From a bacterium HR28 (GTDB lineage Bacteria; Chloroflexota; Chloroflexia; Thermomicrobiales; Thermomicrobiaceae): a stretch of 64,000 bases of DNA. Numbering within the stretch: position 1 is the first letter of the stretch; each line of letters begins with the position of its first letter. Below are positions 1-64,000 of this stretch, piece by piece. Location of the stretch: the NCBI GenBank assembly GCA_002898255.1, contig BEIE01000003.1:186001-250000 (forward strand), read 5' to 3'. The notes under the pieces were generated by a model. The model searched no databases. It was given only the letters and a program-made list of their open reading frames with translations, and was not told where the DNA came from. A program made the translations under genes and the position numbers.

Positions 1-383
1 CCGGTGCTAGCCCAACCAATCGGCAACGTTGGCAGTGTCACACGTTGCCGACGAGCCGGATCACCCCATTTGAGCACAACCGGCCCGGTGAGAGGGCGCC
101 CAGGCATACGGCGTCGCGGAGACTCGGTACACTTGATCAAAATAAGACGGGAATGGTACGGCAACGCGGTCTCGGCGCTGCCGCGTACACAGTGGCTTGT
201 GGCGGTGCTCTTCTTGGAAAACGGTGAGAACGGTCCACATACTCGCTGGAGAGTGTGAGAGAGTCTCACTCGACGAATGGATCTTGGCTCACAAGACTCG
301 CATCAGCTTTGCCCCCACTGCTGGGTGGCTCTCTTGCAATCAGAGCTTGGTGGTGTGCGATGATGGGTGATGCCACGTTGCCC
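1..383. other. Upstream region of nadC, no supported gene; contains an inverted repeat
   Basis: No reading frame here looks like protein. Near the left edge TCGGCAACGT (20-29) and ACGTTGCCGA (42-51) form a perfect 10-bp inverted repeat with a 12-nt loop. It could end an upstream transcript that lies outside the window. The 84-aa and 60-aa frames are Arg-rich and look like chance ORFs. Confidence 0.45.
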
Positions 384-1223
384 ATGATGACCCTCCGCGA
401 GCAGATTCGCAGTTGGCTCGCGGAGGACATTGGTCACGGGGACATCACAACGTCGCTCGTCGTCGATCCGGCCACGTTCGGTGTTGCCAAGATCGTTGCC
501 CGGGAGTCAGGTGTCCTCTGTGGCCTGCCGGTGGCAATGACGGTCTTTCAGGAGCTCGATACCACCCTGTCTTGGGAGGCATGTGCTCCTGAAGGTTCTC
601 GAATCGTGCCTGGCCAGACGGTGGCGCGGCTCACCGGGCGGCTGAGCAGTATCTTGAGCGCCGAGCGGTTGGCGCTGAATCTTCTGCAGCGCCTCTCAGG
701 GATCGCGACGCTGACTCGCGCCTTTGTGGAGGCGGTAGAAGGCACCGGCGTGGCCATTCTCGATACCAGAAAGACGACGCCGGGGATGCGTGTCCTCGAG
801 AAATACGCAGTCCGTGTCGGTGGCGGTCGGAATCACCGCTTCGGTCTCTTCGATGGGATTCTGATCAAGGACAACCACATCCGCGCTGCCGGTAGCGTGA
901 CCGAGGCCGTACGACGAGCCAAGGCTGCGGCCCCGCATCCGCTCGTCATAGAGGTCGAGGTCACCACGCTGGAAGAATTAGAAGAGGCGCTCGCGGCTGG
1001 TGCCGATTGGGTCCTGCTCGACAACATGGATCTGGACACGATGCGGGAGGCGGTACGGCGGGTCGCCGGGCGTGCAAAGATCGAGGCCTCAGGCGGTGTC
1101 ACACTCGAGCGGGTACGAGACATTGCCGAGACGGGGGTGGACGCGATTTCGGTCGGTGCGCTCACGCACTCTGCGCGGGCTTTGGACTTGAGCTTGGAGA
1201 TCGTTTCGATCCAATCACGGTAA
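384..1223 (+). CDS. nadC: Nicotinate-nucleotide pyrophosphorylase (quinolinate phosphoribosyltransferase)
   Basis: Converts quinolinate and PRPP to nicotinate mononucleotide, CO2 and PPi in de novo NAD synthesis; cytosolic. Family signatures seen are EDIGHGDITT near the N-terminus, RKTTPGMRVLEKYAV, GGGRNHRFGLFDGILIKDNHI and LLDNMD, followed by EASGGV and ISVGALTHSA at the C-terminal end of the barrel. The open frame runs back to 255, but the extra residues (Trp/Ala-rich) do not fit the family. ATG at 384 gives 279 aa, the usual NadC length; ATG at 360 is an alternative. The stop codon overlaps an upstream ATG of the nadA frame, and the two genes form an operon for consecutive pathway steps. 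No nadB is visible in the window. Confidence 0.95.
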   Translation: MMTLREQIRSWLAEDIGHGDITTSLVVDPATFGVAKIVARESGVLCGLPVAMTVFQELDTTLSWEACAPEGSRIVPGQTVARLTGRLSSILSAERLALNLLQRLSGIATLTRAFVEAVEGTGVAILDTRKTTPGMRVLEKYAVRVGGGRNHRFGLFDGILIKDNHIRAAGSVTEAVRRAKAAAPHPLVIEVEVTTLEELEEALAAGADWVLLDNMDLDTMREAVRRVAGRAKIEASGGVTLERVRDIAETGVDAISVGALTHSARALDLSLEIVSIQSR

Positions 1224-1240
1224 TGGAGGTAGCGACAGGT

Positions 1241-2164
1241 ATGGAGCAACAGGAACTTGTACAAGAAATCCTGCGCCTGAAGGAAGAACGCCAGGCGGTC
1301 ATCTTGGCCCACAGCTATCAGCGGCCGGAAGTGCAGGATATCGCCGACTTCGTTGGTGACTCGTTGGGGCTCTCGCGCGAAGCGACACGGACTGATGCGC
1401 GCGTCATCGTCTTCTGTGGCGTGCATTTCATGGCGGAGACGGCCGCGATCCTCAATCCGGACAAAACAGTGCTCTTGCCTGACCTCGAGGCCGGCTGCTC
1501 CTTGGCGGAAACCATCACTCCCGAAGACGTCCGTGCCTGGCGTGAGCAGCATCCCGATGGGATTGTCGTAGCCTATGTCAATACCAGCGCGGCAGTCAAG
1601 GCGCTGGCCGATATCTGCTGCACGAGTGCCAACGCGGTCGAGGTCGTGGCGAGCCTGCCGGCAGACCGGCCCATCTTCTTCGTTCCCGATATGTTCCTCG
1701 GCGCACATGTCGAACGGCTGACTGGGCGAAAACTGCACGTGTGGTTGGGCGAGTGCCATGTGCATGCGGGGATCCGAAGCGAGGATCTTGAAGCCCAGCT
1801 GGCAGCACATCCGGATGCCGAATTTCTCATCCATCCGGAGTGCGGCTGTAGCTCAACCTGTATCTTCCTGCGGCCGGATGCCAAACTGCTCTCGACCGAG
1901 GGGATGGTCCGCTATGCTGCCCAGTCGCCGGCGCAGGAGTTCGTGGTGGCGACCGAAGTGGGGATCTTGCACCGGCTACACAAGAAGGCACCTGGCAAGC
2001 GGTTCATCCCGGTGCGGGAAGACGCGATCTGCCAGTACATGAAGCGCGTGACACTCGAGAAGGTGTACGAGTCACTGCGTGACCTCAAGCATGTCATCAC
2101 CGTGCCAGAAGAGATCGCGCAGCCGGCCCGCCGAGCGCTGGAGGCGATGCTGGCGCTGGGGTGA
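1241..2164 (+). CDS. nadA: Quinolinate synthase
   Basis: Condenses iminoaspartate with dihydroxyacetone phosphate to quinolinate using a [4Fe-4S] cluster. The 307-aa product has the family's three conserved cysteine regions: CGVHFMAETA, CCTSANAV and HPECGCSS. It also has the N-terminal AHSYQRPEVQDIADFVGDS segment. The ORF-track start at 1007 lies inside nadC and is wrong. ATG 1241 is chosen because GGAGGT (1225-1230) lies 10 nt upstream; ATG 1223 overlaps the nadC stop but has no ribosome binding site. Its product feeds NadC directly. Confidence 0.96.
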   Translation: MEQQELVQEILRLKEERQAVILAHSYQRPEVQDIADFVGDSLGLSREATRTDARVIVFCGVHFMAETAAILNPDKTVLLPDLEAGCSLAETITPEDVRAWREQHPDGIVVAYVNTSAAVKALADICCTSANAVEVVASLPADRPIFFVPDMFLGAHVERLTGRKLHVWLGECHVHAGIRSEDLEAQLAAHPDAEFLIHPECGCSSTCIFLRPDAKLLSTEGMVRYAAQSPAQEFVVATEVGILHRLHKKAPGKRFIPVREDAICQYMKRVTLEKVYESLRDLKHVITVPEEIAQPARRALEAMLALG

Positions 2165-2900
2165 TATGCAACAGCGGTGCATGCAGTCTTCAGCGAGAGC
2201 TCAGCCTCAGTCCCAACCGCCAAAGGGGTGACGGGACAAAATATTTGGGCGCGTGCCCGGGAAGCTGCAAGGACGATATCTGGTCCGGCATCCGAAAATT
2301 TATTGTCAACCCTCGGAGATGGTCCTGCGTGCGCCAGCGGGGTCGAAGATGCAGGCGACGGCTGCTTGACTCGAGCGCTCCCCGCCGGCTGAGGATTCGC
2401 CAAGCTGCGCGCTCCCACCGCGCGTTCTTTGGGCGGAAGGCGATGGAGGCGCGCCGCTGAAATCTGTGCTCCTGCGCAGATTCCGAAGCCGTCTCGTTGA
2501 GGAGCGGGGTACACGACGTGGCCCTCAGTACGACACGCGTGAGCGTACGGGATCGCTTTTTCCTCCTCGGCATTCCCAGAGCTCGACAAGCGGAGGCACT
2601 CTAGCGAGCGTCGACTACACCATGTGTTTCCAGTTCGCCCACTCGTTTCATGAGGCGTTTGGGGCTGGGTGAGTGTCGACCCAGCCCCTGCGTCCGAAAC
2701 CGGCGATATTGTCGCCTGACCCTGCAGCCGGTGCGTCCTCGGTTGTCCGCACGTCCATTCGAGTGAGATCCCCAAGCACCTTGGCGCTTACTCATCACCG
2801 CCGGACGATTGAGGACGGCGGGATAGCACCGCGATTCCGCACCGAATTCACACTGGGGCGCCTCGAACGCTGCTCGATGCCTGGCTTGCTGCCGCGATTC
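2165..2900. other. Intergenic region between convergent nadA and thi transporter, no gene
   Basis: About 740 nt without a convincing frame. Two hairpins can be read: AATCTGTGC/GCGCAGATT at 2461-2482 with a TCCT loop, and GGGGCTGGG/CCCAGCCCC at 2661-2688 with a 10-nt loop. Neither is followed by a clear T-run. The long minus frame 1912-2775 overlaps nadA and looks spurious. Confidence 0.5.
2661..2688. terminator. GC-rich hairpin between convergent operons
   Basis: Perfect 9-bp stem GGGGCTGGG/CCCAGCCCC with a 10-nt loop. It lies between the 3' ends of nadA (+) and the substrate-binding protein gene (-). There is no T tract on either side, so a terminator role is inferred from position only. 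Confidence 0.35.
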
Positions 2901-3965
2901 CTACCGCGCCGCCTCGACAAACCGATTGGTGAACGCGGTGTTGGGGTCAACCTCGCCACGGAGAAGACCGCGGGCTTGCATCCAGGCGGCATAGTCGGTC
3001 CAGCGCTTCGCCTCCTGCCAGCCGAAGATTGGAACCCCCTCTGTCCAGAGCGGCGCAAGCCGTCGGATCCCTTCCTCTTCTAACGCGCGGTTGGTATCGG
3101 GGTACTCACGGACGAGGAGGTCAACCGCGGCGACGAGATCCGCCTGCGCGTCCTGGTATCCACGGATCATAGCGCGGACAAAGCGCTGCACGCGCTCAGC
3201 GTGGTCCCGCAGTTCCTGCTCGCTTGTGACCATCACGAGCTCGTAGAAGTCTGGGACACCCCACTGCTCAACACGCAGAATAACCGGCCGTTCTCCTTGC
3301 TGCTCGATCAGGATCGACTCGTGCACCCAATAGGCTCCGATGACCGCATCAACTTGCCGACTGAGGAGAGCTCGGACGAGCTCGAAGCCGACGTTGACGA
3401 GTGTGACGTCGTCTAGTCGTGCGCCGTCAAACTCGAGCATGGTTGCGAGTAGGGCCTCATCGCTGGGCAATCCAGGATAGCCAACCTTCTTCCCGGCCAG
3501 GTCGCGAGGGCGAGCGATCCCACTCCCTTCGAGTGCCATGACGGAATTGAGAGGATGCTGCACCAACGCGGCAATCGAGACGACCGGGATCCCTTCGGCT
3601 CGTGCCAGCAGGACGTCCGTCTGATAGCTAATGCCGAACGTGTTTCTGCCAGTGGCGACCAACTTTAAGACGTCCTCCGGATTCGCTGGCACTTCCAACG
3701 TCACATCCAGTCCGACGTCACGGAAATGCCCGCGTTCGCGTGCCATGAGGAGCCCAGTATGGTTCGACCACGGGTACCAATCCAGTGCGACGCTGACCGC
3801 TTCGAGCGAGGTGGTCACCGGCGTGGTCGCACCCGGAGACGTTCCGCTGGCGGTCGGTGATGCCGGCGTCGCAGTCGGCGCCGGCGCTTGACGGCAAGCG
3901 CTGATGAAAGCAAGACCGGCGAGTCCAAGGAACGCCCGCCGCGTCATCTTTTGCGCTGGAACCAT
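2901..3965 (-). CDS. ABC transporter substrate-binding lipoprotein, NMT1/THI5-like (thiamine pyrimidine precursor)
   Basis: Probable extracytoplasmic binding protein for a thiamine pyrimidine precursor such as formylaminopyrimidine or HMP. The N-terminus MTRRAFLGLAGLAFISAC combines a twin-arginine-like stretch with a lipobox (ISAC), followed by a Pro/Thr/Ala linker. The body has the NMT1-like pattern VALDWYPWSNHTGLLMARE, GLDVTLE and KKVGYPGLP. The ORF-track start at 3971 is a TTG; ATG 3965 has GAGGAGG about 6 nt upstream and gives 354 aa. It is the last gene of a three-gene operon under a TPP riboswitch, 21 nt after the permease. The riboswitch is the main argument for the substrate; the exact ligand is inferred. 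Confidence 0.9.
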   Translation of the reverse strand: MVPAQKMTRRAFLGLAGLAFISACRQAPAPTATPASPTASGTSPGATTPVTTSLEAVSVALDWYPWSNHTGLLMARERGHFRDVGLDVTLEVPANPEDVLKLVATGRNTFGISYQTDVLLARAEGIPVVSIAALVQHPLNSVMALEGSGIARPRDLAGKKVGYPGLPSDEALLATMLEFDGARLDDVTLVNVGFELVRALLSRQVDAVIGAYWVHESILIEQQGERPVILRVEQWGVPDFYELVMVTSEQELRDHAERVQRFVRAMIRGYQDAQADLVAAVDLLVREYPDTNRALEEEGIRRLAPLWTEGVPIFGWQEAKRWTDYAAWMQARGLLRGEVDPNTAFTNRFVEAAR

Positions 3966-3986
3966 CTGCAACTCCTCCTCTCCTTC

Positions 3987-4763
3987 TCACGTTTCCGTTC
4001 TCGCTGACCTACGCCAGGGAAGCGCAATGCGCTCGACTACACCCACGATCCAGAAGAGACCGATGCTGACGACCGCGCTGACGAGCACAGCAGCAAACAC
4101 CCGATCGGTGTGGAACTGCGAGGCAGCACGAATCATCAAATAGCCGAGTCCTGCCGATGAGCCGACCCATTCACCGATCAAGGCGCCAATGACACTGACC
4201 GCGGCGGCGACGCGGAGACCGGAAAAGAAAGCCGGTAGCGCGCCCGGAATGCGGACCACGCGGAGCGTCTGCCAGGATGTTCCCCCAAAACTCCGCACGA
4301 GATCGACAAATTCCGGATCGACGCCGCGCAAGCCATCCACCAAGTTCACGGCAATCGGGAAAAAGCAGACGAGAACCACGACGATCACTTTGGGGGTGAG
4401 GCCGTAGCCGAACCAAATCAGGAGGATCGGCGCAAGCGCGACAATCGGCACGGCCTGCGAGGCGACGACGAGCGGGTAGACCGAGCGCTCGACGAGTCGG
4501 GAGCTGACAATGCCGATGGCGAGCACGATGGCGAGCAAAACAGAGAAGGTGAGTCCTAACCCGACCTCCTCCAGCGTCACCGTCAGGTGGCGCAGGAGGA
4601 GCCGCTGATCGCGGATCAGGGCTTGCACAACTGCACTTGGCGGTGGGAGGACCCAGCGTGGTATCTGAAACACGCGGGTGGCCAGTTCCCAGCCCAACAT
4701 CACTGAGACCAGGATGAGCAGGGGCACGATGCGGTCGCGAGTGAGCAAGCGGTCACGTGCCAT
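3987..4763 (-). CDS. thiX: ABC transporter permease, thiamine precursor (ThiX-like)
   Basis: Membrane subunit of the importer, BPD_transp_1 family, 258 aa from ATG 4763. About six hydrophobic segments are visible, including IVPLLILVSVMLGWELA and VIVVVLVCFFPIAVNLV. The cytoplasmic EAA-like loop that contacts the ATPase reads LVRSFGGTSWQTLRVVRIPG. The ORF track starts 42 codons too early, inside the ATPase gene. ATG 4763 has GGAGGTG 7 nt upstream and overlaps the ATPase stop by 11 nt, suggesting translational coupling. The name rests on operon context with the TPP riboswitch. Confidence 0.9.
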   Translation of the reverse strand: MARDRLLTRDRIVPLLILVSVMLGWELATRVFQIPRWVLPPPSAVVQALIRDQRLLLRHLTVTLEEVGLGLTFSVLLAIVLAIGIVSSRLVERSVYPLVVASQAVPIVALAPILLIWFGYGLTPKVIVVVLVCFFPIAVNLVDGLRGVDPEFVDLVRSFGGTSWQTLRVVRIPGALPAFFSGLRVAAAVSVIGALIGEWVGSSAGLGYLMIRAASQFHTDRVFAAVLVSAVVSIGLFWIVGVVERIALPWRRSARTET

Positions 4764-5556
4764 CGAACTGCACCTCCATGGTGGAGCGGGCTCGGAGCTC
4801 GGCCAGGACCTCGGCCTTGAGTCGGACAAAACGCGGGTCGGTGACGATCTCATAGGGACGTGGACGCGGGAGATCGACCACGATTTCACGTACGATCCTG
4901 CCGGGGCGTGGACTGAGCACCAGCACGCGATCGCTCAGTAAGAGCGCCTCCTCGACGTCGTGGGTGACCAGGATCACCGTGCGATCCAGCTCTTCCCAGA
5001 GGGTGAGGAGCCACTCCTGCAGACTCGCCCGCGTGAGCGCGTCGAGTGCGCCGAACGGCTCATCCAAGAGGAGGAGCGGGCGGTCAGCCAGGAGCGTGCG
5101 CAAGAAGGCGACGCGCTGACGCATGCCGCCTGAGAGCTGAGCGGGGTAGGCATGCGTGAACTCAGCGAGCCCAAAACGCTCAAGCCAGGGGAGGGCACGT
5201 GCCGCCGCTTCCCGGCGGGGTATGCCGCGGAGCTCCAGCGGCAAGATGGCGTTGTCAAGAACAGTCCGCCAGGGGAGAAGCAGGTCGCGCTGATGCATGT
5301 AGGCGACGCGGCCGAGTCGCTCAGGTGCCGGTTCGCCGTCGAGCCAGACCTCGCCGCTGGTCGGTTGCTCAATACCGGCGATCACGTTGAGCAGCGTGCT
5401 CTTGCCGCATCCCGAGGGACCGACGAGACCAACGAACTCCCGGTCGGCAACGCGCAGATCGAGCGGTCCGAGCACGGTGAGTGCCTGCCGCCCGCGGTAG
5501 AACGTCTTGGTGACGTGGCGGAGCTCGACCCGCCAGTGGAGCGGAGCACTCTTCAC
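4753..5556 (-). CDS. thiZ: ABC transporter ATP-binding protein, thiamine precursor (ThiZ-like)
   Basis: ATPase subunit with Walker A GPSGCGKST, Q-loop region YMHQRDLLLPW, signature LSGGMRQR, Walker B LLLLDEPFGALD and switch histidine THDVEEAL. It belongs to the nitrate/taurine/NMT1 importer class. The track's ATG at 5598 has no ribosome binding site. A GTG at 5556 has AGGAGG (5563-5568) 6 nt upstream and aligns with the family's start, giving 267 aa. It is the first gene after the TPP riboswitch, whose 3' edge lies about 150 nt upstream. Confidence 0.92.
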   Translation of the reverse strand: MKSAPLHWRVELRHVTKTFYRGRQALTVLGPLDLRVADREFVGLVGPSGCGKSTLLNVIAGIEQPTSGEVWLDGEPAPERLGRVAYMHQRDLLLPWRTVLDNAILPLELRGIPRREAAARALPWLERFGLAEFTHAYPAQLSGGMRQRVAFLRTLLADRPLLLLDEPFGALDALTRASLQEWLLTLWEELDRTVILVTHDVEEALLLSDRVLVLSPRPGRIVREIVVDLPRPRPYEIVTDPRFVRLKAEVLAELRARSTMEVQFDGT

Positions 5557-5703
5557 CGGGGTCCTCCTGCCGCGCGTCGCCGATGTGGGCATCGGCATCG
5601 CCAGGAGCAGAGGCTCCGCGTGCAGGACCGGCAGGCGTCACGGTTCGGTTGGTGAAGTGAAGGAGAGGTGAGATCAGACGGGGTGATACTTGCGCTCATC
5701 ACT

Positions 5704-5805
5704 ACGGCCTTCCCTCCGCTGGCATTACCCAGGTCAGGTTCCACGGTCGGTGGCAGACGTTTCGGCCACCCTCTCAGCCCGGCTTCCCCGAGCTCCCGCG
5801 GCCGT
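5704..5805 (-). promoter_or_regulatory. TPP riboswitch (THI element)
   Basis: On the minus strand the P1 stem ACGGCC/GGCCGT closes the element. Inside it are the hallmark GGGCTGAGAGGGTGGCC (CUGAGA core) and ACCTGACCTGGGTAATGCCA followed by GCGGAGGGA, the invariant pyrophosphate-sensing half. It lies in the 5' leader of the importer operon, so thiamine pyrophosphate is expected to lower expression. No separate terminator hairpin with a T-run is evident between it and the ATPase start, so control may be translational; that part is inference. Confidence 0.96.
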
Positions 5806-5825
5806 CTCCTCTTTTCTGTGACGGG

Positions 5826-5854
5826 ACGGTAGCAGAAGGGGTGAGCGTTGTCAA
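5826..5854 (-). promoter_or_regulatory. Sigma70-type promoter of the thiamine importer operon
   Basis: Minus strand TTGACA (5854-5849), 17-nt spacer, TACCGT (5831-5826). The predicted start near 5819 falls about 14 nt before the riboswitch P1 stem, which fits a riboswitch leader. Confidence 0.7.
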
Positions 5855-6155
5855 GCGAAGAACGCGGGCTTGAGGCCTCGGCCGTCTTCGGTGCCGGCGA
5901 AGGGCACTGCGCAACTCGAGATGTCCCTTCCCATAGAGGGCCATGGCGAGCGTTCCGCAACGTGGCAGTTGCGCTCGGCATTGAGACGCCATGCCTACTC
6001 TCAAGCGGTGGTTGGTGGCAAACCGTCGGTCCCCTCACGTGATCGGGCGATGGCGATGTGGTGTCGCTGTCCCCTGTTGCCGTCGACGCGGGAACACCTC
6101 TGTTCCCGTGCCGCGCTCAAAGTGGGGACAGGAGATTCACTGAGGAGGTGCGGCG

Positions 6156-7469
6156 ATGCGGCGACTCCGTCTGTTACTCGTGATGCTCCTTGTCGTTGCA
6201 GTGCAAGGTATCGTGCCGGTTCAGGCGCAGCAGGAAGAGTTTGGGCATTATGAGTTCCGGAAGACGTGGGAACGGACCGATCTGCCGGTGCAGGCCGGAA
6301 GAGCGGCGCGGACCTGGATGTGGGGGCCAGGGCCGTTCACTCCGGCGCTCTGGGAGCGCTATGTGGAGGCCGAAGGTGGAGCACGCTCCGTCCAGTACTT
6401 TGACAAGACGCGGATGGAGCTGAACGAGCGTGAGCCGTACGACTCGCCATGGCGCGTCACCAATGGGCTTCTCGCCAAAGAGCTGGTCACCGGCCGGCGG
6501 CAATACGGTGATAACACGTTCCAGGACTACGGCCCTGCCCAGATTCCGGTCGCCGGCGACCCAGACGATCCAAATGCGCCGACCTATGCAAGCTTCAGTG
6601 CCCTCCTGAACGCTCCACCAGTTCCAACTGGACAGGTCATCACGGCCACCATCGACCGGAACGGCTCGGTTGGGCAGGATCCCGAGCTGGCGCGATATGG
6701 AGTGACCGCTGCAGTTCTGGTGCCAGAGACACAGCACACCGTCGCCTCACCGTTTTGGGCGTTCATGAACAGCCAGGGGCTCATTGCTGAGTCCGGTTTC
6801 TTCCGGGAGGGGCCGCTGTTTCCCAATCCCTTCTACGCAACTGGCTTCCCGATCACAGAAGCCTATTGGACGACGGTCCGCGTGGGTGGTCAGCCGAAGC
6901 GGGTCCTGGTCCAGGTGTTCGAGCGGCGGGTACTGACCTACACGCCGGACAATCCGCCTGGCTGGCAGGTAGAGGCGGGGAATGTGGGGCAGCACTACTA
7001 TCGCTGGCGCTACGAACTTGCGCCCGATCGGGGGAGCCGCAATAACCCAATCCCGCTTGGCGAGACAGCGGTGCTCTATGGGAATTGGGAGGTCCGCGTC
7101 GTCGGGGTCATCCCCAACGCGACCGAACTCGTTCTGCGCGAGAACATGTTCAACGATCCGCCGGCCCCAGGACACCAGTTCTTCCTTGCGACTGTCGAGG
7201 CCACCTATCGTGGTCAGGGCTCAGCCCGCTTTGACGGAAGCTTCCGGCTGCGCGCCGTCGGGCCAGCCAACGTCTCGTACAGCACCTTCGAGCACAGCTG
7301 TGGGGTGATCCCGGACAGGATTAGCGACCGCGAGGTATTTACCGGCGGAACAATCCGCGGCAACGTCTGTTGGGAGGTACTCTCGTCCGATGCGGCGAAC
7401 CTTCTGATGTACGATTACCCGTTCCTGGCTGAAAGGTATGTGACAACATTCTTCCGCCTGACTCCCTAA
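6156..7469 (+). CDS. Secreted lineage-specific protein with C-terminal DUF4352-like domain
   Basis: 437 aa with a signal peptide (MRRLRLLLVMLLVVAVQGIVPVQA, likely cleavage after AQA). The middle carries a pattern seen in Thermomicrobia exported proteins: a GPF...W...GG...VQYFDKTRME unit and ATGFPITEAYW...QVFERRVLTYTPDNP...HYYRWRYE, related to the LGFP-like repeats of the gene at 37083. Residues about 290-437 (IPLGETAVLYGNWEVRVVG onward) resemble an Ig-like DUF4352 domain. ATG 6156 has GAGGAGG 7 nt upstream. It stands alone, divergent from the thi operon. No catalytic motif was recognised; a surface-binding role is only a guess. Confidence 0.8.
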   Translation: MRRLRLLLVMLLVVAVQGIVPVQAQQEEFGHYEFRKTWERTDLPVQAGRAARTWMWGPGPFTPALWERYVEAEGGARSVQYFDKTRMELNEREPYDSPWRVTNGLLAKELVTGRRQYGDNTFQDYGPAQIPVAGDPDDPNAPTYASFSALLNAPPVPTGQVITATIDRNGSVGQDPELARYGVTAAVLVPETQHTVASPFWAFMNSQGLIAESGFFREGPLFPNPFYATGFPITEAYWTTVRVGGQPKRVLVQVFERRVLTYTPDNPPGWQVEAGNVGQHYYRWRYELAPDRGSRNNPIPLGETAVLYGNWEVRVVGVIPNATELVLRENMFNDPPAPGHQFFLATVEATYRGQGSARFDGSFRLRAVGPANVSYSTFEHSCGVIPDRISDREVFTGGTIRGNVCWEVLSSDAANLLMYDYPFLAERYVTTFFRLTP

Positions 7470-7560
7470 ATCCTGCATGGGGACGCTCGCCACGTGAGGA
7501 TTCGACTGGGCGCGTGCGGTGTTGGGACGATGAGGGGCTGGATAAGGAGTACACTGGCTT

Positions 7561-7650
7561 GTGCCTCTACTCGGTGGTCTGCGCGTGATCTATGATCTCG
7601 TTACCATGCTGGGTGCCCTCGTCGCGAGCTACATGCTGGCCTCCTACTGA
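7561..7650 (+). CDS. Possible small hydrophobic peptide (29 aa)
   Basis: GTG 7561 opens a short frame ending at TGA 7650 with a hydrophobic product (includes LVTMLGALVASYMLASY). AAGGAG lies about 11 nt upstream, at the loose end of acceptable spacing. It sits 54 nt before the DUF499 gene. Too short to judge by composition; it could be a membrane peptide or chance. Confidence 0.25.
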   Translation: MPLLGGLRVIYDLVTMLGALVASYMLASY

Positions 7651-7703
7651 GTGGTCAGAGTGTGGCAGGAAGAGGTGGTCGACCAAACGGGAGCGCGAGC
7701 GCG

Positions 7704-10700
7704 ATGCGGACGATCTTCGAGACCTGTGTCCCACGGCCGGAAGTGCTCCGCGGGGAGCTCCGTGATGACCTGTTCGCTGCCAGTCTGGCAAGTGTGGTTC
7801 TGGGGACGGCCGAACCGGTCTACGGAGACCCAGAACGCTTCTTCAGCCAGACCTATCCCACCAGACAACTCAGAACGTTCTTGCGCGAGGCACTCGGTCG
7901 CCTGACCGGGAGCGACCCGTCAGCCAATGCGGTACTCCTTCTTGAGACCCCGTTCGGCGGAGGGAAGACGCACGCGCTCATTGCGCTCTACCATGCTGCG
8001 CGCGGTGAACCGGCGGCAGCAACAATCGTTGGTGACGTGCCGCTGCCGTTACCCGGTACGGTCGGCGTGGCGGCGGTGGTTGGTACGGATCTCGATCCGA
8101 CACATGGTGTACGGCACCATGATGTGACCACCTATACCTTGTGGGGAGAACTTGCCTACCAGCTTGGGGGCCGAACCGCATATCTCCTCGTGGAGGAGTC
8201 TGACCATCGCACCAAGACAGCGCCTGGCCGCGTGACACTCGAGCAGCTGGTCGGCGAGCGGCCAGTCTTGATCTTGCTGGATGAGCTGGCGCGCTATCTC
8301 GTCGTGGCCGAGGCAGTCCCGTCCCCGACAGGGAAGGGGACGCTGGCCGACCAGACGATCGCGTTCCTGCACGCACTGCTGGAGTTTGCTGCAGCACGGC
8401 GGAATGTCTTGGTCGTACTCACGATGGCGTCCTCGACGGATGCCTTTGCTGAAGGGACTGAACGTCTCCGTGAGGCGCTCTCAGTGATTGCCCGGAGTGC
8501 CCGGTTGCTGACCCCGGCCGAGCCAGAAGAGATCCCGGCCATCGTGGTCCATCGCCTCTTCGAGCGCGTCGACCGTGCTGCGGCCAAGGAGACAGCGCAG
8601 GCCTATCTGGAGGCCCTTCGTCGTTGGGCGGAGCAAAAGGTGGCATTGCCACCAGCAGTGACGATGGCCGAGTATGCCGAGCGAATTGAGCGGAGCTATC
8701 CGTTCCATCCGGAGCTTGTCCATGTCCTGGATACCCGGGTCGGTTCGATCCCGAACTTTCAGCGGACACGTGGAGCCCTGCGGCTCCTGGCGCGCGTGGT
8801 GCGGCGACTATGGAACCGACAACCACCACAGATGTGGCTGATCCATCCAGGTGACGTCGATCTCGGTGATCCTGACATCTTGGAAGACTTGACCAACCGC
8901 CTTGATCGGCCGGCCTTCAAGCAGGTCGCCGAAGCGGATATCGCCTCCCGTGACCCCAAGGCACCGGCCCACGCCGAAGTGATCGATGCGCACCACGGGG
9001 GAATGCGTCCAGCGGGACGGCTGGCAACGACGATCTTCCTGCACTCGCTGGCGCTCACAGGCGTCGTCGGGATCGACCCACCCTCGCTCCTTGCTGCGAC
9101 GCTCCGTCCTGATGACCAACCGGACACGCTTGCCCGCGTGCTCGACGAACTTCGAAGATACTGTTGGTTCTTAGCGACGAGTGATCAGAGTCGACAGGAC
9201 CGTAATGAACAGCAGAGTAAAGAGCATAAACGATACTGGTTTGCCACTGAGCCGCAGCTACAAAAGATCATCGAGGAGGAACGAGCGCGCGTCCCGGTGA
9301 CCCTCGCCAAGGAACTCGTCTGCGAGCGGATTGAGACGATTTTCCAGCGGAGCGTGCTTGTCCCGGTCTTCTTCCCCAGCGATCCGGCCGAGCTGAGTGA
9401 TGATGCCGAACACCCCAAACTGGTGATCCTCCACTTCGATGCGGTGACGACGACGGCAGACGAAGAGACGGTGCCAGCGCTCGTGCGGACGCTCTTTGAG
9501 CGTGCCGGTCAGAACAGCTTCCGCACCTACCGCAACAACGTGGTCTTTCTGGTCGCGGACCGGGGGGCGGTCGAACCGCTAGTGGAGCGGGCACGGACGC
9601 TGCTGGCGATGGAGCGCTTGCTCCAGAGTCAGAATGGTCTCCTGGACGAGGGGAAGCGACAGGAGCTGACACAGCGCAGGGACGAGGAGGCGTTGCAGCT
9701 GCGCGTGGCGATCATGCGTGCCTACCGCTTCCTCTATTACCCACAAGGCGATGCGGCGATCAACAGCCTGCCACTGCAACGCGAGATGCTACCAGTCCGG
9801 GAGCAAGGGACGGTCGCGGGCAATCAGACGACGGTGGTGGAGCAGCGTTTGCGCGACCTGGAGAAGCTCCGACGAGCGGACGAGGGCAAAGGACTTCCTG
9901 CGCCTGCCTTGGTGCGGCAGCGAGCCTTTGGCAATCAAGAGTACCTCTCCACACTCGAGCTGCGGCGTGCCTTTGCTCGGTACACTGGCCTTCCCATCCT
10001 AGCGGACGCAGCAAATGCGCTGCGCGAGATCGTCCGACTGGGGATCCGGGCAAAGGTCTGGGTCTACTACGATGCGGCCGCGCGCGAAGCCTATGATGCT
10101 GATTCGGGCCGAGAACCGAGCATACGGATAGCTGAGGATACGTTCGTCTACGTGCCGGAGGCGGCGGCACGGGCAGGGCTTCCCTTCGTGCGCCCCGTGG
10201 CGCCTTCACCACCACCGCTCCCTGCGCGTTGCCCGGTCTGTGGTGAACCGATAGCGCAGTGCCGCTGCAGCCAAGAGATTGTGCCGCCACGCCCGGAGCG
10301 AACTGAGGAACTGATCAGTCTCGACGGTACTCTTGGCCAGGTGTCCAAGGGGCTTCTCGATGTCGTGCGGGACAAGCAGCTTGAGCGACTGCGGGACGTG
10401 ACGCTGCGACTCGAGACCGCAGAGGCGAGCGAAGTGCGGGCGTTTGGGCTCTGGGTCGCTCAGCTCCGTTCCTTGGGACAACTGCAGCCGGAGCTCGAAG
10501 CGTCGTTGACAGCCACACTCGCGCAGGGTGGTGACCTTCGCCTCACCTTCACCGGCCCGCCTGAGCAGTATGTGCGCTATCGGAGCCTCTTTGAGACGCC
10601 GCTGCGCGATGCCCGCGACCTGGATGCTCGCTTCCTCCTTCGCGTCACGAATCTGGTGGCGAAGGATGTGCAGCAGCTGGTGCTGCTTGGGGAAGACGAA

Positions 10701-10760
10701 CTCGCCGCCGAGTTGGGGAAAGTGCGGCTGACAGCGCAAGGGTATCGGGAGCACGCGTGA
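7704..10760 (+). CDS. DUF499-type AAA ATPase (defence-associated)
   Basis: Large P-loop ATPase, 1018 aa. The N-terminus MRTIFETCVPRPEVL is typical of DUF499 proteins, which is why ATG 7704 is preferred over GTG 7662. Walker A is ETPFGGGKTHAL (about residues 80-92) and Walker B LILLDELARYL (about 188-198). Near residues 840-860 CPVCGEPIAQCRC is a likely zinc knuckle. Family members occur beside DUF1156 methylases and helicases in defence islands; this is established as genomic association, not as a known mechanism. Its stop overlaps the next start (TGATG), so the small downstream protein is probably translationally coupled. Confidence 0.88.
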   Translation: MRTIFETCVPRPEVLRGELRDDLFAASLASVVLGTAEPVYGDPERFFSQTYPTRQLRTFLREALGRLTGSDPSANAVLLLETPFGGGKTHALIALYHAARGEPAAATIVGDVPLPLPGTVGVAAVVGTDLDPTHGVRHHDVTTYTLWGELAYQLGGRTAYLLVEESDHRTKTAPGRVTLEQLVGERPVLILLDELARYLVVAEAVPSPTGKGTLADQTIAFLHALLEFAAARRNVLVVLTMASSTDAFAEGTERLREALSVIARSARLLTPAEPEEIPAIVVHRLFERVDRAAAKETAQAYLEALRRWAEQKVALPPAVTMAEYAERIERSYPFHPELVHVLDTRVGSIPNFQRTRGALRLLARVVRRLWNRQPPQMWLIHPGDVDLGDPDILEDLTNRLDRPAFKQVAEADIASRDPKAPAHAEVIDAHHGGMRPAGRLATTIFLHSLALTGVVGIDPPSLLAATLRPDDQPDTLARVLDELRRYCWFLATSDQSRQDRNEQQSKEHKRYWFATEPQLQKIIEEERARVPVTLAKELVCERIETIFQRSVLVPVFFPSDPAELSDDAEHPKLVILHFDAVTTTADEETVPALVRTLFERAGQNSFRTYRNNVVFLVADRGAVEPLVERARTLLAMERLLQSQNGLLDEGKRQELTQRRDEEALQLRVAIMRAYRFLYYPQGDAAINSLPLQREMLPVREQGTVAGNQTTVVEQRLRDLEKLRRADEGKGLPAPALVRQRAFGNQEYLSTLELRRAFARYTGLPILADAANALREIVRLGIRAKVWVYYDAAAREAYDADSGREPSIRIAEDTFVYVPEAAARAGLPFVRPVAPSPPPLPARCPVCGEPIAQCRCSQEIVPPRPERTEELISLDGTLGQVSKGLLDVVRDKQLERLRDVTLRLETAEASEVRAFGLWVAQLRSLGQLQPELEASLTATLAQGGDLRLTFTGPPEQYVRYRSLFETPLRDARDLDARFLLRVTNLVAKDVQQLVLLGEDELAAELGKVRLTAQGYREHA

Positions 10761-11203
10761 TGATGGGAAATGGCACCGGACGTTGGTTCGAGCTCGCACT
10801 GCGACAGCGCCGCACCGGGCGCGAGCTGGTCTTGTGGCAGTGGGAGCGGCGGGTCGAGAACGGGCGCGTCGTCGGGCGACCGAAGCGCCAGCGGGTGGGT
10901 GTGCTGGCGGGACGGCCGCTGGCGGTTGCCGAGAACGACCTACAGCACTTGCTCGGTCGGGCAGGGGTGCAGGAACTGGAGCGCAGTGGGCGCCTGGAGC
11001 TGACGGAGCCACTCGGGGCGCGGTTGGGCGTACTGTTCCTGGCACTCCGTCCACTGCGTCGAGTGGAGCGGATGGTGCGGCTGGTCGAGGGAATACGTCA
11101 GTTAGCGGACGAAGAGGCTTACTACTGGTACGCCCAGTGCACCGCGCCGGGACGTGCTGCCAAAGGACGACGTGCCTTGCGAATCCTCCTGGCGGGCGAG
11201 TGA
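10760..11203 (+). CDS. Small conserved-looking protein of the DUF499/DUF1156 island
   Basis: 147 aa, Arg/Leu-rich, basic and probably helical. No family recognised. GTG 10757, ATG 10760 and ATG 10763 are all possible; ATG 10760 makes a TGATG overlap with the ATPase stop. The frame is well conserved in style (LELTEPLGARLGVLFLALRP, DEEAYYWYAQCTAPGRAAKGRRALRILL). Position inside the island suggests an accessory or structural subunit working with the ATPase. That is inferred from coupling only. Confidence 0.65.
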   Translation: MMGNGTGRWFELALRQRRTGRELVLWQWERRVENGRVVGRPKRQRVGVLAGRPLAVAENDLQHLLGRAGVQELERSGRLELTEPLGARLGVLFLALRPLRRVERMVRLVEGIRQLADEEAYYWYAQCTAPGRAAKGRRALRILLAGE

Positions 11204-11523
11204 CGTCGCCCGGTGAGGGACAGCGGTACCACGCGAAAGGATTGACCGGAGAGCCCGGGAGCGAGCGCTGCGCTGCACGCGATCCGCTGCATGCCAGAGG
11301 CTCCGCGGTGTGCGGGCCTGTGCCTTTTGCCGCTGATTCAGGGGTCCATTGACCGGCCTACCCTGGACGGGTAGATTGGTGCGTGGTCCGGCCATCCGGG
11401 TTTGCGCGGACGAAGGATCCAAGCTCTGACGTTTCCTACGAGCTGCCGCAGTAGCTGCCGGCGTCGTCGCTGCTGGAGCCTCGGAGCACGTTGGAAGTTT
11501 GCGGGGAGAGGGGTGCGGTCCTG
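11204..11523. other. Intergenic gap between small protein and methyltransferase genes
   Basis: 320 nt on the coding side of the island. The overlapping frames (10783-11352 and others) are shadows of the upstream gene. GGGAGAGGGG at about 11503-11513 probably serves as the ribosome binding site of the methyltransferase. No promoter could be read with confidence. Confidence 0.4.
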
Positions 11524-14463
11524 ATGACACAGACGATGTTGCGCACGACACTCCTCATCGAGGAGTGGCTGCCGATCCAGGAGTTGGGGATTGAGGCGCA
11601 ACGGGAACGCGGGGCGAGTAGCTCCTTGCCGCCGCTCTACTTCCTCCACGTCTGGTGGGCGCGGCGACCGCTGGTGGTCAGCCGTGCAGCGGTGTTGGCC
11701 AGCCTACTGCCGGCTTGGCGGCCCGACTGGCCGGAGGCGCTGCGGCAGCGCTTCCCCACTCGCGAGGCCTACCACGCCTGGTTCCGCTGGCTGCTAGGGA
11801 TCCGGGGAGACATCACCGATGCCTGGAGCGCGATCCAGCGGGCAAGGGCAGCTGGGGAGCGTATCGAGAACCCATTCACACATGGAAGGGCGTTCACACT
11901 AGGTATTTCTGAAGGAGACGCGGAAGATCTTCTGGATATTCTTCGCATAACGTGGCAGAGCGTGGACATCAGTGTCTTAGATCCGACTGCTGGAGGTGGG
12001 TCTATTCCGCTTGAGGCGCTACGGTTAGGCTTGACTGTGCATGCCAACGAGTTGAATGCGGTGGCCAGCGTCATCCTTGCAGCAACGCTCGACTATCCGG
12101 CACGGTTCGGTGAGGAATTCTCCCGTGATCTGGAGCGATACGGACGAGAACTCAGTAATCGTGTCCGCAGCGCGATCAGGCGCTTTTATCCTAATTCCAC
12201 TCCGAGCGAAGAGCCACTCACCTACCTCTGGGCGCGGACGGTCCCATGTCCGCAGACCGGCAAGCCGATCCCTCTCTCCCCCAATTGGTGGCTCCAGCGC
12301 GACGACCGTGCCCGCGTCGCCGTTCGCCTCCTCTGTCAGCCCAACTGGCCGGAGTGCCGTTTCGAGATCGTGCGTGGCGCGGAGGCAGAGCGCGTCGCTG
12401 AGCAGGGGACGATCCGCCGCGGCGTCGCCGTCTCCCCATGGACGGGTCAAGTGGTCGACGGCGACTACATCAAGCGTGAGGCTCAGGCGGGTCGCATGGG
12501 TCAGCAGCTCTATGCTGTCGTCGTCAAGACACCGCAGGGGATCGACTTTCGTCCGCCGACCGAAGCCGATCTTGCTGCCGTTCAGGCGGCGGAGGCCGAG
12601 CTGGCGCGCCGCCTCCCCGGCTGGCTCGCCCGCGACCTGGTGCCCGATGAGGAGATTCCGGAGGTCAGCAATTACAACCGCGGTCACCGCCTGTACGGCA
12701 TGACTCACTGGCGCGACCTCTTTGCTCCCCGCCAGCTTCTGGCGCTCGGCACGACCGTCGAGGCCCTGCGCGCCCTCGAGCCGGAGATCCGCGCTCAGCT
12801 CCCGCCGGGCCGCGCCCGGGCCGTCCTGACCTATCTGGCGCTGGCAGTGGATAAGTTGGCGGACTACAACTCGCGGATGAGCCGCCTCGATGTCACACGT
12901 GTGGTTGTGAAGAACACCTTTGACCGCCACGACTTCAGCATGAAGTGGAGCCATGCCGAGATGGCGGTGGTGGCGGCGGGCAAGGGGCTCGACTGGGCCA
13001 TCGACCAGGTGGTCGACGCCTACCGTGGCATCGCCCGACTGGCCCAACCAGCCCGGCTCCCGCTCTGGCAGCGCAGCGGCGCCTCGCCAGTCGAGCGGCT
13101 GCGTGTGACCCAGGGCGATGCCCGTGACCTCCGGCATCTCCCGGACGGCTCGGTCCACCTGGTCTGCATCGACCCGCCCTACTATGACAACGTCCAGTAC
13201 GCGGAGCTTTCCGACTTTTTCTACGTGTGGCTCAAGCGCACGGTGGGGCATCTTTACCCGGACTGGTTCGCTGCGCCGCTGACCGATAAGGAGGACGAGG
13301 CGGTGGCCAACCCGGCGCGGTTCGCCGCACTGGGACGGCGCGGCCGGGCACAGGAACTGGCACGGCGAGACTACGAGCGCAAGATGACAGCGATCTTCCG
13401 GGAGTGTGCCCGCGTCCTGCGCTCGGACGGCGTCCTCACCGTGATGTTCACCCACAAGCAGGTCGATGCCTGGGACGCCCTGGCGCAGGCGCTGATCGAT
13501 GCGGGCTTCCAGGTCACTGCGTCCTGGCCAGTCCACACCGAGTCCGAACACAGCCTGCACCAGGCCAGGAGGAACGCGGCACGTTCGACGATCCTGCTGA
13601 GTTGCCGCAAGCGCCCACCGGGCGATGGGGCGGTCTGGTGGGACGATATCAAGGCGGAACTGCGGCAGCGGGTGCGGACCCGAGCGCAGGAGTTGGCAGC
13701 GTGGGGACTGCACGGGATCGACCTGGTGCTGGCGACCTATGGGACAGCACTCAGCGTGATCTCGGCGCGCTGGCCGGTGTTGACGAGCCAAGCCGACGAG
13801 CACGGGCAACCTATCCCTCTCCGGGCGGAGTCGGCGCTCGATGCGGCGCGGGAAGAAGTGCTCGGGCTCGTGCGCGAGCGGCTCCTGCACGGGCAGCGGG
13901 TGCAGTTTGATCCGGTGAGCGACTGGTACCTCATGACCTGGGAAATGCTCAAAGCACGGGAGTTCCCGTTCGACGAGGCGCGCAAGCTGGCGCTGGCCAC
14001 CGGCGTGGAGCTGGAGCGCGAGATTCTCACCGGCGCGCGGCTGGTTCAGAGGGCTGGTGACGCAGTGAAGCTCCTCACCCCCAAGGAGCGCTGGCAGCGC
14101 AAGGCGGTGACGGTCGATGGGGTACCGACACGTCTCGTGGACGGGCTGCACGTGGCGCTGGTCATTGCGGAGGAGGACGGTGTCGGAGCCGCAGAGCGGT
14201 ACCTGGAATGGGTCGGACTCCGGCAGCAGAACGACTTCCGGGCCTATGTCGCCGCGCTCCTGGAGGCGATCCCGCGGCTACGCGGGACTGACGGGCGCTT
14301 GCAGCTCCCAGAAGCGGAGTGGCTGGAGGTGTTGCGCGCCTACTGCTACCCGGACATCACACCGCCACCAGAGCCGGAACGGAAGCACGTCTATGACCAA
14401 GCACGTCTGGCGCTGGGCGAGGACGGAGCGGACGCGGGGGACGATGACGTCAGTGAGGAGTAG
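11524..14463 (+). CDS. DUF1156-type adenine-specific DNA methyltransferase
   Basis: 979 aa from ATG 11524; the track's start at 11491 is a TTG without ribosome binding site. The N-terminal DUF1156 signature reads YFLHVWWARRPLVVSRAAV (about residues 38-57). SAM-binding motif I is DPTAGGGSIPLEALRLG (about 153-170), and catalytic motif IV CIDPPYYDNVQYAELSDFF (about 548) has the DPPY signature of N6-adenine methylases. A long insert (about 200-480) separates the motifs. The C-terminal third is unassigned. Probable role is modification or recognition in an ATPase-methylase-helicase system. The 708-aa minus-strand frame opposite it is a shadow. Confidence 0.92.
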   Translation: MTQTMLRTTLLIEEWLPIQELGIEAQRERGASSSLPPLYFLHVWWARRPLVVSRAAVLASLLPAWRPDWPEALRQRFPTREAYHAWFRWLLGIRGDITDAWSAIQRARAAGERIENPFTHGRAFTLGISEGDAEDLLDILRITWQSVDISVLDPTAGGGSIPLEALRLGLTVHANELNAVASVILAATLDYPARFGEEFSRDLERYGRELSNRVRSAIRRFYPNSTPSEEPLTYLWARTVPCPQTGKPIPLSPNWWLQRDDRARVAVRLLCQPNWPECRFEIVRGAEAERVAEQGTIRRGVAVSPWTGQVVDGDYIKREAQAGRMGQQLYAVVVKTPQGIDFRPPTEADLAAVQAAEAELARRLPGWLARDLVPDEEIPEVSNYNRGHRLYGMTHWRDLFAPRQLLALGTTVEALRALEPEIRAQLPPGRARAVLTYLALAVDKLADYNSRMSRLDVTRVVVKNTFDRHDFSMKWSHAEMAVVAAGKGLDWAIDQVVDAYRGIARLAQPARLPLWQRSGASPVERLRVTQGDARDLRHLPDGSVHLVCIDPPYYDNVQYAELSDFFYVWLKRTVGHLYPDWFAAPLTDKEDEAVANPARFAALGRRGRAQELARRDYERKMTAIFRECARVLRSDGVLTVMFTHKQVDAWDALAQALIDAGFQVTASWPVHTESEHSLHQARRNAARSTILLSCRKRPPGDGAVWWDDIKAELRQRVRTRAQELAAWGLHGIDLVLATYGTALSVISARWPVLTSQADEHGQPIPLRAESALDAAREEVLGLVRERLLHGQRVQFDPVSDWYLMTWEMLKAREFPFDEARKLALATGVELEREILTGARLVQRAGDAVKLLTPKERWQRKAVTVDGVPTRLVDGLHVALVIAEEDGVGAAERYLEWVGLRQQNDFRAYVAALLEAIPRLRGTDGRLQLPEAEWLEVLRAYCYPDITPPPEPERKHVYDQARLALGEDGADAGDDDVSEE

Positions 14464-15201
14464 TCAGTGGGCCGAGCTGGTACGGTCGGTGCAGTGCGGC
14501 CTTCCATGACGCGCTCCTACCGAAGCCGGAGCAGCGGCTGGTGATGCTGTGCTCGGAGTCGGGTGGCGTCATTGCCTCCGGCGGCGTGACGACGTCCGCT
14601 GCGGCGGACGCGGTTCTGGTACGGATCGGAGGCCCTTCAGGGGCTGCCGTGAGGAGGGAAGTGTGGCCCGTCGTCGGTGCCAGCAGGACAGGCAGCCGTG
14701 TCCTGCTGGCACGAGGCGCTGGGGATACGGCTGGTCGTGACGCCCGAGGGCTCTGGAGCGGCCCAGCGCGTTGCAGGTGGACGGCCGACTTTTACGACGG
14801 CGCGCGCTGCACCGCAGGGGCGCGCTCATCGTGTGCACGGTGGGGGGCGCGGGATAAGAGGGGAGGCGGTCACCCGCGGCGCCAAGGGATAGCGCGCCGA
14901 CGCGGCAAACGCTGCTGCAAGACAGCTTGGTGTGGTGTACACGGTGCGCCAGGGCAGCGCGGCCGATCTCCTGAAGCGATACCGCGACGCTTCCAACGCC
15001 AAGGGAGGCTGTTTAGGGGTGTTCCCTGACTCGTTGGAAGCGTGGGGTAGGAGGCGTACTGGCAAGGGTCGTGACCGATTTGCCGGGGAAGGGTGGTCCA
15101 GCACGTTCCGTCCGCCCAGGGTTCGGTGGTGCCGAGGTGTCCGTTCGAGGGCGGACCGGTGCCGATTGACTATACTTCTGTTCTGTCGGTGAGGGTGAGG
15201 C
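14464..15201. other. 0.74-kb non-coding gap inside the defence island, structured
   Basis: No frame here resembles a protein; the 162-aa and 86-aa frames are Arg/Gly-rich and lack similarity in style to neighbours. Hairpin CGTCCGC-TGCG-GCGGACG lies at 14593-14610. A perfect 12-bp inverted repeat ACGCTTCCAACG/CGTTGGAAGCGT lies at 14987-14998 and 15032-15043. TATACT at 15171-15176 is 26 nt before the helicase ATG and may be a -10 box, though no good -35 is present. The gap could hold an RNA, a degraded gene or a promoter region. Confidence 0.5.
14987..15043. repeat. Perfect 12-bp inverted repeat with inner stem
   Basis: ACGCTTCCAACG (14987-14998) and CGTTGGAAGCGT (15032-15043) are exact reverse complements around a 33-nt loop. 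Inside the loop AGGGA and TCCCT can add a short inner stem. No T-run follows. Confidence 0.7.
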
Positions 15202-18200
15202 ATGCCAGGCGAGTACGCTGGCGACGCTCCAGGCTTGCGCGGTTATCTTTTCGCCCATCGCTACGGTGAGGGGGACGATCGGCTCCACCGCTTCTACTTG
15301 CCGGCGCTCGAACGGAGTGTGCGGTACGACCGTGCGACCGGATTCTTTTCCAGTTCGGCGCTCGCGGTGGCGGCGGCTGGGGTGGCGCGTCTGATCGCGA
15401 ATGGTGGTCGCATGCGCCTCCTGGTTGGGGCAGCGCTCAGTCCGGAGGATGTGCAGGCGATTGTCCACGGGGCCGACCTTCGCGCGGTGGTACAGGAGCG
15501 GCTGCTGCAGGGGCTAGTGACGGTCGAGACGCTCCTGGAGCGGGAGCGACTGGCGGCCCTGGCGTGGCTGGTGGCTGAGGGGCGACTCGAGCTCCGGGTG
15601 GTGCTTCCGCTTGGGTGGGATGGGCAACCGCTGGCAGCGGCGGAGGCAGCACCGTACTTCCACGCGAAATACGGCGTGTTCACTGATGCGGCCGGCGACC
15701 GGGTTGCGTTTGTAGGGAGCGTGAACGAGACGGCCGCGGGCTGGGTGCAGAACTACGAGGAGCTTTCGGTCTACTTTTCGTGGGACGAGTCTCGTCGGTA
15801 CCTTGAGGACATTGCCGCGCGGTTCGAGCGACTCTGGCAGGGGGAAGAGCATCGCTGGCGGACGTTGACCTTGCCGGAGGCCGTGCAGCAGAAACTCCTG
15901 CAGTACCGACCCGACGAGCCACCGCTCTACGATCCGCTGGAGCGGGTGCAGGTTCCGGTCTCGGAAGTGTGCGAGGAGACTGGAGACTATCAGACCGGAC
16001 CGGACGTGAGCGGGGCGATCGCGCGCTTCTTGCTTGATGTACCGCGGCTGGTCGGTGCCCGTTGGGTCGGACTGGCCACAGCGCCGGTCGTGCCGTGGCC
16101 GCATCAGCGGCGGGTTGTGGAGCGACTGGTCGAGCACTTTCCTGAACGGTTCCTCTTAGCCGACGAAGTGGGATTGGGGAAGACGATTGAGGCCGCACTG
16201 GCGTTGCGCGAACTCTTGCTCAGCGGGCGGGTGCAGCGAGTCTTGTTGCTCGTGCCAGGGGGACTGGTGCGGCAATGGCAGGAGGAGCTCCTGGACAAAG
16301 CTGCACTGGCCGTGCCGCGCTTTGATGCAGGGAAGCTCTGGGACGCGCAGGGTGGCAGTTCCCCAATTGGAGCCAAGGAGCTGCTTGAGACGCAACCGGT
16401 GCTTCTCCTCTCGAGCCACCTTGCGAAGCGGCGTGAATGGGCCGAGCAGCTTCTCCAGGCGCAGCCCTGGGACCTGGTGATTGTCGACGAGGCGCACCAT
16501 GCACGCCGCGACGCTGAGGGGCGGCCCAACCGTTTGTTGTCCCTGTTGCGAGCGCTAAGTGAACGGACACGTGGGCTCTGGCTGCTCTCGGCGACGCCGA
16601 TGCAGCTCCACCCAAGCGAACTCTGGGAGCTGCTCTCCCTCCTGGGCCTGCCGGGACAGTGGGGTGCAGGACCAGACGACTTTGTACGCTACTTTGCTCA
16701 GCTGCGTGGTTCGGATGGGGGAGCGCCGGACTGGGATTTCCTGCTCACCTTGGCGCGCGAGGAGCTCGCGGTGCGCGGTGGGCTAGATGGCCAGTTTGTC
16801 GGAAGCACGCGGGAACGGCTGGGGCTGGCCCGTTGGCAGCGGATCGAGCGACTCTTAAGCATGGACTCGGCGAGTGACCCGCGGTCGCTAGACCGGGATT
16901 CCCAGGCGGCACTTTATGCTGCGTTACGCCAGCACACACCAGTACGCCGACTGATGCTGCGCCACACGCGGTCATTACTCCGCAGATACCGGGAGGAGGG
17001 GCTGCTGAACGAACCGCTTGCTGAACGCGATCCTACGGTGGTGTGGGTCACGTTGACAGACCCGGAGCGCGAGCTCTATGACCGGATTGAGGAGTACATC
17101 ACGGAGTTTTACGCACGGTACGAGGCTGAGCGGCCCGGACTCGGCTTCGTGATGACTATCTACCGGCGTCGGCTCACCTCGAGCTTCGCAGCGGTGCGGC
17201 TCAGCCTGGAGCGGCGGTTGGCGTTCCTCGAAAGGCGCAGTGACGATGTCGGTCTGACGGAAGAAGACGTGACCGAGGAAGAGCTTGACCGCGACGTGCA
17301 GGAGCAGGTGGGCGATATCGATCGTTGGGCAACTGAGGACGAGATCCGTTACCTGCGGAGATTCCTCGAGGATCTCCAGCGCCTCCGCCGCGACTCGAAG
17401 CGCGAGCACTTGCTCGTGTTGCTCGAGCGCCTATTCGCCGAATCGGAGACCATTGCGGTCTTCACCGAGTACTACGATACGCTGCTGGATCTCCGTGAGC
17501 ACCTGGTACCGATCTACGGAAGTCAGGTTGCTTGCTATTCCGGTCGTGGGGGCGAGGTCTGGCAGGACGGGAAGTGGCAACCGATCAGTCGGTCGGAGCT
17601 GGCGGCGTTGTTCCGTGAGGGGAGAAGAGTGCGGCTGCTGCTCTGCACCGATGCGGCGAGTGAAGGGCTGAACCTGCAGACCTGCGGCGTCCTGGTGAAC
17701 TACGACCTGCCGTGGAACCCCATGCGGGTTGAGCAGCGGATCGGCCGCTTTGATCGGATCGGCCAGCGATATCCGGTGGTCCGGATCGTGCACCTGCTCT
17801 ATCGAGATACGGTCGAAGCAGAGGTCTACCGTCGCCTGGGAGAGCGGATCGATTGGTTCCGGAACGTGGTCGGTGAACTGCAGCCGATCCTGACACGGGT
17901 CAGCGAAGACATTCGGCGGCTCGCGCTTGCACCGCAGAGCGCGCGCCGTCGCGAGTTGGAGCACCTGCTGGAGGAACTGGAGCGAGAACTCGCGCAACGC
18001 CAGGAGCAGGAGCTCCTGCAGACACTGCTCGAGCCGGATGCGGCAGCGTATGAGGCCACAGGAGGGTTACCGCCGGTCACGCTTTCTGAGCTAGAGGAAA
18101 CGTTGTTCGAAATCCCGGCTATTGCTGGTGTCTTCCGCCGTCACCCACGGATCGAGCGGGTGTACCGCATCAGCGACGAGGCGCGTCACACGACCGTGAC

Positions 18201-18816
18201 ACTTGACCGTCGGACATACGACGAGCGTCGTGAGGAGTTGCAGTTTCTGACCTACGGGACGGAGGTGCTTGGGAAGCTTCTGGAACGTGCTGCTGGCGAA
18301 CTTCCACCGCATCTCCTGCGGCTCGCGGACGAGTCGGGACGGGTCGGGTACTACTGGCTGGACGGTGACCGGGCGGTGCCGATCATGACACTGCGGGAAT
18401 TTCGTGAGGCCGTGACGTCGTCGGGCGTACCGACGGAGACTGCCGTCCGCGCGGCCGAGCAGAACTTTGCTGCGCGCTGCGCGGCCGAGCGTGAGCGTGA
18501 AGCGGCACGCGAGGCGCAGATGCGGTCAGTACGGCGGAGTGCGCTTGAGGCCCAGGCGCGAGCGGTTCTGCGGGAGGCGACGGCGATCGAAGCGGTGCTG
18601 GGGCGCGGTGGGTCGGTCCAGGCGCTGGCCAGCCGAGGGTATCCGTGGGCACCGCTCGTACGTTTGGTTGGGATGGACGCAGAGGATGCGCGCACCGTGC
18701 GCCAGCTGGTACCGTTGCTGCGGCAGCGGTCACGCGAGCAGCTTGACGGGCGACTCGGCTACCTGACTCAGGTTGCCGGGGAGCTCGTGGAACGGCTTGT
18801 CGCCCTGGGCGCCTGA
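15202..18816 (+). CDS. PLD-domain SNF2-family helicase (defence-associated)
   Basis: 1204 aa. The N-terminal third (about 1-230) is a phospholipase-D-like module with YFHAKYGVF and VAFVGSVNET (HxK...GSxN). Helicase motif I is LLADEVGLGKTIEAAL (about 318-333), motif II VIVDEAHHARRD (about 426), motif III region LLSATPM. Motifs V-VI are TDAASEGLNLQ and QRIGRFDRIGQR (about 816-855). The pattern resembles RapA/HepA-like SNF2 enzymes. The C-terminal 300 residues are charged and probably coiled coil. ATG 15202 follows GAGGGTGAGG. A PLD nuclease joined to a translocase would suit DNA cleavage in an antiphage system; nuclease activity is inferred. Confidence 0.92.
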   Translation: MPGEYAGDAPGLRGYLFAHRYGEGDDRLHRFYLPALERSVRYDRATGFFSSSALAVAAAGVARLIANGGRMRLLVGAALSPEDVQAIVHGADLRAVVQERLLQGLVTVETLLERERLAALAWLVAEGRLELRVVLPLGWDGQPLAAAEAAPYFHAKYGVFTDAAGDRVAFVGSVNETAAGWVQNYEELSVYFSWDESRRYLEDIAARFERLWQGEEHRWRTLTLPEAVQQKLLQYRPDEPPLYDPLERVQVPVSEVCEETGDYQTGPDVSGAIARFLLDVPRLVGARWVGLATAPVVPWPHQRRVVERLVEHFPERFLLADEVGLGKTIEAALALRELLLSGRVQRVLLLVPGGLVRQWQEELLDKAALAVPRFDAGKLWDAQGGSSPIGAKELLETQPVLLLSSHLAKRREWAEQLLQAQPWDLVIVDEAHHARRDAEGRPNRLLSLLRALSERTRGLWLLSATPMQLHPSELWELLSLLGLPGQWGAGPDDFVRYFAQLRGSDGGAPDWDFLLTLAREELAVRGGLDGQFVGSTRERLGLARWQRIERLLSMDSASDPRSLDRDSQAALYAALRQHTPVRRLMLRHTRSLLRRYREEGLLNEPLAERDPTVVWVTLTDPERELYDRIEEYITEFYARYEAERPGLGFVMTIYRRRLTSSFAAVRLSLERRLAFLERRSDDVGLTEEDVTEEELDRDVQEQVGDIDRWATEDEIRYLRRFLEDLQRLRRDSKREHLLVLLERLFAESETIAVFTEYYDTLLDLREHLVPIYGSQVACYSGRGGEVWQDGKWQPISRSELAALFREGRRVRLLLCTDAASEGLNLQTCGVLVNYDLPWNPMRVEQRIGRFDRIGQRYPVVRIVHLLYRDTVEAEVYRRLGERIDWFRNVVGELQPILTRVSEDIRRLALAPQSARRRELEHLLEELERELAQRQEQELLQTLLEPDAAAYEATGGLPPVTLSELEETLFEIPAIAGVFRRHPRIERVYRISDEARHTTVTLDRRTYDERREELQFLTYGTEVLGKLLERAAGELPPHLLRLADESGRVGYYWLDGDRAVPIMTLREFREAVTSSGVPTETAVRAAEQNFAARCAAEREREAAREAQMRSVRRSALEAQARAVLREATAIEAVLGRGGSVQALASRGYPWAPLVRLVGMDAEDARTVRQLVPLLRQRSREQLDGRLGYLTQVAGELVERLVALGA

Positions 18817-19182
18817 AACACCGTGACGGCAGTGTGGCGAGGTGGGCCCCGGGTAGGGGTGATGCCTGAGTGCTGGCTCATGCACCGATAGGCATGTGTC
18901 GTTGTGTCCGCAGAACGTGCAAAGCTTGGTCGGAAGACCACAACGTGGTTGCTCAGATGTGCGATACTGGTGGTCACCCTGACCACGGAGGGATGACGTG
19001 GCTGCGGTGGCGCAAGAGGTGCGGCGGTCAGAGCGGGCCTGGCCGGCCAGAGTGGAGGCCCAGTGCGTGCTTCGGTGAGCAGAGTCAGCGTCGACAACCG
19101 CATAGTGCTCACTGGAGTGCATGCGGGGACGATCTCTGCCGTCTGGCAGTGACGGGCTCGCCTTGAGCGGAAGGGACAGTCC
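18817..19182. other. Intergenic region after the helicase gene
   Basis: 366 nt with no supported gene. A short hairpin GTGGTCA-CCC-TGACCAC lies at 18970-18986. The 98-aa plus frame and the long minus frames look like chance. Confidence 0.4.
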
Positions 19183-19551
19183 ATGACGACGTACCGTGAA
19201 GTTCTAGGACCGGTCCTTTCCCCCGCAGCACTGACGCTGCTCGAGCGGTTGACACCGCTGATCTGCGCGCTGTATGAGATCGAACTCCTGCTCGAGATGG
19301 AAGTGCCGCCGGTTGAGCACCAACGGCTGCGTGAGCGAGTGACCGGCCGGCTGGAGCGGATTGTGGCTATCCTTCCGCCAGACGTACCTCCAACGGCCAA
19401 CGAGGTATTCACCGCCATCGAGGTGCTCGTGACGGACGTGCTCGGTCGAGAGCTCCGGGTAGGTGAAGAGATTGCTCGGCTTGAGGTGCTGTCTGAGGCC
19501 TTCCGCAATGATCCGCTGCTCTATCAGCTCGCGCGCGGACAGGTGAATTGA
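19183..19551 (+). CDS. Small acidic helical protein at the end of the defence island
   Basis: 122 aa, rich in Leu and Glu, predicted mostly alpha-helical (LTLLERLTPLICALYEIELLLEMEV). No domain recognised. ATG 19183 follows GGAAGGGACAGTCC, a reasonable ribosome binding site. Same strand as the helicase but 366 nt away, so membership of the system is uncertain. Composition fits a real gene better than the surrounding shadow frames do. Confidence 0.6.
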   Translation: MTTYREVLGPVLSPAALTLLERLTPLICALYEIELLLEMEVPPVEHQRLRERVTGRLERIVAILPPDVPPTANEVFTAIEVLVTDVLGRELRVGEEIARLEVLSEAFRNDPLLYQLARGQVN

Positions 19552-20170
19552 CCGGCGCGTGCGCCGCTTGTGGGCTCCGTCAGCATGGCAAGGTACCCCG
19601 ACAAGGAAAGGGACAAGAGTTGGTGATCGGTCATTGCCGCCCGCTGGGGTCTGACTGCGGCGTTGGCGCGTAGTGGCGGAACTTCTCTTGGCTAGGAGAA
19701 CCTGTTGGGACGTCGCGGCGATATTGCTGTGTGGCGTTGGAGGACGGAACGAGGATCAACGGGAGCGATACCGATGGGTTGCGAGAACGTCAACGGGTGT
19801 GCCCCGGATAGAGGAAAGCATGCCAATGATCGCGAGACTCGGACGGTTGCGCTACCGCTGAGATCGCCAGCAACAGAGAACGTGGCAAGGATCTCTGGTG
19901 TGCCGCTCGCTGTGTGCGATGTTGCATAGCAGCCAGCAGAAGTGCTCAATCGGCGTTCTCTTTGGAATTGATCGCGTCGCGTTGCATCTGGCCCCCCGAA
20001 CCCGTGCTTTCCTCAGTCGTGGCGAGGTCGATCTTCATATCCGGGTTGGGCTCACGGTCGTCGGGATCGGGGCTCTCGAGCCCAAGCGTCCATTGGAGGA
20101 CGGCGAGTGGACTGTGCTGTGATGCCACTTGCACCAGTTGTCGCTCCGTGGCGCGGTGCAGAAAAGCGTG
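19552..20170. other. Intergenic region without supported gene
   Basis: About 620 nt between the small acidic protein and the cupredoxin terminator. All frames (19673-19861, 19705-19929, 19898-20122 and minus shadows) are short, basic and mutually overlapping. No promoter, RNA or mobile-element sign was recognised. Confidence 0.4.
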
Positions 20171-20200
20171 GGGGGCCGACAAGAGAGCTTGTCGGCCCCC
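20171..20200 (-). terminator. Intrinsic-type terminator of the cupredoxin gene
   Basis: A perfect 13-bp stem GGGGGCCGACAAG/CTTGTCGGCCCCC closes an AGAG loop. Read on the minus strand it follows the cupredoxin stop by about 60 nt and is followed by CACGCTTTTC. The T-run is a few bases displaced from the stem. Confidence 0.7.
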
Positions 20201-20261
20201 AGCGATTGGCTAGCCTGCGCGCTGCTCCACTGATTGACGGGATCCAGCCGGTCAGATTGTC

Positions 20262-20696
20262 TCACCGAGCACGGAAGTCGATGCGCATGCCGTTCTTATA
20301 GTGCTCGGGGAGGTTGCAGAGCAAGACATAATGTCCGGCTGCGAGGTCGAGTGTCATCTCAGCACTTTTGCCGGGTGGCAGTTCGTCCGGCTCAATCTCA
20401 CCGAGCACTTGGCCGGCCTGTTCCTCTTCCGCCTTCTGCTCCTTCTCGTTGTACGGCAGCTGGTCGGCGGCGAGCTCGGTTTTTAGCACAATCAGCTCGT
20501 GCTCCAACTGCCCAACGTTCTTGGCGACGAACCGGACTTTCCCGGCCGGGACCTCGCTCTTATCCGGTTTGATCGAGTACTCGGTGAGATCGACGTTGAC
20601 CGTCGTCACCGATTCTCCCGTGCGACGCTGGCATGCCAGGAGCACAAACAACACCGTGGCCGCGAGGAAACCTCGCCGCGTTCCTACAAACACCAT
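20262..20696 (-). CDS. Cupredoxin-domain lipoprotein
   Basis: 144 aa. A short N-terminus with two arginines (TRRGF) precedes a hydrophobic stretch and lipobox LLAC, so the protein is probably membrane-anchored outside the cell. Type I copper ligands can be read: His in QLEHELIVL, then Cys, His and Met in LLCNLPEHYKNGM. An acidic insert (NEKEQKAEEEQAGQ) lies between the ligand regions. ATG 20696 has GGAGG 6 nt upstream; the track's 20714 start is six codons too long. Likely role is electron transfer or copper binding at the membrane; the partner is unknown. Confidence 0.85.
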   Translation of the reverse strand: MVFVGTRRGFLAATVLFVLLACQRRTGESVTTVNVDLTEYSIKPDKSEVPAGKVRFVAKNVGQLEHELIVLKTELAADQLPYNEKEQKAEEEQAGQVLGEIEPDELPPGKSAEMTLDLAAGHYVLLCNLPEHYKNGMRIDFRAR

Positions 20697-21257
20697 TTCC
20701 CACCTCCTCCACAAGCGTCACGACGATGCGGAACCGACGCAGGTGGAGGCGGCCGCGGGTAGGAGCATCGCGAAATGAATCGCTCCCCATCCATGAGCGG
20801 AGAGGCTCTCTCCAGCACGCGAACAGGTGAAGGTCTCTATTCGTGAGAGCGATCTTCTCACGCCGCGAGGGAGAGCGCAAGAAGGTGTTGTCCGGTCAGC
20901 TGCAGACCCGGCTCGGTGACAGCGGTTATGCCGGGGCGCCATGCGGAGACGGATTCCCAGGGAGAGGCTGGATGTTGTGCGGGAACACTGCGCGAGTGCT
21001 GACCTGGCGATTGCCGCGCAGTGCACTCGAGCTCGATACCAGCTGAGAAGCATGGAGTCTGGCACTTTCGTGCTGCTGTGGTCAGCGAGGCGAGCATCGG
21101 TGTTGGAGGATCGGCCTTGCTGTCGGGCACGGCGTACGGCCGAGAAGTCGGTGCTCCACTCTGAGAGGGCTACAGTGCGCTATCACAACTTCAGCCGACC
21201 CCTGCCAGGGTGATGAGATCGAGAGCGGCGTCTCTCTGCGAGACAGGCACTGCCGAA
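20697..21257. other. Intergenic region between cupredoxin and RNase Z genes
   Basis: About 560 nt between the start of the cupredoxin gene and the end of rnz, both on minus. It should contain the cupredoxin promoter, but I could not read one with confidence. No gene supported. Confidence 0.35.
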
Positions 21258-22169
21258 TCACTCGTCCCGATAACGCAGCGTCACGGTGCGGTGCACTGGG
21301 CCGATCTCAGTTGCTGGAAAGATGGTGCGGGCCATCGGGAGCCAGGTCTCGGGGTCGGTGAGTGAGGGACTGAAGTGAGTCAACCAGAGTCGCTCCACCT
21401 GCGCCGCACGGGCGAGCTCAGCGGCCTCATGGAACAGCATGTGGCCACGTTCGACCGCACGCGGGAGCATTTCCGGATCACCATACATGCCTTCGCAGAT
21501 GAGGAGGTCGGCGCCGTGGACGAAGGACGGGAGCTCCGGCGTCGGACGGGTGTCGGTAACGAAGGCGACGGTAATGCCGCGGCGCGGTGGACCAAGGACA
21601 TCGTCTGGTGTGATCACGCGGCCATCGATCTCAACGGATTCGCCATACTGGAGGCGTCGCCAGTACAGAACAGGGACGCCGAGCGCACGCGCTCGCTCCG
21701 GATCGAAGCGGCGTCCGCGCGGCCGGTGGAGGGTGTAGGCCAGGCAAGGAACGCGATGCGCGACGGGGAGGGCGCGAAGATGGAGTCCTCCCGGCAGGTC
21801 GAGTTCAGCTGGACCGGGGAGTTCGAGGACTTCGACCGAAAATGGAAGCACAGGGACGATCGTACGCAGTGCGGCGACGATACGTCTTGTTCCCTGTGGG
21901 CCGATAATGCGCACCGTTTCCTCGCGCTCGGCAAAGGCGAGGGAGAACAAGACGCCAGGAAGTCCAGCGACGTGGTCGGCGTGGAGGTGAGTGAGCAGAA
22001 TGGTGTCAAGATCACGGAAGCTCCAGCCGGTGTAGCGCCAGGAGATCTGGGTCCCTTCGCCGCAGTCGACGAGGATCGTGTGGCCCTCGCAGCGTATCAG
22101 GAGCGCTGAGAGCCAGCGCTCTGGCAACGGCATCATGCCTCCGGTACCGAGTAGGCAGACGTCGATCAC
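21258..22169 (-). CDS. rnz: Ribonuclease Z
   Basis: Metallo-beta-lactamase-fold endonuclease that matures tRNA 3' ends. The zinc motif [15 protein letters not shown] is present, with the family start [32 protein letters not shown] and the C-terminal LTHFSPS histidine. The track frame begins at GTG 22217. GTG 22169 ([11 protein letters not shown]) fits the usual RNase Z start and has GGAG 9 nt upstream, giving 303 aa. The three tRNAs in this window that end without an encoded CCA are natural substrates. Confidence 0.93.
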
Positions 22170-22285
22170 GCCCAAGCACTCCGTGCCACTATGCACGCCG
22201 GTGGCGAATCGTACCACGTTGGGCGGTACTTCCCTGCATGCTACGATGCTCGCCGGGATGGGAGATCGTGATCAGGAGGTGTGTG

Positions 22286-23881
22286 GTGACACAGTTTGTG
22301 ACCGGGCGACCGACGACACTTGCGACCGAAGGGATGGTCGCCACGCCGCATTATTTGGCGACACTCGCAGGCGTGCGTGTCCTTCAGCAGGGCGGTAACG
22401 CGGTCGATGCGGCGGTGGCGGCGAACGCAGTCTTGACAGTTGTCTATCCGCATATGTGCTCGGTGGGTGGTGACGCTTTTTTCCTCATCTGGGAACCACG
22501 CGAGAGCCGGTTGCTGGCGCTCAACGGGAGCGGTCGGGCGCCGGCGGGGATCTCGGCGGAGGAGCTCCGGGCCCGTGGCTACCGTGAGATCCCACCAAAA
22601 GGGCCGTGGGGCGTCACGGTACCGGGGGCGGTCGATGCCTGGGCAACCGTGCTTGAACGCTGCGGCACGCGTTCGCTTGGGGAACTCCTTGAACCAGCGA
22701 TCGCCTACGCGGAGCGCGGGTTCCCGGTGAGTCCCCAAGTCGCTCGGGCGATCGCAGCGGAGGCAGAAATATTCCGCCGACAGGAGGCTGCGGCGCGCCA
22801 GTTCGTGCCGAACGGACGTCCTCCTGTTCCTGGGGAGGTACTCCGCCAGCCGGAACTCGCAGCCAGCCTGCGACTGATCGCGACAGAAGGTCCGGACGCG
22901 TTTTACCGCGGGCGGATCGCAGAGCAGATCGTGGCGACGCTCCGTGCAGCCGGTGGCGTGATGGCGCTGGATGATTTGGCCGCGCATCGGTCCGACTGGG
23001 TCGAGCCTCTTCGGACCCGGTACCGGGAGGTGGAGGTGGTTGAGCTTCCACCGAACACGCAAGGTTTGACGGCATTAGAGCTCCTGAATATCGTCGAAGG
23101 CTTCCCGGTAAGCGAGTTGGGCTGGGGAAACCCGCAGCTGGTGCATCTCTTCCTGGAGGCCAAGAAGCTCGCTTTTGCGGACCGCGACCGGTATCTCGGG
23201 GATCCGGCGTTTGTCGATGTCCCGGTCAGCCGGTTGCTCGATAAGTCCTACGCGGCGGAGCTCCGGGCACGGATCGATCCCGAGCGGGCAGCGATTCCGC
23301 CAGCACCGAGCTGGGACACAGACACGATCTACCTCTGCGTGGTCGACCGCGAGGGACGAGCGGTCTCGTTGATCCAGAGCCTCTATAACTCATTTGGTAG
23401 CGGATTGGTTGCTGGCGGAATTGTGTTGCAGAACCGTGGGGCTTGCTTCGTGTTGGACGAACGCTCACCCAATGTGCTGGCCCCGCGCAAGCGGCCACTC
23501 CACACGCTGATCCCCGCGATGCTGCTCCGTGAGGGGCGACCCTGGGTAGTCTTCGGGACGATGGGCGGGCACAGTCAGCCGGTCATCCACCTCCAGCTGG
23601 TGACCGGAATCGTCGACTTCGGCTTCGAGCCACAGGAAGCGGTGGAAGCGGCGCGCTGGGTCTCGCGACGCGAGCCGGGGGAGGCGGGTGAGACCGTGTA
23701 TGTGGAACCGCTGCTCGCGGAGCGGGTAGCAGAAGAGTTGAGACGGCGTGGGCACCGGATTGAGGTCACGGAGCCGTGGTCGTCGCTCATGGGGCACGCG
23801 CACCTGATTGTGATCGGTGAAGACGGGGTGCTGCGTGGCGGCTCGGATCCGCGAGCGGAAGGGTGTGCGCTCGGGTGGTGA
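22286..23881 (+). CDS. ggt: Gamma-glutamyltransferase family protein
   Basis: Ntn-hydrolase that would self-cleave before a threonine and transfer or hydrolyse gamma-glutamyl groups. The small-subunit start is at WDTDTIYLCVVDREG, where the Thr before IYLCVVD aligns with the usual nucleophile. Other signatures are GGNAVDAAVAANAVL, SVGGDAFFLIW and GTMGGHSQPVIHLQ. No signal peptide is seen, so it is probably cytoplasmic, unlike many GGTs. The track start at 22238 is too early: GTG 22286 has AGGAGGT 5 nt upstream and gives 531 aa. It ends 3 nt from the convergent DUF3090 stop. Confidence 0.92.
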   Translation: MTQFVTGRPTTLATEGMVATPHYLATLAGVRVLQQGGNAVDAAVAANAVLTVVYPHMCSVGGDAFFLIWEPRESRLLALNGSGRAPAGISAEELRARGYREIPPKGPWGVTVPGAVDAWATVLERCGTRSLGELLEPAIAYAERGFPVSPQVARAIAAEAEIFRRQEAAARQFVPNGRPPVPGEVLRQPELAASLRLIATEGPDAFYRGRIAEQIVATLRAAGGVMALDDLAAHRSDWVEPLRTRYREVEVVELPPNTQGLTALELLNIVEGFPVSELGWGNPQLVHLFLEAKKLAFADRDRYLGDPAFVDVPVSRLLDKSYAAELRARIDPERAAIPPAPSWDTDTIYLCVVDREGRAVSLIQSLYNSFGSGLVAGGIVLQNRGACFVLDERSPNVLAPRKRPLHTLIPAMLLREGRPWVVFGTMGGHSQPVIHLQLVTGIVDFGFEPQEAVEAARWVSRREPGEAGETVYVEPLLAERVAEELRRRGHRIEVTEPWSSLMGHAHLIVIGEDGVLRGGSDPRAEGCALGW

Positions 23882-23884
23882 TGG

Positions 23885-24403
23885 TCACTCGAGCGGTAAA
23901 TGTCCATTATCGTGCGGGCAGACATGCCCCTCAGGACCGATGACCGCCCCGCAGCGGGGACAGCGCGGGCGTCCGGCTGCGATGACGCGGGCGATCTGAT
24001 GGGCGAGCGCCTTGGCAGCGGGAAGTGTGGCGCGGCCAGCGAAGATTGGGTCCTCGTCTTCATCCTGCTCGATGTCGTGGGCGAAGATGGCGATCCGCTG
24101 GCGCTCCTCATCGTATCCGATGGCCATCTTCCCCACGACGTATTCCGGAATATCGGGCGGCAACGGTGCCGTACGTGCCGCTGGGCGTTCGGGGATACGG
24201 GACTGCACATACCCAGCGAGCCGAAGTTGCTCAAGGAGTTGCTCAATAGCAAGACCGAGTGCCTGGAGCTGTTCCTTCTCCATCCAAAGTGAGACGAGAT
24301 CGAGACCAACGCCAGCGATTAAGCGGAAGCGACGCTGCCCAGGTTCGCCAATTGCTTCCGCTTCAAGCACAGTGAGCTCCTGGTATTCGTGTCTACCGAC
24401 CAT
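23885..24403 (-). CDS. DUF3090 family protein
   Basis: 172 aa. The C-terminal zinc-ribbon-like CPRCGAVIGPEGHVCPHDNGHLP and the central DFA-like block (MAIGYDEERQRIAIFAHDIEQDEDED) are typical of DUF3090, a family common in Actinobacteria and Chloroflexota. Function is not established. Two ATGs (24406, 24403) are adjacent; 24403 gives better spacing to GGAG. Its 3' end nearly touches ggt, and its 5' end faces the LacI regulator. Confidence 0.85.
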   Translation of the reverse strand: MVGRHEYQELTVLEAEAIGEPGQRRFRLIAGVGLDLVSLWMEKEQLQALGLAIEQLLEQLRLAGYVQSRIPERPAARTAPLPPDIPEYVVGKMAIGYDEERQRIAIFAHDIEQDEDEDPIFAGRATLPAAKALAHQIARVIAAGRPRCPRCGAVIGPEGHVCPHDNGHLPLE

Positions 24404-24551
24404 CATCTACTCCGCCTCACGGCCGATCGTCGCTATGAGGATACACCAGCGGGCGCCGGCTCCGGCCGACGCCCGCACGGTGAGGTGGGGGATGGGTGTG
24501 GCAGGGGAGGGAGGACGTTTGCAACGGATCGGCTGGTTCAACTCGCCACGC

Positions 24552-24580
24552 TTGACGAGCGGAACCGCTTCTACTATACA
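24552..24580 (+). promoter_or_regulatory. Sigma70-type promoter of the LacI-family regulator
   Basis: TTGACG (24552-24557), 17-nt spacer, TATACA (24575-24580). Predicted start near 24587, leaving a leader of about 55 nt before ATG 24643. Confidence 0.7.
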
Positions 24581-24604
24581 CGTAGGAGCGGACTTCGTCA
24601 AGTA

Positions 24605-24612
24605 AAACGTTT
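24605..24612. promoter_or_regulatory. Candidate LacI-family operator
   Basis: AAACGTTT is a perfect palindrome centred on CG, the usual centre of LacI-family sites. It lies just downstream of the predicted transcription start and 30 nt before the regulator's ATG, so autoregulation is plausible. Only one copy was seen. Confidence 0.4.
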
Positions 24613-24642
24613 CGGAAGTTCCCTGGATACCAGGAGCCGGTC

Positions 24643-25701
24643 ATGGCAAAGCGTAGCGGCTCGAGTCGGGTAACCATCCGCGACGTTGCGCGAGTCGCGG
24701 GCGTGGGAGTCGCGACCGTTTCGCGAGTGCTCAACGGGGATCCGGCAGTGGCGGCAGCGACGCGCGAGCGGGTGCATGCCGTGATGGCGCAGCTTGGTTA
24801 CCAGCCGTTGCGGACTGCGCGCGCACTGTCGCGGCGCCGGACAGACGCATTACTTGTTGTCCTGCCACTCTTGACGCGCTTCTTCTACGTGGAAATCTTA
24901 CGTGGCATCGAGGAGGCTCTCCTGGAGACAAACTACGCCTTCATTCTGCGCACGCTCGAGCGTCCCGCGGATGGATCTCGGGCCATAGCATCGGTACGAC
25001 GCGATCTGGTCGACGGGGCTCTCCTGGTTTCGATGGCAGTGACACCGGTCTGGCTCGCTCGTCTGGAGCGCGAGCGTTTGCCGGCGGTCGTCGCCGATGC
25101 CGATCCGGCGGTCCCGCTGTCGCGGATTGTGGTCGATCATGCAGAAGGGGCGCGATTGGCCGTGACGCATCTGGCGCGTTTGGGCCACCAAAGGATTGCG
25201 GTGATCGATCGACCTGACGATCCGTTTGCTGAGAAACGGATAAGTCGGCGCCTGCTCGGCTATCGACAAGCACTACAAGAGCTCGGTCTCGAGCTGCGAG
25301 CGGAATATGAACGCGTGACCCCATTCAGCGTCGAGGGCGGTATCACGGGACTGCACTCCTTGATGCAGTTACCCGTTCCACCGACCGCGATCTTTGTCGG
25401 GAGTGATACGCAGGCCTGGGGCGTGTTACGTGCCGCACGGCAGCTGGGGCTCGACGTACCCAGGGATCTCGCGGTGGTCGGCTACCACGACATTGAGATC
25501 GCCGAACTCCTGGGGCTGACGACCGTACGCGTTCCGATGCGGGCGATCGGACGCCGGGCGGCGCAGCTTCTTTTGGAGCATCTCAGCGGGCGACTCGCCC
25601 CCGGCGAACTGGCGGTCGAGTGGGTAACGCCGGAACTTGTTGTGCGCCGGTCTTGCGGGGCGCAAGGGACGGACGCTGGTGTGGAAAGCGCCAGCGAGTA
25701 A
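24643..25701 (+). CDS. LacI-family transcriptional regulator
   Basis: 352 aa. The N-terminal helix-turn-helix is VTIRDVARVAGVGVATVSRVLNGDPAV with hinge LGYQPLRTARALSRRR, followed by a periplasmic-binding-protein-like sensor (VDGALLVSM, SRIVVDHAEGARLAVTHL, AIFVGSDTQAWGVLRAARQLG). ATG 24643 has AGGAG about 6 nt upstream. The next gene, a glycosidase-fold lipoprotein, follows in 29 nt on the same strand. A sugar effector controlling that gene is a reasonable guess but not shown. Confidence 0.93.
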   Translation: MAKRSGSSRVTIRDVARVAGVGVATVSRVLNGDPAVAAATRERVHAVMAQLGYQPLRTARALSRRRTDALLVVLPLLTRFFYVEILRGIEEALLETNYAFILRTLERPADGSRAIASVRRDLVDGALLVSMAVTPVWLARLERERLPAVVADADPAVPLSRIVVDHAEGARLAVTHLARLGHQRIAVIDRPDDPFAEKRISRRLLGYRQALQELGLELRAEYERVTPFSVEGGITGLHSLMQLPVPPTAIFVGSDTQAWGVLRAARQLGLDVPRDLAVVGYHDIEIAELLGLTTVRVPMRAIGRRAAQLLLEHLSGRLAPGELAVEWVTPELVVRRSCGAQGTDAGVESASE

Positions 25702-25730
25702 GATCCCCAGAGAAACGGTGAGGGGGTGGA

Positions 25731-26936
25731 GTGCACAGGCACACGTGGGTGGGGCTTCTTCTTGCGGTGATCAGTTTAGTTGTCGCCTGCCGCGGTCCTG
25801 TCATCTACCCGACGCCAACCGCGGTGCGGGGGACGCTTTCAGGCCACAGTTCGCCGTCTCAGGCTCCACAGGAACCGACGGTGGTGAACACGCCCTCGGT
25901 AGCAGTCTCTGGGGCTGAGACGTTCGTCTATGGTTTCAACGTTGCCTGGCGAGGGGATGAGGATGGTGCCGCTTTCAACCAGAGAACAGCGGACATGGTG
26001 CGGCTTGCGGGATTTCGATGGATCCGATTCCAGGTGCGCTGGGAGGCGCTTGAGCCACGGCCGGGTGAGTGGGACTTTCGACCTTTGGATCGGGTGCTGC
26101 CAATTTACGAAGCAGCTGGACTCTCCGTCCTCGCCTCAGTGGTTGCGGCACCGGCGTGGGCGCGCGATCCTGAGGGGGGAATTGTGAAAGATCCTGCGAC
26201 GTTCCGTGAGGCGATGTACCGCCTAGCCTCACGCTATCGTGGCCGGATTCACGCCTGGGAGATTTGGAACGAACAAAACCTGGCGCACGAGCTCCACGGT
26301 CCAGTGCGGGTCGAACCGTACTGTGCCCTCCTGCGTGCAGGATACGAGGGAGTAAAGGCGGGCGATCCCGATGCACTCGTCGTGTTCGGGGGGCTTACGC
26401 CAACTGGTGTCAACGATCCGAACATCGCCATGGACGATGTTGCCTACCTCGAAGCGTTTTATGCGTTCGAAGGTGGAGCCTGCACGCGCTACTTTGATGT
26501 GCTCGGTGCGCACGCCAACGCGACGCTCAACCCGCCAGACACGCTTTGGCCAGAAAATCCGGGCCCCGGTCCAGGGTGGCGGGACCACCCGAGCTTTTAC
26601 TTCCGGCGCGTCGAGCAGCTGCGGGCAGTGATGGAGCGGCACGGCGATACGCGGCCGATCTGGATTACCGAGTTTGGGTGGACGACGGCAAATCCAGCGC
26701 CGGGCTACGAGTACGGCCAGTACTTGAGCGAGGAGCAGCAGGCGGAATATCTTGTGCGCGCCTTCGAGATCGCACGAACACGCTGGCCTTGGGTGACCGG
26801 CATGTTTGTCTGGAACCTGAACTTCTCGACGATCGTCGATCCCGAGGACGAGAAGGGACCTTGGTCAGTCTTGAATGCGGACTGGTCGCCGCGTCCAGCC
26901 TATCGTGCGCTCCAGGCGATGCCGAAGGAGCCCTAG
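25731..26936 (+). CDS. Lipoprotein with glycoside-hydrolase (clan A-like) fold
   Basis: 401 aa. GTG 25731 follows GAGGGGGTGGA. The signal ends in lipobox LVVAC, then a Pro/Thr/Ser linker to about residue 60. The TIM-barrel domain carries WEIWNEQN (about residues 176-183), giving the acid/base Glu, and WITEFGW (about 309-315), giving the nucleophile Glu, the arrangement seen in GH5/GH39-type enzymes. It is a close paralogue of the C-terminal 350 residues of the protein at 37083. Probably surface-anchored. Substrate unknown. Likely co-transcribed with the LacI regulator. Its TAG overlaps the convergent stop as CTAG. Confidence 0.85.
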   Translation: MHRHTWVGLLLAVISLVVACRGPVIYPTPTAVRGTLSGHSSPSQAPQEPTVVNTPSVAVSGAETFVYGFNVAWRGDEDGAAFNQRTADMVRLAGFRWIRFQVRWEALEPRPGEWDFRPLDRVLPIYEAAGLSVLASVVAAPAWARDPEGGIVKDPATFREAMYRLASRYRGRIHAWEIWNEQNLAHELHGPVRVEPYCALLRAGYEGVKAGDPDALVVFGGLTPTGVNDPNIAMDDVAYLEAFYAFEGGACTRYFDVLGAHANATLNPPDTLWPENPGPGPGWRDHPSFYFRRVEQLRAVMERHGDTRPIWITEFGWTTANPAPGYEYGQYLSEEQQAEYLVRAFEIARTRWPWVTGMFVWNLNFSTIVDPEDEKGPWSVLNADWSPRPAYRALQAMPKEP

Positions 26937-27964
26937 GAACAACCGCCGCTTGCGAAGAGACGAGCCACTTCGTCCACGGCAAATGTGGGAAGCGGGCGTT
27001 CACCCTCCGTGCTGACAACGACGCGGCGCGAGGGATCGGGATCAAGCCAACCAAGCTGCGTCGCAGGGATACCGGCCTGGCGGAGGGTCTCCAGAGCGAG
27101 CGCGCTGCTGTCTGGTGTGACGACTGCGAGGAGCGCACCAGAGGCGATGAGGCCTAAGGGATCGAGGCCGAGCGCGGCGCAGAGAGTCCGGGTCTCTGGG
27201 TAGACGAAGATGGCCCGCTCCTCGACGACCAGGCCGGTGCCGCAGGCGATGGCAACCTCGTGCAACCCGGTGGCCAGTCCACCCTCGGTTGGATCGTGCA
27301 GATATCGCAGGGCCGGACCGAGTGTCCGCTGGAGCAACTGAGCGGCAGCGACAACGCTGATGCCTGGTTCGAACAAGAAGCGCTGGCAACGGGAAACGAG
27401 CTCCGGGTCAAGGATCCGGCTCAGCGTCTCCGCACACTCACGGGCGAGGAGCGCTGTCCCCTCAATCGCAATCCCCCGTACCAGGAGGACGGCATCACCT
27501 GGATGAGCACGCTCTGGGGTGAGCAATTGATCCTCGCTTAAAAGACCGACCATCGTTCCAGCGACGATGGGGCGGTCGAGACCAGCGGTTATCTCGGTAT
27601 GGCCACCGACAAGTGTCACCCCAAGGTGCTGGGCGGCGTGCGCGAGGTCGTCAAGGATACGTTGGGCAAGTGAGGGTGTTGCACCTTCCGGTAGGAGGAC
27701 ACTCGCCAGGAACCAGCGGGGTGTTGCCCCAAGGCAGGCCACATCGTTGGCATTGACGTTCAGGGCGTACCACCCGATGGCATCGGTTGCGAAGGTAATC
27801 GGGTCACTTTTGAGGACGAGGAGCTCGCTGCCGGCGCGTACCACCGCTGCGTCGCGGCCAATGCCGGGACCAACGACGACACTCGGATCGCGGGGTAACC
27901 GCCCAAGAAAGGCGGCGAGGAGCTCTGCTGGTAGCTTGCCAACAGGGAGCGGAGCTTCAGCCAT
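26933..27964 (-). CDS. AIR-synthase-related (HypE/PurM-like) protein
   Basis: 343 aa from ATG 27964. PurM/HypE-fold features: VVVGPGIGRDAAVV, LNVNANDVACLGATPRWFL, LVGGHTEITAG, HDPTEGGLATGLHEVA. These proteins bind ATP and make or use acyl-phosphate/dehydrated intermediates, but this stand-alone type has no firmly assigned reaction. No other hydrogenase maturation genes are nearby, and the usual C-terminal PxxC of HypE is absent although the protein ends in GGCS. The track start is 48 codons too early. It overlaps pfkA by 8 nt. Confidence 0.82.
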   Translation of the reverse strand: MAEAPLPVGKLPAELLAAFLGRLPRDPSVVVGPGIGRDAAVVRAGSELLVLKSDPITFATDAIGWYALNVNANDVACLGATPRWFLASVLLPEGATPSLAQRILDDLAHAAQHLGVTLVGGHTEITAGLDRPIVAGTMVGLLSEDQLLTPERAHPGDAVLLVRGIAIEGTALLARECAETLSRILDPELVSRCQRFLFEPGISVVAAAQLLQRTLGPALRYLHDPTEGGLATGLHEVAIACGTGLVVEERAIFVYPETRTLCAALGLDPLGLIASGALLAVVTPDSSALALETLRQAGIPATQLGWLDPDPSRRVVVSTEGERPLPTFAVDEVARLFASGGCS

Positions 27965-29093
27965 GCGCCTGCTCCTCGTCCGGCTGAGCGAAACTGATCC
28001 CAATATCGCGCGCTGTTGCCAGCAGTGGATGGTTGAGCGGGACAAGGCGTGGACCGCGGGCGACTTCAGCCAAGGGTACGCGAACGATGCCCCAGGTTGC
28101 CTGGCCACTTGGGTGTCCTCGGACAGCCACCATCACTCCATGGTCACCTTGAGCAAGTGTCTCGACCGCGGCAGCGCCGAGTGCAGTGGCAAGTGTGCGG
28201 TCAGGAGGTGTAGGAGTGCCGCCGCGTTGCAGGTGACCGAGGACGACAGCGCGCACTTCCGTGGGGAGCAGGGCGCTGAGCTGCTGTTGAAGGACGACGG
28301 AAATGCCGCCGTACTTGCGCTGATAGGGGAGTGGACCGAGTCGCTCGTAGACAGCTTCGCCACCAATCGGTTTGGCGCCTTCCGCAACGGCGACGATCGT
28401 GAAGTGGCGTCCACGCTTCCGTCTGGCCTCCACAACTGCGACGATTCGTTCCAGGGAGAAGGGGAGCTCTGGCAGCAGGATGACATCTGCACCACCCGCG
28501 ACACCGGCGTGGAGCGCGATCCAGCCGGCATCGCGCCCCATGAGTTCGACGAGCATGACACGGTGGTGACTCTCGGCGGTGGTATGGAGCCGATCGATGG
28601 CTTCCGTGGCCGTGCAGACTGCGGTGTCAAACCCGATGGTCACGGCGGTCCCGCGCACATCGTTGTCGATCGTTTTGGGTACTCCGACGACGCGGAGCCC
28701 GAGCTGGTGTAGCCGATGGGCAATGGTGAGGCTTCCTTCGCCCCCAATGACCACGAGGGCGTCGACGTCCCACTGCTCGAGTGTGGCGAGCAGTGTTCTG
28801 CTGTGGTCACGTGGCTCGGTGTCACCGAGTTCGGGATGCTGAAAGTGGAAGGGGTCAGCGCGGTTGGAGGCGCCGAGGATCGTGCCACCGCGGACGAGGA
28901 GCCCTCGTACATCATCAAGGCCGAGCTCGCGTGCGCGGCCGAGGATTGCGCCCTCGTAGCCGTCAGCAAAGCCGACAACCTGCCACCCATAGCGGAGAAT
29001 AGCTGTCTTGACCACGGCGCGGATGGCTGCATTCAGCCCTGGTGCATCGCCACCGCCAGTGAGTACGCCAATACGGCGGATTCTCGTGGTCAT
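27957..29093 (-). CDS. pfkA: 6-phosphofructokinase, mixed-substrate/group III type
   Basis: Phosphorylates fructose 6-phosphate in glycolysis; 378 aa. Seen: GVLTGGGDAPGLNAAIR, VVIGGEGSL, GVPKTIDNDV, TIGFDTAVCTATEAIDRL, ELMGRDAGWIALHAG and GHLQRGGTPTPPD. The Gly in GGEGS argues for ATP as donor, while Lys in PKTIDND is the feature of group III enzymes, some of which use pyrophosphate; donor choice needs assay. ATG 29093 has GGGAG upstream. Translationally coupled with the AIR-synthase-like gene. Confidence 0.95.
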   Translation of the reverse strand: MTTRIRRIGVLTGGGDAPGLNAAIRAVVKTAILRYGWQVVGFADGYEGAILGRARELGLDDVRGLLVRGGTILGASNRADPFHFQHPELGDTEPRDHSRTLLATLEQWDVDALVVIGGEGSLTIAHRLHQLGLRVVGVPKTIDNDVRGTAVTIGFDTAVCTATEAIDRLHTTAESHHRVMLVELMGRDAGWIALHAGVAGGADVILLPELPFSLERIVAVVEARRKRGRHFTIVAVAEGAKPIGGEAVYERLGPLPYQRKYGGISVVLQQQLSALLPTEVRAVVLGHLQRGGTPTPPDRTLATALGAAAVETLAQGDHGVMVAVRGHPSGQATWGIVRVPLAEVARGPRLVPLNHPLLATARDIGISFAQPDEEQAHG

Positions 29094-29244
29094 TGTGCGC
29101 TCCCTGTTCGCCTGCGTCTCGCCAGAGCATGGGTATACTCTGCGTCGAGGCCGAGACGGTGTGCCCCGACGAAGCCCCAGCGCATTCTACGCGAGTGCGG
29201 TGCAGGACTGTGCGGTGTGGTTCCCGCGCGAGGGAGAACGAACG

Positions 29245-30699
29245 ATGACGACGGAGCGGAAATACGTTGAGGAGCTGATCGAGCAGGAAGATGATTTCGA
29301 CCGCTGGTATGTCGAGGTAATTCAGAAGGCTGAGCTCGCAGACGAGTCACCAGTGCGCGGCACACGGGTCATCCGCCCGTATGGCTTTGCGCTCTGGGAG
29401 AACATGCAGGCGGAACTCGACCGGCGAATCAAAGCGACCGGTGTCCAGAACGCTTATTTCCCGCTTTTCATCCCGAAGAGTTATCTCGAGCGTGAGGCCC
29501 AGCACATCCAGGGCTTCGCGCCGGAAGTTGCGTGGGTAACAAAGGGCGGCGACAAGGAACTGGAAGAACCGCTGGCGGTACGGCCAACTTCCGAATCGAT
29601 CATCTGCCCTATGTTCGCGCGCTGGGTGCAGTCGTATCGAGATCTTCCCATTCTGATTAACCAATGGTGCAGCGTCGTTCGCTGGGAGGAGCGCCCACGG
29701 GCGTTTTTGCGGACGCTCGAGTTCCTTTGGCAGGAAGGGCATACCGTGCATGCGACGCTCGAAGAGGCGGAGGAGCGTGCACGGCTCATGCTCGAGGTCT
29801 ACCGGGACTTTGTGGAGACCGAGCTTGCAATCCCGGTGATTCCGGGACAGAAGACAGAATCGGAGAAATTCGCTGGGGCACTGCGCACCTACACCATCGA
29901 GGCCATGATGGGTGGCAAGCACTGGGCATTGCAGTCGGCGACCTCGCACAATCTCGGTGACCATTTTGGGAAGGTCTTTGAGATAACGTTCCTGGATCGT
30001 GAGGGAAAGCGCCGATTTGCCTTCAATACAAGCTGGGGGCTTTCTCACCGCACGATCGGTGCGATGGTGATGGTGCATGGGGATGATCGTGGGCTCAAGC
30101 TCCCGCCGCGCGTCGCACCGATCCAGGTGGTCATCGTGCCAATCTGGCGGAAGGACGAGGAACGCCGGCAGGTAGAGGAAGCGGTTGAGCGAGTGCGGAC
30201 GATGCTCCGGCGAGTCGTGCGCGTCCATGCGGATTTGCGTGACGACAAGACGCCCGGTTGGAAGTTCAACGACTGGGACCTCAAAGGCGTACCGATCCGC
30301 CTTGAGATCGGGCCACGCGATGTGGCCAATGATCAGGTCACGCTCGTCCGGCGCGATGTGCTGGGGCAGAGGCAGACAGTGCCGGTGACGAACGTCGTCG
30401 AAGCAGTGCAACAAGAACTGGATTCAATTCAGGCTAGTCTGTACCGCGCAGCGCGCGAAATGCTGGAGCGCCATACCGAAGATGTGCGGGACTACGAACG
30501 GCTCAAGGAGCGTGTGGCGAGTAACGCCGGATTCAATCGCGCCTTCTGGTGCGGGAGCGCCGAGTGTGAAGCGCGGGTCAAGGCGGAGACCAAGGCGACG
30601 ATCCGTTGCATCCCGTTCGAGCAGCCGACAGAGTATGAGCCCTGCCTCGTGTGCGGAGCTACGGGGCGCTACCAAGTGATCTGGGCCCGAGCATACTGA
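29245..30699 (+). CDS. proS: Prolyl-tRNA synthetase, archaeal/eukaryotic type
   Basis: Charges tRNA-Pro; class II, 484 aa. Motifs: YGFALWENMQAELDRRI, RPTSESIICPMF, NQWCSVVRWEERPRAFLRTLEFLWQEGHT (motif 2) and TSWGLSHRTIGAMVMVHGD. There is no bacterial editing insert; instead a C-terminal zinc-like domain carries Cys residues (AFWCGSAECE, CLVCGA) and a terminal Tyr (WARAY), as in archaeal-type ProRS. The track frame starts at 29008, but ATG 29245 with GAGGGAGAAC is the family start. A TATACT at 29134-29139 may be its -10 box. Confidence 0.96.
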   Translation: MTTERKYVEELIEQEDDFDRWYVEVIQKAELADESPVRGTRVIRPYGFALWENMQAELDRRIKATGVQNAYFPLFIPKSYLEREAQHIQGFAPEVAWVTKGGDKELEEPLAVRPTSESIICPMFARWVQSYRDLPILINQWCSVVRWEERPRAFLRTLEFLWQEGHTVHATLEEAEERARLMLEVYRDFVETELAIPVIPGQKTESEKFAGALRTYTIEAMMGGKHWALQSATSHNLGDHFGKVFEITFLDREGKRRFAFNTSWGLSHRTIGAMVMVHGDDRGLKLPPRVAPIQVVIVPIWRKDEERRQVEEAVERVRTMLRRVVRVHADLRDDKTPGWKFNDWDLKGVPIRLEIGPRDVANDQVTLVRRDVLGQRQTVPVTNVVEAVQQELDSIQASLYRAAREMLERHTEDVRDYERLKERVASNAGFNRAFWCGSAECEARVKAETKATIRCIPFEQPTEYEPCLVCGATGRYQVIWARAY

Positions 30700-30728
30700 G
30701 GCGGTGCATCGGTCCAAAAGACTGCTGT

Positions 30729-30748
30729 GGGCCGGGGTAACCCGGCCC
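30729..30748. terminator. GNRA-loop hairpin between proS and tRNA-Ser
   Basis: GGGCCGGG-GTAA-CCCGGCCC is a perfect 8-bp stem closed by a GTAA tetraloop, 30 nt past the proS stop. On the minus strand it follows the tRNA and is succeeded by a sequence containing TCTTTT. It could serve both convergent transcripts. Confidence 0.6.
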
Positions 30749-30777
30749 GTATCGTCTCTATCATGTACGTCGTTCAG

Positions 30778-30864
30778 CGGAAGGGGTGGGATTCGAACCC
30801 ACGAGGGGCTTACGCCCCCACACGGTTTCCAGCCGTGCGCACTCGGCCACTATGCGACCCTTCC
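30778..30864 (-). tRNA. tRNA-Ser (anticodon GGA)
   Basis: Acceptor GGAAGGG/CCCTTCC with discriminator G. T8 and a type-II D-arm GTGGCCGAGTGC follow; the anticodon stem-loop CACGGCTGGAAACCGTG carries GGA. There is a long variable arm (GGGGGCGTAAGCCCCC) and T-arm GTGGGTTCGAATCCCAC. No CCA is encoded. Reads UCC/UCU. Confidence 0.95.
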
Positions 30865-30897
30865 GTGCGAGTGCCTGGCGATGTGCGCCACTAACAG

Positions 30898-30927
30898 AGT
30901 CTACTCGGAGAAGCGACTCTCCGGCAA
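30898..30927 (-). promoter_or_regulatory. Promoter of tRNA-Ser(GGA)
   Basis: Minus strand TTGCCG (30927-30922), 18-nt spacer, TAGACT (30903-30898). Same -35 and spacing as the tRNA-Arg promoter. Confidence 0.55.
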
Positions 30928-30948
30928 CGTGAAGCACGTCCGTAGCTA

Positions 30949-31474
30949 GCTCGCCTATGAAAACCACAGTCGGCATGACACTGATACAAGACTGCTCTGG
31001 CGAAAAGGGACGGATGCGGTTGGTCAAGCGCTCGCCTGAGCAGTAGGTGCGAGCGACTGGACGAGAGGATCAACCGAGTTGCTCAAGAAGCAGAAATGAC
31101 CAAAGGTTTGCCTTATAAAGGGCTTCCACCTGGGAACTCTGTCTCGTGGTGTCACCGACTGTGGGCGCAAGAGTTTGCTCTGATGGAAGGCATCAGGTGC
31201 GAAACCGGGCTCGACAGCGAAAAAAGCTGCGGGATGACAATGAGCTGTCGGCCACGTTTGCCCCCGAATGTGTTCGGGAGCTTTTGGAACCCGTTTCAGC
31301 GGTGATCACCCGACGGAGACACTGTGTGTCGGGATCAGAATGGATTTGGTGGCCAGGCGAGCGAAGAAAACGCTGGAAGGTGCTCGGGCGTTTGTAGGGT
31401 GGTGTTGCACGAGTGGGAGCGGCTGGGATGCCGGTCTCCGCCGACGGAGAGCATTCCTCGCATCGGACATGCGC
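30949..31474. other. Intergenic region before the TSP3 lipoprotein, no gene
   Basis: About 520 nt. Frames at 31096-31305, 31146-31397 and 31324-31611 overlap each other and show no protein character. Its base composition is less GC-rich than the neighbours. No RNA family was recognised. Confidence 0.4.
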
Positions 31475-31504
31475 TTGACAGCCGTATCGGTCAGTTTTTA
31501 CGCT
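31475..31504 (+). promoter_or_regulatory. Promoter of the TSP3-repeat lipoprotein
   Basis: Perfect -35 TTGACA (31475-31480), 18-nt spacer and TACGCT (31499-31504). The start site would lie about 45 nt before ATG 31554. Confidence 0.5.
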
Positions 31505-31553
31505 ACGGCTGGCTGATAGACCACCTGAGTTGCGAAGGGCGGGACAGGAGGCG

Positions 31554-32735
31554 ATGTGGCGGCGATCGGCCAGGCGGGCACTTTTGCTGTTGCTCCTTCT
31601 CGCAGCACTGATCGTGGCCGGGTGTGTTCCGCGAGGGAGTGGCAGTGCCGGGAGTGATGAGGCAACACGAACAGTAACCAACGAGGGAGCCGTGACTGCC
31701 ACTCCCAGTGTGGGCGCATCGATGGCACAGGCGAGTGCGCAACTTTCCCAGTCGGGTGTCGTCGTGGTCGAACTATGGTGGGGCGGTCCAACCCAGGAAT
31801 TTGTGCTCGTTTTGATCGATCCGAACGGTGAAGAAATCGAGATCGGACGCTATCAGGCTCAGGAGCAACAATGGTTGCCGGTACCAGTGAACCTACCGCG
31901 TGTCGCAGGGGAGCGACTCCAGGCGGGAACCTGGCGGGTGCGTTGGATGGAAGCTTCCCAACGTCGCGTCGTGGCCGAGGCCACTCTGAACGTCACCACA
32001 CAAGACGTGCAACGCTGGCGTGCTGCCAGCACACCTCGCCCGGAGTCGACGCCGCTTGCGGAACAGCAGGCGACGCCAGTCGGTTCGCCTACTGCGCAGC
32101 GACCCACGCCGACGCCAGTGCCGCCCGCTTGGGCTGCGTCCTGGCCGAGTCAGCCGATCCAGCCACAGGACTGCTTCACGGGTGCGCGAAATGTTGTCGA
32201 GGTGGGGATTCGCAATTCGACCGGGCGGCCGGGACAGAGCTGGCGGATGATCGTGCAGGTGATCAATCCGGCCGGCGATGTTGCGGAGTTGGGGCCGATT
32301 ACTGTCGAGGCGGACCGCGCAACACAGACGCAGTTCGACCTCTGCGAGTATGGTGGAACGTCGGCGCTGGTGGGAACCTGGAGGGTGCGCTGGGTCGATG
32401 CTGGTAACCGCAGCGTTGTGTACCAAGAAGTGACGTTTGAAGTGTTGCCAGTTTCCGGCGGTAGCCCGGCTCCCCCACCACCGCAAGGGAGTGTAGACAG
32501 CGATGGTGACGGCTTCGTGGATGATGAGGAACTCAATTTCGGCTCCGACCCACACAATCCTGATACTGATGGCGATGGCCTGCTCGACGGATTCGAGGTC
32601 TGGCAGTACGGCACTGACCCGACCGTCATCGACACCGATTGGGACGGAACGTACGATGGCGCCGAATACCAACTCGGCACCGATCCGTGGGATCCGTGTG
32701 ATCCAAATCCCGACGCTGACGCCTGCACACTCTGA
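31554..32735 (+). CDS. Lipoprotein with duplicated beta domain and TSP3 calcium-binding repeats
   Basis: 393 aa from ATG 31554 (CAGGAG just upstream; the track's TTG 31530 has none). Signal RRALLLLLLLAALIVAGC has a clear lipobox. Two similar modules follow, each ending in GTWRVRWMEASQRRVV or GTWRVRWVDAGNRSVV, separated by a Pro/Thr linker. The last 75 residues are thrombospondin type-3-like repeats (DSDGDGFVDDEE, DTDGDGLLDGFE, DTDWDGTYDGAE), which bind Ca2+ in known proteins. Probably an anchored extracellular protein. Ligand unknown. Confidence 0.88.
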   Translation: MWRRSARRALLLLLLLAALIVAGCVPRGSGSAGSDEATRTVTNEGAVTATPSVGASMAQASAQLSQSGVVVVELWWGGPTQEFVLVLIDPNGEEIEIGRYQAQEQQWLPVPVNLPRVAGERLQAGTWRVRWMEASQRRVVAEATLNVTTQDVQRWRAASTPRPESTPLAEQQATPVGSPTAQRPTPTPVPPAWAASWPSQPIQPQDCFTGARNVVEVGIRNSTGRPGQSWRMIVQVINPAGDVAELGPITVEADRATQTQFDLCEYGGTSALVGTWRVRWVDAGNRSVVYQEVTFEVLPVSGGSPAPPPPQGSVDSDGDGFVDDEELNFGSDPHNPDTDGDGLLDGFEVWQYGTDPTVIDTDWDGTYDGAEYQLGTDPWDPCDPNPDADACTL

Positions 32736-33272
32736 AAGGGAGCGCGGTCCTCTGCCAGCTATTCAGTGATCAAGAAGACCAGGCGCTGCGGAGTGCTTGC
32801 CTGCGTCAGCGGGCTCTCACGCTTCGGTCGACGTGCTGCAGTTGCAAGACATCGCACGTGCGGCGCGTCCGGCTCTTTTGCATCTTCTTCGAAGAGAAAA
32901 GCCGTGTGCTGGTTACGGCGGGCGCTCGGTGAGGAGAGTCGCGGCTGTGCGGGCTCGCCACCGTATCGTTTTCAGAACGTGAGCTACTCTGTGAAGACAT
33001 GTAGCCACTTCAGGCTTTATGCGAGCGAAGTCGTACCGAGTGGCCCTGGCGCAGGAGAGCCCGTCTATTCGAGCGCGGTCGGACAGCTCACTCGTAGCCC
33101 GGCCGTTGGGAGCAGTTCGCTCGCTCACTCGGATTCGGCAGCGCCTGCGATACCGGTAGCCGGAGCCGATTTTGGCCTGTAACCCGGAGCAGTACTCAAA
33201 GTGACGGAGAGGGGTGAAAAAAGAAAGGGCGGACCCAACACAGTGGTCCGCGTGTATGCCGAGTATTGCCGG
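32736..33272. other. Intergenic region before the tRNA pair, no supported gene
   Basis: About 540 nt. The 138-aa frame 32766-33182 is Ser/Arg/Cys-rich without start signals and is judged spurious. No RNA was recognised. Confidence 0.4.
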
Positions 33273-33360
33273 CCGAGGGGGTGGGATTCGAACCCACGAG
33301 GCGCTCGTCGCGCCTACCGCTTTTCGAGAGCGGCACCTTCAACCACTCGGACACCCCTCG
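33273..33360 (-). tRNA. tRNA-Ser (anticodon CGA)
   Basis: Acceptor CGAGGGG/CCCCTCG with discriminator G, T8-G9, D-arm GAGTGGTTGAAGG, anticodon stem-loop CCGCTCTCGAAAAGCGG with CGA. Long variable arm GGCGCGACGAGCGCC and T-arm GTGGGTTCGAATCCCAC follow. The first base is C by this alignment, which is uncommon. No CCA encoded. Reads UCG. Confidence 0.93.
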
Positions 33361-33399
33361 GCGTGGTAGAAGGTGCGAACACTGAGACTCGAGAACCGG

Positions 33400-33472
33400 T
33401 ACGCCCGGAGGGACTCGAACCCCCGACCTTTAGGTCCGCAACCTAACGCTCTATCCACTGAGCTACGGGCGC
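33400..33472 (-). tRNA. tRNA-Arg (anticodon GCG)
   Basis: GCGCCCG T A GCTCAGTGGATAGAGC with anticodon stem-loop TTAGG-TTGCGGA-CCTAA. In the 7-nt loop positions 34-36 are GCG, so the direct reading is the CGC codon. T-arm GGGGGTTCGAGTCCCTC; G1 pairs with U72 as wobble; discriminator A; no CCA encoded. Most bacteria use ACG, edited to ICG, for this box, so GCG is notable. 39 nt upstream of tRNA-Ser(CGA) and probably co-transcribed. Confidence 0.92.
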
Positions 33473-33518
33473 ACGTCATTCATTGTTGCTACTGGTGGTT
33501 GTTCCACCAGCACGGGAC

Positions 33519-33548
33519 AGTATAGCACGTCACTGCTTTGGGCGGCAA
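33519..33548 (-). promoter_or_regulatory. Promoter of the tRNA-Arg/tRNA-Ser pair
   Basis: Minus strand TTGCCG (33548-33543), 18-nt spacer ending in an extended -10 TGC, then TATACT (33524-33519). A 7-bp hairpin CTGGTGG/CCACCAG (33492-33510) lies between it and tRNA-Arg. Confidence 0.7.
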
Positions 33549-33724
33549 GTCCTGGATGGGCAGAGCACAGAGCAAGCAGCGCTAGTTCCTTCCACGGTGG
33601 GTCTCTCTGATCCGAAGCCCCGCTGGCGCGCACCCTCATGTGTACACCGACGAGCCATTTGGCGAACCATTCCTCGGGTGACGGATGAGGTTCTGTTGTC
33701 CCAACAATGCTGGAGGTAAGTTGG

Positions 33725-34420
33725 CTAGCGAGACAACGCTTGTTGCATTGCGTCTCGGAAACGCCGGAGTTCCTGGCCTGGTGCCTGTCCGCTGTGAAAG
33801 AGGGCAGAGCCCGTCACCACAATGTCGGCACCAGCACGAACGACCGCTTCGATGTTGGAGAGTTTGACACCTCCATCGACGGACAGAAGGCAGCGTAACC
33901 CGGCTTCGTCGACCATCCGGCGGAGTCTTTCCAGCTTTCGGAGGGCGCTGGGGATGAGCGATTGGCCACCGAAGCCGGGATCGACCGTCATAACCAGTAC
34001 TAAATCCACGAACGGTAGAATCTCCTCGATAGCCGCCAGAGGAGTTGCCGGATTCAAAGCCACCCCAGCGAGCACACCCAGTTCGTGGATCATTTGCACC
34101 GTGCGGTGGAGATGGATGCTCGCTTCCACGTGGACGGTAATCGCCGTCGCTCCAGCCTCAGCAAAGGCGGCGAGGTAACGCTCAGGCTCGACGATCATCA
34201 GATGCACGTCGAGGGGCAGCGTCGTCACCTGCCGGAGAGCAGTGACAACAGGGAGCCCAAAGCTGATATTCGGAACGAACCGGCCGTCCATCACGTCGAG
34301 ATGGATCGCGTCCGCCCCGGCTTCCTCGAGCTCTCGGACGATCTCGCCGAGCCGCGCGAAGTCGGCGTTCAAGATCGACGGCGACAACATCGGGCGGCGG
34401 TGGCCGAACGTCGTCGTCAT
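33725..34420 (-). CDS. rpe: Ribulose-phosphate 3-epimerase
   Basis: Interconverts ribulose 5-phosphate and xylulose 5-phosphate in the pentose phosphate pathway. TIM barrel, 231 aa. Motifs: SPSILNADFARL, HLDVMDGRFVPNISFG, DVHLMIVEP, VLVMTVDPGFGGQ, SVDGGVKLSN and GADIVVTGSALF. The metal-binding His, Asp, His and Asp residues are all in place. Stands alone, divergent from the molybdopterin-binding gene. Confidence 0.96.
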   Translation of the reverse strand: MTTTFGHRRPMLSPSILNADFARLGEIVRELEEAGADAIHLDVMDGRFVPNISFGLPVVTALRQVTTLPLDVHLMIVEPERYLAAFAEAGATAITVHVEASIHLHRTVQMIHELGVLAGVALNPATPLAAIEEILPFVDLVLVMTVDPGFGGQSLIPSALRKLERLRRMVDEAGLRCLLSVDGGVKLSNIEAVVRAGADIVVTGSALFHSGQAPGQELRRFRDAMQQALSR

Positions 34421-34541
34421 GGAAGCTTTCCCTTCGCTGCGGTCTTGAAGCGACGGGAACCCCCGTCGCGTGCGCTGCTGAGTGTACCGGTTGAGTAATC
34501 AGCTATGCTTGCTCTCGTGATGTGCGAGAGGGGTCGTACTG

Positions 34542-35573
34542 ATGCGCCGCACATGGTATCGCATAGGGGACGAACCGATTCCGGAAGGAGCGGTGCTGCG
34601 GCGTGACGTCGTGGTCCACGCTGACGGGCGTCAACAGTTTCGGCGCGGAGTTCCGCTCACGGAAGTTCTGACCCGGGGAGTACTTCCAAGCGGTACGCGT
34701 TTGCCGATCGCGGCTCCGGAGGAGGGAGAACTCGAGCAGCATGTGGCTTCACAGCGCATCGCGGAAGCGATTGCCGGTCCGGGAACGATTTTGGATGCGC
34801 CGCACCAGGGGCAAGTGAACGTCCGGGCTGCGCAGCTCGGGGTTGTCCGCGTCGATACACGGCGACTGGAGCGGCTGGTACGCAGCGGACATGCGCTCGT
34901 TGCAACGGTTCTCGACGGACGCGTTGCCGATGCCGGGGAAGTCATCGCGATCGCGAAGGCGCCAGCGCTCTTTGTGCCCGAGCGGGCGCTGGCACGCGCA
35001 CTGGCGGCCCTGGGACATGTGCCACTCGTGCGAGTGGCGCCGTTCCGCCGGCGGCGTGTTGCGTTACTGGCTGGTGAGCGCGTCCGTCCAGCTGCAGTCG
35101 ATGTTGCGGTGCGTGCACTCAGTGAAAAGCTCCAGCGTCTTGGGGCAGTGCTCGAGCGGGTTGAACGCCTGGCACATGATGAACCAGCGACGATCGCCGA
35201 GCGGATCACCGCATGGCGGCAGACCGGGACTGAGTTTGTCCTGACCGCCGGCTCGATCATGCTCGATCCGGACGATCCGTTCCTGCGAGCGCTCCGTCGC
35301 CTAGGAGCTCGGATGACGGTGCGCGGTGCACCGGTGGATCCTGGCACAATGTTTTGGGTTGCCTATCTTGATGGTCTGCCGGTGTTCGGTTTGGCAAGCT
35401 GCGAGATGTATGGGCGCATTTCGGTCTTCGACCTTGCGCTTCCTTATGCACTGGCCGACGAACGCCTGGATCGCGCGCTCTTTGCGCAACTGGCGCACGG
35501 CGGCCTCCTTGCAGATACGCAGCTGGCGCGAATGCCTCAAGCGTGGCGCCGTCAAGAGGAGGGCGCAGGCTGA
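34542..35573 (+). CDS. Molybdopterin-binding (MoCF-like) domain protein
   Basis: 343 aa, cytosolic. The C-terminal half has a MogA/MoaB-like fold pattern: TEFVLTAGSIMLDPDDPFLRALRRLGARMTVRGAPVDPGTMFWVAYLDGLPVFGL, similar to the GxG...DD...PG segment of molybdopterin-binding proteins. The N-terminal half (ILDAPHQGQVNVRAAQLGVVRVDTRRL) resembles a MoeA-type linker region. This stand-alone form occurs in Chloroflexota; the exact step in cofactor handling is unknown. No other moa/moe genes are nearby. Confidence 0.7.
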   Translation: MRRTWYRIGDEPIPEGAVLRRDVVVHADGRQQFRRGVPLTEVLTRGVLPSGTRLPIAAPEEGELEQHVASQRIAEAIAGPGTILDAPHQGQVNVRAAQLGVVRVDTRRLERLVRSGHALVATVLDGRVADAGEVIAIAKAPALFVPERALARALAALGHVPLVRVAPFRRRRVALLAGERVRPAAVDVAVRALSEKLQRLGAVLERVERLAHDEPATIAERITAWRQTGTEFVLTAGSIMLDPDDPFLRALRRLGARMTVRGAPVDPGTMFWVAYLDGLPVFGLASCEMYGRISVFDLALPYALADERLDRALFAQLAHGGLLADTQLARMPQAWRRQEEGAG

Positions 35574-35612
35574 ACGAGGCGTATACTCGCTAAGGAGCGA
35601 CGAGGCTGAGAA

Positions 35613-36359
35613 ATGTTGAGCAAACTGCAACGATTCGAGGACTTCGTCGAGCGGTTGATGGAAGGCACGGTCGGCCGCATTTTTCGGACGACGGTGCAGC
35701 CGGCCGAGATCGCTCGACGACTCGAGCGCGCGATGGATGCGCAACAGCTGGCAACACCTGAGGGCCCGATTGTGCCCAACGATTACCTTGTGCGGCTGCA
35801 TCCCGAAGACTTTGTGCAGTTCGCAGACTTCGCCGACTCGCTCTCGCTCCAGCTCGAGGAGTGGCTCCTGGATGTCGCGGAGGAGCGTGACTACGGGTTC
35901 GTCGATCAAGTCCGCGTGCGGCTTATTGGTGATCCATCAGTGCCGCGGCGCCAAGTCCAGGTAGAGGCGCAGATTGCTCAGTTACCGTACGACGAGTTTG
36001 CGAGCCGGCAAGCTTGGCAGCGGACTGAGGTGTATCGGGTTCTGCATGATACAGGAAATGTGCCGCGGGCCTTCTTGCGCGTTCTCGAAGGGCCGCTGGC
36101 TGGCCAGACGTTCCTGATCCGGAAGAAGGTCACGACGATTGGACGTGCACTGGACAACGATATTGTGCTGGAAGTGTTGGACGTGTCACGGCGGCATGCA
36201 CGGATTGAGTATGTCGAAGGACATTTCGAGGTGATCGATCAGGGCTCGACGAACGGAACACTGGTGAACGGCCGAGCGGTGGAGCGAGCCCCACTCTCCA
36301 ACGGTGACCGGCTCACGCTTGGCACGGTCGCGCTCGAGTTCACGACAGCAGGAGCTTGA
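35613..36359 (+). CDS. fhaA: DUF3662 and FHA domain protein (FhaA-like)
   Basis: 248 aa. Residues 1-125 are the DUF3662 module (LQRFEDFVERLMEGTVGRIFRTTVQPAEIARRLERAMD). Residues about 158-245 are an FHA phosphothreonine-binding domain (TIGRALDNDIVLEVLDVSRRHARIEY, DQGSTNGTLVNGRAVE). In Actinobacteria such proteins act with PknB-type kinases in cell-envelope control. Here no kinase is in the window; a PP2C phosphatase lies at 52.3 kb. TATACT at 35582-35587 is a possible -10. Forms an operon with fhaB (10-nt gap). Confidence 0.92.
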   Translation: MLSKLQRFEDFVERLMEGTVGRIFRTTVQPAEIARRLERAMDAQQLATPEGPIVPNDYLVRLHPEDFVQFADFADSLSLQLEEWLLDVAEERDYGFVDQVRVRLIGDPSVPRRQVQVEAQIAQLPYDEFASRQAWQRTEVYRVLHDTGNVPRAFLRVLEGPLAGQTFLIRKKVTTIGRALDNDIVLEVLDVSRRHARIEYVEGHFEVIDQGSTNGTLVNGRAVERAPLSNGDRLTLGTVALEFTTAGA

Positions 36360-36369
36360 GTCGACGCCG

Positions 36370-36822
36370 ATGGAGTGGCTGACTCAACTTCCGTTCGAGT
36401 GGTTTGTTCTCCTCTTGCGTCTGGTTTTCGCGTTTCTCCTCTACTTTTTCATTTTCCTCATCGCGCGGATCACAATCCGGGAACTCGCCGCGATAGCGGA
36501 GACGACAGGTGAGGCGGGTGGCCCACCTGGTCACCTGATTGTGCAGTCGCCTGGTGCCAGTGGACTGCGGCCGGGGACGCGGCTCCCGCTCGACCCGGTG
36601 ACAGTAATTGGGCGGCATCCGTCCTGCACGATCCGCTTGGATGACGCATTCGTCTCGACCGAGCACGCGCAGCTAACATGGGAACACGGTCGCTGGTGGA
36701 TCACTGATCTGAAGAGCACAAACGGCACGCGGGTGAACGGACGACCGGTGACCGCCCCGACCGGCTTACGGTATGGTGACGTCATTGAGCTAGGCGATGT
36801 ACGACTCGTGCTGGTGCCGTGA
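36370..36822 (+). CDS. fhaB: Membrane-anchored FHA domain protein (FhaB-like)
   Basis: 150 aa. One N-terminal transmembrane helix (FEWFVLLLRLVFAFLLYFFIFLIARI) is followed by an FHA domain (VTVIGRHPSCTIRLDDAFVSTEHAQL, DLKSTNGTRVNGRPV). ATG 36370 replaces the track's 36304, which lies inside fhaA. Paired with fhaA as in Actinobacteria, where FhaB-type proteins recruit phosphorylated partners to the membrane. Confidence 0.9.
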   Translation: MEWLTQLPFEWFVLLLRLVFAFLLYFFIFLIARITIRELAAIAETTGEAGGPPGHLIVQSPGASGLRPGTRLPLDPVTVIGRHPSCTIRLDDAFVSTEHAQLTWEHGRWWITDLKSTNGTRVNGRPVTAPTGLRYGDVIELGDVRLVLVP

Positions 36823-37082
36823 AGGAACTCCTGCGAATGGACCGGCACTACTGTCGAGATTGGGGCTAGATGGTCACTTTTGTCGGTAGTAAGCCGCGAA
36901 GCGCTACCGAAGGGGGATGATCGGTAGGTGTGCCCAGCTGTGGCCGGATGCTAGGATGAGGACAATCGAGGGTGGAGGGGGAGCGGTTGACCAGGGGGAC
37001 CGCTCTCCTGTCTGGTCGATCGGCACGGGGGCGACGAGCGCGCTACCGCCGCGTGGTGCACGCGCCAAGGGAAGGGGGTTCG

Positions 37083-38834
37083 GTGAAGTTTCTGCGACTT
37101 CTTGTTGTCGGCTGGCTCGTGTTCAGCCTGCTGCCGATGGGAGCAACGTCCAATGTCGCACGAGCAGCAGCGCCGAGCGCGCCGGAGGACCTCGAGATGC
37201 CGCGGTACTTTCCCGAAACGGGATTTTGGGTGCAGGGGCCGTTCCGGCGTTTTTGGGAGACGCATGGCGGTCTCTTTATCTTTGGCTACCCGATCACCGG
37301 CGTGTTCCAGCAGGACGGTTTCTGGAGGCAGTACTTCGAACGGGCGGTGTTCGAGTATCACCCGGAGAAGGCTGGGACCGAGGACGAAGTGCAACTCGTC
37401 CGGGTCGGTGCCTGGCGTGTGAGTGGCCGAGAGAACGAAGATCCATTTCGGCCAATCGGCTGGTTCCCAGACACTCGTGAGCGGAGGTATTTCCCGGAGA
37501 CCCAACACTCGCTGGCCTACGGGTTCAAGAACTACTGGGATCGTAACGGTGGATGGCGTGTGTTTGGATTGCCGCTGTCCGAGGAGTTCACGGAGCAGAA
37601 TCCAGCTCCCCCAGCGGGTGATGGGAATGTGTATACTGTTCAGTACTTCGAGCGGGCGCGGTTCGAGTACCATCCGGAGAACAGGGGAACACCGTACGAG
37701 GTACTCTTGGGGCTGCTTGGACGCGAGTACCTACAGGCGCGTGGAGCTCCGCCGGAGGCGCTTGCCCGGCAGGATCCGGCACTACCGCCGTATGACCCAA
37801 TCCGGAAGAGGCAATACGGTCCACATGTTGGGTATGGTTTCAATATCGCCTGGCGGGGTGATAACGACGGCGATGGGTTTAACCAGCGGACTATGGATCT
37901 GGTGAAGGGTGCGGGATTCTCCTGGGTGCGTATCCAGGCGATCTGGCGTGATATAGAACCGCGGCAAGGGCGGTACGATACGCATGCGTTGGATCGGATC
38001 CTCGATACGACGAGCAAGAACGGAATAAAGGTCGTTGTAAGTGTGGTCAAAGCGCCGACCTGGGCTGACCCAAACGGAGGCATTCCGGCCGATCCAGCGC
38101 CATTCGGTAAGCTCATGGAGTTCCTGGCTCGGCGTTATGCGGGGAAAGTCCAGGCGTGGGAGATTTGGAACGAACAGAATCTGGCTCTCGAGACCGGTGG
38201 GCATGTCGACGTGGGACGCTACGTTGCACTCCTCAAGGCGGGCTATCAGGGAGTGAAGCGGGGTGATCCCAAGGCGATCGTCTTATTCGGAGGACTTACA
38301 CCGACGGGCGTGATTGATCCCTCTATCGCGATCGACGACGTCGAGTATCTCCGGCGGGCGTACGCCTACAATAACGGCGAGATCAAGCAGTATTTTGATC
38401 ACCTCGCAACGCATCCGGGCGGGACACTGAATCCGCCGGACACGCTCTGGCCGGAGCGGCCTGGACCGGGGCCGGGATGGCTTGATCATCCCAGCTTCTA
38501 TTTCCGCCGAGCTGAGCAGCTGCGGCAGGTGATGGTCGAGAATGGCGACGCGGCCAAACAGGTCTGGCTGACCGAGTTCGGGTGGTCGACGGCGAATCAG
38601 GCGCCAGGCTACGAATATGGGAATTTCATCAGCGAGCAACAGCAAGCCCAGTATCTCGTGCGGGCGTTCCAGATTGCCCGAACGCAGTGGCCATGGGTCG
38701 GCGTCATGTTGGTGTGGAACCTGAACTTCAGCACGATTACCCAGCCGAGCGACGAGAAGTATCCGTGGTCGGTGGTCTCGGCTGATTGGAGTCCGCGCCC
38801 AGCCTATCGGGCTTTGCAGGAGATGCCGAAGTGA
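37083..38834 (+). CDS. Secreted glycosidase-fold protein with two N-terminal LGFP-like repeats
   Basis: 583 aa. GTG 37083 follows AAGGGAAGGGGG; the track's 36972 start adds Arg-rich non-family sequence. Signal peptide KFLRLLVVGWLVFSLLPMGATSNVARA. Two tandem repeats follow (about 40-120 and 125-220), each with RYFPET...FGxP...QYFERAxFEYHPE. From about residue 235 a TIM-barrel domain runs to the end with WEIWNEQN (acid/base Glu, about 364) and WLTEFGW (nucleophile Glu, about 497). That domain matches the lipoprotein at 25731 over its whole length. Followed by GT2 with a GTGA overlap, suggesting a shared cell-surface glycan role. Confidence 0.86.
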   Translation: MKFLRLLVVGWLVFSLLPMGATSNVARAAAPSAPEDLEMPRYFPETGFWVQGPFRRFWETHGGLFIFGYPITGVFQQDGFWRQYFERAVFEYHPEKAGTEDEVQLVRVGAWRVSGRENEDPFRPIGWFPDTRERRYFPETQHSLAYGFKNYWDRNGGWRVFGLPLSEEFTEQNPAPPAGDGNVYTVQYFERARFEYHPENRGTPYEVLLGLLGREYLQARGAPPEALARQDPALPPYDPIRKRQYGPHVGYGFNIAWRGDNDGDGFNQRTMDLVKGAGFSWVRIQAIWRDIEPRQGRYDTHALDRILDTTSKNGIKVVVSVVKAPTWADPNGGIPADPAPFGKLMEFLARRYAGKVQAWEIWNEQNLALETGGHVDVGRYVALLKAGYQGVKRGDPKAIVLFGGLTPTGVIDPSIAIDDVEYLRRAYAYNNGEIKQYFDHLATHPGGTLNPPDTLWPERPGPGPGWLDHPSFYFRRAEQLRQVMVENGDAAKQVWLTEFGWSTANQAPGYEYGNFISEQQQAQYLVRAFQIARTQWPWVGVMLVWNLNFSTITQPSDEKYPWSVVSADWSPRPAYRALQEMPK

Positions 38835-39703
38835 ACGAGCGTGCGGCGAAAGTCCAGGGAGCGGGAGTGCTGCCGATCCGCGGCAGCCTCTCGCTCGTTT
38901 TACCGGCGTACAACGAAGCCGAGAACCTCGAAGCAGTGGTGCGACGGTCGCTAGAGGTACTGCCTTCCCTCGTCGAAGCGTTCGAGATCGTAATCGTCGA
39001 CGATGGGAGCCGCGACGGAACTGGTGAGATTGCCGAGCGGTTGGCGCGGGACGATCCTCGGGTGCGTGTTGTCCATCACCCGGTGAACCGCGGATACGGT
39101 GCAGCACTGCGCTCGGGTTTCGCGGCAGCCCAGGGTGACTTGATCATGTTCATGGATGCGGATCAGCAGTTTGATCCGGCCGACCTTGCGCACCTTGCTC
39201 CGTTCGTCCCCCATGCGGACATTGTGGCCGGCTATCGTGTGCGGCGGCGCGATCCGTGGCAGCGGCTCGTCTATGCGGCGATCTTCAATGTCGCGATGCG
39301 GTTGCTCTTCGGTATCGCAGTGCGCGACATTGACTGCGCCTTCAAGGTTCTTCGGGGTGACCTCGTGCGCGCGATCGATCTGCGGATGAACGGCGCGCTT
39401 GTCAATACGGAGCTCCTGGCCAAGGCACAGCGAGCCGGTGCGACAATCGTCGAGGTCGGTGTACGGCACTATCCACGACTGAGCGGCGAGCCTTCTGGCG
39501 GCAGTCTCCGCGTGATCTTGCGCGCCATGCGCGAAGTGGCGCAGCTCTGGTGGCAGCTGCTCTGGTACCAGCCGCCGCGCGGTGTTGGGCGTGGACGGCC
39601 GCAACCACGCTCGAGCCAAGTGATGCGCGCGGTAGTGCTGGTCACGCTGGTTTTGTCAGCATCCTGGTGGCTAGTGCGGCGATTCTTCCAGGGCAACCGC
39701 TAG
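38831..39703 (+). CDS. Glycosyltransferase family 2 (polyprenyl-phosphate glycosyltransferase type)
   Basis: 290 aa from GTG 38831, whose GTGA overlaps the previous stop. GT-A fold: LSLVLPAYNEAENL, VIVDDGSRDGTGEIAERLA, NRGYGAALRSGFAAAQGDLIMFMDADQQFDP (DxD), and DIDCAFKVLRGDL typical of dolichyl/polyprenyl-phosphate mannose or glucose synthases. The C-terminus holds one hydrophobic segment (VMRAVVLVTLVLSASWWLV). Likely builds a lipid-linked sugar at the membrane. It converges with the DUF167 gene, stops overlapping as CTAG. Confidence 0.9.
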   Translation: MNERAAKVQGAGVLPIRGSLSLVLPAYNEAENLEAVVRRSLEVLPSLVEAFEIVIVDDGSRDGTGEIAERLARDDPRVRVVHHPVNRGYGAALRSGFAAAQGDLIMFMDADQQFDPADLAHLAPFVPHADIVAGYRVRRRDPWQRLVYAAIFNVAMRLLFGIAVRDIDCAFKVLRGDLVRAIDLRMNGALVNTELLAKAQRAGATIVEVGVRHYPRLSGEPSGGSLRVILRAMREVAQLWWQLLWYQPPRGVGRGRPQPRSSQVMRAVVLVTLVLSASWWLVRRFFQGNR

Positions 39704-40011
39704 GCGCGCTGCATGCGAAATTGCTCAAGCCGCGCGAGCAGTTCCGCGCTGGTGAGTCCGGTAATGCGGAGACGTTTGCGGCGCTGATGCTCACCAGCAA
39801 CGATCACAATGCGTCGGATCGGAATATCCAGGGCATCGGCAAGCGTCCGCACGAGTGCCGCGTTTGCCTCGCCTTCGATTGGTGGAGCTGTCACACGGAC
39901 AAGGAGCGTGTCGTCACGTATCCCGGCGATTTCCGAGCGGCTCGCACGAGGCCGAACGGTAACCCAGAACTCGATACTGCCATCCGGACGGTCAACGGGC
40001 GTGAAGGTCAC
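39700..40011 (-). CDS. DUF167 (YggU-like) family protein
   Basis: 103 aa. Family pattern VRPRASRSEIAGI, VRVTAPPIEGEANAALVRTLADALDIP and IVAGEHQRRKRLRITGL. Function unknown across bacteria. GTG start at 40011 overlaps the larE stop by 4 nt (GTGA), so it is translationally coupled to larE. Confidence 0.9.
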   Translation of the reverse strand: MTFTPVDRPDGSIEFWVTVRPRASRSEIAGIRDDTLLVRVTAPPIEGEANAALVRTLADALDIPIRRIVIVAGEHQRRKRLRITGLTSAELLARLEQFRMQRA

Positions 40012-40856
40012 AGCGTGCGATCCCTCTCTCCTGTATGAAGCAGAAGTGGCTCGGGCAACGTGCGATTGAAGCTTCCCGAACGATAACCCTCGAGATCCAG
40101 GGTGATGAACTCATATCCCAGGGCACGCAAACGGGTGACAATCTCCTGCCGGAGTTCGATTGCCCGCGGCAGATCTTCTGGCTGGAGCTCGAGACGAGCG
40201 ATTTGTTCATGATGACGGACCCGGAAAGCGCGGAAGCCGAGCTCCCGTAATGCGCGCTCCGCTGCGGCAACCTGCCGCAGCTTCTCGACAGTGATCTGGG
40301 TACCGTACGGAAAGCGAGAGGAGAGGCAGGCATAGGCCGGCTTGTCCCATGTCCGAAGCCCGAAGATCCGGCTCAGTTCCCGGATTTCCTGTTTGGTGAG
40401 GCCGACCTCGGCGAGCGGGTGAAGCACCCCGAGTTGCTGCGCAGCACGCAAGCCTGGTCGATAGTCGCGGAGATCGTCGGCGTTCGTACCGTCGACGATC
40501 GCGGCGTATCCCTCGGCGCGGGCGAGTTCTCGCAACTTGCCGTAAAGCTCATTCTTGCAGAAGAAGCAGCGCTGGTGGGAATTCATTGTGTATCGAGGAT
40601 CGGTCAGTTCTTCGGTCCGTACCATGACGTGTCGGACGCCGAGTTCCCTTGCAAGCTGGCGAGCTTCTTCAATCTCTTCTTCGGGATACGTTTCCGAGAG
40701 TCCAGTCGCTGCGATCACGTGGTCACCAAGGGCTTGTCGTGCGGCATACAGGAGGAAAGTAGAATCGACACCTGCGCTGAATGCGACCACGACTGAACCA
40801 AGACTGCGAAGTCGCTCCAGCAATCGGTCATACTTGGCGCGGAGTTCGTTGTGCAT
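40008..40856 (-). CDS. larE: ATP-dependent sulfur transferase LarE-like (PP-loop)
   Basis: In the known family, LarE adenylates the pyridinium dicarboxylate precursor and donates sulfur to build the nickel-pincer cofactor of lactate racemase. Seen: PP-loop AFSAGVDSTFLLYAA, GLSETYPEEEIEEA, NSHQRCFFCKNELYGKL, VDGTNADDLRDYRPGL and KPAYACLSSRFPYGT, whose Cys matches the sacrificial residue. 282 aa from ATG 40856, with GGAG 6 nt upstream; the track's 41006 start runs into the divergent gene. No larB/larC in the window, so the substrate could be another. Confidence 0.88.
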   Translation of the reverse strand: MHNELRAKYDRLLERLRSLGSVVVAFSAGVDSTFLLYAARQALGDHVIAATGLSETYPEEEIEEARQLARELGVRHVMVRTEELTDPRYTMNSHQRCFFCKNELYGKLRELARAEGYAAIVDGTNADDLRDYRPGLRAAQQLGVLHPLAEVGLTKQEIRELSRIFGLRTWDKPAYACLSSRFPYGTQITVEKLRQVAAAERALRELGFRAFRVRHHEQIARLELQPEDLPRAIELRQEIVTRLRALGYEFITLDLEGYRSGSFNRTLPEPLLLHTGERDRTL

Positions 40857-40908
40857 CGTCTGCTCCGATCGCAGTCGTCTTCGACACCGTTCGGCAAGGG
40901 TAGCACAG

Positions 40909-41955
40909 ATGACCGGCAGACAGGTGAACTCAGGGTCAGTCGCCACGGTGGCGATGCAGGGTTCAGCACTCTGGCGGCGCTTGCTCGTAGGGTTGGGGCT
41001 CGGCATCGTTGTCGTAGCGGCGCTTGCCGTCGTGGCTGATGTGCGTATGGTCTTGCCGACACTGGCTGGATTCTCCTGGGAAATTCTCCCCGTCGTCTTG
41101 TTATTAACAGCCGGGAATTATGCATGCCGTTTCCTCAAGTGGCAGTTATATCTGCGCTGGGTTGAGGTGACAGACTTTCCGTGGCGTTGGAGCCTTGCGG
41201 TTTTTCTCTCCGGGTTCGCAATGTCGATTACGCCGGGGAAAGTTGGTGAGTGGCTCAAGGCATATCTTGTGTCACGCCTCGGCGGTGGAGCCATGGCACC
41301 GCTTGTTCCGGTCGTTGCTGCGGAACGGCTCACCGATGGGATTGCAATGCTGGTGCTCGGACTGGCAAGCGCCGCGGTTGGATCAGGGTGGGGATGGGAA
41401 CCGCTTGGTATCCTCGCGGTGATCGTTCTCCTCGGTCTTTGGCTCCTGCAAGAGGAGCGCGTGGTGCGACCGCTGCTTCGGTTCGCAGGGCGGGCACCGG
41501 TGATCCGAAAGAGGGCTGATGCTGTAGAGGCAGTCTACGACGCGGCGCGTGCGATTGTCTCCTGGCGGAGGCTCGTCCTGGTCAGCGGGCTGAGTGTGTT
41601 CTCATGGTCTCTGGAGTGTATTGGCCTCTTTCTGATCCTAGTCGGATTGGGACTACGACCAGAGCCGGAACTCCTCGCCATCGCGACCTTCGTGCTATCG
41701 ACAGCGTCAATTGCGGGTGCTCTATCGCTGCTGCCAGGGGGGCTGGGAGCGGCCGAAGCGGGGATTACAGGGCTACTGATCTTCTTGCGCCCGGATGTTT
41801 CCACAGCTGTGGCTGCAACGGCAACAGTGCTCATCCGAATAGGAACGCTCTGGTTCGGGGTGTTTCTCGGAGCTCTCGCGCTCCTTTGGATACAGCAGCG
41901 GGTACTGCGCTCAACCGAGCAAAGTTGTGCTGAGCGGGAACGAGTGGGTACGTGA
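40909..41955 (+). CDS. Lysylphosphatidylglycerol synthase TM/flippase-like membrane protein
   Basis: 348 aa, about eight transmembrane helices, UPF0104/AglD-like. Signatures: FLSGFAMSITPGKVGEWLKAYLVSR, PLVPVVAAERLTDGIAMLVL and a C-terminal SLLPGGLGAAEAGITGLL. Family members are implicated in lipid or glycan translocation. The track start at 40555 crosses larE; ATG 40909 with AAGGG about 9 nt upstream is preferred, leaving only 52 nt between the divergent larE and this gene. Confidence 0.88.
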   Translation: MTGRQVNSGSVATVAMQGSALWRRLLVGLGLGIVVVAALAVVADVRMVLPTLAGFSWEILPVVLLLTAGNYACRFLKWQLYLRWVEVTDFPWRWSLAVFLSGFAMSITPGKVGEWLKAYLVSRLGGGAMAPLVPVVAAERLTDGIAMLVLGLASAAVGSGWGWEPLGILAVIVLLGLWLLQEERVVRPLLRFAGRAPVIRKRADAVEAVYDAARAIVSWRRLVLVSGLSVFSWSLECIGLFLILVGLGLRPEPELLAIATFVLSTASIAGALSLLPGGLGAAEAGITGLLIFLRPDVSTAVAATATVLIRIGTLWFGVFLGALALLWIQQRVLRSTEQSCAERERVGT

Positions 41956-41960
41956 CGGCA

Positions 41961-42004
41961 GACAGCTCACGGTCGACCTGAGGAAAGATCGACCGTGAGC
42001 TGTC
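41961..42004. terminator. Bidirectional hairpin between flippase-like gene and pnp
   Basis: Perfect 16-bp stem GACAGCTCACGGTCGA/TCGACCGTGAGCTGTC with a 12-nt loop, starting 5 nt after one stop and ending 12 nt before the other convergent stop. No T-run, but size and placement make a terminator or mRNA-stabilising role likely. Confidence 0.75.
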
Positions 42005-42016
42005 GTACCTGCTTGT

Positions 42017-44383
42017 TCAATTCAGTTCGTCCTCGTCGAGGATCTGCTTGAGCCGATCACCGATCCGATATTGGCCTGGTGGCGTGCTCGAGCGTTGGGC
42101 CTGAGGCCGTTGCGGTCGACTCGGGCCCCGCTGCTCCGGTTTGCGCGGAGGTGGAGTGGGCCGGCGCTCGGGCTGCTGCACTGGTGCGCTGGGACGCTGT
42201 GGCGGGCGCTGGTTGCCGCGACTGTCAGTGGGTGGTGCGGCTGCAGCGCGCTCCGCGGCCTCCTTTTCGAGGAGCGCTTTCCGGGAAAGGTTGATTTTGC
42301 CATCCGGCCGGACACCGATAACCATCACGTTGATCTCTTGGCCAACTTTCAGCACGTCCTCAACAGAGCGGATACGACCAGGCGCAATCTCCGAGATATG
42401 GAGGAAACCGTCTTTGCCCGGCAGGATCTCGACGAAGGCGCCGGAGGGGATAATGGTAACCACGCGTCCATAGAAGATCTCTCCGACCTCCGGAACCCGC
42501 GTGAGGCGCTCGATTTCTCGCACTGCTCGCCGCGCGCTGTCTTCGTTCATCGCGGTTATAAAGACCGTTCCGTCTTCTTCGATCGAGATCTTGCTGCCGG
42601 TCTGTTCCTGGATTGCACGGATGACGCGACCGCCCGGGCCGATGACCTCGCCGATCTGCTCTGGCTTGATCTTGATGCGAAGGACACGCGGAGCATACGG
42701 CGACATCTCGGGGCGCGGAGCATCGATGACCTCACACATCTTGTCGAGGATGAAGAGTCGTCCTCGGCGTGCCTGTTCCAGGGCATCACGCATGATCTGG
42801 GGGGTAATACCCATCACCTTGATGTCCATTTGGATGGCGGTGATCCCATCGCGTGTTCCAGCGACTTTGAAGTCCATGTCCCCGAGGGCGTCCTCGATGC
42901 CCTGGATATCCGTGAGGATGGTGTATCGTCCCGTCTCTGGGTCGGTCACCAGGCCCATAGCGACACCAGCGACCGGTTTGCGAATTGGCACGCCGGCATC
43001 CATAAGGGCCAAGCTCGAACCGCAGACGCTTGCCATCGACGTTGAGCCGTTTGAGCTGAGTACCTCAGATACGAGGCGCATTGTGTAGGGGAAGTCTTCC
43101 TCGCTCGGCAAGACAGCAAGCAACGCTCGCTCAGCAAGGGCACCGTGGCCGATGTCACGTCGGCTTGGCCCGCGCAGCCGGCGGATCTCACCAGTGCTGA
43201 AAGGCGGGAAGTTGTAGTGGTGCATGTATCGCTTCGTCTCTTCGATACCCAGGGTGTCGAGGAACTGTTCTTCTTCTTTCGTGCCGAGCGTACAGACGGA
43301 AAGCACTTGTGTCTGTCCGCGCGTGAAAATGGCTGAGCCGTGCGGTCGAGGCAAAACCCCCACCTGGATCCAGATTTCGCGGATCTCGTCCGGTCGGCGA
43401 CCGTCTGGACGTTCGCCACGTTCCAGGATCGTGCGGCGAACGAGCTCCTTCACCAACGCATCGAAGAGTTCGCCAACTTCCTTCGCCGTTGGCTGTGCGG
43501 GAGCGGTGATACCCTGGAGCTGAACTTCTGCTGGAGCGAAGTGGGCGATCACCTCTTCGCGCAAGGCTGCTGTCGCTTGCAAGCGGAGTGTCTTATCAGG
43601 GTTAAATACCGCTTCGCGCAACCGGTCGCCGAGGTATTCCGCGATCTGCCGCTTGAGTTCCACGTTCTCCTGTGGAGGCACGAACTCGCGCTTTGGCTTT
43701 CCGGCAATCGCTTGGAGTTCGAGTTGCATTGCGACGATGCGCTTGATCTCTTCATGGGCAAGGACGACCGCTTCGATAAACCGATCCTCAGAGATCTCGT
43801 CTGCCTGACCCTCCACCATAAGGATCGCGTCGGCGGTTCCAGCCACGACGATGTCCATAGTGCTTTCGAGCAGCTGGTGACTTGTTGGGTTGATGACGAG
43901 TTCACCGTTCAGCTCGCCGACGCGTACTGCGCCGACGGGGCCGTACCATGGAATATCAGAGAGTGTCAGCGCAGCTGATGCACCGATGATCGAAAGGACA
44001 TCTGGCTCGTTCTCTTGATCTGCGGAGAGAACCGTCGAAATGACCTGGACTTCATTACGGTAGCCCTTGGGGAAGAGAGGCCGGATTGGCCGGTCAGTCA
44101 GCCGGGCAGCGAGGATTGCAGATTCCGATGGCCGTCCCTCACGGCGGAAGAAGCCTCCGGGGATCTTCCCGGCTGCGTACATCTTTTCCTCGTACTCGAC
44201 AGTGAGCGGAAAGAAATCAATCCCCTCGACTGGCTGCTTGGCGCCGACGACGGTCGTCAGTACGACCGTTTCGCCGTAGCGAACGAGCACCGCACCATCG
44301 GCCTGTTCTGCAACACGACCGGTTTCTATGGTGAGGATGCGTCCTGCGATCTCGATGGAGCGCTCGTGGATGATCGGTGGCAT
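42017..44383 (-). CDS. pnp: Polyribonucleotide nucleotidyltransferase (PNPase)
   Basis: 3'-5' phosphorolytic exoribonuclease, 788 aa, slightly longer than the typical 700. Two RNase PH domains (GGFFRREGRPSE; RDIGHGALAERAL), a KH domain (IGPGGRVIRAIQEQTGSKI) and an S1 domain (FYGRVVTIIPSGAFVEILPGKDGFLHISEI) are in order. The extra C-terminus is a Pro/Arg/Gln-rich tail (PQRPSAPVQQPERRPTPPPR), likely disordered and possibly RNA- or partner-binding. Downstream of rpsO as in many bacteria. Confidence 0.97.
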   Translation of the reverse strand: MPPIIHERSIEIAGRILTIETGRVAEQADGAVLVRYGETVVLTTVVGAKQPVEGIDFFPLTVEYEEKMYAAGKIPGGFFRREGRPSESAILAARLTDRPIRPLFPKGYRNEVQVISTVLSADQENEPDVLSIIGASAALTLSDIPWYGPVGAVRVGELNGELVINPTSHQLLESTMDIVVAGTADAILMVEGQADEISEDRFIEAVVLAHEEIKRIVAMQLELQAIAGKPKREFVPPQENVELKRQIAEYLGDRLREAVFNPDKTLRLQATAALREEVIAHFAPAEVQLQGITAPAQPTAKEVGELFDALVKELVRRTILERGERPDGRRPDEIREIWIQVGVLPRPHGSAIFTRGQTQVLSVCTLGTKEEEQFLDTLGIEETKRYMHHYNFPPFSTGEIRRLRGPSRRDIGHGALAERALLAVLPSEEDFPYTMRLVSEVLSSNGSTSMASVCGSSLALMDAGVPIRKPVAGVAMGLVTDPETGRYTILTDIQGIEDALGDMDFKVAGTRDGITAIQMDIKVMGITPQIMRDALEQARRGRLFILDKMCEVIDAPRPEMSPYAPRVLRIKIKPEQIGEVIGPGGRVIRAIQEQTGSKISIEEDGTVFITAMNEDSARRAVREIERLTRVPEVGEIFYGRVVTIIPSGAFVEILPGKDGFLHISEIAPGRIRSVEDVLKVGQEINVMVIGVRPDGKINLSRKALLEKEAAERAAAAPPTDSRGNQRPPQRPSAPVQQPERRPTPPPRKPEQRGPSRPQRPQAQRSSTPPGQYRIGDRLKQILDEDELN

Positions 44384-44448
44384 GGCTCCGTCACTCCTCC
44401 ATTTCTTGAGTTTGCTCGCTCATTCAGTGGCACAACCCGTACAGTGAA

Positions 44449-44478
44449 ACGGCCCAGGGTACTCGTTCCCTGGGCCGT
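44449..44478 (-). other. Hairpin in the rpsO-pnp spacer
   Basis: Perfect 11-bp stem ACGGCCCAGGG/CCCTGGGCCGT with an 8-nt loop. A second stem CCCGGCG/CGCCGGG lies at 44522-44546, and CCGCGG-TTAT-CCGCGG (44563-44578) covers the rpsO stop. In other bacteria this spacer holds processing or autoregulation sites for pnp; the same is inferred here. Confidence 0.55.
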
Positions 44479-44568
44479 GCGCTCGGCGCGCGAAAGGGCT
44501 GATGCTGGGTACGCTGAACTACCCGGCGAGCAATGACAACGCCGGGACGATTGTGATCGACACCGCGG

Positions 44569-44838
44569 TTATCCGCGGAGCCCGAGTCGTTGGATGAGTG
44601 CTTGGTACCGTTGGGCATCGGTCCGCTTCAGATAACGCAGCAGCCTTCGCCGCTGCCCGACAAGCTTCATCAGACCACGGCGCGAATGGTAGTCGTGCTT
44701 ATGCTCGCGCAGGTGCTCTGTGAGAATGTTGATGCGTTCCGTCAGAAGGGCCACCTGGACCTCTGTAGATCCGGTGTCCTGTTCGTGCTGGCGGAACTGC
44801 TCGATGATCGCGGCTTTCTGCGCCTTATACAACGCCAT
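44569..44838 (-). CDS. rpsO: 30S ribosomal protein S15
   Basis: 89 aa from ATG 44838, the normal S15 length; the track adds 14 residues. Motifs [51 protein letters not shown] are diagnostic. Binds 16S rRNA in the platform of the small subunit. First gene of the rpsO-pnp unit. Confidence 0.97.
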
Positions 44839-44897
44839 CGCTTCGCGAATCCCCCGATCGCTGTGCGCTCCCTGCGCCACACATCCACAACACCAGC

Positions 44898-44906
44898 AGT
44901 ATAGCA
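44898..44906 (-). promoter_or_regulatory. Extended -10 promoter of rpsO-pnp
   Basis: Minus strand TGC-TATACT (44906-44898) with no convincing -35. Predicted start near 44891 leaves about 53 nt before rpsO. Confidence 0.5.
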
Positions 44907-44925
44907 GAGAGAACGTACCGGTGCC

Positions 44926-44964
44926 GCAAAAAGAGCGCTCCGGGAAAATCCCCGGAGCGCTCTT
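44926..44964 (-). terminator. Rho-independent terminator of ilvBNC
   Basis: A 14-bp perfect stem AAGAGCGCTCCGGG/CCCGGAGCGCTCTT closes a 6-nt loop, beginning 14 nt after the ilvC stop. On the minus strand it runs into TTTTTG, a proper T tract. It also separates the ilv operon from the rpsO promoter. Confidence 0.9.
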
Positions 44965-44978
44965 GAACCCCTCCTGCG

Positions 44979-45986
44979 TCAGGATGGGATCTGGCGTTGC
45001 TTGAGCCAGGGCATCATGGCGCGGAGACGCTCGCCGACCTCCTCAATCGGATGCTGGAGGTGTTCCTGGCGGAGTCGGTAGAAGTTCGGCCGGCCGGCCT
45101 CATTTTCCGCGATCCACTGTTGTGCGAAACGACCTGTCTGGATGTCCTGAAGGATCTGGTGCATGGTTTCCCGGACGTGGTCGTCGATAATCTTCGGACC
45201 ACTCACGTAGTCGCCGTACTCGGCGGTATCACTCACGGAGTAGCGCATGAACTTGAGACCGCCTTCGTAGATCAGGTCGACGATCAGCTTGAGTTCGTTC
45301 AGCACTTCGAAATAGGCGATCTCAGGCTGATAACCGGCCTCGACCAGCGTCTCGAAACCGGCCTGGATGAGATGGCTCACACCCCCGCAGAGCACGGCTT
45401 GTTCGCCAAAGAGGTCGGTCTCGGTTTCCTCCTTGAATGTTGTCTCAATCACCCCAGCCTTCGTGCAGCCGAGTCCCTTGGCGTAGGCCAACGCGATCTG
45501 TTTGGCTTGGCCACTCGCGTCCTGATGCACCGCCAAGAGTGCCGGGACACCGATCCCCTGGACGTAGAGATCACGCAAGATGTGCCCTGGACTCTTGGGC
45601 GCTACCATGGCTACGTCGATATCAGCCGGGGGCACGATGCGCCCATAGTGGATGTTGAAGCCGTGGGCGAACATGAGGAGCTTACCTGGCCGGAGCTCAG
45701 GAGCTACGCTCTCCTCGTACACGCCTTTCTGGACGTGGTCAGGCATGAGCATGGAGATGATGTCCGCGCGGGCTGCTGCTTCACGCGGTGTCAAGACTTC
45801 AAAGCCGTCGGCTTGGGCTCGTTCCCGGCTGCGGCTGCCCTCGTGTAGACCCACAACGACCTGCACACCGCTATCACGAAGGTTCTGGGCATGGGCATGC
45901 CCCTGGCTCCCGTAGCCGAGAATCGCCACCGTTTTGCCGGCCAGGAACTGCAGATCGGCATCTTTATCGTAATAGATCGTCGCCAT
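44979..45986 (-). CDS. ilvC: Ketol-acid reductoisomerase, class I
   Basis: Isomerises and reduces acetolactate to dihydroxyisovalerate in valine/isoleucine/leucine synthesis, 335 aa. NAD(P)-binding [20 protein letters not shown], cofactor loop [13 protein letters not shown] (Ser/Arg residues suggest NADPH). Also [44 protein letters not shown], and catalytic [16 protein letters not shown]. Last gene of ilvBNC, 45 nt after ilvN. Confidence 0.97.
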
Positions 45987-46031
45987 CGGTTGTCATACCC
46001 TCCGTTCGAATCAGTTCTCCGTACACGCGTT

Positions 46032-46559
46032 TCATGCTACAACGGGCTGCGGAACCGTCGCAACTACTCGCGTACCGCGTGCCATCGCAATGACGCCGGA
46101 GCGTGCCAGTTCCTTGATTCCGTAGGAGCGGACCATCGTGATCAAGGAATCGATCTTGTCTGGCGGCCCCGTCACCTCGATGATGAGCGAATCTGGGGTT
46201 GCATCGACGATGCGTGCCTGATAGACATCGGTGACCAACCGCATGATGTCACTACGATTCCGATCAGTTGCGGTCACCTTGATGAGCGCAAGCTCCCGCT
46301 GGATGAGGTTCTCGTCAGTCACATCCGTGATCTTGATGACCTCAAGAATTTTGTACAACTGCTTGACAAGTTGTTCGATCTTCCGATCGTCACCCTGCGC
46401 GACGAGTGTGATGCGCGAGAGCCCGGGTGTTTCCGAATGACCAACCGCGATCGAATCGATGTTAAAACCGCGCTGGCGGAAGAGACTGACGATCCGATTC
46501 ATCACTCCTGGCTTGTCTTCGACCAGCACGACGAGTGTATGACTTCGCACGCTCACCAT
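46032..46559 (-). CDS. ilvN: Acetolactate synthase small (regulatory) subunit
   Basis: 175 aa. N-terminal ACT domain (HTLVVLVEDKPGVMNRIVSLFRQRGFNIDSIAVGHSE) and C-terminal IlvN-type domain (EVTGPPDKIDSLITMVRSYGIKELARSG). Activates IlvB and confers valine feedback in the known family. Its start overlaps the ilvB stop by 7 nt, so the subunits are coupled in translation. Confidence 0.96.
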   Translation of the reverse strand: MVSVRSHTLVVLVEDKPGVMNRIVSLFRQRGFNIDSIAVGHSETPGLSRITLVAQGDDRKIEQLVKQLYKILEVIKITDVTDENLIQRELALIKVTATDRNRSDIMRLVTDVYQARIVDATPDSLIIEVTGPPDKIDSLITMVRSYGIKELARSGVIAMARGTRVVATVPQPVVA

Positions 46560-48289
46560 TCCCCCTCAACCTGGTACTCGTCAATCATGTCCCGGAACGT
46601 TCCACCGGACGGGATCATCGGGAACACGTTCTCTTCCTGATTCACAACGAACTCGATGAGTGCGGGTCCGCGGAAAGAACGGGCCCACAGGATGGCCTCG
46701 TCGACCTCGCCCGGACGTGTGACCCGCCGTGCTGCCATCCGGTAGGCCTGACCCAGCAGGACATAGTCCGGGCTCGAGATCGGCGTCTCCGAATAGTTTC
46801 GGTTGTGGAAGAGCTGCTGCCACTGCCGGACCATGCCGAGGTAGCCATTGTTGATGATCGCCACTTTGACGTTGAGTTGTTCGTCGACGATCGTCGCGAA
46901 CTCGTTCAAGGTCATTTGCACACCACCGTCGCCGACGACCGCCCACACCTCGGCCTCGGGGCGCCCGATCGCAGCTCCCATCGCGGAGGGGACGCCGAAG
47001 CCCATGGCACCCAGGCCGCCGGAACTGATCCACTGCTTCGGGATGTCGCACTTGTACAGCTGGGCCGTCCACATTTGATGCTGGCCCACATCGGTCGTGA
47101 CGATCGCTTTCCCCTCCGTGAGCGCGTGGAGCCGCGCGATGACGTACTGCGGCTGGAGGATGCCATTCGGTCCGGATGGCTCGGTGCGGATTGGCCGGTA
47201 CCAGCTTCGGATCAGGCTCAGCCAGTCGTCATGCTCCAGCGGTTCAAGTTCTTCGAGCAGGAGGCGCAGCGCTTCGCGTGCATCGCCGACAACCGGCACT
47301 TCTGTCTTGAGCACCTTGCCGATCTCTGCCGGATCGATGTCGATGTGGATGATCTTCGCATTGGGCGCGAACTCGCTCGGTCGGCCTGTCACTCGATCGT
47401 CGAAGCGCATCCCGATCCCAATGATCAGGTCTGCCTCGTGGATGGCGCGATTTGCGTGGGCATGCCCATGCATTCCGACCATTCCGAGGCACAGCGGGTG
47501 AGAAGCTGGAAAGCCACTAATGCCCAGGAGCGTCAGGCCGACCGGAATTTGCGTGCGTTCGGCAAAGCGCACGAGCTCCTCTGTCGCTCCGCTTATGAGG
47601 ATGCCGTGACCAGCCAAGATGAGGGGACGCTTGGCTTGGCGAATAAGTTCGGCCGCGCGTCGGATTTGCCGTCGGTGCGGCACGATAGTGGGGCGATAGC
47701 CAGGGAGATGAAGTTCCTGGCGTGGGGCAAGGTAACCCTTAGCGAGCTGGACGTCTTTGGGGATGTCGATGAGTACAGGTCCCGGGCGACCAGAGCGAGC
47801 AAGGTAGAAAGCCTTCTGAATTGCAGGGCCGATCTCCTCCACGCTGCGGATCACCATGTTGTATTTGGTGATCGGCAATGTGATACCGGTGATGTCAGTT
47901 TCCTGGAAGGCGTCCATTCCAATCACGCTTTGCGGGACCTGGCCGGTAATGGCGACGATGGGGATCGAGTCCATCATGGCATTGGCGATCCCCGTGACCA
48001 GATTGGTCGCCCCAGGGCCAGAGGTGGCCATGCAAACTCCCACCTTACCGGTCGCACGCGCATAACCGTCCGCGGCGAACGCAGCGGACTGCTCGTGTCG
48101 AACCAGGACGTGGTGGATCGGATAGTGCGGTAACGCGTCATACACTGGGAGAATTGCACCGCCGGGATAGCCAAAAATGACCTCCACCCCTTCACGCACC
48201 AGGGCCTGTAAAACGAGGTGCGCTCCCAGCTGTGGTTCGCGCTGCGGTTCCTCACTGACTTGCTGTCGCTCACGTGTCTCAATTGCCAT
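46553..48289 (-). CDS. ilvB: Acetolactate synthase large (catalytic) subunit
   Basis: Thiamine-diphosphate enzyme making acetolactate or acetohydroxybutyrate, 578 aa. Seen: FGYPGGAILPVYDAL, HEQSAAFAADGYARATGKVGVC (catalytic Glu), TSGPGATNLVTGIANAMMDSIP, FQETDITGI, FAD-region GMRFDDRVTG, and ThDP motif VVGDGGVQM...INNGYLGMVRQWQ. ATG 48289 has AGGGAGGT upstream. Controlled by the attenuator leader described separately. The 532-aa plus frame opposite is a shadow. Confidence 0.97.
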   Translation of the reverse strand: MAIETRERQQVSEEPQREPQLGAHLVLQALVREGVEVIFGYPGGAILPVYDALPHYPIHHVLVRHEQSAAFAADGYARATGKVGVCMATSGPGATNLVTGIANAMMDSIPIVAITGQVPQSVIGMDAFQETDITGITLPITKYNMVIRSVEEIGPAIQKAFYLARSGRPGPVLIDIPKDVQLAKGYLAPRQELHLPGYRPTIVPHRRQIRRAAELIRQAKRPLILAGHGILISGATEELVRFAERTQIPVGLTLLGISGFPASHPLCLGMVGMHGHAHANRAIHEADLIIGIGMRFDDRVTGRPSEFAPNAKIIHIDIDPAEIGKVLKTEVPVVGDAREALRLLLEELEPLEHDDWLSLIRSWYRPIRTEPSGPNGILQPQYVIARLHALTEGKAIVTTDVGQHQMWTAQLYKCDIPKQWISSGGLGAMGFGVPSAMGAAIGRPEAEVWAVVGDGGVQMTLNEFATIVDEQLNVKVAIINNGYLGMVRQWQQLFHNRNYSETPISSPDYVLLGQAYRMAARRVTRPGEVDEAILWARSFRGPALIEFVVNQEENVFPMIPSGGTFRDMIDEYQVEGEW

Positions 48290-48322
48290 TCCGCCTGACC
48301 TCCCTTCATGACCCCTGGATAT

Positions 48323-48354
48323 ATCGCGAGCCTCCCGCTGGGGAGGCTCGCGAT
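48323..48354 (-). terminator. Attenuator hairpin (3:4) of the ilvBNC leader
   Basis: Perfect 14-bp stem ATCGCGAGCCTCCC/GGGAGGCTCGCGAT with a 4-nt loop, 33 nt before ilvB. It is followed by ATATCC, not a long T-run, so it may rely on other termination factors. Its first arm on the minus strand contains AGCCTCCC, which can pair instead with GGGAGGCT at 48402-48395 in the end of the leader ORF (antiterminator). Confidence 0.75.
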
Positions 48355-48391
48355 GCGCTTCGTCTTTGTTCAGTGTCTTGGTCCGCGCTCG

Positions 48392-48449
48392 CTCAGCCTC
48401 CCGCCAGCGGCAGGCCCGTAAGGATGAGAATTACTACTACGAGGCTGAG
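48392..48449 (-). promoter_or_regulatory. 1:2 pause hairpin of the ilv attenuator
   Basis: CTCAGCCTC (48449-48441, minus) and GAGGCTGAG (48400-48392) are exact complements flanking the Leu/Val/Ile codon run. A ribosome stalled on those codons would cover the first arm, freeing the second for antiterminator pairing with 48348-48341. A second CTCAGCCT copy occurs 20 nt upstream. Confidence 0.75.
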
Positions 48450-48545
48450 GAAGCACGTCCAGGCTGAGGTGGCGGGCACACCCTCAGAACCAGCTAGTCG
48501 CTGGTCGCTTTCTCTCAAACCTTGTGGCCGCCGCCTCGTTTCCAT
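48393..48545 (-). CDS. ilv operon leader peptide (50 aa, branched-chain amino acid rich)
   Basis: ATG 48545 with GGTGGAG 5 nt upstream opens a 50-codon frame ending at TGA 48395-48393. Near its end it reads LSLVVVILILTGLPLAGG, a run of Leu, Val and Ile codons (CTC GTA GTA GTA ATT CTC ATC CTT) typical of ilv leader peptides. The stop codon lies inside the segment that can form either the 1:2 or the 2:3 hairpin. Too short for the ORF track. Longer than enterobacterial ilv leaders (about 32 aa); the upstream half may be dispensable. Confidence 0.8.
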   Translation of the reverse strand: METRRRPQGLRESDQRLAGSEGVPATSAWTCFLSLVVVILILTGLPLAGG

Positions 48546-48581
48546 GGAACTCCACCCGGGACTGCTCTTTGTCCCTATCGC

Positions 48582-48610
48582 AGCCTACCAGAGGAGTCGC
48601 CTCGTGTCAA
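48582..48610 (-). promoter_or_regulatory. Sigma70-type promoter of the ilvBNC operon
   Basis: Minus strand TTGACA (48610-48605), 17-nt spacer, TAGGCT (48587-48582). Predicted start near 48575, 30 nt before the leader-peptide ATG. Confidence 0.75.
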
Positions 48611-48893
48611 GCGTTGAGTGGGCTGAAAGATGAACAAGACATGGATTTCCCCAACAACCGGCAGAGACAACAAGTGCGTTCCGGGGGAGCGAGGATCACG
48701 GGAACCTCCTCGGTTACCGTTGAGCGAACTGTCTCTGATAAAGGATAAATGGTGAGCTGAAACTGTCCGCTTGTGCGCTGGACTTGCGTTCAGATGCACG
48801 GAGTCTTAGCATTCAGTGCTATGAAAAGGCACTTTCTCGCCGCTCTGATGCGGCGGATTGGCGCCAGACCACACTGGTGTCACCCCAAAGCGG
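48611..48893. other. Region between ilv promoter and hypothetical gene, no gene seen
   Basis: Frames here are short and unconvincing. No RNA or repeat was recognised. Confidence 0.35.
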
Positions 48894-49478
48894 TTAGAGC
48901 ATCCGTCCTGGTTGACGACGGGCGGCTTGCCGAAACGTTTCCACGTCTTTGCGAGCAAGACGGGCGATCTCCCGAGTCAATTCCTCGATGCGATCCAAAA
49001 CACTGGCAAGGTACTCATCGGGAGTGCCTGCTTCCACACCAGCGGTCGGATCCAAAGGATCTCGCCAAATTGCGACGGAACCCGTTTCGCTGTCGACGCG
49101 GAGGAGAGGGGCGAACGCGCTCGCATGCTCTTTGCGGTCGAGCCACCAAAGCCAGCCGACCCGAGGACGCAAATGTTCCTCGACCAAGTCGAGGACTGCG
49201 CTCTCCGCTTGAACTGCGACAAACCGAGCGCGCAGGTTACGCCAGGTGACTCGTTCCGCGGGGAGAGGCTGCGGGAGGAGCAGATTGAAGCCATGCAAGG
49301 CTGCAGTGAGCGTCTTCAGTGCCTGGTCAATGACTGCGCAGGTCGCTGACTCGGCGAGCGAAGGCCGGTGTGTTCGCAGTGCATCGACGACGAGCGTCAG
49401 TTGATCGCGGGCGCCCGCCAAGCGTAAGGCAATTTGCGTCTCATTCGGCAGCTTGAGAATGGCCGGATCGTCTGTCAC
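48894..49478 (-). CDS. Hypothetical protein, helical
   Basis: 194 aa from GTG 49478, with GGAG about 9 nt upstream. No family recognised. The first 65 residues and the last 50 look helical (DQLTLVVDALRTHRPSLAES; DEYLASVLDRIEELTREIARLARKDVETFRQAARR). The centre has aromatic VGWLWWLDRKEH and a beta-like LLRVDSETGSVAIWRDP. No signal or membrane helix. Composition and length support a real cytoplasmic protein. Isolated gene. Confidence 0.65.
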   Translation of the reverse strand: MTDDPAILKLPNETQIALRLAGARDQLTLVVDALRTHRPSLAESATCAVIDQALKTLTAALHGFNLLLPQPLPAERVTWRNLRARFVAVQAESAVLDLVEEHLRPRVGWLWWLDRKEHASAFAPLLRVDSETGSVAIWRDPLDPTAGVEAGTPDEYLASVLDRIEELTREIARLARKDVETFRQAARRQPGRML

Positions 49479-49932
49479 GAATCTCAGCTCCTACTCACAC
49501 ATGCTCAGTATGTCCGAGAGCCGTGCGGGATACAAGAGATTCTGACCGTACCCTATCATCGAGGTTCTGCCTGCACCGGGTACGTGACGCGCGATCCAGC
49601 CTGCGCCAGATGGAAACGTCCTTCACTCATCCAGATGGTCAAACGAGAGGAGGTTCTGGATGCGCACGAAAGTGCCGTGAAATCCAGTGATCCCTCTTCA
49701 CGCTGTTGTGTTTCTGGCGCTGTAGAGAGATGGATCGGTGCATGACGGAAGCGCCTGTTCCCTTGGCTGCGTACAGGCGCTTCTTCCGAGAGCAATTCGA
49801 TCTCGTTCCAATACCAGAATGTCAACACTCTTGACGAGGCGGAACAACTTGCCTACGATGAAAGTGCTGCGGGTCAGGTCGACGAATGACGGTTAGCAGT
49901 GCCCGAGTTTATTGGGCAGTGAGGGTGGAGCT
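49479..49932. other. Divergent intergenic region upstream of the response regulator
   Basis: About 450 nt. ATG 49660 with GAGGAGG 6 nt upstream opens a 6-codon frame (MRTKVP, stop). A strong hairpin follows at 49748-49783. No longer gene is supported; the 103-aa plus frame 49434-49745 lacks protein character. Confidence 0.45.
49748..49783. terminator. Hairpin upstream of the two-component genes
   Basis: Perfect 11-bp stem GAAGCGCCTGT/ACAGGCGCTTC with a 14-nt loop. With a 2-nt bulge it can lengthen through CGG/CCG. It lies 150 nt before the response-regulator ATG. It could terminate or attenuate a short leader transcript. Confidence 0.45.
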
Positions 49933-50631
49933 ATGGGTAAGCGGCTCGTACTCGTCGTCGACGACGACCCGTCGATCCAACGACTCCTGCGCGCAGCGCT
50001 TACCTTGCGAGGGTACAGCGTTGTGGTCGCAGGAACCGCGAAAGGCGCGCTCGAGGCGCTGGATCGGCATGAACCCGATCTTGTGCTTTTGGACATTATC
50101 CTCCCGGACCGCAGCGGATTTGAGGTCCTTCAGGATATCCGCGCGCGAAGCACGATTCCAATCATCTTGATCAGTGCACGGGTCGCCCCGGAAGACCGTG
50201 TCTTGGGACTGGAACTAGGGGCCGACGATTATGTGACGAAGCCGTTTCACCTCGACGAACTTCTGGCCCGGATCGCTGCGGTTCTTCGTAGGGCATGCCG
50301 CAACACACCACAGCAGACGGTTCTTCACTATGATCACGTGACGATCGATCTCCAGAATCGGCGCGTCTACGTCGATGGCCAGGAAGTTCGCCTCAGTCGA
50401 ACGGAGTGGGCACTCCTCGAGCAGCTCGCGCGGAATCCCGGCCGTGTCATGCGGCATGCTGAGCTCCTCAGCCACGTGTGGGGACCGGAGTTCGTGCGCG
50501 AGACGTACTATCTGCGTACGTGGGTCAGTCGCCTGCGTTCGAAGCTCCGAGACGAGGAGCCACATCGAGTCATCGTGACCCGACCCGGACTTGGATATCA
50601 GCTGGCCGAACCCCCAGCAGTATCCGCTTGA
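49933..50631 (+). CDS. OmpR/PhoB-family response regulator
   Basis: 232 aa from ATG 49933 (GGTGGAG upstream; track start is seven codons early). Receiver domain with acidic pocket VVDDDPS, phosphoacceptor Asp in LVLLDIILPDRSG, and switch Lys in DDYVTKPFH. C-terminal winged helix has LSRTEWALLEQLARNPGRVMRHAELLSHVWG and TYYLRTWVSRLRSKL. Paired with the downstream histidine kinase. Confidence 0.95.
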   Translation: MGKRLVLVVDDDPSIQRLLRAALTLRGYSVVVAGTAKGALEALDRHEPDLVLLDIILPDRSGFEVLQDIRARSTIPIILISARVAPEDRVLGLELGADDYVTKPFHLDELLARIAAVLRRACRNTPQQTVLHYDHVTIDLQNRRVYVDGQEVRLSRTEWALLEQLARNPGRVMRHAELLSHVWGPEFVRETYYLRTWVSRLRSKLRDEEPHRVIVTRPGLGYQLAEPPAVSA

Positions 50632-50737
50632 GGCCCGCAGGCGTTGTGCCGGGACAGCCCACATGCGGGACCGTCTCGGTACGCCGTCCCTCTTCACGAT
50701 AAAAGAGCGATGGCCGCATACCAGGTGGGGGTACGGG

Positions 50738-51868
50738 ATGGGAGGAAGTCGCCGAGATCATCAAGAGTGGCGCCTTCTCCGGCAAATTGTTGTTCAACTG
50801 CCAGAGGCGGTCGTGGTGGCGGTTCGGGAACCGGAATCGGTCATCCTTGTAAACCGGCAGGTTTCTCAGTTGCTCGGGTGGAACGTTGTACCGCCGCTTT
50901 CGCTGCGACGCTTTGTGACAGCAAACACACGCCGGACACTCGACGGACGGCCGCTCTCACTCGAGGAGATCCCGCTTGTCCGTGCGCTCCGATACGGCGA
51001 GGTCATTCGCCAGCGTGAGATCCTGCTCGAGCGTTCTGATGGTCGCTCGGTGACGTGTCTCGTGAATGCGGCCCCGCTGTTCCTGAACCGCCGCAAACAG
51101 TTCGGTGCTATCGCGGTTTTTCAGGACATCACCAGCCGTGCAAGCGAGCAGCGTCTGCGCGAGGAACTCTTTACCTTTGTCTCGCATGAACTGCGTACTC
51201 CCTTGACGGTCGTCGAAGGGATTGCTCAGCTTCTCGTGACTAATTGGGAAGAGCTGAGTGTCGAGGAACGCGCGACACTGCTACGAGATCTCCTGACTGC
51301 CACTCGTTCCTTGCGGGACATGCTCGAGCGCATGCTCCAACTGGCGGAACTGCAGAAGGCAGGTACACAGCAGATGAGAATTTCCACTCTGGTTACCGAT
51401 CTTGTGTCCGCAGTGCTACGGGAACTGGCCGACGAGCTTGCGCCGTTTCGAGTGGAGGTTCAGGTCCCTCCTGATTTGACGGTCGATATCGTCCCCTTGC
51501 ACGTGGTGCAAGCCTTGCGGAGCGTCATCCACAACGCTGCCAAATACAGCCCTCCCGGGGAGCGGATCGAGATCGGGGCGTATCGGGAAGGTGCAGAGGT
51601 TCGTATCCAGATCCGGGATTATGGGCCAGGCGTCGAGCCCGAACTCTATTCGCGTCTCTTCCAGCCGTTCCAACGTGGACGTTCTCACGGGAAACCCGGA
51701 CTCGGTCTTGGCCTCTACCAGGCCAAGTTGCTTGTCGAAGCCAACGGGGGTCGCATCTGGCACGAAGCACCAGGAGGGCAAGGCGCTGTATTCGTCTTGG
51801 CGTTCCCCGAGCGATCAAGCAGCACAACCGACCAGAGTGACGCCCCGATCCCGCACCACGTCGGATGA
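50738..51868 (+). CDS. PAS-domain sensor histidine kinase, soluble
   Basis: 376 aa from ATG 50738 (GGTGGGGG upstream); ATG 50663 is an alternative. PAS-like domain about 15-125 (VILVNRQVSQLLGW, GAIAVFQDITSR). HisKA H-box FVSHELRTPLTVVEG; HATPase with N-box HNAAKYSPP, G1 DYGPGV and G2 GLGLGLYQAKLL. No transmembrane helix, so it senses an intracellular cue. Probable partner of the regulator 107 nt upstream. Its 3' end overlaps a small convergent gene. Confidence 0.92.
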   Translation: MGGSRRDHQEWRLLRQIVVQLPEAVVVAVREPESVILVNRQVSQLLGWNVVPPLSLRRFVTANTRRTLDGRPLSLEEIPLVRALRYGEVIRQREILLERSDGRSVTCLVNAAPLFLNRRKQFGAIAVFQDITSRASEQRLREELFTFVSHELRTPLTVVEGIAQLLVTNWEELSVEERATLLRDLLTATRSLRDMLERMLQLAELQKAGTQQMRISTLVTDLVSAVLRELADELAPFRVEVQVPPDLTVDIVPLHVVQALRSVIHNAAKYSPPGERIEIGAYREGAEVRIQIRDYGPGVEPELYSRLFQPFQRGRSHGKPGLGLGLYQAKLLVEANGGRIWHEAPGGQGAVFVLAFPERSSSTTDQSDAPIPHHVG

Positions 51869-52087
51869 GAGTCGCTGGAGGAGGCGGTGACGTAGCTCGG
51901 ACAGGGCATCCGACGCGCACCGGCCACAACCAGTGAGAAACACATACCCCTGTGTTGTTGCCACCAGACCGACTGCGACCCACTGGCTGGGAGCAGGTTG
52001 CGTGACGTAGTATCGGAGCGTCCACGGACCAACAACGTCCTCGCGCCACTCCTCAGTGCGCTGGTGCGATTGCAACCGGGTTTCCAT
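51815..52087 (-). CDS. Small uncharacterised protein, convergent with the histidine kinase
   Basis: 90 aa. ATG 52087 has GGGAGGGAG 6 nt upstream, one of the best ribosome binding sites nearby, which argues that it is real. The product looks like a small beta/alpha domain (WTLRYYVTQPAPSQWVAVGLVATTQGYVFLTGCGRCASDAL) ending in a charged helix. No family recognised. Its last 54 nt run antisense to the kinase 3' end. Confidence 0.6.
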   Translation of the reverse strand: METRLQSHQRTEEWREDVVGPWTLRYYVTQPAPSQWVAVGLVATTQGYVFLTGCGRCASDALSELRHRLLQRLSSDVVRDRGVTLVGCAA

Positions 52088-52292
52088 TGGACACTCCCTC
52101 CCGCGGGGAATCTCCCGCTGCTTCTAGAGTAGTCCGTTGGGCGGCTTCTCGTGTTACAGCATCGTGACAGAAGATGAGCAGTCGGTTGCCAAGGAATCGG
52201 TGCAGTGTGCACAGTCGCAAGCGGCGCGTTGCGGGAGGAGACGCGAGGGCTCATACTTGGGCCTAAGGACGAGAGGAAGGTGGCTTGAGGCC

Positions 52293-53198
52293 GTGGTTGC
52301 CCGTGCGCGAGTTCGTGAGACTACGCTCCTTGTCGGGGCTGCAACCGATCCTGGTCCCGTTCGAGAGCAGAACGAAGATGCGGTCCTCGTGGTCGACCCG
52401 ACCAGTCCGGAGGCGCAAGAGAACGGTGTTCTCTTAGCTGTCGCCGATGGGATGGGGGGCTATCGCGGAGGAGAAGTTGCTGCGCAGATGGCCGTGGAAA
52501 CGCTCCGTGAGCACTTCTTTGCGTCACCAGTTCCGCCCACGGAGGTCGCGAAACGGCTCGAGGAGGCGTTTCGTTTGGCGAACGAGCGGATCTTCCGCGA
52601 ATGGGAGCCACACGGTGAGACCAACTTGATGGGGACAACCTTGGTCGCGGCAGTGATCCGCGGCGAGAACCTGACCGTGGCAAATGTCGGTGACAGTCGT
52701 GCCTATCTAATTCGTGCTCGTCGCCCAACGCAGATTACTCGCGACCATTCGTTGGTCGCTGAACAGGTGGAAGCGGGCCTGTTGACACAAGAAGAGGCGC
52801 GGGGGAGTGCCTATCGGAACGTCATTACGCGTGCGCTTGGTTATCGACCGAAAGTGGACGTCGATGTCTTCGAGCTCCGTTTGATGAGTGACGACCGCAT
52901 TGTCCTCACGTCGGATGGTGTTCACGATGTCCTGAGTGACGAGGAACTCGCAGCAATCGCGCTGTCTGCGGAACCAGAGCGGGCAGCGCGGATGTTGGTC
53001 GAGCGCGCGCTCGAACAGGGCAGTCAGGACAACGCCTCCGCCATTGTTGCGTGGCTCAAGCCGGCGACGACCACAGTCGAGGCGGAGGCGGAACGTCACG
53101 AGGCTGGCAATCGTTGGATTGTCGCATTGATCGTCATTGGCTTACTCGTGTTCATTGCAATCGTCGGGGTGATCCTGAGCCTGGGTTACGGTGGATGA
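52293..53198 (+). CDS. PP2C-family Ser/Thr protein phosphatase, membrane-anchored
   Basis: 301 aa from GTG 52293 (AAGGTGG upstream); the track's extra 52 residues are unlike the family. Motifs: TDPGPVREQNEDA, VADGMGGYRGG, GTTLVAAVI, NVGDSRAYLI, LTSDGVHDVLSD and SQDNASAIV, with the metal-binding aspartates present. One C-terminal transmembrane helix (WIVALIVIGLLVFIAIVGVIL) places the catalytic domain in the cytoplasm. Could oppose a PknB-type kinase acting with FhaA/FhaB. Overlaps the next gene by ATGA. Confidence 0.94.
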   Translation: MVARARVRETTLLVGAATDPGPVREQNEDAVLVVDPTSPEAQENGVLLAVADGMGGYRGGEVAAQMAVETLREHFFASPVPPTEVAKRLEEAFRLANERIFREWEPHGETNLMGTTLVAAVIRGENLTVANVGDSRAYLIRARRPTQITRDHSLVAEQVEAGLLTQEEARGSAYRNVITRALGYRPKVDVDVFELRLMSDDRIVLTSDGVHDVLSDEELAAIALSAEPERAARMLVERALEQGSQDNASAIVAWLKPATTTVEAEAERHEAGNRWIVALIVIGLLVFIAIVGVILSLGYGG

Positions 53199-54070
53199 GA
53201 ACCATTATTGATGCTCACGTGCATATCTTTCCTCCCGAAATCGTCCAGCGACGGGCCGAATTCTGCCAGCGAGATCGATGGTTCGCCGAACTGTATTCGG
53301 ATCCTCGCGCGCGTCTCGCAACGGCAGAGGATCTTGTCGCTTCGATGAACGAGGCTGGAATTACGGTCTCCATTGCTGCCGGCTTTCCCTGGTCGGACCC
53401 TGGACTCTGCGCGTATCACAATGAGTACCTGGCCGAGGTTGCACAACGGAGCGCTGGCCGTATCGCATGGCTAGCAACAGTTGTGCCGCATCAGCGGCAG
53501 GCAGCAAGTGAAGCGGAGCGCTGTTTCCAACGCGGAGCGAGCGGAGTTGGAGAACTCAATGCGGATGCTCAGGGGTTCGCCTGGGATGAACCTGAGGCAC
53601 TCAGTGACCTCGTTGAAAGCTGTATTGCCGCACGCCGTCCTATTATGGCGCACGTGAGCGAGCCACTCGGTCACCACTATGCTGGCAAGGGAACCGCATG
53701 GCCACAGCGTTTTGTGCGATTCCTCGAGCGCTTTCCTGACGTGACAGTGGTGGCGGCACATTGGGGCGGTGGACTCCCCTTCTATGAGTTGATGCCTGAA
53801 GTGGCAAGGGCGACAAGCAACGTCGTCTACGATTCTGCGGCGAGCACGTACTTGTACCGGTTTCGCGTGTTCCGCCTGGTTGTCGATCTCGTTGGCCCGC
53901 AGCGTGTGCTGTTTGCGAGCGACTATCCGGTATTGCGGCAGAAACGCTTCCTGGGGCGCGTACAGAGTGAAGGCAGTCTAACCGAGTCGGAGCTCCGAGC
54001 AGTGCTGGCCGAGAATGCCCAGCGCATCTACGGCTTACAGCTGCCGCTCGTCGAGGAGCGCGACACGTGA
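53195..54070 (+). CDS. Amidohydrolase family 2 protein (TIM-barrel metal hydrolase)
   Basis: 291 aa from ATG 53195. Metal motif IIDAHVHIFPPE near the start, IMAHVSEPLGHHY, VTVVAAHWGGGLPFYE and FASDYPVLRQ at the end of the barrel. Belongs to the ACMSD/decarboxylase-like amidohydrolase-2 group. Substrate unknown. Coupled by 4-nt overlaps to both PP2C (ATGA) and ruvA (GTGA). Confidence 0.88.
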   Translation: MRTIIDAHVHIFPPEIVQRRAEFCQRDRWFAELYSDPRARLATAEDLVASMNEAGITVSIAAGFPWSDPGLCAYHNEYLAEVAQRSAGRIAWLATVVPHQRQAASEAERCFQRGASGVGELNADAQGFAWDEPEALSDLVESCIAARRPIMAHVSEPLGHHYAGKGTAWPQRFVRFLERFPDVTVVAAHWGGGLPFYELMPEVARATSNVVYDSAASTYLYRFRVFRLVVDLVGPQRVLFASDYPVLRQKRFLGRVQSEGSLTESELRAVLAENAQRIYGLQLPLVEERDT

Positions 54071-54642
54071 TTCGAGGTCTCCGCGGCACACTGGTGAGTA
54101 AGCGACCGGGTGAAGTGCTCGTCGATGTTCAAGGTGTCATCTTCCGCGTGCAGACATCGGCGACGACCTTGCAGGAGCTTGGTGACCCTGGGGAACCGAT
54201 CTCGCTGGTGACCCACCTGATGGTTCGCGAAGAGGAACTTGCTCTCTACGGTTTTGCGACGGAAACCGAGCTGGAACTCTTTCTCTCGTTGCTCGGGGTG
54301 AGCGGGGTGGGACCACGAGGGGCGTTGAGCGTCTTGTCTCTGGCGCCGCCGGAACGGATTGCGGAGTGGATCCGCGAGGAACAGGTAGACCAACTCGCGC
54401 GTGCGCCAGGAGTCGGACGTAAGACGGCAAGCCGGATCGTGTTAGAGCTCCGTGGACGACTTCCGTCACTGGTTCCATCGAGCGGAGTGGACGAGCTCGA
54501 CCGCGAGCTTCTGGCGGCACTCCAAGCGCTCGGCTATACCGCCCAGGAGGCACGCATGGCTGCAGCACAGCCGGACGTCCGAGCTGCAGAAACACTTGAA
54601 CAGCGAATCCTCGCTGCGCTTCGCCACCTGGCTCCATCTTGA
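54067..54642 (+). CDS. ruvA: Holliday junction DNA helicase subunit RuvA
   Basis: 191 aa. N-terminal OB domain (MIRGLRGTLVSKRPGEVLVDVQGV), two helix-hairpin-helix motifs (GVSGVGPRGALSVL; APGVGRKTASRIVLEL), and a short C-terminal domain III (RELLAALQALGYTAQEARMAA) that contacts RuvB. GTG 54067 overlaps the amidohydrolase stop. No ruvB or ruvC next to it. Confidence 0.97.
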   Translation: MIRGLRGTLVSKRPGEVLVDVQGVIFRVQTSATTLQELGDPGEPISLVTHLMVREEELALYGFATETELELFLSLLGVSGVGPRGALSVLSLAPPERIAEWIREEQVDQLARAPGVGRKTASRIVLELRGRLPSLVPSSGVDELDRELLAALQALGYTAQEARMAAAQPDVRAAETLEQRILAALRHLAPS

Positions 54643-54645
54643 CGA

Positions 54646-55992
54646 TTATTGGGGTGGTACTCGTTCCAGTCGCTGTTCGATCGCAGCGGCATGTGCTGGT
54701 AGGCCTTCAGCCTGAGCCAGTTGCATGGCGGGAACACCCAGTCGCTCCAGCGCCTCGGGCGAGACAGCAATCACACTCGTGACTTTGAGGAACGTCTCGA
54801 CCGTCACCGGCGAGGCGAACCGAGCGGTCGCCCCCGTCGGCATGACGTGGCTCGGCCCAGCTGTGTAGTCGCCGATCACCTCAGGCGAGGTTTCACCGAG
54901 GAACACGCCGCCAGCGTTGCGGACGCGATCGAGATAGCGCCAGGGTTCCCGTATTGACAGACACAGGTGTTCCGGCGCAAAGAGGTTCGCCAGTTCAAAA
55001 GCCTGCTCCAAATCGGGGACGATGACGATCGCTCCGTTGCGTTCGAGCGCACTCCGCGCGATGTCGGCCGATTCGAGACGTGCAAGCTGTCGCTCAATTT
55101 CGTCGATCGTCGCGCGAGCGAGACGAGGATCGGTAGTGATCAGAATAGCGCTGGCGAGCGGGTCGTGCTCGGCTTGCGCCAGGAGATCGGCTGCGCAGAG
55201 TGCGGGATGGGCAGAGTCATCAGCGATGACCAGGGTCTCTGTGGGGCCGGGAAGCTGGTCGATCCCAACCTCGCCGTAAACGAGCCGCTTGGCGAGCACA
55301 ACAAAGAGGTTTCCTGGGCCAGCGACGATGTCCACTTTGGGAATCGACTCGGTCCCGAAGGCCATCGCGGCGATCGCTTGTGCACCTCCGAGCCTGTAGA
55401 CAGAACGAATGCCAAGGAGATGTGCTGCCGCGGCGACGATCGGTGCGATCCGCCCATCCCGTCCTGGTGGGGTGCAGACGATGAGCTCACGAACGCCAGC
55501 GAGCTGTGCCGGGATAGCAGTCATAAGCAACGAGGAAGGAAGCGGCGCTCGGCCACCTGGAACATAGATGCCAACACGATCGACAGGGCGAACAAGCTGT
55601 CCAAACGCACCATCGCGATCGAACTCGATCCAGGAACGCCGAAGCGTCCGCTGGTGGAAGCGCTCGATACGGTCGCGCGCGAAGCGAAGTGCTGTGAGCA
55701 CATCCGCTGGCACTGTGGCAGCGGCCCTGACAAGTTCATCCTCCGGTACACGAAAGTCCTCGACGAGGATGCCGTCGAAGGCGAGCGTGAATCGTCGGAG
55801 AGCATTGTCCCTCTCTTCACGCACAGCTGTGATGATCCGCTCGACGACCTGAAGCGGTGAGAGCTCCGCACCGAACACGGAGCGAATGCGTTCGCGTACT
55901 GGATCAGGGAGCTCGCTTGGCAGCTGACGCGGACGTCCCAAGAAGGCCCGCGCAGCATGGAGATCCTCGAAAAGCCGGATCACGCCCGTCAT
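54646..55992 (-). CDS. hisD: Histidinol dehydrogenase
   Basis: Last two oxidation steps of histidine synthesis; 448 aa from ATG 55992 with GGAGGAGGGAG upstream. Motifs: VGIYVPGGRAPLPSSLLMTAIPA, RLGGAQAIAAMAFGT, VDIVAGPGNLFV, QLPGPTETLVIADDSA, LFAPEHLCLSI and the zinc/catalytic region AGPSHVMPTGATARF. Overlaps the hisG stop by ATGA and ends 3 nt from the convergent ruvA stop. Confidence 0.96.
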   Translation of the reverse strand: MTGVIRLFEDLHAARAFLGRPRQLPSELPDPVRERIRSVFGAELSPLQVVERIITAVREERDNALRRFTLAFDGILVEDFRVPEDELVRAAATVPADVLTALRFARDRIERFHQRTLRRSWIEFDRDGAFGQLVRPVDRVGIYVPGGRAPLPSSLLMTAIPAQLAGVRELIVCTPPGRDGRIAPIVAAAAHLLGIRSVYRLGGAQAIAAMAFGTESIPKVDIVAGPGNLFVVLAKRLVYGEVGIDQLPGPTETLVIADDSAHPALCAADLLAQAEHDPLASAILITTDPRLARATIDEIERQLARLESADIARSALERNGAIVIVPDLEQAFELANLFAPEHLCLSIREPWRYLDRVRNAGGVFLGETSPEVIGDYTAGPSHVMPTGATARFASPVTVETFLKVTSVIAVSPEALERLGVPAMQLAQAEGLPAHAAAIEQRLERVPPQ

Positions 55993-57008
55993 GCTCCCTC
56001 CTCCAGAGCTCGACAAAGCCGCTCGAACGCGAACGACCGGGAATCGAACACGTAGTCAGGCGACGTAACGGTGATGCCAGTACTGCCAGCCAGCCGCAAG
56101 TGATCCACCGCTTCCAGCAAGAGGTGAGCAGGAACGATGATCGTGACCTCATACCATCCAGAGCGAGTGTCTCCCGATTTCGGGTAGACGCGGGCGACCG
56201 TCGGCCCGAGTTCACCAGTGGTCGCAACATGAGCAGTGACATGGCGGACGACGTCCTCTTCGTCGTGGCCGCGGATGTTCGCCGTGATGAGGCGATAACG
56301 CCGTGAGCGAAGGCGAGCCTCGATGAGCTCGATCACGATGCGGGCGCGCTCGAGCTTCTCAGGCGTGTGGCAGAGCGATTTCCGGCTGGCGATGAGACAC
56401 GCCTGAGCGCGGAGGATGACGCCACCTTCCAAAACGCGGAGCCGGTTCTCGCGGAGCGTGACACCGGTCTCGGTCAGATCAGCAATGAGATCAGCATATC
56501 CGAGGGCTGGCGCGACCTCTAGTGCGCCATGCCCTTCAACGAGCGTAAAGTAATGGACGCCATTGCGAAGCAAGAACTCCCTTGTGAGATTAGGGAACTT
56601 TGTTGCAACCCGTAACGTGCGGCCACGGCGTTTCCACTCGACTGCAAGATCAGCCAGGTCGGCGATCGTCGTCACGTCGAGCCAACTCTCCGGCACGGCC
56701 AACACCAGCTCGCAACGGCGAAATCCGAGATCCTCCATGACCACGAGGACGTCTGGATCGTCTCCTGCCAACTCGGCAACGAGGTCGTACCCGGTGATGC
56801 CGAGGTCAGCCCCGCCGGTCGCAACCTGCTGCACTATGTCAGCAGTGCGCTGGAACAGCACCTCGATCCCATCAATACCCGACAGTCGGCCGACGTACTG
56901 CCGGGGATTGGGGCGCCAGACACTGAGCCCGGCACCTTCCAAGAAGCGGAGGGTCGCTTCCTCATAAGCACCTTTTGAAGCGATAGCGAGCCGCAACGGT
57001 TCACTCAT
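55989..57008 (-). CDS. hisG: ATP phosphoribosyltransferase, long form
   Basis: First step of histidine synthesis. 339 aa from ATG 57008, so it includes the C-terminal regulatory HisG_C domain (VTIIVPAHLLLEAVDHLRLAGSTGITVTSPDYVF). Catalytic region: RLAIASKGAYEEATLRFLEGAG, GADLGITGYDLVAE, RVATKFPNLTREFL, and VEGHGALEVAPALGYADLIADLTETG. Long-form enzymes normally do not need HisZ, which bears on the identity of the preceding gene. The track frame continues far upstream into that gene and should not be used. Confidence 0.95.
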   Translation of the reverse strand: MSEPLRLAIASKGAYEEATLRFLEGAGLSVWRPNPRQYVGRLSGIDGIEVLFQRTADIVQQVATGGADLGITGYDLVAELAGDDPDVLVVMEDLGFRRCELVLAVPESWLDVTTIADLADLAVEWKRRGRTLRVATKFPNLTREFLLRNGVHYFTLVEGHGALEVAPALGYADLIADLTETGVTLRENRLRVLEGGVILRAQACLIASRKSLCHTPEKLERARIVIELIEARLRSRRYRLITANIRGHDEEDVVRHVTAHVATTGELGPTVARVYPKSGDTRSGWYEVTIIVPAHLLLEAVDHLRLAGSTGITVTSPDYVFDSRSFAFERLCRALEEGA

Positions 57009-58467
57009 CGGTCTCTCGTTCCTCATTCGAGCGAAGGTCCCAATGCTGGACGGAGCCGGAAACGTCAACGACGAGCAACTGGATGAATCCACGTCGACGA
57101 GCGTAGCGGCGATTCGCGGAGACCGAACGCTGCCGCACGTCGAGTTCAACAACTGCTCCTTGTGCACGAAGTGCTTCCGCGACCTGTTCGGCTCGTGCGA
57201 GCGCCTCTGGCTGGGCTGCTGCCACGAGCAGGCGCGGTGCTGCCGGGACGTCCGGAAGGGACGCCAGATCAGCGATACGTTCCAGCCCACCAGAGAAACC
57301 ACACGCGGGTAAGGGAGCCCGTGCGCCCAACAGTTGGGCGAGATCGTCGTATCGTCCGCCGCCGCAGAGTTGACGGCCGAGATCGTTCTCAGGATAGACC
57401 TCAAAGAGGATGCCGGTGTAGTAGTGGAGACCACGTGCCATACCTGGGCTGAGAACGATCTGCTGTGAGGCGACGCCGTACGCGGCAAGAAGCTCGAGCA
57501 AATCATCGATCTGACGCAGTGGGGTTGCATCGAGCTCGTAGCGTGCGATGACCCGATGGAGCTCGGGAAGGACATCATCAGGTGGGCCGGAAATGGAAGC
57601 AAGTTCTCGGACGAAAGCGAAAGCATGACGGAGTGCCTGTTGATCCGCGCTCCGCTCGAGTTTCGCCAGGACACCACGGACGATCTCGTCTGGTGCGCGG
57701 GAGCTGTTAGACGTTTGAATGCCAACTTCTTGGAGGAGTGTAAGGACGAGTCGCTCGAGTTCCTCGGGCTGCAAGGGGTGTAGCTTCTCCCGTAATTCCC
57801 TTGTCAGCTGGGCGACGTGGGCACTGCCGGTGAGCGCAGGGAGTTCCGCCTCGAGATCGACGTCTTGTCCTTTGCGCAGCCGTTCCATTGTCCAGAGAAG
57901 CCAGTCCCGCGCACGTTGACGGAGCGGTAAGCGCTGGAGAAAGTCGAGAACAATTCCGACATGCCCGAGCACGATCCGCGGGGCAATCCCGAGCGACTGG
58001 AGAATCTCGACTGCGAGATGGATCACTTCAGCGTCACCACTCGCGCCGGGTGCCCCGAGGAGTTCGCACCCCACCTCAGTGAACTGGCGCGTGCGACCCG
58101 CTTGGGGACGCTCGTACCGGAATACCGGCCCGGCATAAGCGAAACGTAGCGGGAGTGGATCATTCTGCCGGGCATCGACGTAATAGCGCAAGACCGACGC
58201 CGTGTGCTCTGGCCGCAACGCAATATCGCGATTCCGAAAGGAAAAAGCATAGAGTTGGGCGATACGTTCTGGGCCGGCCTTGCGGAGAAAAAGCTCGGTC
58301 GGTTCGAGGATCGGGGTCTCAATCACCTCGTACCCGTGGCGTTCGAGGATATGAAGGATACGCCGGAGAACGGCCTGGCGTCGTCGGAAAAGTGCTGGCC
58401 CCACATCCTGCATACCGCGCAGGCGTTCGAGGGGAGGAAGACTCTCAGGCGTTGAGTTCGATGTCAC
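57001..58467 (-). CDS. Histidyl-tRNA synthetase-like protein (HisS or HisZ)
   Basis: 488 aa. Class II core: LERLRGMQDVGPALFRRRQAV, IALRPEHTASVLRYYV, motif 2 FRYERPQAGRTRQFTEVGCELLG, the histidine motif MARGLHYYTGILFEV (usually RGLDYYTG), and CGGGRYDDLAQLLGA. A C-terminal anticodon-binding-like domain (PRLLVAAAQPEALARAEQVAEALRAQGA) is present. The kept Arg and the C-terminal domain favour an active HisRS; position before hisG and the altered GMQD/LHYY favour HisZ. Undecided. GTG 58467 overlaps pheT (GTGA); its stop overlaps hisG by 8 nt. Confidence 0.85.
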   Translation of the reverse strand: MTSNSTPESLPPLERLRGMQDVGPALFRRRQAVLRRILHILERHGYEVIETPILEPTELFLRKAGPERIAQLYAFSFRNRDIALRPEHTASVLRYYVDARQNDPLPLRFAYAGPVFRYERPQAGRTRQFTEVGCELLGAPGASGDAEVIHLAVEILQSLGIAPRIVLGHVGIVLDFLQRLPLRQRARDWLLWTMERLRKGQDVDLEAELPALTGSAHVAQLTRELREKLHPLQPEELERLVLTLLQEVGIQTSNSSRAPDEIVRGVLAKLERSADQQALRHAFAFVRELASISGPPDDVLPELHRVIARYELDATPLRQIDDLLELLAAYGVASQQIVLSPGMARGLHYYTGILFEVYPENDLGRQLCGGGRYDDLAQLLGARAPLPACGFSGGLERIADLASLPDVPAAPRLLVAAAQPEALARAEQVAEALRAQGAVVELDVRQRSVSANRRYARRRGFIQLLVVDVSGSVQHWDLRSNEERETDE

Positions 58468-60917
58468 CGGCGGAACTCTCCCTTGACCCGTCGACGGACT
58501 TGCTGCTCGATCCGTTCGCGCACCCGCTGCAGTTCCGCGTCGCTGAGTGCTCGATCAGGTGCCGAGAGGATCACACGGAAGGCCAGACTCTTCTTGCCGG
58601 GCGGTATGGCCGGACCGCGGTAGACATCAAAGAGTCGGATTGCCGCCGCGAGTGGCCCCGCCCCAGCCCGGATGGCGGCAGCAACGTCAGCCGCTGGAGT
58701 TGCCTCGTCCACGACGATCGCGAAATCCTGTTCAATCGGCTGATAGCGAGAAATTGGACGGATAGTGACAGGCTCCAGACCGAGTTCGATCAACGAGGGA
58801 ATATCGAACTCGGCGACGACCACTCTGTGGTGCTGAGCGATACCGAACCGCTCGGCGATGGTGACGAGCACTTCCCCTAGAATACCGACGGGCATGCCGC
58901 GGTACACCAGTTCTGCGCTCCGGCCCGGTTGAAGCGTCGGATGGACAATCGGGCGAAAGACGAGATCCTGCGCACCGAGGCGTGGCAAAAGTGTCTCCAG
59001 GATGCCCTTGAGGTCGAAGAAGTCAACAGGGCGCTCCTCGTGGTACAGATCGCGCGGTGCATGCAGGCCAGCGAGAAGGCAACCGACGGCGCGGCGCTCG
59101 TCAGGTAACTCGTCGCGTCCGCGCGGCAGGTACACCTTGCCAGTTTCGAAGACGGCCACAGCATCGTTGAACTTGAGTTGCTCCGCCGCGTTTCGGAGTA
59201 AGGTCGGGATAAGGGATGGACGCATGATCGACCACTCCGGGCGGATGGGGTTACGCGCCCGCACGAACTCCTGGCTCGGTCGCTGGTAGAAACCGAGCCG
59301 TTCTGGCACCGAGTCCCCACCTGGAGAGAGTACCAGGAGTGTCTCGTCATCAACCATCGGATAGGTGATGATCTCGTGGAGCCCAGCGGCAACGAGGCCG
59401 TTTTGAATCTGCCTGATGAGGCGCAATTCTGGATCGATCTCGACCGGAACGGTCTGTCCAACCGGGAGACGTTCGGGCAACGAGTCATACCCGATGACCC
59501 GGGCGACTTCCTCGACCAGATCCGCAGGGATGGTCACGTCGCTGCGATAGGTCGGTACCTCGACGATCCAGATCGATCGGTCGTCCCGCCGGTGCGTCTC
59601 GGTCACGAAGCCGAGTCGCTGGAAGACCTGAAGCACCTCGTGATCCGGATAGTCGACGCCGAGCAAACGCGGGATTTCATTGCGCGGCAGCTCGATACGA
59701 CGTGGCAACCGGGGAGACGGATAGTGGTCGACGAAAGCAACCACACGGCAGGTGGGAATCAACTCGGTGAGCAAACGCACAGCGCGTTGGGCTGCTGGCC
59801 AGCAGAGGTTGGGATCGAGTCCACGCTCAAAGCGTGCAGATGCCTCGGTGCGGAGGCGCTGCGCGCGAGCGGTCCGCCGGATGCTCAACATGTGAAAGTT
59901 CGCGGTTTCCAGAAGAACACTTGTCGTCTCTTCGGTGATTTCGCTGTCGAGTCCCCCCATGACACCGGCAATGCCGACTGGTCGCTCGGCGTCGGCAATG
60001 ACAAGTGTGTCAGGCGTCAGTACGCGTCGGATGTGATCGAGCGTTTCGATCTCCTCTCCTGGGCGGGCACGCCGCACGACGATACGCCCTTCGCGCAAGC
60101 GTGCGCGATCAAAGGCGTGCTGTGGTTGTCCCCATTCCACCATCACATAATTTGTCACATCAACGACGTTGTTTATCGGTCGGATACCGACAAGCTGGAG
60201 TCGCCGACGGATCCACCACGGCGAAGGCTCGACGCGGATACCCTCGAGCGCTACACCAACGAAGCGGGCGCAGAGGTCGGTCGCCTCGATTGTTGCGAGG
60301 ATCGGATCAACTGGAGCCTCGAGTGTGGCAAGTGCCGGGAGTTGGAAGGGGGCTCCGGTCAGTGCAGCTACCTCGCGTGCCACGCCCACGATCGAGAACG
60401 CGTCGACACGGTTGGGCGTGATTGCGAGCTCGAGGACCTCGTCGCCCAGATATTCACGAAGCGGCATGCCGACGGGAGCATCGGGATCGAGAACCATGAT
60501 CCCCTCGTGCTCTTCGGACAGGCCAAGTTCCTTCTCGGAGCACACCATGCCTTCCGACCGCACGCCACGGATGGTCGCCGGCTTGAGGGTAGTCAATTTC
60601 GGTTCGGCGCTGTGGCCATCATAAAGTGTGGCTCCGGCGAGTGCCAATGCCACCTTCTGCCCCACCGCAATGTTCGGTGCGCCAGTGACAACGGTCAGAC
60701 GGTGTGCTCCGGCATTAACCGTGGCCAAAACCAGCCGATCGGCATTGGGATGGGGCTCGATACGCTCTACCACACCGACATAGATGTTGTCCCAGTGTGC
60801 CCCGATACGCTCGATCGATTCGACCTCGAGTCCGGCCAGCGTCAGTCGCTCCGCGAGTTCGTCGGCCGAGAGGTCGGTCGCGACGAGTTCGCGCAGCCAC
60901 CGCATCGGCACTTTCAT
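58464..60917 (-). CDS. pheT: Phenylalanyl-tRNA synthetase beta subunit
   Basis: 817 aa. N-terminal tRNA-binding OB domain (GVVERIEPHPNADRLVLATVNAG), B3/B4 editing region (PNRVDAFSIVGVAREVAALTG), B5 core (EIPRLLGVDYPDHEVLQVFQRLGF) and C-terminal ferredoxin-like anticodon-binding domain (ISRYQPIEQDFAIVVDEATP). Partner of PheS, 33 nt downstream of it. The 534-aa plus frame opposite is a shadow. Confidence 0.97.
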   Translation of the reverse strand: MKVPMRWLRELVATDLSADELAERLTLAGLEVESIERIGAHWDNIYVGVVERIEPHPNADRLVLATVNAGAHRLTVVTGAPNIAVGQKVALALAGATLYDGHSAEPKLTTLKPATIRGVRSEGMVCSEKELGLSEEHEGIMVLDPDAPVGMPLREYLGDEVLELAITPNRVDAFSIVGVAREVAALTGAPFQLPALATLEAPVDPILATIEATDLCARFVGVALEGIRVEPSPWWIRRRLQLVGIRPINNVVDVTNYVMVEWGQPQHAFDRARLREGRIVVRRARPGEEIETLDHIRRVLTPDTLVIADAERPVGIAGVMGGLDSEITEETTSVLLETANFHMLSIRRTARAQRLRTEASARFERGLDPNLCWPAAQRAVRLLTELIPTCRVVAFVDHYPSPRLPRRIELPRNEIPRLLGVDYPDHEVLQVFQRLGFVTETHRRDDRSIWIVEVPTYRSDVTIPADLVEEVARVIGYDSLPERLPVGQTVPVEIDPELRLIRQIQNGLVAAGLHEIITYPMVDDETLLVLSPGGDSVPERLGFYQRPSQEFVRARNPIRPEWSIMRPSLIPTLLRNAAEQLKFNDAVAVFETGKVYLPRGRDELPDERRAVGCLLAGLHAPRDLYHEERPVDFFDLKGILETLLPRLGAQDLVFRPIVHPTLQPGRSAELVYRGMPVGILGEVLVTIAERFGIAQHHRVVVAEFDIPSLIELGLEPVTIRPISRYQPIEQDFAIVVDEATPAADVAAAIRAGAGPLAAAIRLFDVYRGPAIPPGKKSLAFRVILSAPDRALSDAELQRVRERIEQQVRRRVKGEFRR

Positions 60918-60950
60918 CGGTGTTCGCCCACCTTCCGTGTTGGTCGTTGC

Positions 60951-61997
60951 TCAGACCGGTATCCGATCGAACTGCTGTAGGAAACGCAGGTCGCCTTGAT
61001 AGAAATAGCGAATGTCTGGGACGCCGTACTTGAGCATGACGAGTCGCTCCACGCCCATACCAAAGGCCCAACCAGAGTAGCGCTCAGGGTCATACCCCAC
61101 GTTGCGCAAGACCTGCGGATGCACCATTCCGGCACCCAGGATCTCAATCCAGCCGCTGTTTCCGCAGACACGACAACCTTCCCCGCGACAGAACATGCAG
61201 TCGATGGCGAAATCGACCCCAGGCTCGACGAAGGGGAAGAAATCACAGCGGAAGCGAACGCGACGTTCGCGCCCAAAAAGCTGACGCGCGAACTCCGCAA
61301 GGGTGCCTTTGAGATCCGCCATCGTGATGTGCTCGTCAACTGCGAGCCCCTCGATTTGATGGAAATGCCATTCATGCGTCGCGTCAACCGCTTCGTATCG
61401 GTAACAGCGTCCAGGAACGACCACCCGGATGGGCGGCTGGCGTCGTTCCATGACCCGGATCTGCATTGGCGAAGTATGTGGTCGCAGAACGATCTCCTTT
61501 TGGTCAGATTCGATGAAGATCGTATCCCAGACGTCTCGGGCAGGATGCTCCGGTGGAATGTTGAGAGCGTCGAACGCGTAATATCCGTACTCGACCTCTG
61601 GCCCCTCGACGACTTGGAATCCGAGATGCGCGAAGATGTCGGTGACTTCCCGAATCATCTGTGTCACAGGATGGAGTGTACCGATATGCGGCGCACGTCC
61701 GGGAAGTGTCACATCGACTGCCTCAGATGCGATCCGCGCAGCGAGTTCGAGTTCGCGGATTTCTCGCTCTCGCTGTTCGTAGGCTCGCTGGAGCTCCTCC
61801 TTCAGAGCGTTTGCGGCGCGTCCAAAGGCGGGCCGCTCCTCCGGCGGGAGTGAACCCAACTGGCGAAGCAGAGCCGTTACTTCACCGCGACGCCCGAGAT
61901 ATCGAGCATGCCACTCTGTCAGGGCGTCCTGCGTTGTTGCGGCGTGGAGTTCCTCGAGTGCCCGTTGGCGGAGTGCCTCGATCCGTTCGCTGCTCAC
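60951..61997 (-). CDS. pheS: Phenylalanyl-tRNA synthetase alpha subunit
   Basis: 348 aa from GTG 61997, with AGGAGG 7 nt upstream. N-terminal coiled coil (residues 1-90), then the class II core: HPVTQMIREVTDIFAHLGF, RPHTSPMQIRVM, YRYEAVDATHEWHFHQIEGL and GWAFGMGVERLVMLKYG. A four-cysteine cluster CMFCRGEGCRVCGNSGW between motifs 2 and 3 could bind zinc, as in some PheS lineages. First gene of the pheST-his operon. Confidence 0.97.
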   Translation of the reverse strand: MSSERIEALRQRALEELHAATTQDALTEWHARYLGRRGEVTALLRQLGSLPPEERPAFGRAANALKEELQRAYEQREREIRELELAARIASEAVDVTLPGRAPHIGTLHPVTQMIREVTDIFAHLGFQVVEGPEVEYGYYAFDALNIPPEHPARDVWDTIFIESDQKEIVLRPHTSPMQIRVMERRQPPIRVVVPGRCYRYEAVDATHEWHFHQIEGLAVDEHITMADLKGTLAEFARQLFGRERRVRFRCDFFPFVEPGVDFAIDCMFCRGEGCRVCGNSGWIEILGAGMVHPQVLRNVGYDPERYSGWAFGMGVERLVMLKYGVPDIRYFYQGDLRFLQQFDRIPV

Positions 61998-62043
61998 TCA
62001 CTCGCCTCCTGCGATAGGGGCGTTCTCGTTCGACTCTCAGTGG

Positions 62044-62061
62044 CGCGTCCTTCGGGACGCG
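62044..62061 (-). promoter_or_regulatory. Hairpin at the predicted 5' end of the pheS transcript
   Basis: A 7-bp stem CGCGTCC/GGACGCG with a 4-nt loop lies right at the predicted start site, 47 nt before GTG 61997. It may stabilise the 5' end. No T-box core (TGGNACCGCG) was found. Confidence 0.4.
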
Positions 62062-62066
62062 GCCTG

Positions 62067-62096
62067 AGCATAAGGATGCGCGATCGGAGGTGTCAA
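62067..62096 (-). promoter_or_regulatory. Sigma70-type promoter of the pheS-pheT-his operon
   Basis: Minus strand TTGACA (62096-62091), 18-nt spacer, TATGCT (62072-62067). Predicted start near 62060. Confidence 0.7.
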
Positions 62097-63297
62097 GCAA
62101 CAACTCCCCGGCATCGAGACTTCGCAATATCTTGTGACTGGTGGTAGACGAGGAGACCGAAGCCCCGGCCGGCCCTGCTGCCGAGGGCCCAAGACCTGTC
62201 CAACAGAAACCGGTAGCGTAGCTTCCGGAATAGGTTTTGGAGCACGTTGATTCCGAGTCCAATACTCCCGTAGTAGCCGGTCCTCGGAAAGGCTCACAGC
62301 ACAACCCCGCGGTGTTTTACGCTCCCCTGCACGCTGGCACAGTCCAGCGGTGGTCCCTGCTGCCCGACGGGCTCCTGCATCCCACAAGGCTTCTCGTGCT
62401 CCCCAGCGTGTGATGTTCGTCCACTCCACGCCCGGGCACACCCCGCGAGACGCGAGTCCGGGCTGGCGAATCTGAGCTCGAGAGACGACCCATGGTCAGC
62501 ACTTTCGGCAAAGTCACGGCTCCAGGAGCTTCAGCCGGCCAGGGTGCAGAGCGCGCAGCGCTCCCGCTCGGGCAACGACCCCGTTGCTCCCGAGCGGCAT
62601 CCTTGTGCTCTGCCCAATTCCCGGGTGATTCCTTTGATCGACCTGGAGTTTCTTTTTTCGCCCGCCGGCTGAGTGACCGGCAGCGTCCGGGATCTCGCTT
62701 CCGAGGGCAACTGACTGGCCGGTCTGGGGACGCGAGTGAGAAGGGGAACGGCGATCTCGGTCGTCACCTTGTCTTCGGCTGCGAGGTGACAGAGCGCTAG
62801 TTGAATCGATCGCGCTGAGTGGCGCTGACCAGCAGTAGTGCGGCCATGTCCAACGTGCGGTCCCGCCGGGCTGCCTCAATACGACAAGTCCGCGCGGTGC
62901 GGCTAGCTGAGAACCAGCCCTTGCATGTGTGCGGGAGCAGAGGCAGGGCGACCAGGCAATAAAGCATCTGGGAGCTTTCGCGGGAGGAATTGGGATGTGA
63001 TGACAGAGAAAGCTTGTCGGTGGAAGTCTGGGTTCGCCACTGGTCTTTGGGGAGACGTTGGCCATTGCTGAGTGCTGAACGCTGCGCGGTCACGAAGGGA
63101 AGTGGCGGCCGGTCTACTCGTGGAATTGCGGATGGGGATGAAGATGGATGAAGATGGGCATCTCCAGTATGTAGCGAATGGGATCAGGCGCTTGCAGAAC
63201 ACCACTGCCTAAACGCCTTCCGTCCGACACAAAACCGCAGATCCCGTAACACCTCGCAAGCCTTGTGCTGCACTGCCCGGTGGCTCTCGAAGGCACG

Positions 63298-63303
63298 TAT
63301 AAT
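63298..63303 (+). promoter_or_regulatory. Perfect -10 box before the NTPase gene
   Basis: TATAAT at 63298-63303, without a recognisable -35 at 17 nt. It overlaps the most upstream in-frame ATG (63302). If used, translation must begin further down, for example at TTG 63347 or GTG 63356. Confidence 0.4.
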
Positions 63304-64000
63304 GCTCTCATCGCGCAGCTTGTGCGTCAGTGTCACAAGACTCGCATTGGACTATGTGGTGTCGCTGCCAGGCTACCTGACCACGCTCGTCGGACGCGAG
63401 CAGGAGATCGCAGAGGTCGTCGACCTACTGCAGCGCTCCGAGACGAGACTAGTGACCCTAACCGGGCCCGGCGGCGTTGGTAAGACGCGTCTGGCGGCTG
63501 CAGTCGCCGAGCGATTGCGTATCGCGCTGGAGCGTGAGGTCGTTTTTGTTGAGCTTGCATCCCTGCGCGATCCCGGACTGGTGCTGACCGCCATCGCCGA
63601 GGCGATGGGCTTACAAGACCTCGGCTCCATTCCTGTCAAAGAGCGATTAGCTCTGACGCTGCGGGATCGCCAGCTTCTGCTCCTGCTCGACAACTTCGAG
63701 CACCTCGTCTCCGCGGCGCGAGACATCGGGGCGCTCCTGCTTGCTGGCCCACAGCTCCAGATCCTGGTGACTAGCCGGCTGCCACTGCGCCTCAGTGGCG
63801 AGCGTATTTACCACGTCCCTCCTCTGGCGCTCCCGGCCGACCTGGACGCTCCAACAGAGGTGGTTATGGCTTCGCCGGCCGTCCAGCTCTTCCTCGAACG
63901 CGCCCGTGCCAGTGATCCAGCCATCGCGCTCACCCCGGATATCGCGCCGCTCGCGGCACGGATCTGTGCTCGCCTGGACGGGCTGCCGCTGGCACTCGAG
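63302..64000 (+). CDS. STAND/LuxR-like NTPase regulator, truncated by window end
   Basis: Open to the window edge, so absent from the ORF track. The frame reads LPGYLTTLVGREQEIAEVV, Walker A TLTGPGGVGKTRLAAAVAERL, sensor VVFVELASLRDPGLVLTAIAEAMG, Walker B LLLLLDNFEHLV, and ILVTSRLPLRLSGE and ICARLDGLPLALE. This is the NB-ARC-like core of LuxR/AfsR-type or adenylate-cyclase-like STAND proteins common in Chloroflexota. The start is uncertain (63302 to 63359). The C-terminal effector (TPR, HTH) is not visible. Confidence 0.85.
   Translation, partial: MLSSRSLCVSVTRLALDYVVSLPGYLTTLVGREQEIAEVVDLLQRSETRLVTLTGPGGVGKTRLAAAVAERLRIALEREVVFVELASLRDPGLVLTAIAEAMGLQDLGSIPVKERLALTLRDRQLLLLLDNFEHLVSAARDIGALLLAGPQLQILVTSRLPLRLSGERIYHVPPLALPADLDAPTEVVMASPAVQLFLERARASDPAIALTPDIAPLAARICARLDGLPLALE

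Follow-up and report, generated by a model that had tools for sequence, protein, structure and literature searches.

The DUF499-centred defence operon carried on a 64,000-nt stretch of the genome of the bacterium HR28 (hereafter the window) is interrupted by 738 nt (14464-15201) between the methyltransferase, whose stop codon occupies 14461-14463, and the helicase, which starts with an ATG at 15202, and this raises the question of what such a spacer does, or once was. A first-pass annotation had described it as a structured gap without a credible gene in an otherwise compact island, and had proposed that it encodes an RNA component, allows separate regulation of the helicase, or is a decayed gene. 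That interpretation was partly supported. Comparison with related operons at the sequence level suggests, with a probability of about 0.7, that the gap is the remnant of an old insertion in a DUF499-type BREX-related operon, drifting without detectable selection save in its last ~44 nt. The compactness held true of the methyltransferase-helicase junction across relatives, but not of the window, which has several comparable non-coding-looking stretches. Coordinates are collected in Table 1.

Table 1. Features of the operon and of the gap, and similar hairpins elsewhere in the window.
Feature	Position	Strand	Basis or remark
DUF499 AAA+ ATPase, HmaC-like	7662-10760	+	Pfam/NCBIfam profiles
DUF7680 protein, between ATPase and methyltransferase	10757-11203	+	profile match
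DUF1156 adenine methyltransferase, HmaB-like	11491-14463	+	Pfam/HmaB profiles
Non-coding spacer, methyltransferase stop to helicase start	14464-15201	+	probable derived insertion, approximately neutral drift
7-bp tetraloop hairpin, CGTCCGC TGCG GCGGACG	14593-14610		chance-level
Perfect hairpin, 14-bp arms, 8-nt loop	14677-14712		above chance, not conserved, without T tract
Perfect 12-bp inverted repeat	arms 14987-14998 / 15032-15043		inner AGGGA..TCCCT stem
Sole constrained-looking part of the gap	15158-15201	+	35/44 identical to G003, no indels
TATACT box	15171-15176	+	25 nt before helicase ATG; lacks a -35 partner; absent from G003
PLD/HKD nuclease-SNF2 helicase fusion	15202-18816	+	Pfam/NCBIfam profiles
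Other intergenic hairpins	20171-20200, 41961-42004, 44931-44964, 48323-48354		perfect 13-16 bp arms, short loops, without T tract

Reading frames and codon-position GC were used to assess the coding content of the gap, and both bore out the absence of a credible gene. The flanking genes are strongly periodic (0.72/0.48/0.79 at the three codon positions of the methyltransferase), whereas GC in the gap is flat, at 0.67/0.70/0.68. The longest open frame, of 162 aa (14541-15029), could be envisaged as a fast-evolving small protein gene. However, a frame of at least this length arises in 22% of shuffles of the gap, codon periodicity is absent, and the frame is neither preserved in the sister species G003 nor matched by any family or in 158 genomes of the class, so that such a gene appears highly improbable. 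The two main reading frames of the gap had no relative among the same 158 genomes, and translated searches of these found no recognisable similarity to an intact gene. No Pfam or PADLOC family was matched by the translated frames, nor any NCBIfam or PHROG family by a selection of frames.

The gap could be compared directly with that of G003, whose helicase and methyltransferase are 83% and 81% identical to those of the window species, and which carries 757 nt at the same junction. The two gaps are colinear homologues, with a global alignment z relative to shuffles of about 10 over the whole length and of 5-7 after trimming of 60-150 nt from each end. Identity at aligned positions is ~66%, with many indels, which is not above that of optimally aligned shuffles (~65%), the homology signal residing in the score, that is, in fewer gaps. 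The two species agree at 59%, 60% and 56% of four-fold degenerate sites in the methyltransferase, helicase and ATPase genes, respectively, which places the gap near the neutral level; non-coding stretches 3' of the operon are 71-79% identical, so that nearby intergenic DNA is, if anything, better conserved than the gap. Default blastn aligned both flanks at ~80% identity or better and gave no alignment across 14515-15157, and tblastx returned matches at the ends together with scattered weak ones. The constrained-looking segment adjoining the helicase, in which identities were counted by hand on the alignment, contains the helicase ribosome-binding region GGTGAGGGTGAGG. These comparisons draw on two gap sequences, those of the window species and G003, a sample that leaves weak or partial constraint possible; an intermediate relative, G005, was left out, its assembly being interrupted by contig ends both within the N-terminal part of the methyltransferase and where the helicase begins. 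Within the methyltransferase gene itself, 11804-12220 was not aligned to G003 by default blastn, with both flanks at ~83%, and may represent a variable target-recognition region or an insertion.

The perfect 12-bp inverted repeat with an inner stem, the second, 7-bp tetraloop hairpin and the TATACT box just before the helicase, all listed in the first-pass annotation, are present as described. The strongest element of the gap was absent from that list, namely the hairpin GTGCCAGCAGGACA, whose arms are perfectly complementary around an 8-nt loop and which sits 214 nt past a stop codon. An arm of at least 14 bp with a loop of at most 8 nt was found in 0 of 1000 dinucleotide shuffles of the gap and one of at least 12 bp with a loop of at most 60 nt in 5 of 1000, while the tetraloop hairpin was equalled in 81 of 1000 and a box with at least five of the six positions of TATAAT in 15% of shuffles. 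Thus the 14-bp and 12-bp elements exceed chance, and the tetraloop hairpin and the TATACT box do not. All three hairpins are disrupted in G003, where 6 of 14 pairs of the 14-bp hairpin, 8 of 12 of the 12-bp repeat (which shares its right arm, TGGAAGCGT, but not its left) and 4 of 7 of the tetraloop hairpin can form, and where TATACT aligns to GCTTCT. A search of the genome found no second copy of the 14-bp hairpin, and the gap was on this ground rejected as a member of a repeat family.

These elements bear on the suggestion that the gap is a species-specific regulatory region, in which transcription from upstream would be ended or weakened by the 14-bp hairpin and the nuclease-helicase driven separately from a promoter near 15171. 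The excess of the 14-bp hairpin over shuffles, the position of TATACT and the occurrence of similar T-tract-free perfect hairpins at other intergenic sites, including between convergent genes (e.g. 44931-44964), are in keeping with this. Perfect inverted repeats of 12-16 bp without T tracts in fact occur at five further intergenic sites of the window; the four hairpins entered in the last line of Table 1 resemble that of the gap in their perfect arms, short loop and want of a T tract, but lie between genes, whereas that of the gap lies inside an operon. Against such regulation, a scan of the gap for sigma-70-type promoters and intrinsic terminators found neither, TATACT has no -35 partner, boxes of its kind arise in 15% of shuffles, and neither box nor 14-bp hairpin is retained in G003. 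We consider this regulatory explanation unlikely, although a role as local promoter or partial terminator specific to the window species is possible from the sequence. A related proposal, that the gap is a lineage-specific, fast-evolving RNA or regulatory element whose 14-bp hairpin and local promoter uncouple the nuclease-helicase from the methyltransferase, is very unlikely; if true, it would mean that protection is established before restriction. Some of the hairpins elsewhere in the window stand between convergent genes, and T-tract-free intergenic hairpins may serve this organism as terminators.

The possibility that the gap encodes a non-coding RNA forming part of the defence system was the first of those raised, and it did not survive comparison. 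The gap is non-coding, carries hairpins and, in the window species, folds somewhat better than 20 shuffles (z = -2.67), and the structure conservation index reached z 2.5 in one local window of 150 columns (alignment columns 251-400). In contrast, folding of the G003 gap shows no advantage over shuffles (z = +0.51), and the RNAalifold consensus of both gaps gave z = 0.16 against column shuffles, a comparison of low power with two sequences. The raised local value was one of 13 and is unremarkable for that number of tests. Rfam gave no match in the gap at the gathering threshold, the best sub-threshold hit having an E of 2.6; the one homologous gap does not retain the hairpins, no covariation was seen between the two gaps within the limit of two sequences, and in seven related operons the junction is too short to accommodate such an RNA. 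An RNA component here is thus extremely improbable, and the comparison takes a candidate of this kind away from a DUF499-type BREX-related system. Elsewhere in the window, a TPP riboswitch was matched at 5693-5809 on the minus strand, at 56.8 bits, barely over the gathering score.

The remaining proposal, a decayed gene, came closest, in that the evidence is best accounted for by a decayed insert, albeit one without a recognisable gene remnant. In the seven related operons (L006-L012), only 12-17 nt separate the methyltransferase stop from the first conserved (LRxY) helicase codons, and the gap is therefore derived, not ancestral. In other lineages, the same junction carries intact cargo, namely a HigB toxin with an HTH/IrrE-like partner (L026), TumE (L039), an AAA helicase (L047) and GmrSD (L060). 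These loci are alike in having an insertion between methyltransferase and helicase, but their inserts are intact and coding, whereas nothing coding is left in the gap. Because the junction holds cargo in these lineages, the gap is most likely what remains of lost cargo; as no gene remnant is recognisable, we infer from this parallel that what first entered the junction was a cargo gene or cassette. The methyltransferase-helicase junction of DUF499-type operons thus emerges as a site of insert gain and loss.

On the preferred reading of an old, decaying insertion, DNA would have entered the junction in the common ancestor of the window species and G003, and would then have drifted, selection being detectable only in the last ~44 nt, probably the ribosome-binding leader of the helicase. 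The helicase would still be expressed through operon read-through or a weak local promoter, and the present role of the gap would most likely be just that of an untranslated spacer carrying the helicase ribosome-binding site. Against this reading stand the two hairpins that exceed chance, the favourable fold of the window strand and the similar lengths kept in the two species. The gap is nevertheless ordinary, since it looks like an unselected old insertion and not like an RNA gene. Several more specific origins were considered. That the 5' end of the gap preserves the ancestral start of the helicase is not claimed, the best junction match (G007, L011) having a frequency of 0.058 in shuffles; a decayed DUF3780 gene was rejected, since Pfam gave nothing for the translated frames and DUF3780 has no match in the genome either; and a mobile or plasmid origin was likewise rejected, with no DNA match in plasmids and no translated match in plasmids or phages. 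The gap DNA gave matches at chance level only in 400 genomes of the phylum.

A second place of insertion was seen between the DUF7680 and methyltransferase genes. In G003 (L111, reverse-complement 7341-8773) these are separated by ~1.4 kb, containing a 174-aa zinc-ribbon-like frame and a 294-aa frame, as against 288 nt in the window, and in G013 (L114) by Mrr_N and MazE-like genes. DUF7680 had matches in all ten relatives searched, and haloarchaeal loci (among them L043 and L050) show partial similarity to it at the corresponding place, between ATPase and methyltransferase.

The operon appears from its profile matches to be of the DUF499-centred BREX-related (BR) or Hma type, and its HKD-helicase points to Type-2 of PMC12839542. 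The ATPase matched Pfam DUF499 at 141 bits (cut-off 23) and NCBIfam NF042962 at 239 bits, under the cut-off of 1200; the methyltransferase matched Pfam DUF1156 at 59 bits (cut-off 24) and HmaB at 271 bits; and the helicase matched PLDc_2 at 27.2 (cut-off 27), SNF2 at 67.8 (cut-off 24.9) and NCBIfam NF042964 at 397 bits, under the cut-off of 1100. DUF3780 (PF12635) had no match in G000 or G003 and, among ten genomes, was found only in G001, elsewhere. A standalone DUF3780 gene is the mark of Type-2 BR, being present in the locus in 98% of taxa, and accessory toxins and nucleases are recruited into BR loci (PMC12839542); DUF7680 is not mentioned there. Thus the operon shares with Type-2 BR the DUF499 ATPase, the DUF1156 N6-methyltransferase and the HKD(PLD)-helicase, but differs from Type-2 BR/Hma in that DUF3780 is absent from the genome, DUF7680 sits between ATPase and methyltransferase, and the scores fall below the NCBIfam equivalog cut-offs. 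Because of the missing DUF3780 and these scores, we describe it as BR-like and not as a strict Type-2 member. DUF7680 may take the place of DUF3780, and this divergent DUF499 operon, with the one and without the other, is of more interest than the gap that it contains.
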